Source of the DNA: a virus
DNA length: 30,989 nucleotides
IMG/VR virus record: IMGVR_UViG_3300031787_000569
Span: 1-30,989 of that record
Strand: one strand, 5' to 3'
Each line of letters opens with the position of its first letter. Position 1 is the first letter of the stretch. The translations under genes were made by a program, and so were the position numbers. Under the pieces are notes generated by a model. It saw only the letters and a list, made by a program, of their open reading frames with translations, was not told the origin of the DNA and searched no databases. This document shows positions 1 to 30,989 of this stretch, one piece after another.

Positions 1-118
1 AGAGCCTCAGAACTGGTGGTGTGACGAGGCCGGAACTGCGACCGTTGAAGACGGTTCTATTGCGGCGATGACGCTGCGCGGCGAACTCACGGCCGCCCAG
101 ATTCGGGCGCTGGATTGA
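1..118 (+). CDS. C-terminal end of an unidentified cassette gene (partial)
   Basis: An open frame enters from the left edge (first full codon at base 2) and ends at the TGA at 116-118. The visible 38 residues begin EPQNWWCDEAGTATVEDGS and end AAQIRALD. The stop lies two bases before the R-box of the attC at 120-177, so this is the gene of the most distal visible cassette. Like its neighbours it is on the + strand. No family can be recognised from the fragment. Confidence 0.6.
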   Translation, partial: EPQNWWCDEAGTATVEDGSIAAMTLRGELTAAQIRALD

Positions 119-119
119 G

Positions 120-177
120 GCCCAACGGGCCGGTTCAGGGGCCGCCGTAGGCGGTCCCTTGGAACCGGGTGTTAGGC
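120..177 (-). other. attC recombination site (58 bp)
   Basis: The outer boxes are GCCCAAC (120-126) and GTTAGGC (171-177), fitting RYYYAAC and GTTRRRY. Between them lies a long imperfect hairpin: GGTTC pairs with GAACC, AGGGG with the TCCCTT stretch, and CCGCC with GGCGG, closed by a GTA loop. An unpaired G sits on the right-hand arm; read on the - strand this becomes an extra C on the 5' arm, where canonical attC sites carry their extrahelical bases. The site is therefore oriented right to left, with its crossover between 125 and 126. It belongs to cassette 126-671. Confidence 0.88.
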
Positions 178-211
178 GGCTGGTGGACGAAGCAAAGAAA
201 GGATGAGTGCA

Positions 212-439
212 ATGGACACGGTACAAATCATGACGCTGGCGAAACTGGCCGGACATTGGCAGGCTGAAGCTGATAGCGGAGCCGGCAGCCAAGATCGGCG
301 CACCGCACTGCGCGAGTGCGCCGACACCTTGCGCATGCTGTGTGAGGTGCGGTTCGAGGACTGCCCGCATGCGGCGCCGCATCGCTACTGCGCCGAGTGC
401 CCAGTGAAACCCTGTCCGATTGGCTTGGGGCAGCGCTGA
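212..439 (+). CDS. Small Cys-rich protein of unknown function, cassette gene
   Basis: This encodes 75 residues beginning MDTVQIMTLAKLAGHW. The ATG at 212 is preferred over that at 203 because GAAAGGA (197-203) lies 8 bases upstream. The first two thirds look helical and charged; the C-terminus holds five cysteines and two histidines in about 20 residues (CPHAAPHRYCAECPVKPC), which suggests a small metal-binding knuckle. The family is not recognised. The gene lies in cassette 126-671, begins 35 bases after the attC at 120-177, and its TGA overlaps the next ATG (TGATG at 437-441), so the two products are probably translated together. Small Cys-rich proteins of this kind are common in phage early regions; a specific role cannot be inferred. 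Confidence 0.65.
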   Translation: MDTVQIMTLAKLAGHWQAEADSGAGSQDRRTALRECADTLRMLCEVRFEDCPHAAPHRYCAECPVKPCPIGLGQR

Positions 440-690
440 TGGCATGCACACACACGCGATGGGTCTACGACCCGCCCTACGAGGACGACTGGACGGGCGA
501 GTGGATCACGCCGGAGCCCCGCGAGGTTGGCACGTCCGTGGACATCGACACCGGCCGCTTCCGCTGCACCCAGTGTGGCGAGGTCGGCTACTACACGGGC
601 CTGTGGCGCGACTTTCACGAAAGGGGCATCCCGTGCCCGGGTTCGGATGGGGTGCGCCGCGGGCCGCCTAACGTGGAGGTAAGCGGGTGA
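439..690 (+). CDS. Small zinc-ribbon-like protein, cassette gene
   Basis: This encodes 83 residues beginning MACTHTRWVYDPPYEDDW. It has one CxxC knuckle (RCTQCGEVGYY, Cys44 and Cys47), an early Cys3/His5 and a late Cys in IPCPG, so a single zinc-ribbon-like fold is plausible. The start is set by the TGATG overlap with the upstream gene. The last six or so codons and the TGA (688-690) lie to the right of the predicted cassette boundary (671/672), inside the hairpin arm of the neighbouring attC, so the present C-terminus is supplied by the next cassette. Similar short proteins occur among phage early genes; the function is unknown. Confidence 0.65.
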   Translation: MACTHTRWVYDPPYEDDWTGEWITPEPREVGTSVDIDTGRFRCTQCGEVGYYTGLWRDFHERGIPCPGSDGVRRGPPNVEVSG

Positions 691-759
691 CGCCCATGCA
701 AAGCAACGAACAACCACCGACGCCTGCCGGCGGCACTCCGCTTGACCGCAGGGTTAGGC
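666..759 (-). other. attC recombination site (94 bp) carrying an SD and start codon
   Basis: The outer boxes are GCCTAAC (666-672) and GTTAGGC (753-759), which are exact reverse complements. Inner arms GTAAGCGG and CCGCTTGAC pair with one extrahelical G, followed by GTG/CAC and CGCC/GGCG; the remainder forms a larger loop. Read on the - strand the 5' arm is GTCAAGCGGAGTGC, close to the usual L'' box with its extra C and A. Orientation is right to left, crossover between 671 and 672. The + strand of the left arm contains GGAGGT (675-680) and the GTG at 687 that starts the next gene. The site belongs to cassette 672-1047. Confidence 0.88.
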
Positions 760-1037
760 GTGTTGTGTGCGCCGCCATACGCGCCGCAGACGGAACGCTG
801 CTGCTTGGCGTGCGCCACTACAGCCGCGACATGCACGAACAGATTGCGGCCAGGCGCGACGGCGAGAAGTTCAAGCACCGGCACGACGAAGACCAAGGGT
901 TCGTTGACCAGTGGGGCGTTTACATGACCCGCGAGGAAGCGTACCGCGTGGCCGATGAGCAGGGCCAGATTTGGGACTGGCGCGCGTGCGGCAACGGCCT
1001 GGAAGGCCGCAAGCTGTACTCCGAGGGGCTGTATTGA
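687..1037 (+). CDS. Conserved phage-type protein of unknown function, cassette gene
   Basis: This encodes 116 residues from a GTG start with GGAGGT six bases upstream; that GTG also overlaps the TGA of the preceding gene (GTGA). The conserved-looking part begins near residue 27 (VCAAIRAADGTLLLGVRHYS) and ends with a YSEGLY tail. Proteins of this general pattern (AIRA.DGT.LLG.RH at the start, SE.LY at the end) are familiar from phage and prophage genomes as hypothetical proteins; this is recalled, not searched. The first 25 residues are encoded inside the attC at 666-759 and look unconserved, so GTG 765 is an alternative start. The gene is wholly inside cassette 672-1047 and ends five bases before the next attC. 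Confidence 0.68.
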   Translation: MTPMQSNEQPPTPAGGTPLDRRVRRVVCAAIRAADGTLLLGVRHYSRDMHEQIAARRDGEKFKHRHDEDQGFVDQWGVYMTREEAYRVADEQGQIWDWRACGNGLEGRKLYSEGLY

Positions 1038-1041
1038 ACAC

Positions 1042-1141
1042 GCCTAACGTTCGAGTGGAGGCGACCAAGGAGGCGCCGCGATGATGGACACCGACCAGAA
1101 CTCACCCGCCGACGCGGGTCGCCTCGCACGAGGGGTTGTGC
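1042..1141 (-). other. attC recombination site (100 bp) carrying an SD and start codon
   Basis: The outer boxes are GCCTAAC (1042-1048) and GTTGTGC (1135-1141). The main stem pairs GTGGAGGCGACC with GGTCGCCTC-G-CAC, twelve base pairs interrupted by one extrahelical G; read on the - strand the extra base falls on the 5' arm, as in canonical attC sites. Unpaired spacers of about six bases separate stem and boxes on both sides. The loop holds AAGGAGG (1067-1073) and the ATG at 1081 that opens the DUF4326 frame. It belongs to cassette 1048-1466, with crossover between 1047 and 1048. Confidence 0.85.
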
Positions 1142-1491
1142 CGCCGGCCCCGAAGCGGGTGCAACTCTCGCGCGTCAAAGGCTGGCGCATGCCGAACAAC
1201 ACCGTTAAGGTGGACCGCAGCACCCGTTGGGGCAATCCGTACAAGACGCACAGCGACGGATATCCGATGACGCCAGAGGTGGCAGTCGGATGTTTCTCGG
1301 CGCTGCTGAGGGGTGACTCTGCTGGCTGGGTGATGCGCGACACACTCACGACGCCCCACGACGTAAAAACGCTGCTGCGCGGCAAGAACCTGGCGTGCTG
1401 GTGCGCGCTGGATCAGCCCTGCCATGCCGACGTGCTGATGCGGCTGGCGAACGACGAGCGGCACAACGTTGCAATTAAGCGGCTGCCGTAG
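1081..1491 (+). CDS. DUF4326 family protein, cassette gene
   Basis: This encodes 136 residues. The core matches what I know of DUF4326: KRVQLSRVKGWRMP, a TVKVDRSTRWGNP stretch (about 42-53), and a C-terminal LACWCALDQPCHADVL with Cys106, Cys108, Cys114, His115 and Asp117. The family is common in phages and has no assigned biochemical role; the Cys/His/Asp cluster could bind metal. The ATG at 1081 has an ideal SD (AAGGAGG, spacing 7), but the first 25 residues are encoded in the attC and are not typical of the family, so GTG 1138 or GTG 1162 could be the ancestral start. The stop (1489-1491) lies in the loop of the next attC, past the cassette boundary at 1466/1467, so the last eight residues come from the neighbouring cassette. 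Confidence 0.82.
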   Translation: MMDTDQNSPADAGRLARGVVPPAPKRVQLSRVKGWRMPNNTVKVDRSTRWGNPYKTHSDGYPMTPEVAVGCFSALLRGDSAGWVMRDTLTTPHDVKTLLRGKNLACWCALDQPCHADVLMRLANDERHNVAIKRLP

Positions 1492-1518
1492 GCAGTCCGC
1501 TTGAATTGCGTGTTCGGC
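1461..1518 (-). other. attC recombination site (58 bp)
   Basis: The outer boxes are GCACAAC (1461-1467) and GTTCGGC (1512-1518). The stem is nearly perfect: AATTAAGCGG pairs with CCGCTTGAATT with one extrahelical G, then CTGCC pairs with GGCAG after one unpaired T, closed by a GTA loop. On the - strand the 5' arm reads AATTCAAGCGGACTGCC, the textbook L'' arrangement with extra C and A. Orientation is right to left; crossover between 1466 and 1467. It belongs to the attI-proximal cassette, 1467-3842, and its loop holds the stop codon of the DUF4326 gene from the adjacent cassette. Confidence 0.92.
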
Positions 1519-1548
1519 TTCACTGGTGGCGCACAACGACTGATGACT

Positions 1549-2949
1549 ATGAACTACGACGACTACGTACAAACGAAACTCTCTCGCGTGCCACCGACCG
1601 GCATACCGCACGGCGCCTACATGCCAGATCACGGCCTGTTCCCGCATCAATGCGCGCTGGTGTCGTGGGCGTGCAAGCGTGGACGCGCCGCGATCTTTGC
1701 AGACACCGGGCTAGGCAAGAGCCGCATGCAACTAGCGTGGGCTGAGGCCGTGCGGCTGCACACTGGCCGCCCCGTGCTGATTCTTGCCCCGCTGGCCGTG
1801 GCACCGCAGACGGTGGCCGAGGGCGCCGAGATTGGCGTGAGCGTGCTGCACTGCCGCGATGGCAGCGACTATGACCCGAGCGAAGGCGCGCGGATCTGCA
1901 TCACGAACTATGACCGCCTGCATCGGTTTGATTGCTCGATCTTCGGGGCCGTGGTGCTGGACGAGTCGAGCTGCATCAAGCACCACGACGCCAAGACGCT
2001 GCGCACGTTGCTGACTGCGTTTCGGGATACGCCTTTCAAGCTGTGCGCCACCGCCACGCCAGCGCCGAACGACTGGACCGAGCTAGGCACCCATGCCGAG
2101 TTCCTGGGCGTTTGCACGCGCGCCGAGATGCTGGCGGAGTACTTCACGCACGACGGCGGAGACACCAGCGTATGGCGCCTCAAGGGCCACGCGCGGCACA
2201 TTTTCTGGCAGTGGGTGAGCCAGTGGGGCGCGATGGTGCGCCGGCCGTCTGATCTTGGTTTCGATGACTCTGCCTACGCGCTGCCGCCGTTGCATTTGCA
2301 CGAGCACACCGTCGAGACTGAAATGCCGCTGAACGGGATGCTGTTCGCCGCCGAGGCGCAGACGTTGAGCGAGCGCCGAGACGCGCGCCGCATGTCAACA
2401 GCTGACCGCGTCCGCGACTGCGCCGCGATTGTGAACAGCGAGGCGGCCGAGCCGTGGGTGGTGTGGTGCGACCTGAACGCCGAAGGCGATGCACTCACCA
2501 AGGCCATCAATGGTGCGGTGCAGATTGCTGGCGCCGACAGTACGGAAGTGAAGGAACAACGCCTGGCCGACTTTGCGGCTGGCCGGTTCCGCGTGCTGGT
2601 GAGCAAGCCGAGCATCTGCGGCTTTGGCTTGAACTGGCAGCACTCGGCGCGCATGGCCTTCGTGGGCGTGACTGACAGCTTCGAGGCCTATTACCAGGCC
2701 GTGCGACGGTGCTGGCGCTTCGGGCAGCGGCGTGATGTGCATGTGCATGTCTTTGCTTCATCGTCCGAGGGCGCGGTGGTGGCGAACCTGAAGCGCAAGG
2801 AACGTGACGCCACCAAGATGGCCGAGAGCCTGAGCCAGGAAACCAGAGATGCCGTGATGCAGGAAGTGACAGGCACTACGCGGCAAACCAATATCCACAA
2901 CGCAAGCCAGCGCGTGACCGTGCCGGCATTCTTGAAAGTAGCAGCATGA
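1549..2949 (+). CDS. SNF2/DEAD-like helicase, phage type, cassette gene
   Basis: This encodes 466 residues beginning MNYDDYVQTKLSRVPPTGI. Superfamily 2 motifs are visible: Walker A ADTGLGKS (51-58), motif II LDESS (137-141, with DESS replacing DEAD/DEAH), motif III-like TATPAPND (168-175), and motif VI QAVRRCWRFGQ (about 383-393). It should be an ATP-dependent nucleic acid translocase of the SNF2 or phage Rad54-like type. The frame is open from TTG 1501, but that lies in the attC; ATG 1549 (or 1543) fits the family N-terminus, although no good SD precedes either. The TGA overlaps the ATG of the methyltransferase (ATGA), so the two are translationally coupled. Such helicases paired with a methyltransferase are frequent in phage early regions. 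Confidence 0.88.
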   Translation: MNYDDYVQTKLSRVPPTGIPHGAYMPDHGLFPHQCALVSWACKRGRAAIFADTGLGKSRMQLAWAEAVRLHTGRPVLILAPLAVAPQTVAEGAEIGVSVLHCRDGSDYDPSEGARICITNYDRLHRFDCSIFGAVVLDESSCIKHHDAKTLRTLLTAFRDTPFKLCATATPAPNDWTELGTHAEFLGVCTRAEMLAEYFTHDGGDTSVWRLKGHARHIFWQWVSQWGAMVRRPSDLGFDDSAYALPPLHLHEHTVETEMPLNGMLFAAEAQTLSERRDARRMSTADRVRDCAAIVNSEAAEPWVVWCDLNAEGDALTKAINGAVQIAGADSTEVKEQRLADFAAGRFRVLVSKPSICGFGLNWQHSARMAFVGVTDSFEAYYQAVRRCWRFGQRRDVHVHVFASSSEGAVVANLKRKERDATKMAESLSQETRDAVMQEVTGTTRQTNIHNASQRVTVPAFLKVAA

Positions 2950-3818
2950 ATTGCATCGACCAGATCGTGACCGACCGCTACGCCGCATATCACGGCGACT
3001 GCGTGGAAGTGTTGAAGGGCCTGCCGGCCGCAAGCATCGGCTATTCGATCTTCTCGCCACCGTTCGCCAGCCTCTACACCTACAGCAACAGCCCGCGCGA
3101 CATGGGCAACGTGCGCGACGATGCCGAGTTCTTCGAGCATCTGGACTTTCTCATCGCCGAGCTGCGGCGCGTGATGAAGCCCGGCAGAAACATCAGCTTT
3201 CACTGCATGGACATGCCCAGCAGCAAAGAGCGCGACGGCGTGATCGGCTTGAAGGACTTTCCCGGCGATCTGCTGCGGGCGTTCCAGCGTCATGGATTCA
3301 TCTTCCATGCCAAGGTGACGATCTGGAAAGACCCGGTGACCGCGATGCAGCGCACCAAGGCGCTGGGCCTGCTGCACAAGAGCGTGCGCGAAAACTCTGC
3401 GATGTGCAGGATGGGCATTCCTGACTACCTCATCACGGTGCGCAACCCAGGCGAGCAAGAAGACCGCGTGACGCACGGCGCCGAGTTCCCTGTGGACTTG
3501 TGGCAGAAGGTGGCGAGCCCGGTATGGATGGACATCAACCCGAGCGACACTTTGCAATTCCGCAGCGCGCGTGAGCACGACGACGAGCGCCACATCTGCC
3601 CGCTTCAGCTTGACGTGATCCGGCGTGGCGTGATGCTTTGGACGAACCCGGGCGACATTGTGCTGTCGCCATTCATGGGCATTGGCAGCGAGGGCTATGT
3701 GGCGCTGGAAATGGGCCGGCGCTTTGTCGGCGCCGAACTGAAAGCCAGCTACTACGCGCAGGCTGCGGCCAATCTTGCGGCCGCCACCGCAAAGACCGAA
3801 GACCTCTTCGCTGCTTGA
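2946..3818 (+). CDS. DNA methyltransferase (N4/N6 amino type, beta order), cassette gene
   Basis: This encodes 290 residues beginning MNCIDQIVTDRYAAYHGD. The catalytic motif IV is SPPF (37-40) and precedes the AdoMet-binding motif I FMGIGSEG (about 243-250), the order expected of beta-class amino-methyltransferases. SPPF fits either N4-cytosine or N6-adenine transfer, so the methylated base cannot be called. No endonuclease gene is adjacent, so it is an orphan methyltransferase, probably acting with the coupled helicase to modify phage DNA or evade restriction (inference). The ATG at 2946 overlaps the helicase TGA. The gene ends 18 bases before the attI core, at the attI-proximal end of cassette 1467-3842; in an ordinary cassette it would read the other way. 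Confidence 0.9.
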   Translation: MNCIDQIVTDRYAAYHGDCVEVLKGLPAASIGYSIFSPPFASLYTYSNSPRDMGNVRDDAEFFEHLDFLIAELRRVMKPGRNISFHCMDMPSSKERDGVIGLKDFPGDLLRAFQRHGFIFHAKVTIWKDPVTAMQRTKALGLLHKSVRENSAMCRMGIPDYLITVRNPGEQEDRVTHGAEFPVDLWQKVASPVWMDINPSDTLQFRSAREHDDERHICPLQLDVIRRGVMLWTNPGDIVLSPFMGIGSEGYVALEMGRRFVGAELKASYYAQAAANLAAATAKTEDLFAA

Positions 3819-3836
3819 GCGCGGGGTATTAGTGAA

Positions 3837-3893
3837 GCCGAACTTGAATTCGACCGCGAAACCTGCGGCGTAACACCGGCAGCACCCCATGCC
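3837..3893 (-). other. attI site of the integron
   Basis: Read on the - strand, the crossover core is GTTCGGC (3843-3837), adjoining cassette 1467-3842. A second integrase box GTTACGC lies at 3874-3868, 31 bases before the core, and a weaker GGCATGG at 3893-3887. Box sequence and spacing closely resemble attI1 of class 1 integrons as I recall it, where DR1 is GTTACGC about 32 bases before the core and DR2 is GTTATGG. There is no long inverted repeat, unlike the attC sites, which is expected for attI. The outermost box overlaps the intI start codon. The core was first suspected to be a broken attC. Confidence 0.8.
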
Positions 3894-4977
3894 CACCTCG
3901 GAAGCGAACGTTACGCGCCGCAGCGCGCCGCTACTGCGCGAGGCGCCGGCACGCACCCAGTCGCCGGCTCCTCAGCGCGAGCTCGGCGGCATCGCTCCTG
4001 GCCAGCCGGGCTACCTGCACCAGCAGGTCATCGCCGCGATCCGCGTGCGGCACTACAGCCGCTGCACCGAGCAGGCCTACTGGCGCTGGGCGGCCCAGTT
4101 TGTGCGCTGGGCAGGCAAGCGCCACCCGGCGGAGATGGGCGCCGCAGAGATCCAGCAGTTCCTCAGCTATCTGGCCACCGATCGCGACGTCTCGGCCAGC
4201 ACGCAGCGCCAGGCGCTGGCGGCGCTCCTCTTCCTGTACCAGAAGGTGCTGGAGATCGACCTGCCTTTCATCGACGGCATCGTGCGCGCCAAGCAGCCGC
4301 AACGCCTGCCGGTCGTGCTGACGCGGGACGAGGTCGCGCGCCTGTGGCAGCAGATCCCCGATGCCTGCCCGCGAGGCCTGGTGCTGCGCCTGATGTACGG
4401 CACGGGCCTGCGGCTGATGGAAGCGCTAAGGATCCGAGTTCACGACGTCGACTTCGCGACCGGCAGCATCACCGTGCGCGGAGGCAAGGGGGACAAGGAC
4501 CGCACCGTCATGCTGCCGCGGACCCTTGATGCGCAGCTCCGCGAGACCCTGCGCCAGCGCGAGGCTTGGCACGTCATCGACCAGGCCACCGGCCACGCCG
4601 ACGTGGAGCTGCCGCACGCGCTGCATCGCAAGTACCCACAGGCCCCGAGGCAGCTGGGCTGGCAGTTCCTGTTCTCGACGCCGGCTTACTGCACCTGCCC
4701 CAGGACCGGCGCGATCCGCAGGCATCACCTGCACGAGGACGGCATCCAGCGCTTGATGGCCCGGGCGGTGGCCAAGGCCCGCATCGGCAAGCGCGCGACG
4801 CCGCACACGCTGCGCCACAGCTTCGCGACGCACCTGCTGCAGGCCGGCTATGACATCCGAAGCATCCAAACCCTGCTGGGCCATGCCGACGTCGAGACGA
4901 CCATGATCTACACCCACGTCCTGCCGGCCAGCCAGGGCGGCCGCGGCGTGGTCAGCCCGCTGGACGCACTCCCATGA
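3889..4977 (+). CDS. intI: Integron integrase IntI
   Basis: A tyrosine recombinase of 362 residues that should recombine attI with folded single-stranded attC. Catalytic residues are all present: Arg175 (GTGLR), Lys200 (GGKGDKDR), His306 and Arg309 (PHTLRHS), His332 (LLGHADV) and Tyr341 (MIYTHVL). The stretch at about 236-262 (DVELPHALHRKYP and GWQFLF) is the extra domain that separates IntI from Xer and phage integrases, and the C-terminus GGRGVVSPLDALP is the usual IntI ending, so the gene is intact. The first 40 residues are a low-complexity extension. ATG 3889 lacks a clear SD and overlaps attI. The 5' end faces the array as normal. The TGA overlaps the ATG of the HTH gene (ATGA). The gene may be co-transcribed with the + strand cassette genes. 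Confidence 0.96.
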   Translation: MPTSEANVTRRSAPLLREAPARTQSPAPQRELGGIAPGQPGYLHQQVIAAIRVRHYSRCTEQAYWRWAAQFVRWAGKRHPAEMGAAEIQQFLSYLATDRDVSASTQRQALAALLFLYQKVLEIDLPFIDGIVRAKQPQRLPVVLTRDEVARLWQQIPDACPRGLVLRLMYGTGLRLMEALRIRVHDVDFATGSITVRGGKGDKDRTVMLPRTLDAQLRETLRQREAWHVIDQATGHADVELPHALHRKYPQAPRQLGWQFLFSTPAYCTCPRTGAIRRHHLHEDGIQRLMARAVAKARIGKRATPHTLRHSFATHLLQAGYDIRSIQTLLGHADVETTMIYTHVLPASQGGRGVVSPLDALP

Positions 4978-5303
4978 GCCTCTGGCAGGCCATGTTCCTG
5001 GCCGAGCGCTACGGCCGGCTGACCATGACCCTCGACGAGGTCGCGGATCAGATCGGCATCGCCGCCGGCACGATCCGAAACCGCCGCACCGCGGGCGAGT
5101 TCGCGTGGCTCAGGCTCGACGGCCGCGAGCTGCGCGCCGACGTGCAGGACGTGGCTCTGTACCTGGCTGAGCAGCGGCGTACTGCTCGTGAAGGGACTCC
5201 AGAGACACCGCCACATAGCGAGAGTGAACCTCGTCCGACCGGTGACCCGTCACGGCCTTCCGGGCGTCGGCGTCGAAGCCCAGCTCCCGCAGACGCGACG
5301 TAG
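4974..5303 (+). CDS. Small HTH DNA-binding protein, candidate excisionase
   Basis: This encodes 109 residues. The first 75 form a compact domain: MSLWQAMFLAERYG, then a helix-turn-helix (TLDEVADQIGIAAGTIRNRR, about 19-38), then a wing-like strand and a C-terminal helix (VQDVALYLAEQRR). The remaining residues are Pro/Arg/Ser-rich and overlap, on the opposite strand, the 3' end of the phage integrase gene (5110-5303). Proteins of this pattern sit beside integrases in prophages, so a recombination directionality factor or small transcription regulator is likely (inference). The ATG overlaps the intI stop codon, so translation may be coupled to IntI. Confidence 0.75.
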   Translation: MSLWQAMFLAERYGRLTMTLDEVADQIGIAAGTIRNRRTAGEFAWLRLDGRELRADVQDVALYLAEQRRTAREGTPETPPHSESEPRPTGDPSRPSGRRRRSPAPADAT

Positions 5304-6189
5304 CCTCCCGCCGCATGTCATGCAGGCGGAGGTCGGGGATGCCGAGCGCTCGCGTCGCCGCGGTGACGTTATCGGTCAGGGTCTCCGGCGCGACTGGGAA
5401 GATGCGCGGCTCGCGCGGGCGCCTGGGCTGGCGCTGCACGACTTCCCAGGCATCGCCCAGCAAAGGCACCCATTCGTCGCGCGCTTCGATGCGCCGCGGG
5501 TGCTTGCGCTGCCGCACCAGGACGGCACGGCGCAGCTCGTCGAGGTCCTCCCAGGCGATGCGCGCGAGCTCGCCACGACGCAGCCCCGTCACTGCAGCCA
5601 CCCTTACCGCGTCGGCGACCACCGGCTGCCGCGCGTCGAGGTCGACCAGCAGCCGGGCCAGCTCGTCCTCTGTCGGTCGGCGCGTCCGCCGCTCGCCGCC
5701 GCTGATCAGCTGACCGTAGTGCAGGATCGGCCGCGCCAGGCCGACCACGTCCGGCAGAGTAATGCGCAAGTAGGCGGCCGTGTGTCGGATCGCGGTGCCC
5801 AGGGCGGACAGCTCCATGTTGATGGTGTACCCGCCAGCCCCTTGCTCCTGCCGCATTCGCGCCCAGCGGGCAAGCGACTGCGGGTCCAGATCGCGAACGC
5901 GCTTCACGCCGAGGTCCTCCTCGAGGTGCTGCAGCATGTAGTGGGTGTTGGACGCTGAGGCGACCGCCCGCCCCAGGTCCGCGCGCATGTCGCGGTATCT
6001 GCGCAGCAGGTCGGCGACTGTCATCTCGTCGGCATCAAGCGCCGCGGCGCCCTGCTCGATCCCGGACTCAACCCGCCGGGCCCAGGCCTCAGCCTCCCGG
6101 CGAGTGTCGAAGGTGCGCGTCATTGCACGATGGCCCCTGCGGCGCACCTGCGCCCGCCACTTGCCACCGATGGGTATGATCGACGCCAT
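5110..6189 (-). CDS. Phage tyrosine integrase
   Basis: This encodes 359 residues beginning MASIIPIGGKWRAQVRRRG. The N-terminal arm-type DNA-binding strand (1-40) is followed by a core-binding SAM-like domain (about 55-150) and a catalytic domain with Arg204 (TGLRRGE), Lys229, His290 and Arg293 (LHDMRREA), His316 (TGHRS) and Tyr325 (HSRYVAV). It integrates and excises the phage genome. The start at 6189 is preferred to an upstream in-frame ATG at 6222 because the family begins with the arm-binding domain. It lacks the IntI-specific insertion and is clearly distinct from the neighbouring intI. Its 3' end overlaps the convergent HTH gene by 194 bases; beyond residue 340 the protein is only an Arg/Ala/Pro tail. 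Direct repeats lie just upstream. Confidence 0.94.
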   Translation of the reverse strand: MASIIPIGGKWRAQVRRRGHRAMTRTFDTRREAEAWARRVESGIEQGAAALDADEMTVADLLRRYRDMRADLGRAVASASNTHYMLQHLEEDLGVKRVRDLDPQSLARWARMRQEQGAGGYTINMELSALGTAIRHTAAYLRITLPDVVGLARPILHYGQLISGGERRTRRPTEDELARLLVDLDARQPVVADAVRVAAVTGLRRGELARIAWEDLDELRRAVLVRQRKHPRRIEARDEWVPLLGDAWEVVQRQPRRPREPRIFPVAPETLTDNVTAATRALGIPDLRLHDMRREATSRLRELGFDADARKAVTGHRSDEVHSRYVAVSLESLHEQYAAAQPGTEPRPARRRAARGRRA

Positions 6190-6193
6190 GGCC

Positions 6194-6367
6194 GTAGCAC
6201 TCCTGTAGCAGTCCTGTAGCACCCGGGTCGTGATTGCCCGTGATGCGTCAGGATGCCACAGGAGGTGGCGGGAGTCCTGAAAACAGCGACCGCAGGCCCT
6301 TCCCGCCGTAGTTCAGGGGACCGGCTTACCTATGGAGCGGCAGCCTCGGTAGCACCAGCCGTAGCAC
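6194..6367 (+). repeat. Five direct GTAGCA repeats, candidate attP arm sites
   Basis: The intergenic stretch between the integrase start and the next gene carries GTAGCAC at 6194-6200, GTAGCAG at 6205-6211 and GTAGCAC at 6216-6222 (11-base spacing, one helical turn), then GTAGCAC at 6349-6355 and 6361-6367 (12-base spacing). All have the same orientation. Two clusters of phased direct repeats about 130 bases apart next to an integrase gene resemble the P and P' arms of an attP, with the core somewhere in 6223-6348. They could instead be operators for the integrase promoter. No core sequence or tRNA end was recognised between them. Confidence 0.55.
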
Positions 6368-6670
6368 TCAGCGCACGACCTGCAGCTCTATCGCCCGAGA
6401 GTCCTTGCGCGCCTGGTTGGTCACGATCGACACGATTACGCGACCGCGGGACCCGAGTACGGCAGTGGTCTGGCATCGCACCCACGCCGTGACGCTGCCG
6501 CCTGATCGGCTGTCGCTCATCCGTTCGAACGGCCCCTCGACCGTGACGGTGTGCGAGGTGATCGATTCGCCATCGGCCAGCCACGGGCCCTGCTCTTGCG
6601 GCGTAGCGGCCCAGTCGACGACATAGTCCAGCTCGGCGCCGGGCCGGATCTGCTTGGGATTGGTGGTCAT
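6368..6670 (-). CDS. Small Ig-like phage tail-associated protein
   Basis: This encodes 100 residues beginning MTTNPKQIRPGAELDYVVDW. The sequence is mostly beta, with alternating hydrophobic residues and a pattern (DYVVDW, SITSHTVTVEG, TAWVRC, VIVSIVTNQ, KDSRAIELQV) like the short Ig-like proteins encoded at the end of phage tail or fibre clusters. It is probably a virion-associated accessory. It lies nine bases after the repeat protein gene, with AAAGA preceding the ATG. Its TGA is directly followed by the last of the GTAGCAC repeats, making it the last gene of the late operon before the integrase. Confidence 0.65.
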   Translation of the reverse strand: MTTNPKQIRPGAELDYVVDWAATPQEQGPWLADGESITSHTVTVEGPFERMSDSRSGGSVTAWVRCQTTAVLGSRGRVIVSIVTNQARKDSRAIELQVVR

Positions 6671-6679
6671 GGGTGTCTT

Positions 6680-6898
6680 TCAGGGTTTCGGCACCGCCAG
6701 GCGCCGCGCGTTGGCCGCGACGGCAGCGGTTCTGAGGTCGGTCGGGACCGTGACGCGCCGCAGGTCGGTCGACGCCGAAAGCCGGCGAGTTTCGGCGGCC
6801 ACAGCCAAGCGCCGCTGATCGGCAGCGACCAGCTGCCGACGCGAGGCCGGCGTCGGCGTGATCGCACGCGGCTGGAGGTTGAGCTGGAAGAGCAGCAT
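6680..6898 (-). CDS. Small repeat protein with RRL units
   Basis: This encodes 72 residues beginning MLLFQLNLQPRAITPTP. From residue 19 onward it consists of about five degenerate units of roughly ten residues, each close to (D/E)xRRLxVxAx: RRQLVAADQ, RRLAVAAET, RRLSASTDL, RRVTVPTDL, RTAAVAANA, RRLAV. Such regular alternation suggests a small beta-solenoid or repeated beta-strand structure. I have a recollection of similar short repeat proteins next to phage tail genes, without assigned function. The ATG at 6898 fits better than the longer frame from 6957, which would overlap the upstream gene. The stop is fused to the SD of the next gene. Confidence 0.6.
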   Translation of the reverse strand: MLLFQLNLQPRAITPTPASRRQLVAADQRRLAVAAETRRLSASTDLRRVTVPTDLRTAAVAANARRLAVPKP

Positions 6899-6935
6899 GG
6901 CAGCCGGTCAGACAACAAAGACACCGCCCGCCACT

Positions 6936-7079
6936 TCAGCCGCCCGTGGCCAGCCACGCCTGGTACTCGGCCCGGGTGGCTGCCTCGTCCCAGTCCGTGC
7001 CATCAGCGTTGAGCACTTGGAACACATGCTCGCCGTGTCGAATGTGGGCGATGCTAGGGTTGAAGGTGTCGGGGATCAT
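6936..7079 (-). CDS. Small conserved-looking phage protein after the tail fibre gene
   Basis: This encodes 47 residues beginning MIPDTFNPSIAHIRHGEHVF and ending EYQAWLATGG. The ATG (7077-7079) overlaps the stop of the large upstream gene (TGATG), which supports translation. Short proteins of 40-60 residues are common directly after receptor-binding or fibre genes (XkdX-like position) but no family can be assigned from sequence alone. No signal peptide, transmembrane segment or cysteine is present. Confidence 0.6.
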   Translation of the reverse strand: MIPDTFNPSIAHIRHGEHVFQVLNADGTDWDEAATRAEYQAWLATGG

Positions 7080-8836
7080 CAGATGGCCTTTGCGATAGAA
7101 CCGGCTGTGGTGCGCGCTGCGGCGCCGGCGCCGTTGACGACCAGGAGGCGCCAGTAACGCCAGCTCGGCCGGTGGACGATCTCCGCGTAATGAGCTCCAC
7201 CAGTCACCGCGGACGCGGCCACAGCTTTGACTCGGCGCCAGTTGGTGTTGTCTCGGCTTACCTCCAGCGCGAGTGTGAAGGTCACGTCTTGCTCGGCGGA
7301 GAGCGAAACCTCCTGCGCATAGGTCGCCGCGTTGGCAAAAGCGGTCGCAGTCGCGGTGACTGTGGCGTCCCGGCTGGTGCCGGTGAACGTGGCGCCCGCG
7401 CCCAGCGCCGTGCTGGTGTCGTCGTACCAGATGCCAGCACCGGCCAGGAAGCCTGCTCGCACCGTCGCGGCGGCCAACGTTGCGGTCAACGATCCCGAAA
7501 CCTGCGCCAGCAGGTTGGCCGCGGTGTTGCTGGCGACAAGCTGCGCTGCGCCAGTCCACGGCTCGGTACTCAGCCGGCTGAACGCCCGGATCGAGCCACC
7601 TGTGATCGTCGTGGCGATGCGCAGGCGCAGGAAGTTGCAGCGAATAGGGAACGTGTAGACGATCTGAGAAGCAGATGCAGTGATGGCCGCCGTGATGGGA
7701 ACGCCTGTCACCAGCGCCGCGTTGAACACCGGCAGCGCGACCCAGCTAGTCCCGTCGTTGCTCTGCTCGAAAATGAACGTCCCACCGGTCCCGGTCGACA
7801 CCACCTGCACCGACGCGGCGCGGTAGCCCGCGACGCTTAAGCCGGCCGCGCCAGCGGTCGGCGCCAGGATGTTGTTGACCACGGCCGTCTGCGCGGCGGC
7901 GCCAGTCAGGACCAGCGGCAACTCCGTCACCGGCTGGGTGCCCGTGGAGTCAGAGTCGCCCAGCGAGCCGAAAGCGCAGTTCAGGTTGAAGGTCGTCGTG
8001 GTCGCCGCGCCTGTGTTCTGTGCGATAACCCGCAGGAAGTTGCCGTTGATGGTCAACGATCGGGCAAAGTTCGCGCTGGCCGGCACGTAGAAGACGATGT
8101 CCGGCACGGCGAAGGTGCCCGCCAGGTCGATGAACTGCCGCACCGTGACCGTCATCGGCTGGTCGCTCGTCATCAGGATCGAAAGCGAGGGCTGGTCCTG
8201 CGGCGCCTCGATGTCACCCGTGAAAGACGCGCCGGCCGCGAGTTGCGTGGTGCTGCTGTTGGCGGTGCTGATGGGGTAGTTGTACGCAGACAACCGACTC
8301 GGGACTGGATCGGCCCGCAACTGCGCATCGGTGACCGGCCCAGACACAGGCACCGCCGCAGCCCGCAGCTGCGCATCGGTGACGGGCCCACTCACAGGCA
8401 CTGCAGCCGCCCGCAGCTGCGCGTCGGTCACCGGCCCAGAGACCGGTTGCGTCACGCCGCTGCCGTCGACCGGCATGCGGCCGCCGACCAGCGCCGGGAT
8501 TCTGGCCAGGAGCGTCGTCCAGTTCTGCAGCGCCCGCTTGAACAGCGCCACGACCCCGGCGGTGCCCGTATCGCTGCCGGCCGCTGCATCGGCAGGCGCC
8601 CCCAGCCCTGAGGCCACGGCAAGTGCGGTCGTCTCCGTCGCGGCACCGGTCGGCAGCGGCAAACTGGCCGCGCTCACCGGCATGGGGTTTGCATCGCCAA
8701 GCAGTTTCTCGGTCGGCCCGCCGCCGCCGACGTCCATCTGCATCACCTGCGTCTTGGGTCCGTCGTCGACGCGCTGGGTCGTCCGCGACAGATCGCCGCC
8801 TTCGCCTGGGTTCAGTCGGGTGTTGTCGGTCGGCAT
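7079..8836 (-). CDS. Large tail-associated protein with 16-residue tandem repeats
   Basis: This encodes 585 residues beginning MPTDNTRLNPGEGGDLSRT. The N-terminal third is low complexity and contains three tandem copies of PVSGPVTDAQLRAAAV (131-178). The rest is rich in Ala, Thr, Ser and Val with long beta-like alternation and two discoidin- or lectin-like stretches (FIFEQSNDGTSWVALP near 355-370 and LEVSRDNTNWRRVKA near 535). There are no charged catalytic clusters. This composition suits a fibrous virion protein, probably a tail fibre or receptor-binding accessory. It follows the spanin genes, separated by 21 bases, rather than the J gene, and is translationally linked to the next small gene by TGATG. 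Confidence 0.7.
   Translation of the reverse strand: MPTDNTRLNPGEGGDLSRTTQRVDDGPKTQVMQMDVGGGGPTEKLLGDANPMPVSAASLPLPTGAATETTALAVASGLGAPADAAAGSDTGTAGVVALFKRALQNWTTLLARIPALVGGRMPVDGSGVTQPVSGPVTDAQLRAAAVPVSGPVTDAQLRAAAVPVSGPVTDAQLRADPVPSRLSAYNYPISTANSSTTQLAAGASFTGDIEAPQDQPSLSILMTSDQPMTVTVRQFIDLAGTFAVPDIVFYVPASANFARSLTINGNFLRVIAQNTGAATTTTFNLNCAFGSLGDSDSTGTQPVTELPLVLTGAAAQTAVVNNILAPTAGAAGLSVAGYRAASVQVVSTGTGGTFIFEQSNDGTSWVALPVFNAALVTGVPITAAITASASQIVYTFPIRCNFLRLRIATTITGGSIRAFSRLSTEPWTGAAQLVASNTAANLLAQVSGSLTATLAAATVRAGFLAGAGIWYDDTSTALGAGATFTGTSRDATVTATATAFANAATYAQEVSLSAEQDVTFTLALEVSRDNTNWRRVKAVAASAVTGGAHYAEIVHRPSWRYWRLLVVNGAGAAARTTAGSIAKAI
8303..8446 (-). repeat. Three tandem 48-bp repeats within the tail-associated gene
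   Basis: Three in-frame 48-base units encode the 16-residue repeat at residues 131-178 of the 585-residue protein. Units one and two are nearly identical at protein level, with synonymous changes; unit three ends ADPV instead of AAAV. In-frame repeats in a candidate fibre gene can expand or contract by recombination. Confidence 0.85.
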
Positions 8837-8857
8837 GGTCTTCGTCTGGTAGCTTGA

Positions 8858-9130
8858 TCAAGGGTTGGGGGTCAACGGGCCAGCTGCGCCGTCTCCGGCG
8901 ACGGCTTCGACCGCCCGCCGATGCCGATCGGCACACTCGCGGTACAGCGCAGCCCAGTCGACCAGGGTGCGCAGCACAGCCGCTCCGGATCCATCAGCGG
9001 GCGGCGTCAGAGGCGGGCAGGCCTGGCGCAGGCTGGCTGGCAGCACTGCCGGCGCCGGCTGCGGTGGCGACGAGGCGCAGGCCGTCAGCATCCAGGCACA
9101 CGCCATCGCGGTAGACCGGACGATCGACAA
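8858..9130 (-). CDS. Rz1-like outer-membrane spanin (nested lipoprotein)
   Basis: This encodes 90 residues from a TTG with GAGGT eight bases upstream (9139-9143). The N-terminus MSIVRSTAMACAWMLTAC gives a short signal with lipobox LTAC, lipidated Cys18, and a Ser-Ser-Pro-Pro-rich stretch follows (ASSPPQPAPAV), typical of Rz1. ATG 9106 would leave only nine residues before the lipobox cysteine, so TTG is preferred. The gene overlaps the 3' part of the i-spanin gene in another frame (8994-9130). Together they should span the periplasm and fuse inner and outer membranes at lysis. Pro and Cys content and the nested position support the call more than direct similarity. Confidence 0.72.
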   Translation of the reverse strand: MSIVRSTAMACAWMLTACASSPPQPAPAVLPASLRQACPPLTPPADGSGAAVLRTLVDWAALYRECADRHRRAVEAVAGDGAAGPLTPNP

Positions 9131-9365
9131 TGCGGTCGACCTCGCGGGTGACGACCTCGCGCTGGATGCGGATGGCCGCTCGCTCGACCTCGTGGGCGCC
9201 CGCCGCCTGGTCGAGGACGCGCGCGGCAATACGCTCGGATTCACGCTGCGTCTCCAGCCGGTCGGCGTCCGCCGCACGCCAGCGCCAGCCCTGGGCCTGC
9301 CAGCCGGCGGTGAATGCGGCCACGACAGCGGCCAGCAGCACAGCGGTTGCGATCCATGCGGTCAC
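8994..9365 (-). CDS. Rz-like inner-membrane spanin
   Basis: This encodes 123 residues with an N-terminal transmembrane anchor (about 4-23, AWIATAVLLAAVVAAFTAGW) and a charged, heptad-like helical region (about 28-85, rich in Glu, Arg and Ala), the usual i-spanin layout. The final third is Ala/Gly/Pro-rich. The ATG overlaps the endolysin stop (ATGA at 9362-9365). The Rz1-like gene is nested in its 3' portion. Length is close to the usual 100-150 residues. Confidence 0.82.
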   Translation of the reverse strand: MTAWIATAVLLAAVVAAFTAGWQAQGWRWRAADADRLETQRESERIAARVLDQAAGAHEVERAAIRIQREVVTREVDRIVDRPVYRDGVCLDADGLRLVATAAGAGSAASQPAPGLPASDAAR

Positions 9366-9979
9366 GCCAACGCAGCCAGGCCACGCTCGCTGAGCTGGCG
9401 CCGCCGGTCCTTCTCAAGCATGCCCGGGCCGTTGACCACCCGGGTGATCGAGTCCCACTCCTGCCGGTCGGCCAGCAGATTGCACTTGTTGCTGTGCCAG
9501 AACCAGGCCGCGGTCAGGCAGGCATCCTGCGGCTCTGCCACGAGCTCGGGCTGGTCGACGTAAGGCCGGCCGAGAGCTTCCGCAGCGTCGGTGTAGTTGT
9601 CCTTGCCGGTCAGCTGCTTCAAGCCGCGGCCGCGGTAGCGCCAGCCGTCGCCGCTGCGCTCGTCGCCATTGCCCAGTCGCAGCGAATACACCCGGTTGGC
9701 CAGGCGCTGCGGGTTGTTGACAAGCGTGGCGGCCACCATCAAGTCGGGCACGCGAGACGGGAAGACTCGACGGATGCGGTCAGGGTCGCGATACGTCAGG
9801 TCCTCCTGCAGCGCGGTGAAGTCCCGGGACTCCACGCGGCACTGCGCGACAAACCCCGCCAACCGCGCGCGAGTGTTGATCTCGAATCGCTCGCAGGCCG
9901 CGGCCAGCGGAGCACTGAAGAGCCGCGCAGTAGCCGGCGCAATGCCGGCGGCGATCAGTGCCTGTGCCGTCACGATCAT
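9362..9979 (-). CDS. Endolysin, GH19 chitinase-like lysozyme
   Basis: This encodes 205 residues beginning MIVTAQALIAAGIAPATARL. The GH19 pattern is clear: AQCRVESRDFTALQEDLTY has the two spaced glutamates (Glu50 and Glu59), followed by GWRYRGRGLKQLTGKDNY and the AAWFWHSNKCN and WDSITRVVNGP segments. It should cut the glycan backbone of peptidoglycan. No signal peptide or SAR segment is apparent, so it probably needs a holin for release. The ATG overlaps the upstream membrane protein stop (ATGA), which fixes the start against a much longer open frame. Confidence 0.93.
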   Translation of the reverse strand: MIVTAQALIAAGIAPATARLFSAPLAAACERFEINTRARLAGFVAQCRVESRDFTALQEDLTYRDPDRIRRVFPSRVPDLMVAATLVNNPQRLANRVYSLRLGNGDERSGDGWRYRGRGLKQLTGKDNYTDAAEALGRPYVDQPELVAEPQDACLTAAWFWHSNKCNLLADRQEWDSITRVVNGPGMLEKDRRRQLSERGLAALA

Positions 9980-10239
9980 CGCTTGATCCCTTCCGGCGCA
10001 CCGTGGCGCCACCTGTAGCCACCCGCGAGCAGGAATGCCATCAGCCCAGCCACCAGCGCCAATCGCCCCCACGGGGGCGGCAGGACCAGCAGGCCGGCCA
10101 CGCCGAGCCCGAGCGCGAAGTGCTGCCAAAAGACCACCGGGTCCGTCACGCCTCGCTGCATGTGGTTGATCCGGCACAGCACGGACCACAGGGCCACAAG
10201 GCCCAGGACCACCGCCAGCGCATCGACGACCGCGGTCAT
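9976..10239 (-). CDS. Small membrane protein, holin candidate
   Basis: This encodes 87 residues beginning MTAVVDALAVVLGLVALW. Two hydrophobic segments at about 6-21 and 42-72 (possibly two helices, broken by PPPWGR) are followed by a basic C-terminal tail ending GIKR. Position directly before the endolysin, with ATGA overlaps at both ends, makes it a holin or antiholin candidate. No family motif is visible, so this is a positional inference. Confidence 0.65.
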   Translation of the reverse strand: MTAVVDALAVVLGLVALWSVLCRINHMQRGVTDPVVFWQHFALGLGVAGLLVLPPPWGRLALVAGLMAFLLAGGYRWRHGAPEGIKR

Positions 10240-10631
10240 TGCTCACCTCCGCCGAATCGGCGCCGCACGATGGCCTGTATGGCGGTGCGCCCCCATTCAG
10301 GCCAGTCGTGCCAGAACATCGGGATGGCCACCGCAATGGGAAAGAACAGGTGCTTCGCCCCGCCAGCGGGGACCCAGGATGGCACCACGCCGGCGACGAT
10401 GCTCGCCAGCGTCACCGTCAGGCCCATGGTGACCACCAAACTGCTGGCCAGGAACAGCAGGACCCGCCGCCGCGACTCCGGCTGGCGGCGATAGCAGCCG
10501 ACCATCGCACCGCCGATCCAGGCAAACAGGATGACGGCGTAGGTGCCGACCGCCTCTGCGAGCTGGGGGCCAATCAGCACCGCTGCGACCGCCACCGCCA
10601 CGGCGACGAAATCGTGAGCCGGGACCGTCAT
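10236..10631 (-). CDS. Membrane protein, holin-like
   Basis: This encodes 131 residues beginning MTVPAHDFVAVAVAVAAV. Four hydrophobic segments can be seen (about 8-24, 29-46, 57-84 and 88-105), with YRRQPESRRR between the second and third and a basic tail VRRRFGGGEQ. The ATG overlaps the previous stop and its own stop overlaps the next start (ATGA both sides). It resembles multi-span holin-like proteins of siphophages, but no defined holin motif is present. Confidence 0.65.
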   Translation of the reverse strand: MTVPAHDFVAVAVAVAAVLIGPQLAEAVGTYAVILFAWIGGAMVGCYRRQPESRRRVLLFLASSLVVTMGLTVTLASIVAGVVPSWVPAGGAKHLFFPIAVAIPMFWHDWPEWGRTAIQAIVRRRFGGGEQ

Positions 10632-11005
10632 GACGCCCTCCCCGCCGCGACGGCGACGCACACCGTCAGCAGCCACAGCCCCACCAGGCCCAGCGGCACA
10701 CCCAGCAGCGCGCTGCACTGCGGCTGCCCGGGCTGGACCTCCCAGGGATGCACCAGCCAGGCCAGCGAGCAGCCGGCCTCACTGAGCGCCAGGCACACCG
10801 CCAGCAGGCAGGCCAGCCTGACCATCCGGCCACCCAGGTACGTGCCCACAGCGGCCAGCGTCGCCATGGTCGCCAGGGTGACGTTGGCGCCGACGTTCCA
10901 CACGTCAGCCTCGGCGGTCAGCGGCGCCAGCCACCACCCGAAATGCCCGAGCCCGACCACGGCCAGCAAGCCGCAGGCCAGCCGGGCGTCCTGGATCCGC
11001 GTCAT
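10628..11005 (-). CDS. Polytopic membrane protein of unknown function in the lysis block
   Basis: This encodes 125 residues with about four hydrophobic segments: GLLAVVGLGHFGWWLAPL, VTLATMATLAAVGTYLGG, LACLLAVCLALSEAG and LLGVPLGLVGLWLLTVCVAV. Loops are short. It is coupled by ATGA overlaps to the genes on both sides. The family is not recognised. It lies between the J gene and the endolysin, so a role in lysis or in membrane exclusion of other phages is possible but unproven. Confidence 0.65.
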   Translation of the reverse strand: MTRIQDARLACGLLAVVGLGHFGWWLAPLTAEADVWNVGANVTLATMATLAAVGTYLGGRMVRLACLLAVCLALSEAGCSLAWLVHPWEVQPGQPQCSALLGVPLGLVGLWLLTVCVAVAAGRAS

Positions 11006-11148
11006 CGCGGCACGCGCGGCCGTGGACCGGCCAGGAATGGGACGACCTCGCGCACCGTCTGCACCATCGTGCGGTCGCCGCGCAGGCGGTAGCAGGTGAA
11101 CGCCACGCCACCGGCAGCGCCGGCCAGGGTGAGCAGGACTTCGAACAT
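11002..11148 (-). CDS. Small membrane protein, 48 residues
   Basis: This encodes 48 residues: one N-terminal transmembrane helix (MFEVLLTLAGAAGGVAFTCY) and a basic cytoplasmic tail ending PRPRVPR. A strong SD (AAAGGAG) precedes the ATG, and the SD itself is fused to the stop of the J gene (CTGAAAGGAG, 11156-11165). Its stop overlaps the next start. It opens the set of four membrane-protein genes before the endolysin. Function unknown; single-span proteins here are sometimes pinholins or holin modulators. Confidence 0.6.
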   Translation of the reverse strand: MFEVLLTLAGAAGGVAFTCYRLRGDRTMVQTVREVVPFLAGPRPRVPR

Positions 11149-11161
11149 CGCAGGGCTCCTT

Positions 11162-13792
11162 TCAGCGTTTGATCGCAGTGATGCGCAGATATGACCGGAA
11201 CATTGCGATGGCGGGATTGCCTCCAGCACGTTCCGACACGAGCTGAAACGACAACTCCACCCCAGCCGAGGCTGCGAAGCTGTAGCTCACTGGCAGCAGT
11301 TGAGCGGCTGTCGTGGACAGCGGCGCGTTGGACAGCTCTGTGCGGCTGCCGCCCGAGGGGGTCACACCCCAGCCCAGCCGGTTGCCCGAATCGCCGATCA
11401 CATTGGTGGCGGTGAGGTGTCCGGTGACCTCAATCGTGCACGCTGCGGGCGGCGTGTAGAGAACTGTGCGTTGAGTAATCGTCCCCGTGCCGACGGTCGC
11501 GCCTGCAAAGTCGTGGTCGTCGAAGACGATCTCTGTCGCTGCGCCGGGCGCGATCCCACCGGTCCCCGGCCGGGTGTCCTGCCACACGCCACTGACCCGC
11601 AGGTATCGCCGCTCTCCATCGTCGCTGTCGATCCACTCGTCGCCGTCCAGCACATCCGCATCCGCCGGGGCGCCGGCCTGGCGGAAGGTCTTCGGCCCAC
11701 GACGCATTGCGACGACATGCAGTGCCGTCGCTGACCACCGACCGCGCACGTAAGGGCTCCCCTGTACGAAGCGCGCGCGGAACAGATAGGCGCGGCCACC
11801 TCGCAGCCCCGGGATCAGGGCGCGGCTGCTGCCGCCCTGCTCCTCCCAGATCAGCCAGTCGCCAGCCGGCAGCGCTTCGTCGAGCGGCCAGTACTGAACT
11901 TCGACGCGGCCGCTGGCGCGGATACTGGCGTCGGCGACCGCCGTCCAGGTCACCAGCACGCGCGACAGGATGCTGTTGTCCAGCAGAGTGGCGCCGCCGC
12001 TGGTGACCGCCAAGCCCGCCAGCGTCGGCACCGCCGAGGGGTCGCGGATCGCGCCATTCGGCGCCGGGTCGCGCCCGGTCAGCTCGGACAGCGGACTCCA
12101 GAGCAAGGCGCTGACCTCAGCGGTCGTCAGCTGCACGCCGCCAGAAGGGCTCCACTGCCAGGACGTCACCTCGTGCGTGACGCCCGTCATCAGGCGTGGG
12201 ATGGCGATGGCCATCACGTCCCACAGCTCGAGTCGGTACGCGTGCAGGTTGCACAGCCACTGCGCGGTGAGGCTCGCCTGGGCCTGCCGGATCTCGATGC
12301 TGGCCAGGTGCTGCGCGTGCGCGATGTGCGACACGGCCGGGTACTCGACCTGGCGCAGGTACTCGCCCTGCGCAGCAATGAGCACCGAGTCTCCAACGGC
12401 GGGGAACGGCAGCATCTGGTATCGCTGGCTGGCGTCAATGCATTTGCCCACGACGCGGTTGCACGCCACTTCAGGCGGCTGGCCGACCTCGATGCGCACC
12501 GGCGGCTCCGTGCCCGGGCGGCCGGACTCGTCCAGCGGCTGGGCGATCCAGTCTCCCGTCATCGTGGCGGCCGTGCTGGCCAGCGCGCCGGCACGCACGC
12601 GCCACACTCCGCCGGCCCACCCCTGCCGGCCGGCCATGGCCTCCATCAGGTCGTCCAGCACCATCGCAGGCTCCGCGTCGCTGCTGATGACGTGGTGGCA
12701 GCGGTACCGCGGCAGCGTCACCGTGCTGAGTCCGTCGTCGGGCATGCGCAGCGCGAAGTCCGTGCTGATGTCGCTGCTGTTGCCAGCGGCCACCCAGTCG
12801 CTCAGCCGCAGATCGGGCCCTGTCAACGCCATTCCGTTGGGCCACAGCGCATACCGCAGCGTGCACACGGCGGCGTTGTCCGTCCAAGCCCATGTCGCGG
12901 CGTTGTCGATCCGGTGCGCTCCGCTGCCGCCGGGGACGGTGCTGTCCAGCCGCGGGTCGTAGCACTTGGCGCCGCGCATCACTGCGGTGACGTTCGGGCG
13001 CCCTTGCGGGAAGACGTCCGGGTCGTAAAGCACATCGACCACAGCCAGCGCGATGCCCGCGAACCGGTCCGTGCTGGTGATCTCGCCGGGGTACTCGGCA
13101 GCCAGATCGGCGCCGACGTTCTGGGCGGCGGTGCCAAGGTAAGGCCGGATCCGGACGAGCGCTGTGCTGGTGTCCGTGTCGTAACTCACACGGTATGGCA
13201 GGTCCGGGCTGCCCCCGCTGACGCTGACGGTCAACGCGGCGACGCTTGCGGTCACCGGCACCGCCATTTCGCCATCCGTGCCCGCACCGACGATCTGCAC
13301 CGCTTTGGCCGTGCCTGCCAGGTAGTTCGAAGGCAGGGAAACGGTCGCCGTGCCAGCGCCCGACAAAGTGCCCAGCACCGTGGCGGCCTCGCTGTTGGCC
13401 TTGCGCCAGCGCGGGGTGGTGACCCAGCCGGAGCCGTCCAGCGTGACAGGCTGGTCGTCCAGGTACCAGCCCTCGATGGCGTCGATCTCGTGCCCGGCCA
13501 GGGACACGATCATCGTGAGCCGCTCGCTGTTTGTGCCGCTCACCCACCGCCGCCTGACGCCCTCGACCGCCCGGACGCGGCCCAGCACCAGAGTGCGCGG
13601 CGCATCCGGCAGCAGGTCGACCATCTCGAGCCGGTCGACCTGCGACTCGTTGAACTTCCGGATCTGTTCGCGACGCAGCCGGCGCTGTTGACGCTTCTGG
13701 TCGTTTGCGTTCAGCCCGATGCCAATGGCGATCAGGTACGGGTTGCCGAGAAACGTCCCGGCCAGTTGGAACAGCGAACCGATGAAGCTCAT
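11162..13792 (-). CDS. Central tail tip / host specificity protein (lambda J-like)
   Basis: This encodes 876 residues beginning MSFIGSLFQLAGTFLGNPYL. The N-terminal 60 residues are an amphipathic hydrophobic segment plus an Arg/Gln-rich stretch, the central part (about 300-580) resembles the phage-tail_3 hub domain, then come fibronectin-like beta repeats (about 590-690, LAGLAVTSGG to FRARFVQGSPYVRGRWS) and a beta-rich C-terminal domain (from about 735) that probably carries receptor contacts. This is the usual order for tail-tip proteins of lambda-like siphophages. It follows the putative hub gene after four bases. The last domain looks modular and may be exchangeable. Confidence 0.88.
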   Translation of the reverse strand: MSFIGSLFQLAGTFLGNPYLIAIGIGLNANDQKRQQRRLRREQIRKFNESQVDRLEMVDLLPDAPRTLVLGRVRAVEGVRRRWVSGTNSERLTMIVSLAGHEIDAIEGWYLDDQPVTLDGSGWVTTPRWRKANSEAATVLGTLSGAGTATVSLPSNYLAGTAKAVQIVGAGTDGEMAVPVTASVAALTVSVSGGSPDLPYRVSYDTDTSTALVRIRPYLGTAAQNVGADLAAEYPGEITSTDRFAGIALAVVDVLYDPDVFPQGRPNVTAVMRGAKCYDPRLDSTVPGGSGAHRIDNAATWAWTDNAAVCTLRYALWPNGMALTGPDLRLSDWVAAGNSSDISTDFALRMPDDGLSTVTLPRYRCHHVISSDAEPAMVLDDLMEAMAGRQGWAGGVWRVRAGALASTAATMTGDWIAQPLDESGRPGTEPPVRIEVGQPPEVACNRVVGKCIDASQRYQMLPFPAVGDSVLIAAQGEYLRQVEYPAVSHIAHAQHLASIEIRQAQASLTAQWLCNLHAYRLELWDVMAIAIPRLMTGVTHEVTSWQWSPSGGVQLTTAEVSALLWSPLSELTGRDPAPNGAIRDPSAVPTLAGLAVTSGGATLLDNSILSRVLVTWTAVADASIRASGRVEVQYWPLDEALPAGDWLIWEEQGGSSRALIPGLRGGRAYLFRARFVQGSPYVRGRWSATALHVVAMRRGPKTFRQAGAPADADVLDGDEWIDSDDGERRYLRVSGVWQDTRPGTGGIAPGAATEIVFDDHDFAGATVGTGTITQRTVLYTPPAACTIEVTGHLTATNVIGDSGNRLGWGVTPSGGSRTELSNAPLSTTAAQLLPVSYSFAASAGVELSFQLVSERAGGNPAIAMFRSYLRITAIKR

Positions 13793-13796
13793 GGCG

Positions 13797-14375
13797 TCAT
13801 TCCGGCTGCCTGAAGTAGGCCGCGGCCGGCCACACCAGCGGTGGCGCGTCGGTCATCGGGTCGACGTCGAGCGAGGTATCTCCCGCGTACAGCCGCTGCT
13901 GCTGCTCGTTGGTGTAGCGCGTCGGCTTTCGGCGCAGCGCGCGCACGCCGCGGTGCTCGCAGCGCAGCGTCACGGTCGCGCTGGGACCGTCGACGATCTC
14001 ACGCGTGGCGACGGTGCCGCGCCAAAGCTCCAAGGCGTCAGGCATCGCACCGGTGTCGGGGTCAACGAAGCCCTCCAGCACGCGCACGGCCGCGCCTTCG
14101 ATCGCGTCGTCCAGCCCCAGCGCGATCTGCGCCTCTGTCGCGCCCGGCAGCACGATCTCAAGGCTCGGCAGCCCTGTGCCGTCGTGCGCGATCGCTGATG
14201 CGCCCACGATGTCCGGCTGCCACGTGTACCCGCCGAAGACGATGGGCACGCCCGCAGCCGTGAGCCGCTGCGGCGCCGGGGTGTAGAGGATCTCGACCAG
14301 CTGCGCCATGGGGATCTGCTCACCGGCAAGCGCTCGGTCGAGCAGCGCCTGGCCGCCTGCGTTCAGCGTGCGCAC
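13797..14375 (-). CDS. Tail tip / hub-associated minor tail protein
   Basis: This encodes 192 residues from a GTG, beginning MRTLNAGGQALLDRALAGEQ. The pattern LVEILYTPAPQRLT, FGGYTWQPDIVG, LWRGTVATREIVDG, VTLRCEHRGVRAL and RKPTRYTNEQQQRLY suits tail-tip proteins encoded just before J in siphophages (the role of lambda M/L or gene-transfer-agent hub proteins). The family name is uncertain; DUF2163-like is a guess. The gene begins one base after the stop of the upstream tail gene. Confidence 0.68.
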   Translation of the reverse strand: MRTLNAGGQALLDRALAGEQIPMAQLVEILYTPAPQRLTAAGVPIVFGGYTWQPDIVGASAIAHDGTGLPSLEIVLPGATEAQIALGLDDAIEGAAVRVLEGFVDPDTGAMPDALELWRGTVATREIVDGPSATVTLRCEHRGVRALRRKPTRYTNEQQQRLYAGDTSLDVDPMTDAPPLVWPAAAYFRQPE

Positions 14376-14376
14376 G

Positions 14377-15510
14377 TCAGAAAGCCTCGACCAAGGTCAG
14401 CTCGAGCGGCTGCTGCACCAGGCCGGGCGTGTACGCCGCCGCAAGCTCTGCAGCCGCAAGCTCGAAGGTTGACGTCGGCGAGTTCCAGGACAGGGCCGTG
14501 CCGGAGGTCACCGAGCGCCGCAGCGGCAGCACCAGCGGCACCGTGGCAGCGCCGGCGTCCGTGAACGCCACGGCCGACCCAGCTTGCAGCAACTGGCCGC
14601 CCACCACGCCCAGAAAGTCACCCGCAGCCAGCGACGCTGAGCCCGCGAACGCGCTCGCCGCCGCGCTTTGCTCAAACTGCCAGTCGTCGAGGTTGATCTG
14701 GGCGATGCCAGTCGCCGGGTTGGCCTGGGCCCAGACATAGGCGCGCACGCTGGCAGCGTTGCTGGGCGCCGTTGCGGTGTGCGTCAGCCGCGCCGCGCTG
14801 AGCGGGGCGGTGACCGTTGTCTGGGCATTGCTGAGCACTGTGGTGCCATCGGCAGCCATCCAGTCCCAGTACAGGCGAAGGCCGCACGCCGTGGCCGACA
14901 AAACCGACACGGCCATGCTGTAAGGCCGCCCAGGGATGATGCCGGCCGCGTCCTGCCGGACTCCAATGGCGTCGCCGGATGAGGTGCCCAGAGCGGCGGC
15001 CGTGATGCGCTGCGACCGCAGTCCGGTCGCGCCTGGCAGAGGCGGACCGGCCTCGAACGTGACCGCGCCGGTCGACCCAGTGATGTACGAATGCATGTGG
15101 TCTGAGCGACCGTTGGCATCGGTGTCGACCTCGAAGCTGCCGCCCAGCAGCATGTTCGGCGCGGGCGCCGCACCGATGACAGACACCGAGGACGCGCCGG
15201 CCGCGGCGCTGGCGCCGAGGGTCATGCTGCCGCGGGCGTTGCCCAGGGGCACGCTGCGGTGCCAGGGTCGCAGGCGGACAAGGTCGCCACTGGCCACCAG
15301 CGACTGCAACCAGGCCTCCCGCGCGGCAGCCTGGGCGGCGTCGCGCCAAGCCGGCAGGGTCACGGTCACGACCTGGCGGTGGCCAAGGTGCGCCACGCGC
15401 TGGCGCTGGCCGCCGTAGAAGCCCGCCCAGCCGCTGGTGGGCACGCGCGCCCCCCAGGTCAATGTCTGAGGCTCCCACTGCGGGCCGGCAGGCCAGTCTC
15501 GTGTCGCCAT
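14377..15510 (-). CDS. Minor tail protein with carbohydrate-binding-like domain
   Basis: This encodes 377 residues beginning MATRDWPAGPQWEPQTLTWG. Residues 1-95 form a tail-type domain (GWAGFYGGQRQRVAHLGHRQ, then a TLPAWRD segment). Residues about 115-280 look like a CBM4/9-type jelly roll: NMLLGGSFEVDTDANGRSDH is the characteristic opening and DDWQFEQS a closing strand. The C-terminal part returns to tail-like beta sequence. The start follows the tape measure stop by two bases; the open frame extends further upstream but would overlap the tape measure gene in another frame. Position fits a distal tail protein. Confidence 0.75.
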   Translation of the reverse strand: MATRDWPAGPQWEPQTLTWGARVPTSGWAGFYGGQRQRVAHLGHRQVVTVTLPAWRDAAQAAAREAWLQSLVASGDLVRLRPWHRSVPLGNARGSMTLGASAAAGASSVSVIGAAPAPNMLLGGSFEVDTDANGRSDHMHSYITGSTGAVTFEAGPPLPGATGLRSQRITAAALGTSSGDAIGVRQDAAGIIPGRPYSMAVSVLSATACGLRLYWDWMAADGTTVLSNAQTTVTAPLSAARLTHTATAPSNAASVRAYVWAQANPATGIAQINLDDWQFEQSAAASAFAGSASLAAGDFLGVVGGQLLQAGSAVAFTDAGAATVPLVLPLRRSVTSGTALSWNSPTSTFELAAAELAAAYTPGLVQQPLELTLVEAF

Positions 15511-15512
15511 GG

Positions 15513-17510
15513 TCAGCCTCCCAGGCCCAGTGCCAGGTTGCGCTGGCGCCCGCGCTCGAACTCGCGCAGCGCCCGCTCGACGTCGCCGTCTGCGCCGCGG
15601 CCGACATTGCCATTGAAGTTGAGGATGTACGTGGCGCCGCCACCCGCGCCGGATCCGGCGTTCTGCACCGGCTCGACGCGGCCGCTCTGGCGGCTGAGCA
15701 AGTAGTCCTTGCCGCCAGATCGGAACATCTCGCCGGGGCCGCCGTACTCGTTGACGCTGTAGACGCGCCCCGGCGCGGTGCCGCCACCGGTGGCGCGCGC
15801 GCCGCCAAACAGACCGGCCAGGAAACCCGTCAAGGCGCCAGCGTTGTTGCTCTTGCCGCCACCGAAGAGGTACTCGTTCAGCTGGGCGGCAGCGGCCTGC
15901 GCAATCATGCGCTGCAGGGTCTGGCGCCAGAGCTCGCCGATGCTCGCGAAGTTGCCCGCCAACAGGCGCTCCAGCGTGCTGCCCAGAGAGTCCTGGATGC
16001 TGGCCTGCGCCTGCTTGGCGAACTCGCTGAGTTGCTGGATCGGCTCGACGGCGTCCTCGCCCAGCCGCTTGACGACCACGCGCACACCTTCGGCCCACTG
16101 CTCGGCGCCGATACGGCCATCGCTGAAGGCCCGGTTCAGCAGCTCGACCTCCGCGGTGACCTCCTGCAGCTGCCCGGTCGGCGTCTGCGCCAGGATGGCG
16201 TCCAGCCGGGCCTTGTCGGCAGAGGCCTGCTTGGCGGCGGGAGAGAGCGCCTGCAGCGCCTCTTCGATGTCGAGGATTGCTTCGTCGATCGATCCGCCGC
16301 CGCCCGCCTGCCGAAGCTCGATCAGCGCCTGCAGCTCGAGCCGCAGCTCGGCGATCTTCTGGGCGTCGGTCTCTGTCAGCCGCTTGAGCGCCTTCTCGGT
16401 GACGTCGTCGATCTTGGCAAACGCGGGCTGCTGGGGCTTGTCGAGCGCTGGCCTGGACGCCTTGTCCTTGCCCTGCGGATCGAGCTCAATGCCAGGACCT
16501 TTGACCGAGGGCCTGCCCGTGCGCGGTTGGAAGGCTGGATCCAGTGCCGCAACAGGTTCGGCGAGCTGCTGAGACACGTCCTTGTAGAAGTCCAGCAAAC
16601 GGGTGAGGCGCTCGCGCTGCTTGGCGAACACCTCGTCCTGCGCCGATCCGAACAGGCCCCGTGAATTCTTCTGCTGCGCTTCCAGTTTGGACAGTTCCTG
16701 GGTGTAGAAGCGCACACCGTCTGCGGCGTCGAAGAAGCCCTTGCCGGTGATGAAGTCGCCGAAGTTCAGGCCGCGGGCGGCCTTGATGCGCACCGCCACC
16801 TCATTGAGCGCCGGCAGCAGAGCGCTGACGAAGCTGCGCCCCACGTCGGTGGCGTTCTTGCTCAGCGCGGCCAGCTCCTTGTTGAACTTCTCGGCCTCGG
16901 CCGCCTGCGCGGCAGTGACAGTGGCCACGCCGGCGCCGTTTTCTGCCAGGTCCTTCAGCAGCGGCGCGACCTCTCGCACGCTCTTGCCGAAGAGTTCCTG
17001 CACGAGCCGGGCCTTGTTGGCGTCGTCGGCGTACCCGCTCAGCGCCTTGGCCACCGACTGCAGGGCCTGCGTCGGGTCTTCCCGGCGCAGTTCAGCGGCA
17101 GACAGGCCGATGCCCTTCAGCGACTGCTCCAGCGGCGAGCCGGGCTGCGCCTCCTGAAGCACCTTGTTCAGCTTCAGCAGCGCCGCGCCCGCCACGTCGA
17201 TGGTGGTGCCCGTGCGGGCCGCAACGTCCTCCAGCGCCGACAAGCTCTCGACGGTTGCGCCCGTGGCATCTGCCAGATCGTTCAGCGAATCCAACCCGTC
17301 GACCGTCGCCCTGAAGAAGGTCGAAAGCCCCGCCACCGACAGTGCGCCGGCCAGCGCAGACCCGACGCTGGTCGCCAGGCCAGACAGCCGCTGGTACCGC
17401 GACTCGATGTCGGCGGCCGTCTTCTGGGCGATTCGGCCCGCGCGATCCATGCCCTGCTGCAGCTGCGCCAGCTGGGCGACCAGATCAATAGACAGGGTTG
17501 CGAGTGCCAC
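15513..17510 (-). CDS. Tail tape measure protein
   Basis: This encodes 665 residues from a GTG with AAGGA upstream. The N-terminus (LSIDLVAQLAQLQQGMDRAG) and long alternating coiled segments at about 20-45, 240-300 and 370-470 are typical, with a hydrophobic patch at 45-66 and a Gly-rich C-terminus (YSVNEYGGPGEMF, YLLSRQSGRVEPV) common to tape measure proteins. It sets tail length; at about 0.15 nm per residue, 665 residues predict a tail near 100 nm (general rule). It lies after the tail chaperone genes and before the tail tip genes, as expected. Confidence 0.93.
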   Translation of the reverse strand: MALATLSIDLVAQLAQLQQGMDRAGRIAQKTAADIESRYQRLSGLATSVGSALAGALSVAGLSTFFRATVDGLDSLNDLADATGATVESLSALEDVAARTGTTIDVAGAALLKLNKVLQEAQPGSPLEQSLKGIGLSAAELRREDPTQALQSVAKALSGYADDANKARLVQELFGKSVREVAPLLKDLAENGAGVATVTAAQAAEAEKFNKELAALSKNATDVGRSFVSALLPALNEVAVRIKAARGLNFGDFITGKGFFDAADGVRFYTQELSKLEAQQKNSRGLFGSAQDEVFAKQRERLTRLLDFYKDVSQQLAEPVAALDPAFQPRTGRPSVKGPGIELDPQGKDKASRPALDKPQQPAFAKIDDVTEKALKRLTETDAQKIAELRLELQALIELRQAGGGGSIDEAILDIEEALQALSPAAKQASADKARLDAILAQTPTGQLQEVTAEVELLNRAFSDGRIGAEQWAEGVRVVVKRLGEDAVEPIQQLSEFAKQAQASIQDSLGSTLERLLAGNFASIGELWRQTLQRMIAQAAAAQLNEYLFGGGKSNNAGALTGFLAGLFGGARATGGGTAPGRVYSVNEYGGPGEMFRSGGKDYLLSRQSGRVEPVQNAGSGAGGGATYILNFNGNVGRGADGDVERALREFERGRQRNLALGLGG

Positions 17511-17528
17511 GGGTTGAAGTCCTTGGTG

Positions 17529-18136
17529 TCAGGCCATGCCGTTGTGCTGCGGTGGGCGGTGGTTTCGGATCACGCCGAGGCGGCGCACCAGCCCATCGAC
17601 ATCGCACACGCCGAGCAGCGCCACGACGACATCGAGCCCGGCCCACTCGATGCCGCCCTGGCCGTTGGCCAGCAGCCTCCAGGCCGCGAATGCAATGAAC
17701 TCATCTTGGTTGGCTTGCGCGGTTTCGCCCCTGATCTGGACACCGGGCGCGGCGGCATCCAGCAGGGCCGTCAGTTTTTTGCGGCTTCCTCGGTGCGCTT
17801 GAGGTGCGCTGAGATTTGCTCGGCGATGGCTTCTGCGATCTTGCGGACCATCGCCACGTGATCGCGCACCCACGCGGCCCAGAGTTCGGGGTCGAACGGC
17901 ACCGAGTCACTCGCGCCAATGGCCGGGCCGAGAAGATCGGCCTCGGTGAAGCCGCGCCAGTCCTCCACGTACTCGCACACGTGGTCGACCGTGACGCCGG
18001 CCGTGAAGCGGTGCAGCTCCGCCTCCAGCGGGCGCCGAAAGCACACCTCTTGCGCCGGGTTCTCGCCGACAGCCGGCCGCAGCTCCACCCAGTGGCGGCG
18101 CTGCTCGCGGAGCTGCTTGAGCACCAGACTGGTCAC
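17529..18136 (-). CDS. Tail assembly chaperone GT-like -1 frameshift product
   Basis: Frame 0 from GTG 18136 reaches GCA AAA AAC TGA; slipping back one base on A AAA AAC continues into an open frame from 17774 to the stop at 17529, adding 81 residues (LTALLDAAAPGVQIRGETAQ onward) for a total near 202. This is the classical gpG/gpGT design, in which a minor frameshift product helps load the tail tube protein onto the tape measure. The extension ends 19 bases before the tape measure start. No initiation signal exists for the extension frame on its own. Slippage is inferred from sequence only. Confidence 0.8.
17771..18136 (-). CDS. Tail assembly chaperone G-like protein
   Basis: This encodes 121 residues from GTG 18136, which overlaps the tail tube stop as GTGA. 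It begins MTSLVLKQLREQRRHWVELR and contains a mixed alpha/beta stretch (VCFRRPLEAELHRF, ITVDH-like TVDHVCEYVEDW) and a C-terminal amphipathic helix region (WAAWVRDHVAMVRKIAEAIA) ending RTEEAAKN. Size and position between tail tube and tape measure match the G chaperones of siphophages. The last sense codons form the slippery site. The longer open frame upstream (from 19081) lies antisense to nothing conserved and overlaps the tail tube gene, so it is rejected. Confidence 0.82.
   Translation of the reverse strand: MTSLVLKQLREQRRHWVELRPAVGENPAQEVCFRRPLEAELHRFTAGVTVDHVCEYVEDWRGFTEADLLGPAIGASDSVPFDPELWAAWVRDHVAMVRKIAEAIAEQISAHLKRTEEAAKN
17774..17780 (-). promoter_or_regulatory. Programmed -1 frameshift slippery site A AAA AAC
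   Basis: The heptamer A AAA AAC (17780 to 17774 on the - strand) lies in frame 0 as GCA AAA AAC and is followed at once by TGA. It is one of the most efficient X XXY YYZ slippery sites. The -1 frame is open for 81 codons beyond it. I did not identify a clear downstream pseudoknot. Confidence 0.85.
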
Positions 18137-18783
18137 GCGGCACCTTCGATGATGAAGCCCTTGACCGTGACGCTGATGCTGCCGGTTCCGGCCTGGCCCT
18201 GCTGCACGTCGCGGCCGGGCTTGCTGGGCTCGCCGCGGAAGATGGCCACGTCGCCGTTGGACCAGGTGACGCGGAACACCAGCAGCGTGCTGTTTCGCGC
18301 GGCGCGCCGCACGAGCTGCAGCGCCTGGCTGGCCAGACTCTCGGCCAGCAGGTTGATCGTCACCGTCTCGGCTGCCAGCAGGCCATTGCGCTCCTGCCGG
18401 ATGTTGTCGATCAGCCGCGTGACGTTGAGCTTTTCGCCCTCGCCGCCGCCCTCGGCGATGCTGGTGGCCGATGCCAGGGTGGCCCAGGCGGTGATGGGGA
18501 TGTAGTTGCCGCCGGTGTAGGCCGGGAACAGCGTGGTGTCGATGTCCTCGAGCGAGAAGGTGTTGGTCGCGGGCGAGAGCACGCGCACGGCTTGGCCGTC
18601 CAGGTTGACCATGCCGGTCACCTGGGTCATGTAGCCCACCGACTTGGCCGTCAGGCCGTGCGCGGTGGCCGTGGCAACGCCAGGATTGGCCTGGGTGACG
18701 CCCGAAACCGTGATGGCCGAGCCTTCCGTGAGACCGACCTCGACGCGAACGCCGCGGCCAATGATGAGATCGCCTGCTGCCAT
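18133..18783 (-). CDS. Major tail tube protein
   Basis: This encodes 216 residues beginning MAAGDLIIGRGVRVEVGLTE. It is dominated by beta-strands with Thr/Val/Gly alternation, a loop rich in Gly-Glu (AEGGGEGEKLNVTR), and a C-terminal segment (SISVTVKGFIIEG), which fit siphophage tail tube proteins. Strong SD AAAGGAG. A hairpin terminator lies between it and the upstream gene, consistent with separate control of a highly expressed virion protein. Its stop overlaps the chaperone start (GTGA). Confidence 0.85.
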   Translation of the reverse strand: MAAGDLIIGRGVRVEVGLTEGSAITVSGVTQANPGVATATAHGLTAKSVGYMTQVTGMVNLDGQAVRVLSPATNTFSLEDIDTTLFPAYTGGNYIPITAWATLASATSIAEGGGEGEKLNVTRLIDNIRQERNGLLAAETVTINLLAESLASQALQLVRRAARNSTLLVFRVTWSNGDVAIFRGEPSKPGRDVQQGQAGTGSISVTVKGFIIEGAA

Positions 18784-18843
18784 TTCTGGCTCCTTTCAGT
18801 GCTGAGATGACCGGCCGCGGGGCCGGCAGTTGCCGGAAACAAC

Positions 18844-18866
18844 AAGGCCCGCACGCGGCGGGCCTT
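18844..18866 (-). terminator. Hairpin terminator upstream of the tail tube gene
   Basis: A nine-base-pair stem AAGGCCCGC / GCGGGCCTT with a five-base loop is followed on the - strand by GTTGTTT, a moderately T-rich tail. It lies 25 bases after the stop of the tail terminator gene (18891) and 60 bases before the tail tube start. It may act as a partial Rho-independent terminator or as a 3' stabilising hairpin. Confidence 0.7.
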
Positions 18867-18890
18867 GGACGTGACGGGTGGCGTGTGGAC

Positions 18891-19253
18891 TCAGGCCCAC
18901 CACTCCACCGTGAGCTGCTCGCCGTCGAGACCAGCCTCGGAATCGAACGCAGTGGTGCGGTCGGTGACCGCCACCCCACGAGCGACAGGCGCCGTCGCCA
19001 GCGCCGCGGCGACCTGATCCGCCACCTGCGTGGCTTGCGTTGCGGTGCGCGCCCAGCACTGGATCGAAAGCGTCGCCGCATCGGCGATCACCTGGCCCAG
19101 CAGGTTGAGCGTGTAGTCGTGCCGCGCCGACAAGACGACGAACGGCGGCTCGTCGTCGGCCAGCGTTGCGTTCTGCGCGATGCGGTCGGCCACCAAAGCG
19201 GCCAGGCCAGCGTGCGCCCGCAGCAGGGCGATGCAGTCCGACTCGGCGCTCAT
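18891..19253 (-). CDS. Tail terminator / completion protein (DUF3168-like)
   Basis: This encodes 120 residues beginning MSAESDCIALLRAHAGLAAL. Features of DUF3168 are the N-terminal helix, FVVLSARHDYTLNLLG, a strand giving TLSIQCWARTATQATQVADQVAAAL, and a C-terminal strand ending LTVEWWA. The family caps the tail tube at the head-proximal end. The ATG overlaps the stop of the gp10-like gene (ATGA). Order and length agree with HK97-type phages. Confidence 0.85.
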   Translation of the reverse strand: MSAESDCIALLRAHAGLAALVADRIAQNATLADDEPPFVVLSARHDYTLNLLGQVIADAATLSIQCWARTATQATQVADQVAAALATAPVARGVAVTDRTTAFDSEAGLDGEQLTVEWWA

Positions 19254-19741
19254 GGCGTGATGTCCGGCGCCGGAGCGCGCGGCCGGTTCAGCTTGGCGAT
19301 CGCCGGGCCGATCTTGGCCTTGAAGATCTCCAGCGCTTGAGCCAGGCGCTGTGCGGCGGGCTGCAGGAACGGGCGCGGAGCGGCGCTGGACGTGCCGAAC
19401 TCGACGAAGCGCCAGTAGAAGGGATCTCTCGGCGACCTAGCACCGCGCGCGGCCTTTGGGGCCGGGCGGACGTTCACGAACACGCCCACGTCGCCCTTGC
19501 GCCGCGCGATCTTGCTGGTGCGCACGGAGATTGCGCTGCGCAGAGTACCCGGCGCACGCACGCCGCGCCGCACGGCGGAGTCGGTGGCAGAAATCACTGG
19601 CGCGAGCCGACGTGCGTCGTTGCGCACCACGCGAGCGCCGGCGGCCAGCGCGTTGCGCAGGGCCTTCTTGCGCAACTTGGCCGGGATCTCCGACAGCGCC
19701 TGCTTCAGGTCGGGCAGGCCGCGAATGGTCGCGCTGATCAT
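19250..19741 (-). CDS. HK97 gp10-like head-tail joining protein
   Basis: This encodes 163 residues beginning MISATIRGLPDLKQALSEIP. It opens with a helical segment (KLRKKALRNALAAGARVVRNDARRLAP) and continues with basic beta-rich sequence, then FYWRFVEFGTSSAAPRPFLQPAA, the hallmark of the gp10 (minor tail / neck) family. The ATG overlaps the stop of the head closure gene (ATGA), which rejects the longer frame from 19855. It probably acts at the neck during head-tail joining. Confidence 0.88.
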   Translation of the reverse strand: MISATIRGLPDLKQALSEIPAKLRKKALRNALAAGARVVRNDARRLAPVISATDSAVRRGVRAPGTLRSAISVRTSKIARRKGDVGVFVNVRPAPKAARGARSPRDPFYWRFVEFGTSSAAPRPFLQPAAQRLAQALEIFKAKIGPAIAKLNRPRAPAPDITP

Positions 19742-20067
19742 CGTGCGTCTCCGGTGCCGCTGGAGCACATCAGCTCGAGTACCTCTCGCTGGCCGCGGAC
19801 GTCGATCGGAGGGCCCTGCACCTCGTAGGCCTCGCCGCGCCACAGCACTCGCCACGAAGCCTGCACGTCGGTGCGGAAGCGGATGGTGAACTTGGCCACC
19901 AGCGATGCCTGCATCTGACCGGCCGCGAAGTAGTCACGACCGCGCAGAGGCTCTGCTGCGGCAAAGACCGTTTCGACATCCAGCCAGGTCTCCAGCGCCT
20001 GGCCGCGGTCGTCGCGGCCGACGGTTCGACGCTGCAGGGTGATCTGCTCGCGAAGGCGTGACGTCAT
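19738..20067 (-). CDS. Head-tail adaptor / head closure protein
   Basis: This encodes 109 residues beginning MTSRLREQITLQRRTVGRDD. The pattern LREQITLQRR at the N-terminus, TWLDVETVFAAAEPLRGRDYFAA, TIRFRTDVQASWRVLWRGEAYEV and the closing VRGQREVLELMC is typical of the SPP1 gp16/HK97 gp7-type head closure family. The start overlaps the upstream stop as TGATG; GTG 20073 is two codons upstream in the same frame. It seals the connector after packaging and receives the tail. Confidence 0.88.
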   Translation of the reverse strand: MTSRLREQITLQRRTVGRDDRGQALETWLDVETVFAAAEPLRGRDYFAAGQMQASLVAKFTIRFRTDVQASWRVLWRGEAYEVQGPPIDVRGQREVLELMCSSGTGDAR

Positions 20068-20636
20068 CAGCACCAGAGTCGCTCCCCGTCCAGCAGCCGC
20101 TCGTGGAGCGGATTGGCCTGCAGGCGACCGTCAAGCAGCGCGCCCGGCTCGTCGATCCAGGCCGCCACGCACGCCAGAACGAAGGTGCGCACGCTGGTGG
20201 GCATGGGGCTGGCGGCCAGAACGCTGACGTCGATGCGCACGCGCGGCCCCCACTCTTCGCCCGCAAGCTCCGGCCAGTTCTGGCCGGGCACGAGCTGGAT
20301 GCGGGTCAGCCGGTCCAACGCGGCAGCCTTGTACGCGGACGCGCTGAGCGTCGTCCAGTCCGCTGGCGCGGCGGCTGACCGGTAGCTGATCACCACCGTT
20401 TCGGGCTGCCAGCACGGCAGCTCGATGACCGATGTTTCCGGCCACTCGGTGAACTCCGCGCGCCGCGTCTGAGCCCGGTACCACCGACCGGTGATCTGTT
20501 CCGCCTGCTCCCGCGCAGCCGAAATGGCGATGTCGATCTCTCCGTCCAGAGCGGTGTCGACAATGCGGCAGCGCAGTCGTGCTTCGACCGCGGTGACCGG
20601 CTCCGGGCTGGTGGTCGGGTAGGACAGAAGGCGCAT
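20067..20636 (-). CDS. Head-tail connector protein (phiE125 gp8 / HK97 gp6-like)
   Basis: This encodes 189 residues beginning MRLLSYPTTSPEPVTAVEAR. It matches the family by VTAVEARLRCRI, DGEIDIAISAAREQAEQITGR, the central LPCWQPETVVISYR and the C-terminal helix VRTFVLACVAAWIDEP. It is the adaptor ring that docks on the portal. In related phages this gene comes directly after the capsid gene; here five other genes intervene. It starts 22 bases after the large glycoside-hydrolase-like gene. Confidence 0.87.
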   Translation of the reverse strand: MRLLSYPTTSPEPVTAVEARLRCRIVDTALDGEIDIAISAAREQAEQITGRWYRAQTRRAEFTEWPETSVIELPCWQPETVVISYRSAAAPADWTTLSASAYKAAALDRLTRIQLVPGQNWPELAGEEWGPRVRIDVSVLAASPMPTSVRTFVLACVAAWIDEPGALLDGRLQANPLHERLLDGERLWC

Positions 20637-20658
20637 CGGATAGGACCTGGTGTTCTGG

Positions 20659-22713
20659 CTACATCAGCAGCACGATGGCGTTGTCCATCAGCGGAGGCAG
20701 CGTGATCTCGACCCAGCCCGGCTCACGGTCCATGCGCACGGGTCGCCCACCGACTTGGCCAGGCTCGAACCACTGCGCCGAGCTGACGTTGCCCAGCACA
20801 TCCATGCGCACGCGCAGGCGCAGCGCTGACTGCCGCGCGTTGACCTGGGCGCCGGTGTACGAGGGCGCGGTGCCATACGTGCAGTTGTTGGTGTTGACCA
20901 GGTGCACGGCGACGCGGCCATCCGGGTGCGCGCGAAGGGTGGCCAGCGTGGGCCGGGTCGCGTCGGTCGCGCCGTTGACGATGACGGTGCGCAGGGGATC
21001 CAGGTTCGTGCCCGTGAGCCAGGCACGCGCCTGCACGTTGGATCCGGTCGGGATTGCCGCGCCGCTGTCGGTGAAGGTGGCGTCGGGCTCGGTCTTGACG
21101 ACCAGATCCATGTCGGCCAGCGGGTACTGGCTCAACGTCCGAGTCGCGTCCAGACCCTCGCCCACCAGCGCCATCATCCACGGCAGATGCCGAGTCATCA
21201 GTGGCGTGATGATGTCGCGGCTGTAGCGCTTGAGCCGGTTGATGTCCCAGCCGGGCCCCACGTCCACCTCATAGGCACCCGCCCAGCAGTTGGTGGCGCT
21301 GCTGGCACTGTTGCTCACCGAGTTCGAATACCGCTCGTCGAGGTCAGGCACCGCCAGCGCAATCTGCGGCGGCACGTCGAAGCCGTCGAGCAGCTGGCTG
21401 CGGTGGATGCCGATCCAGTCGAACAGCGGCGCAAAGTCCGCAGGATCTGCGGTCCACTGCCAGCGGTTGCCTCCCTGCCAGCCGGTGAGGAAGTTGGTGA
21501 TGTAGTCGAACACCTGCACGGGAACCGTGGGCATGCACCCGTTGGCCAGGGCCCAGGCGCAGGTGGCCCGGTAGTTGGCCGCGACGGTGACCGGCTCGGT
21601 GTAGGTGCTTGCGATCGGCGGAAAGTCGTCGAATGTCGGCGGCACCACGGCAAAGGTGCTGAACCGGTCGCCCTGGGTGTTGGGCGGGACGGCGCGGATG
21701 TAGGGATAAGGCGCCAACGTGGCACGCGCTCCGAACGCCCTGACACTGGCGCAGGCCAGCTGCACGCGCGCGAACCATGTCAACAGCCGCGTGGTGTCCG
21801 CCAGGTCGTGCCCCGACTGGTAGCCGGCCACCGGCTCGGTGTCGGCAGGGTTGAGCTCCACGATCAGGTTGTCGAAACCCGCCGCCCCCACCGCCATGTT
21901 GCACAGCGCGGCCCACGAGCTGGGGATGGCGGCGAAGCCGTTGTAGCTGCTCTCGATTCCGGCGGCGCGGTGCATCGGCCGCACTCGCTCGAGCGCATGC
22001 GTCATGCAGTACCGCAGCATGTGCCGGCGCCAGGCCTGGTCATGGACCGGGTGGTTGGCGCGGGTCTGCGAAACGCTGGCGGCGATGTACGCAGCGTCAT
22101 TGGCGTAAGCGGCGCGCAGAAGCGCACCATAGCTCGGCACCTGGAACGAGCGTTCCACGTCGCTGCCGAACCCGCCGCCGTAGAACCAGAGCGTCGCGCA
22201 GGTGGTGAAGTCGTCATAGTGGACGCTGTTGCCCTGCGTCAGCCAGTAGGCGGTGCCGCGCTGGCTCTCGGTCAGGGCCGGGTCCACGGAGTTCAGCTGC
22301 CGATTTCGGTCGTCGTCCGAGCCGTAGTCGGCATACCCGAACACGTCCAGAGCCGGGATGCAGTTGGCCCCGTACAGGGTCTTGACCCCGAACGCCGGGT
22401 TGAGCGCCAGCGTCGCCGGCGACACCAGCCCGCCGACAACGCCACCGACCACGCGAAGGTTCCGCAGCGTCGTGCGCTGCTCTGCCATGTGGGCGGTGTC
22501 GAACTGCCACTGGCTGCGCGTCATGAACGGGTACCGCCGCGGAATGTCCCAGTCACCGGTGTAGGTGGCCGCCAGGCGCGGGCCGCCCTTGTAGACCCAG
22601 GAGCTGTAACCCGCCTCGGTGACACGGGCGAACGGCTGGTAGATCTGCTGGTCGTGCAGCAGCCCGCCGCGAGCAGCCGGGACCATCAACCGAATGGCTT
22701 GGCGGGCGATCAT
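20659..22713 (-). CDS. Large glycoside-hydrolase-like protein in the head gene cluster
   Basis: This encodes 684 residues beginning MIARQAIRLMVPAARGGLLH. No family can be named with certainty. The central 500 residues alternate helices and strands as in a TIM barrel, with aromatic and acidic clusters (TYTGDWDIPRRYPF, IESSYNGFAAIPSSW, NLIVELNPADTEP, FDWIGIHRSQLLDGFD). The C-terminal domain (about 601-684, VAVHLVNTNN to WVEITLPPLMDNAIVLL) resembles the beta-sandwich that ends many glycoside hydrolases. It may cut host surface polysaccharide or decorate the capsid. The ATG overlaps the LamG stop (ATGA), so the two are probably made together. It replaces nothing known between capsid and connector. 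Confidence 0.6.
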   Translation of the reverse strand: MIARQAIRLMVPAARGGLLHDQQIYQPFARVTEAGYSSWVYKGGPRLAATYTGDWDIPRRYPFMTRSQWQFDTAHMAEQRTTLRNLRVVGGVVGGLVSPATLALNPAFGVKTLYGANCIPALDVFGYADYGSDDDRNRQLNSVDPALTESQRGTAYWLTQGNSVHYDDFTTCATLWFYGGGFGSDVERSFQVPSYGALLRAAYANDAAYIAASVSQTRANHPVHDQAWRRHMLRYCMTHALERVRPMHRAAGIESSYNGFAAIPSSWAALCNMAVGAAGFDNLIVELNPADTEPVAGYQSGHDLADTTRLLTWFARVQLACASVRAFGARATLAPYPYIRAVPPNTQGDRFSTFAVVPPTFDDFPPIASTYTEPVTVAANYRATCAWALANGCMPTVPVQVFDYITNFLTGWQGGNRWQWTADPADFAPLFDWIGIHRSQLLDGFDVPPQIALAVPDLDERYSNSVSNSASSATNCWAGAYEVDVGPGWDINRLKRYSRDIITPLMTRHLPWMMALVGEGLDATRTLSQYPLADMDLVVKTEPDATFTDSGAAIPTGSNVQARAWLTGTNLDPLRTVIVNGATDATRPTLATLRAHPDGRVAVHLVNTNNCTYGTAPSYTGAQVNARQSALRLRVRMDVLGNVSSAQWFEPGQVGGRPVRMDREPGWVEITLPPLMDNAIVLLM

Positions 22714-24029
22714 GCGCGCGGGCTCTCCGTGCTCCAGGCGACGCCGGTGCCGACCGAAAGGTTGGCGGAGATCGCGCCCTCGCTTGGCGCCAGGGTCGTG
22801 CCGAAGCCATTGCGGAATCTCCAGCGGACGTCGGCCACGGGGCTGGCCCCGCGGAAGTCGGCCGCCCAGTCGTCTCGCGTGAACGGCCGGCGCCACATCG
22901 CGACGTCAGCCACGCGGCCGAACCACTGACTGTTGGCTCCGTTGCCGGCACCCGCGCCGATGCGGAAGTCGGCCACCGTGCTGCCGGCGTACCAGTTGGC
23001 TGCGACGTGGGCCACGTTCACGTCGCGCGTCTGGATCACGCGATCGAGAGCGGTTTCGATCACGCCGTTAATCACGTCGACGGAGACGCCCAGGCGCATC
23101 CACTGGCCGACGCTTGAAACTCGCGGCCGGGCGATCTGGTTGGTCACGGCGCTGCTGACGCTGGCGCGCACGTTGGACCATTGGAAGTTGCCAACGCCGG
23201 CCGCGTCGGCGATCGCGCGCAGCAAGGTTGTGCCGTTCGAAAGCGCCACCGGGTAGCGGCTCCCGTCGTTGCCGGGGTGGGGCTTGATCCACATCGCCAG
23301 CGTGATGCCGGAGCCGCCGTAGATGCCAGCCAGCGCCGTCAGGCCGCCAGCGTTGGGCGTCAGCGTGCCGTTGGTCGTGCCGTCCAGCACCATGCTGCCG
23401 CTGTCGATCGCGACCAGCGCCGGCATCTTCGGCACATCTGGGGTCCAGCTCGTGTTGACGCCCATGGTGTGCGCAGTGCCCGCCAGGCTGCCGCTGTTGG
23501 CCAGGGCCGTGCCCAGGCCTTCGAGCATCCGGAGGTTGACGTCCGCGGACGGCTGCACGTTGTCGTAGTGGAACCGGCGCACCTGGTCCTGGGTGAAGCA
23601 GACGCCCGCCGTGGCGATGAACTGCGACAGCGCGCCACCGCTCGCCATGGTGGTGGTGGCGTTCCCACCGGTGAAGGCCACGCCCGGGCTGCTGGTGACG
23701 CCGACGATCTCGCCGTCCTGGTACAGCGTGGTGACGGTTCCGTCGAAGGTCAGCGCCGCAGTCCACCAGTCGCCGAGCGGCAGCGGAACGGCAGAGTTCA
23801 GGAGGCCCGTCACCGACAGCAGGTTGCCCGACGTGATGCCGAAGCTGCCGCCGGCGCTGTAGATCGTGCTCGAGACGCCTGGCGGCGAGAAGCCCCACAC
23901 CATCAGGCTGTACGGCGCCGAGGTCGGCAGCGCAGGCATCCCCGTGTGCGAGACGCTTCCGCCACTGAAGCGGACGCTGCTGTAGAGGTCCGCCGCCAGG
24001 TGGCGGAAGCTGCCGTAGCCGCGAAGCAC
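22710..24029 (-). CDS. LamG/concanavalin-like lectin protein in the head cluster
   Basis: This encodes 439 residues from a GTG, beginning MLRGYGSFRHLAADLYSSVR. Two laminin-G-like jelly rolls are visible: the first around 30-190 (YSLMVWGFSPPG, DWWTAALTFDGTVTTLYQDG, FTQDQVRRFHYD), the second around 225-395 (GITLAMWIKPHPGNDGSRYP, GQWMRLGVSVDVINGVIETA, GRVADVAMWRRPFTRDDWA). The phrase pattern -F..D..V..LY.DG- and -VADVAMWRRPFT-D- is typical of LamG. It should bind glycans and probably acts as a virion decoration or partner of the downstream glycoside-hydrolase-like protein. The start begins one base after the upstream stop; the longer open frame overlaps the preceding gene. Confidence 0.78.
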   Translation of the reverse strand: MLRGYGSFRHLAADLYSSVRFSGGSVSHTGMPALPTSAPYSLMVWGFSPPGVSSTIYSAGGSFGITSGNLLSVTGLLNSAVPLPLGDWWTAALTFDGTVTTLYQDGEIVGVTSSPGVAFTGGNATTTMASGGALSQFIATAGVCFTQDQVRRFHYDNVQPSADVNLRMLEGLGTALANSGSLAGTAHTMGVNTSWTPDVPKMPALVAIDSGSMVLDGTTNGTLTPNAGGLTALAGIYGGSGITLAMWIKPHPGNDGSRYPVALSNGTTLLRAIADAAGVGNFQWSNVRASVSSAVTNQIARPRVSSVGQWMRLGVSVDVINGVIETALDRVIQTRDVNVAHVAANWYAGSTVADFRIGAGAGNGANSQWFGRVADVAMWRRPFTRDDWAADFRGASPVADVRWRFRNGFGTTLAPSEGAISANLSVGTGVAWSTESPRA

Positions 24030-24030
24030 G

Positions 24031-24399
24031 TCAGACCCCCGTCGCCGAGATTTCGGCGCCCGACGGGAAAGCAGCAGCGCCGCGGACGCGCACGCCGGTG
24101 AAGTGCTGCCGGTTGACGACGTGCGTGATGCAGCTGTTCGCGGGGACGTTGAACCGCGGCGCACTGCCGTCGGACACGGTGCCCGTGCCGGTCGTGGCGT
24201 CGGCCAGGAACACCTCGAACGCCGTGGCCGTGGGGTTGCTCATGGTCAGCGAGTGCACGAAGCACGCGCGGGCCAGCAGCGTGGTGTCCACAGCATTGAC
24301 TCGACCCAGGTAGAAGAAGGTCTCGCGCACCTGCCGCACGCCGTTGACCGAGTCATCGCCAGGCCGGATGGTCTGGTCGCGTGTTGGAAGTCCGCTCAT
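24031..24399 (-). CDS. Unidentified accessory virion protein
   Basis: This encodes 122 residues beginning MSGLPTRDQTIRPGDDSVNG. It is mostly beta (FFYLGRVNAV, FEVFLADATTGTGTV, CITHVVNRQHFTGVRV) with no signal peptide or transmembrane segment. It abuts the stop of the upstream gene and the start of the LamG gene, so it belongs to the same block. The family is not recognised; a small structural or chaperone role for the LamG/glycosidase pair is possible. Confidence 0.6.
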   Translation of the reverse strand: MSGLPTRDQTIRPGDDSVNGVRQVRETFFYLGRVNAVDTTLLARACFVHSLTMSNPTATAFEVFLADATTGTGTVSDGSAPRFNVPANSCITHVVNRQHFTGVRVRGAAAFPSGAEISATGV

Positions 24400-24819
24400 T
24401 CAGAGCACCTCGATGGTCAGGGTGGAGGGAAAGTTGAAACGGACTTGGCGCGCGCTGTCCCCGGGGTATGGCCAGATAACCGCGTCCGTTTGCGTGGCGT
24501 AGGCATCCTGGAAGACTGCTGCGGTGACGGTGCCGGCCGAGTCGCGGGCGTCCATCGTCAGACTGCCAGTGCCCAGCACGCGCACCCGGAACGGCACCGC
24601 CGGCCGCATCCAGGCACCACTCGCGGCCATGCCGTTGACATCGGGCGCAGGCCCGTCGCCTTCCCTGAGCAGCTCCCAGCCGAGCCTGGCCGCCAGCAGG
24701 GCGCGCGCGCGCGTGCCGTCTTCGACCTGGCGCGACTCGCCCGGCATCCACACAAGCCCTGTGCCGGTGAGCGGCGTTTCAGGTCGGGGCTGGAGCCCTG
24801 TGTAGCGGATGGTTGGCAT
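24400..24819 (-). CDS. Unidentified accessory virion protein
   Basis: This encodes 139 residues beginning MPTIRYTGLQPRPETPLTGT. The first half (TGLVWMPGESRQVEDGTRAR, then a short helix LLAARLGWELL) resembles the small head or neck accessory proteins seen after capsid genes; the second half is beta-rich (RVRVLGTGSLTMDARDSAGT to RFNFPSTLTIEVL). AAGGAAG precedes the ATG. It is the first gene after the terminator at 24855-24878. No defined family. Confidence 0.62.
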   Translation of the reverse strand: MPTIRYTGLQPRPETPLTGTGLVWMPGESRQVEDGTRARALLAARLGWELLREGDGPAPDVNGMAASGAWMRPAVPFRVRVLGTGSLTMDARDSAGTVTAAVFQDAYATQTDAVIWPYPGDSARQVRFNFPSTLTIEVL

Positions 24820-24854
24820 GACGAATGCTTCCTTGGTGCTGACAGACTGAGACG

Positions 24855-24878
24855 AAAAAGCCGCCCGGGTGGGGCGGC
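24855..24878 (-). terminator. Rho-independent terminator after the capsid-associated gene
   Basis: On the - strand GCCGCCC, a five-base loop and GGGCGGC are followed directly by TTTTT, a strong intrinsic terminator. It lies 22 bases after the stop of the 140-residue protein gene (24901) and separates the capsid block from the accessory block. Confidence 0.88.
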
Positions 24879-24900
24879 CCTTGATGTCTCAGCCCAGGGC

Positions 24901-25323
24901 TCAGGCCGGCGGGTTGGCCGTCGGCGCAATCTGCGGGTTGCCGAGCACGCAGACCGCAGAGACCAGCGCGGCCGAGGCGTTGTTGGCCGGCGTGATCGTC
25001 AGCCGCAGGTAACGCTTGACGCCGATGTAGCCCAGCTTGCGGCACTCGTTGTCGTCGTCGAACTGGAACCCGGCCAGCGCCTCGGTGCCGAGCAGATCTG
25101 CGTCGCCGACGGCCGTGTAGCCGGAGCCCGACGCGTCGGACTCTTCCAGCAGCACGGCGAAGGTGGCGTCCACGTCGGCGATGGAGCCGGTGGCGATCAG
25201 GAAAGTGACGGAGCCGAAGCCCTGCCGGTCGACGACGGTGCCGACCTGCGCGGTGTTGTCCGCCACGCTGACGGGGCTGATGACGCGCTTGACGTCGATG
25301 TTGTTCATCAGATCGTTGTTCAC
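24901..25323 (-). CDS. Capsid-associated protein of unknown function, decoration candidate
   Basis: This encodes 140 residues from a GTG preceded by AAAGG, beginning MNNDLMNNIDVKRVISPVSV. The sequence is beta-rich: GTVVDRQGFGSVTFLIATG, DVDATFAVLLEESDASGSGY, CRKLGYIGVKRYLRLTITPA, SAVCVLGNPQIAPT. I recall similar proteins following HK97-type capsid genes without an assigned role; head decoration is a reasonable guess. A terminator follows, so it is the last gene of the terminase-to-capsid block. Confidence 0.68.
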   Translation of the reverse strand: MNNDLMNNIDVKRVISPVSVADNTAQVGTVVDRQGFGSVTFLIATGSIADVDATFAVLLEESDASGSGYTAVGDADLLGTEALAGFQFDDDNECRKLGYIGVKRYLRLTITPANNASAALVSAVCVLGNPQIAPTANPPA

Positions 25324-25391
25324 GGTTGTGACCTTTCAGTTTTGGGTGGGTGTGCCAGCCAGCAGGCGCACGAGGGCGCCTGCCGTCACGT

Positions 25392-26711
25392 TCACGCCGC
25401 GAAGCGCAGGAACTTGACCGCTTCGAAGTTCATCGCGCCGCCGCCCGTGCGCTTGGTCGTGTAGAACACGACATAGGGCTTGGCGGTGAACGGATCGCGC
25501 AGGGTGCGCACGCCGATGCGGTCGACGATGGTGTAGGCCTGGCGGAAGTCGCCGAAGGCGAGCGACAGCGAGTTGGTGGCCAGCGCCGGCATGTACTGAT
25601 CGGTGCGCACCGGGTAGCCTTGGAGCCGCTCGGGAGCGCCCACCTGCATGCCCGGCTCCCAGAGGTACCGGTTGGTCGTGGATTCCTTGAGCTTGCGCGC
25701 CGCGGTGCGAACCTCACGGCGCATCAGCCACTGCGCGTTCGGCAGGAAGTGATCCTTCATGGCGCCCTGCAGATCCTGCAGCGGGTCGAACTGGGTGGTG
25801 TGGAACGCACCGTTGGCGCCGGTGTTGATGTGCTCGAAGGTGCCCCAGGCGCGGCTGCCGTCGGCCGTAGCCGCCGTGGGGTAGGCCGTCAGGCCGCGCG
25901 GCTGGCCGACGCCGGTGCCCGTCCAGAAGGCGGCACCCTCGACGCGCGCGAACTTGTCGGCCACCTTGCCCGCCAGCCAGGCTTCGACGTCCACCACGGC
26001 GTCGTCGATGAGCTTCTGCGTGACCTTCGGCATGGCGTACATCTCGTGGGCCGCGATCTCCCACTTGCGGACGTTCGGCGTGGCGCTGTCGTTGCGTGAG
26101 CCCATCTCGGAGACCCAGCCGGCGTCAGCGTCGCCGTCGTCGACGACGCCCTCGACCTTTTCGGTGCTGATGGTCTGCACGTCCGCGAGCTGGCGCATCA
26201 CGGACTGCTCGAACAGCCGGGTGACCATGCGGCCGGCGGTCGAATTCGGCAGCAGGTACCCGCCATCCGGGTCGCTGCCGGCGCTCAGCGCCTTGCGCTC
26301 GTCCGCACTCAGCGAATCCATCGTGACGCCGACGGCCAGCTTGAAGAAGCCGCTCTTGTAGTGGTCATACGCGTCCTGCTGCATCTCGCCCGGGAAGGCC
26401 TTGCCTTTGGCCTGGTACTCGGCACGCAGCGTGGCGTTGAAGCCCTTGAGCTCTGCGGCCTTCGCCTCGGCGCCCTTGACGTCGCTACCCAGGCCGCCAG
26501 GACGGGCCGCCTTCAGCAGGATGTCGTCGATGGCCTTCTTCTGGTCGGCCAGTTCGTCCAGGACGGTGTTGATCTTGGTGAGCTTGGCCTCGATGTCGGC
26601 CACCGCCTTGCCTTCGGCCTTGGCCTTCAGCAGCTCGTCGTTGGTCTTCTTGAACAGTTCGAAAGCCTCGCCCTGCTGGTCGATGACCTTTTTGATTTCG
26701 ATGAGGTCCAT
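25392..26711 (-). CDS. Major capsid protein, HK97 family
   Basis: This encodes 439 residues beginning MDLIEIKKVIDQQGEAFELF. The first 100 or so residues are a charged coiled coil acting as scaffold (the delta domain), normally removed by the prohead protease. The mature part shows the HK97 pattern: SDPDGGYLLPNSTAGRMVT, WEIAAHEMYAMPKVTQKLID, FWTGTGVGQPRGLTAYPT, NAQWLMRREVRTAARKLK, and a C-terminal AFGDFRQAYTIVDRIGVRTL. AAGGAAA precedes the ATG; the open frame extends 18 codons upstream but without a good SD. Confidence 0.95.
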   Translation of the reverse strand: MDLIEIKKVIDQQGEAFELFKKTNDELLKAKAEGKAVADIEAKLTKINTVLDELADQKKAIDDILLKAARPGGLGSDVKGAEAKAAELKGFNATLRAEYQAKGKAFPGEMQQDAYDHYKSGFFKLAVGVTMDSLSADERKALSAGSDPDGGYLLPNSTAGRMVTRLFEQSVMRQLADVQTISTEKVEGVVDDGDADAGWVSEMGSRNDSATPNVRKWEIAAHEMYAMPKVTQKLIDDAVVDVEAWLAGKVADKFARVEGAAFWTGTGVGQPRGLTAYPTAATADGSRAWGTFEHINTGANGAFHTTQFDPLQDLQGAMKDHFLPNAQWLMRREVRTAARKLKESTTNRYLWEPGMQVGAPERLQGYPVRTDQYMPALATNSLSLAFGDFRQAYTIVDRIGVRTLRDPFTAKPYVVFYTTKRTGGGAMNFEAVKFLRFAA

Positions 26712-26742
26712 GGGATTTCCTTTGCGTGGTGTGGGTGTGGGT

Positions 26743-27444
26743 TCAGTGCTGCGACAGCAGGGCACGGCCCCGCTTGGCCAGCGATTCGCGGAGTTCCTGC
26801 TCCAGGTCGGGATCGCCCCGGCCTGATGCCGCCTTCACCCGCGCGATGAAGGTCACCGCCTGGCTCTTGCTCAGCCCTCCGACCTCACGAAGGAAGGCCT
26901 CCGCATCGGCCAGCGATGCAATTTCGTCCAGCGACTTGACCGCGGAGATGCGGGCCTTGCCGTTGGCCGGAAACGTGACAAGGCTGACCTCCAGAAGGTC
27001 GACCTTCTTGAGCGTGCGGCGCGGCTCTTCGGGCTTGCTGCGCTGCTGCCATTCCTTGGCGATGTAGCCGATCGACAGGCCGCTGATCGCCGGCCGCGGC
27101 TCCATCTTCAGTAGCGCGTAGGCCTCGCGGCCGCGCGCGGTGTCGGCCAGCTTGCCGGTCACCTTCAGGCCGACTCCGTCCTCGGCCAGGGAGGTCCAGA
27201 TGCCGATGGGCGTCATGTCTTCGGCACCGAAGCCGTAGCCGCCGTGCTGCAAGAGCATCGCGGGCCAGACCTGCGACTGCGCGGAGGCGGCAAGAGACTC
27301 GGCAAACGCGCCGGGCTGAATCACGTCGCCGTAGCTGTCGACGTTGCCAAAGACGGCGCCGTATCCCTCGAACGTCATCTCTTTGGACTCGGAGGGGGCG
27401 AGCTTGAGCTCGCGCAGGCTGAAACTTGCGCGTTCGATGGCCAT
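26743..27444 (-). CDS. HK97-family prohead protease
   Basis: This encodes 233 residues beginning MAIERASFSLRELKLAPSES. Family features: FEGYGAVFGNVDSYGDVIQPGAF, catalytic His67 (MLLQHG), catalytic Ser124 (SGLSIGY), and the LLEVSLVTFPANGKA strand. It cleaves the capsid scaffold during maturation. The SD AAAGGAA is fused to the portal stop codon (CTGAAAGG, 27450-27457). The last 60 residues are a charged helical tail, longer than in minimal homologues. Confidence 0.94.
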   Translation of the reverse strand: MAIERASFSLRELKLAPSESKEMTFEGYGAVFGNVDSYGDVIQPGAFAESLAASAQSQVWPAMLLQHGGYGFGAEDMTPIGIWTSLAEDGVGLKVTGKLADTARGREAYALLKMEPRPAISGLSIGYIAKEWQQRSKPEEPRRTLKKVDLLEVSLVTFPANGKARISAVKSLDEIASLADAEAFLREVGGLSKSQAVTFIARVKAASGRGDPDLEQELRESLAKRGRALLSQH

Positions 27445-27453
27445 GCTTTCCTT

Positions 27454-28665
27454 TCAGGCCGGCGGCGCCAAGGCCGGCCGCAGGTTGGTTGCGACGGGCA
27501 GCTGCTGTGCAGCACCGCCCATCGGATTCAGTTCTTCCAACGCCCGGACCTCGTCCTGCGTCATCCAGGCCGGCGCGCCGCCGGACCCCAGCGCCTTTGC
27601 AAAGTACTCGGAGCGGTCCTTCATGGAGCCGCGCATCAGGCCGTTGCCCATGAACTTGGCGTAGATGCCATCGATCTCGTCCTGCTCGCTGAGCAGGTTG
27701 CAGTCGATGCTCTGCTCGAGCCGCTCCCACCAGGCCGCCAGCGTGTGCACCACGTGCGCCTGAAACATCGCCTCCGCACTGGCGTAGGTGGCCGCCTTGT
27801 CGCTGCTGAAGACCATGATCGGCATGACGCCCATCGCCCTGCAGACTTCCTCCACCTGGAAGCGGCGCGTCTCCAGATGCTGGGCGTCGACGCCGGACAG
27901 CGCCAGCGGCAGCCACTTGGCGGCTCGGTCGACGATCATCGGCAGGCCATCGTTTTCGCCCGCGTGGTTGTCTGCCAGGAACTTTCGCAGGTCCTTGTAC
28001 TGCTGCGGGTTGAGCGAGCCCTCGACCGAGTAGACGCCCGGGACCCGCATGCCGTTCCTGTGCATGGCGCCCTGGCTGCTCTCCGCAGCAATCGACAGCC
28101 CCACGGCCTCGCGCGCCAGTTCCAGCGCATCCAGAGACTCCCAGCCCACCCAGCTCGGGCCCTTGACATGCCAGATCAGACTGGCGTCGAAGCGCCGCAG
28201 CTCACCGTTCCTGCCGGTCACCTCGTAGATGACCGTCATGTCGTCTTCGGCAAGCGTGGTGCGCACGCGGCCGGGCTCGAACGGGATCAGCTCCCTGATC
28301 TTGCCGCCGACGATGACCTTGTAGCAGTAGGCCCGGCCAGCCAGTGTCAGGTGCAAGCCCAGCGTCTCGCGGAACTCGAACGAGGTCTGCCACGGGTTCG
28401 GACGACGATGCAACACCCGGTAAAGAGGATGGGTCCGCGCCGGGGTACGCTGGCCGCCCTCGGTCTCGGCGAACAACTTCAGCGGCACCTGCGCGACACC
28501 GTTCGCGATCACTCGCGCGCAAGCGAACGCGGTGGCGCAGCGAATCGCCTCCTTCAATCCAACGGTCTGGCCGCTCTTGCTCGTCTTGGAGCCGTAGATC
28601 TCGCGGAACAGATCCAGCGTGGTGCTGGACTTGCGACCGAACGGCCAGAGACCTCGCCAGTTCAA
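27454..28665 (-). CDS. Portal protein, HK97 family
   Basis: This encodes 403 residues from a TTG that overlaps the terL stop as TTGA, with GGGAGG about ten bases upstream; the longer frame from 28833 would overlap terL by 170 bases. The sequence begins MNWRGLWPFGRKSSTTLDLF and shows the family signature: AIRCATAFACARVIANGVAQ, LLHRRPNPWQTSFEFRETLG-like, YCYKVIVGGKIRELIPFEPG, IWHVKGPSWVGWESLDALEL, QVEEVCRAMGVMPIMVF. It forms the dodecameric DNA entry ring. Confidence 0.94.
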   Translation of the reverse strand: MNWRGLWPFGRKSSTTLDLFREIYGSKTSKSGQTVGLKEAIRCATAFACARVIANGVAQVPLKLFAETEGGQRTPARTHPLYRVLHRRPNPWQTSFEFRETLGLHLTLAGRAYCYKVIVGGKIRELIPFEPGRVRTTLAEDDMTVIYEVTGRNGELRRFDASLIWHVKGPSWVGWESLDALELAREAVGLSIAAESSQGAMHRNGMRVPGVYSVEGSLNPQQYKDLRKFLADNHAGENDGLPMIVDRAAKWLPLALSGVDAQHLETRRFQVEEVCRAMGVMPIMVFSSDKAATYASAEAMFQAHVVHTLAAWWERLEQSIDCNLLSEQDEIDGIYAKFMGNGLMRGSMKDRSEYFAKALGSGGAPAWMTQDEVRALEELNPMGGAAQQLPVATNLRPALAPPA

Positions 28666-30377
28666 GCGGCGGCCTCCCAGAACGAGCGCTCTTGCTCGGC
28701 TGCGCCGATCATTGCGCGGCTCATCGCCACGATGGCAGCCACGGCAGCGTCGATCTTGCGCTCCGCAGATGCCTTGCGCGGGAAGATGTTTTCGTTCCGG
28801 TCCTCCTGGACCTCGACGTTCGAGAACATCCACAGCGTGGCAGGGTTGCCGTCGTGATGAAATCGGCCGGCGTCGATCAGCGCGGCGATCAGCTTCATCG
28901 GCTCGCTGAGGTGACGCGTCTGCATGGGCACGTCCACCACCGTGAACCCGCCCTCCTGAAGGTTGGGCTGGATCTCGCGGCTGCCCCAGGCATCCATCGC
29001 GATCTCGTCGACGATGTGCAGCTCGGACTCAGCCTCGACGTCCTCCTGGATGCCGCGCAGGTTGATCATGTTGCCCGGTGTCTGCACCAGGTGGCCGCTG
29101 GCGACCCAGGCACGGTAATGCTCGTTCTCCGGGCGCGCGATCGCGGCCTGGGGCAACCAGTGCCGGGTGAACAGGTAGTAGTGCCAGTCGTTTTCGACCA
29201 GCCGACGGAACAGCTTGGCCCGACTGGCGATGTCGGTCTTGCTGGCAAGGTCCAGGCCAAGCCAGCAGTGCTCGCCGCGGAAGAATTCTGCGCGCAGCGT
29301 CGGGTCGCCGGCACGCTGCAGGCTCTCGAGGTTCACCCACGGGCTGGCGGCGTTGACCCACAGGTTCAGGTGCTTGGTCTTGAAGACCGCCTGCTTGCGC
29401 GGATCGCGGATGGCTTCGGCCTGGTCGCCGACGAGTTTCTCCGGATCGATCGACACGCCCAGGTTGGGGTTGGCCTTCCACAGAACCGCCGGGTCCGTCC
29501 AGTCGTCGTCGGCGTCGACCGTGTAGATGATCCCCCAGCGCCGCTCGTCGCCGATGACCTTCTCGAGCAGCTTCTGCAGCTCGCCCTGATGCGCAAAGCA
29601 TGGGCCGCCGACGTTGTCGCCCGCGGTGGTGATCACGACCAGCAGGGGCTGACTGCGGGCGCCCATGCCTGTCCACATCGTGTCGTAGAGCTCGGCGGTC
29701 GCGTGCTCGTGGTACTCGTCCACCAGCGCCAGGCTGGGGCTGGCGCCGTCGCCGGGCTTGCCGATGACGGGCTCGAACTTGCTGTTGGTGTCCACCACCG
29801 CCAGATTGCTGACGTTCGGAATCACGCCGTACTCGCGACGGAAGGCTTCGTTCGCCAGAGACATCAGGCGCGCCGGTCGGAAGATCTCATGCGCCTGGTC
29901 GCGACTGGTGGCGCCGCTGTAGACCTCGGCGCCGAACTCCCGGTCCAGCGTCAAGCCGTACAGCCCGATGACGCTGGCCAGGGTGCTCTTGGCGTTCTTG
30001 CGCGGAATGAACAGGTCCGCCTTCCGGAACCGGCGCTTGCCGGTTTCGCGGTGCACCCAGCCGTAGATGCTGGCCAGGGCAAAGACCTGCCAGCCGGCCA
30101 GGCGGATGGTCTCACCGCGCGCAGCCCAGTCGCCCTTGACGTGCGGCATCAGCTCGGCGAAGCCGCAGACGCGGTTCACAGGCCGGTAGCTGCGGCCGGT
30201 GACTGCGTCCAACAGTTCAGGGTTGAACACGAAAGGGAACGTGATGTCAGCGGATGCCGCGCGGGCCAGGTCGCGCTGGTGGCGCTCGCAGGCCAGCCGC
30301 ACCCACTTGCACGACGGAATGCGACCGCTGAGCACGTCGTCGACGTACTGCTCAGCGATGGCGGCGTAGTCCTTCAT
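28662..30377 (-). CDS. terL: Terminase large subunit
   Basis: This encodes 571 residues beginning MKDYAAIAEQYVDDVLSGRI. The ATPase domain has Walker A PRKNAKST (125-132), Walker B SLALVDEYHEH (215-225) and coupling motif VVITTAGD (247-254). The nuclease domain begins with GLDLASKTD (374-382), giving the first acidic residue of the RNase H-like site. It pumps and cuts DNA at the portal. The gene follows terS by seven bases and its stop overlaps the portal TTG. The layout is that of the Terminase_1 family found in HK97-like phages. Confidence 0.96.
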   Translation of the reverse strand: MKDYAAIAEQYVDDVLSGRIPSCKWVRLACERHQRDLARAASADITFPFVFNPELLDAVTGRSYRPVNRVCGFAELMPHVKGDWAARGETIRLAGWQVFALASIYGWVHRETGKRRFRKADLFIPRKNAKSTLASVIGLYGLTLDREFGAEVYSGATSRDQAHEIFRPARLMSLANEAFRREYGVIPNVSNLAVVDTNSKFEPVIGKPGDGASPSLALVDEYHEHATAELYDTMWTGMGARSQPLLVVITTAGDNVGGPCFAHQGELQKLLEKVIGDERRWGIIYTVDADDDWTDPAVLWKANPNLGVSIDPEKLVGDQAEAIRDPRKQAVFKTKHLNLWVNAASPWVNLESLQRAGDPTLRAEFFRGEHCWLGLDLASKTDIASRAKLFRRLVENDWHYYLFTRHWLPQAAIARPENEHYRAWVASGHLVQTPGNMINLRGIQEDVEAESELHIVDEIAMDAWGSREIQPNLQEGGFTVVDVPMQTRHLSEPMKLIAALIDAGRFHHDGNPATLWMFSNVEVQEDRNENIFPRKASAERKIDAAVAAIVAMSRAMIGAAEQERSFWEAAA

Positions 30378-30384
30378 GCTCAGA

Positions 30385-30945
30385 TCACAGTGCCCCGAAT
30401 CCCCGGGGCGCGTCGTCGTCGCCCATGCCTGGCAGGCTGCGCTGGAGGTGGTTGCTGGTGTTCACGCGGCTGCGGCTCGCCGGGTCCAGTCCAAAGCTGG
30501 CCAAGTACTTGTGAACTTGCTCCATTGCCTTGTTGCTGATGACCCAGTGCGGGCTGTACGTCATGTGTCCGCCGGGCGTCGGCACTGTGATGCCGTCGCC
30601 GCCTTCGTAGACCTGGCCAGCGGCCTCGGCCGCTTCGCGCTTGGCGGCGGCCAACTTGACGGCACGGAAGAGCTGCTCCTCGGCCCACACGTGGCGAGCC
30701 CAGGCCTGGCAGTACAGCGCCAGCGCAGCACGGTCCAGCTTGCTGATCAAGCCGTAGCGCTCCAGCTCCGGCGTGATGCGGCGCCACTCCTTGCGCGCCT
30801 CGGGCATCAGGTGCGACGGGCAGCCCGGGATCTCGACCTCGGGCTGGAGGGAGTCCATCAGTTGGGACAGCGGCAGCTTGCTGGGGTTGCCCCGCAGCAT
30901 ATGCACGTTTGCCGGCAGCGGCTTGGGACCACGCGAACCACTCAC
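30385..30945 (-). CDS. terS: Terminase small subunit, P27 family
   Basis: This encodes 186 residues beginning MSGSRGPKPLPANVHMLRGN. The P27 signature is clear: RGPKPLPANVHMLRGNPSK, CPSHLMPEARKEWRRITPEL, a helix-turn-helix-like LISKLDRAALALYCQAWARH, and the C-terminal YLASFGLDPASRSRV. It recognises the packaging start site. It is the first late gene in the window; transcription should begin to the right of the window. Confidence 0.93.
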   Translation of the reverse strand: MSGSRGPKPLPANVHMLRGNPSKLPLSQLMDSLQPEVEIPGCPSHLMPEARKEWRRITPELERYGLISKLDRAALALYCQAWARHVWAEEQLFRAVKLAAAKREAAEAAGQVYEGGDGITVPTPGGHMTYSPHWVISNKAMEQVHKYLASFGLDPASRSRVNTSNHLQRSLPGMGDDDAPRGFGAL

Positions 30946-30989
30946 CGGACTACCCCCCCCTCCGAAACCCCCGCACGAGAAAATCCGGC
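30946..30989. other. Non-coding right edge, C-rich
   Basis: The 44 bases upstream of terS contain a run of seven C (30953-30959 region) and a run of five C in CGAAACCCCCGC. On the - strand these are G runs just upstream of the terS start. In related phages the packaging site lies in this region, but nothing here can be identified as cos. Too short to say more. Confidence 0.35.

Follow-up and report, generated by a model that had tools for sequence, protein, structure and literature searches.

Putative translation-initiation regions within the attC sites of inverted cassettes in phage-borne integrons

Background

In the usual integron, each cassette carries its gene first and its attC recombination site last, transcription depends on a single promoter at attI, and the newest cassette is the best expressed. 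An arrangement in which the recombination site precedes the gene and also supplies its start codon would depart from this logic in both polarity and mode of expression.

Integrons carried by phages are already known, and the bottom strands of some phage attC sites recombine with IntI1 (Qi et al. 2023, PMC9892861). The phage integrons and CALINs of that study resemble the locus described here in having attC arrays in phage genomes and DNA methyltransferase cassettes; the paper does not, however, mention any ribosome binding site or start codon within its attC sites. In phage TJE1, from the same study, the single attC that we detected is conventional, lying after a + strand gene with its bottom strand on the - strand. 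Effects of integron recombination sites on translation have also been described. According to the account in PMC8876359, attC hairpins modulate translation of the next cassette (Jacquier et al. 2009), and the influence of attC in the mRNA on the following gene and the short ORFs inside attC discussed there are themes shared with this work. In that system, as the account has it, the attC of the preceding cassette acts as a barrier or a re-initiation aid, whereas here the attC of the same cassette would contain the start codon of its gene. A further parallel is ORF-11 of attI1 (Hanau-Bercot et al. 2002, in the account of PMC8876359), in that a recombination site provides a Shine-Dalgarno sequence (SD) and an ATG that aid cassette expression; attI1 is fixed and yields a separate small peptide, whereas the mobile attC would give the start of the gene itself. 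Among open-access papers other than preprints, our searches for attC sites with internal starts or ribosome binding sites, and for inverted phage cassettes, found nothing similar, and earlier reports may exist. Phage integrons and the translational effects of attI1 and attC are thus known, while attC-embedded gene starts in phage integrons appear new in that we found no earlier description.

Results and discussion

The window, i.e. the whole stretch of DNA analysed (30,989 nt), corresponds to bases 11241-42229 of IMGVR_UViG_3300032093_000278, a 42-kb phage contig whose first 16.3 kb (L162) contain an array of six attC sites; coordinates below are those of the window unless given as L162. The array is located 3' of + strand phage genes for a dNMP kinase, a DUF2303 protein and a C5 methylase, and 5' of intI (3889-4977, +), the product of which passes the integron integrase model TIGR02249 with 420.5 bits (cut-off 265). 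DnaB is encoded on the - strand further to the left than these phage genes, and the right flank of the integron carries phage integrase, tail, head, portal and terminase genes on the - strand. With phage genes on both sides, the integron, judged by its gene content, is situated inside a phage or prophage genome. We had also considered host chromosome beside a prophage as the origin of the window's left part, and dropped this because phage genes flank the array on both sides in the 42-kb contig. The cassettes encode phage-type proteins (helicase, methyltransferase, DUF4326 and phrog_839), and the array is co-directional with both the upstream phage genes and intI. A scan of the array against Rfam gave no match. 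Relatives of intI were found in several IMG/VR contigs (L143-L152, L158-L160) and in a Rubrivivax MAG (L004), and a further integrase-like ORF follows shortly 3' of intI in several of these loci, which suggests a recurring integron location in related prophages.

All six attC sites share one orientation and have complementary R boxes and L arms, and on the + strand the 3' arm carries the asymmetric extra base. The position of the extra base identifies the + strand as the canonical bottom strand. The direction of attC relative to intI is normal, as in 13 of 14 related loci with both elements. The cassette genes, on the other hand, are on the + strand, thus the attC bottom strand, and read towards intI, so that an attC and the gene on its 3' side form one cassette, with the site at the 5' end, just as the original prediction had proposed. 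A conventional cassette has a top-strand gene followed by attC and is transcribed from Pc near attI, away from intI; here the family-matched phage-type genes occupy the bottom strand with attC on their 5' side and point at intI. We place the cassette borders (YAA^C) at 671/672, 1047/1048, 1466/1467 and 3841/3842, and joining the ends in circle form creates perfect R-box pairs for sites B (GCCTAAC/GTTAGGC), C (GCACAAC/GTTGTGC) and D (GCCGAAC/GTTCGGC). The GCCGAAC at 3836-3842 (+), which pairs with the GTTCGGC of attC_D, is the putative attI-side border of the first cassette. A Treponema-type 'reverse integron' is ruled out by the layout, since intI here faces away from the array and the genes of the cassettes read towards it.

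The window opens with the 3' end of a cassette gene (1-118, +) whose SD and ATG reside in an attC just outside its left edge (L162 10934-11037). This is a third site with an in-frame start, in addition to the two discussed below: it has AAAGGTGACTATG, encodes MTTEVAGRLASPLTEGLG.., and its gene runs from ATG at L162 10984 to a stop at L162 11358, equal to position 118. Next comes attC_A (120-177, with + as bottom strand), which is of a short type with no internal start codon and is followed by gene 1 (203-439, +), beginning after the site. Gene 2 (439-690, +) crosses a cassette border and ends inside attC_B, its stop TGA 688-690 overlapping a GTG at 687; gene 4 similarly ends with a TAG inside attC_D (1461-1518, +), another short site. 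The array is completed by a helicase-like gene (1501-2949, +), for which TTG 1501 is the mechanical ORF start and the true start is probably after attC_D, and by a DNA methylase gene (N6_N4_Mtase; 2946-3818, +).

The site attC_B (666-759, +; R' GCCTAAC 666-672, R'' GTTAGGC 753-759) precedes gene 3, a phrog_839 relative. The original prediction of an SD and in-frame start within two attC sites holds for both of them, with a likely change of start codon in attC_B. There, GGAGGT (675-680, +) and GTG 687 are in frame with a 116-aa ORF, and ATG 696 has an SD-like GGGTGA (685-690, +; -7.4), the homologous position of which reads GGGAGA in L046. We prefer ATG 696, giving a gene at 696-1037 (+), with GTG 687 as the alternative, because in a homologous cassette (L046/L205, 72% identical protein) the start ATG aligns with ATG 696 and the GTG codon is replaced by GAG, because a cassette with a different gene (L273) shares the context GGGTGACGCCCATG with attC_B, and because GGAGGT falls within the spacer and L arm, while GTG 687 is predicted to be paired. 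Relatives of gene 3 outside cassettes (L047, L048, L050 and L053) have their start no more than a few residues ahead of RRVVCAAIRAADG, and the attC-borne relatives have ~20 residues more at the N-terminus.

In attC_C (1042-1141, +; R' GCCTAAC 1042-1048, R'' GTTGTGC 1135-1141), AAGGAGG at 1067-1073 (+; -10.0) and ATG 1081 are in frame with a 136-aa ORF, gene 4 (1081-1491, +), which encodes a DUF4326 protein. The context AAGGAGGCG..ATG recurs in eight survey cassettes. Both proteins match PHROGs from residue 23 onward (gene 4 matches Pfam from residue 31), and the roughly 20-25 residues lacking homology agree with the ~25 unconserved, attC-encoded residues originally proposed. Of the later starts that had been named as a challenge to attC-borne initiation, GTG 765 is unlikely for gene 3, as it would cut into the conserved RRVVCAA block. 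GTG 1138, located in the R'' box with a poor SD (-5.3) at short spacing, is a weak candidate for gene 4, yet would bring the protein to the usual length of DUF4326 homologues: among relatives that have an SD, the start precedes the K-W motif by a median of 11 residues (n = 17), and the distance in gene 4 is 12 residues from GTG 1138 and 31 from ATG 1081.

A survey of related cassettes, which the original prediction had called for, indicates that the phenomenon extends beyond the two sites first noticed. Relatives were gathered by protein scans and two DNA-pattern scans, and the attC arm motifs used carry no start information. The attC detector recovered 6/6 sites on L162, gave none in 25.8 kb of phage DNA (both strands) or in shuffles, and yielded 382 distinct attC in 138 loci. 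Long attC (at least 90 nt) were scored as start-bearing when they had an ATG, an SD whose duplex energy was -5 or below, and no stop in that frame for at least 40 codons beyond the attC. This applied to the bottom strand of 83 of the 194 long attC in related phage contigs, the other 111 failing, as compared with 10.8 +/- 3.0 when the loop/middle was shuffled and with 3/189 on the opposite (top) strand. Among shorter attC, an ATG with SD occurs within 90 nt 3' of the site in 94/176, versus 7/171 on the top strand. Homology in the best frame, available for 115 cassettes, marked 90 as inverted and 25 as conventional-looking. When the gene frame was fixed by blastp between cassettes, the start was in the true frame in 19/37 versus 5/74 for the other frames (p = 2e-7, p-values being only rough since sites that share a locus or come from related contigs are not independent), and the ATG position was aligned in 32/32 related pairs. 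A blastn search with one region of survey locus L195 against named phages gave no match.

Could the signals be coincidental, with purine-rich arms and GC-rich open frames mimicking SD and ATG and the genes starting after attC (765, 1138 or later)? Long open frames are indeed common in GC-rich DNA, a point that also applies to our count of upstream frames ending in attC, the GGAGGT of attC_B belongs to the arm, and GTG 1138 yields a DUF4326 protein of native length. Hits are far rarer, however, in shuffles, on the opposite strand and in chromosomal attC, the homology test favors the leader frame, and a start at GTG 765 would remove conserved residues. At the level of the family, coincidence is already disfavored, and we regard it as highly improbable.

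Very probably, to judge from the sequences compared here, a group of phage cassettes instead has a 5' attC that often carries the gene's own translation-initiation region and an N-terminal leader. The gene lies on the attC bottom strand and so points to attI and intI. Many long attC (about 90-125 nt) have the SD and ATG in the loop, and the 3' arm and R'' box would be translated as a leader of ~17-27 residues to which the body is fused in frame directly after R''; in shorter attC the two signals are placed just 3' of the site. Each cassette would bring its own start signal to any landing place in a co-directional phage operon. The inverted orientation of the genes, the anatomy of attC, and the in-frame SD and ATG with their excess over three controls are read directly from the sequence. 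It is inferred that ribosomes use the attC starts and that the sites recombine and, from co-directionality only, that transcription arrives from the phage genes upstream and not from a Pc promoter. With a slightly looser SD limit, leaders end in ..LSEGLG (frame 0) in 40/93 and in ..VERGVRP or ..DRGVRR (frame 1) in 51/93 cases, and the third exit frame is normally shut by the TAG in GTTAGGC.

An alternative is that the SD and ATG open a short leader ORF aiding re-initiation at a separate downstream start, analogous to ORF-11 of attI1 or the short attC ORF of class 1 integrons. In class 1 integrons such re-initiation has been reported at both attI1 and attC (PMC8876359), and 12 of the 83 leader genes have an in-frame ATG with SD within 90 nt after the attC. 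The other 71 have no such alternative nearby, and frames fixed by homology agree with the leader frame, which is also stop-free for at least 40 codons into the gene, although the latter follows from how the sites were selected. We therefore think re-initiation unlikely. The original prediction had further suggested that attC folding in the mRNA may mask the SD and so couple translation to the state of the recombination site. Pairing at attC_B fits such a switch, as GTG 687 is predicted to be buried in a stem (0.02 unpaired) and the whole stretch from the SD to ATG 696 is fairly paired (0.24), and attC hairpins are reported, in the account of class 1 integrons in PMC8876359, to hinder translation of following cassettes. 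ATG 696 and ATG 1081 themselves have predicted unpaired values of 0.67 and 0.65, and across the 83 sites the start region is predicted to be as open as ordinary phage starts (0.50 versus 0.46), and in 74/83 it is less paired than either L arm. The start would thus usually be in the loop and not generally hidden; general occlusion of the SD is not supported by the folding predictions, and we think a switch unlikely as well.

A codon-position test on the leaders gave no bias (27/30/35), while the indel mod-3 tests were over-gapped in the first version and had few events in the second. In these comparisons the leader peptide has no detectable codon-level constraint and hence shows no sign of being under selection. 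Since the leader codons appear unconstrained, we read the attC as a probable mobile translation-initiation region, neither a switch nor a source of functional peptide.

Chromosomal integrons provide a natural comparison. The attC arm common to the phage sites was found in 24 of 301 genomes of the family of the Rubrivivax MAG, and one of these chromosomes (G139) has 151 copies of the motif, with a superintegron on contig 1 at about 1.98-2.04 Mb. The arms, e.g. GCCTAACGTTCGAGGTAAG, are the same as in the phage sites. Unlike in the phage loci, gene orientation is conventional, as seen for the non-IS cassette genes of G139 with Pfam matches (BLUF and RES; SLATT_4 below cut-off), and there is no excess of starts in attC: a bottom-strand ATG with SD was present in 8/105 long attC of G139 and four other such genomes, near the shuffled rate. 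The original contention that a normal attC, lying after its gene, cannot influence translation in this way was overstated, given that conventional hairpins are reported to modulate the next cassette (in the account of PMC8876359), but these attC supply no start (8/105). The G139 superintegron is a possible source of the phage attC.

A reversed polarity, in which the mobile site itself brings the start signal, would explain how phage cassettes are expressed within a phage operon. The case is evenly balanced that phage integrons form a distinct class, with attC serving as recombination site, portable initiation region and leader fused in frame at R''. If so, expression would be independent of Pc, the same attC-encoded N-termini would recur on phage proteins of unrelated kinds (several of DNA-modification or anti-restriction type), and the exchange of leaders and bodies at R'' would be one way in which cassettes form. 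Annotation that takes attC as non-coding would misplace the starts of these genes, and N-terminal peptides such as MQSNEQPPTPAGGTPLDR or MMDTDQNSPADAGR are expected if the attC starts are used. Cassette formation also becomes testable through gene bodies found with different attC leaders; both one body with different leaders and one leader with different bodies were observed, with the junction at R''. Three pairs (L284+4008 / L189-7256, L163+11857 / L175-2196 and L169-3898 / L210+1703) share a body in the same frame across different attC leaders, joined at R'', as if leaders and bodies were swapped there. In another pair, L174-1915 and L176+9879, the attC sites are near-identical, and a single base near R'' turns exit as ..EGLG into exit as ..EGVRP, in agreement with the gene that follows each site.

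Most leader-bearing ORFs are without a family match. Those that can be assigned include DNA methyltransferases, a Mom-like protein, a PAPS reductase and phrog_839 proteins, some of the last being annotated as anti-restriction nuclease in other phages, and a role of the leader-bearing cargo in counter-defence is possible.
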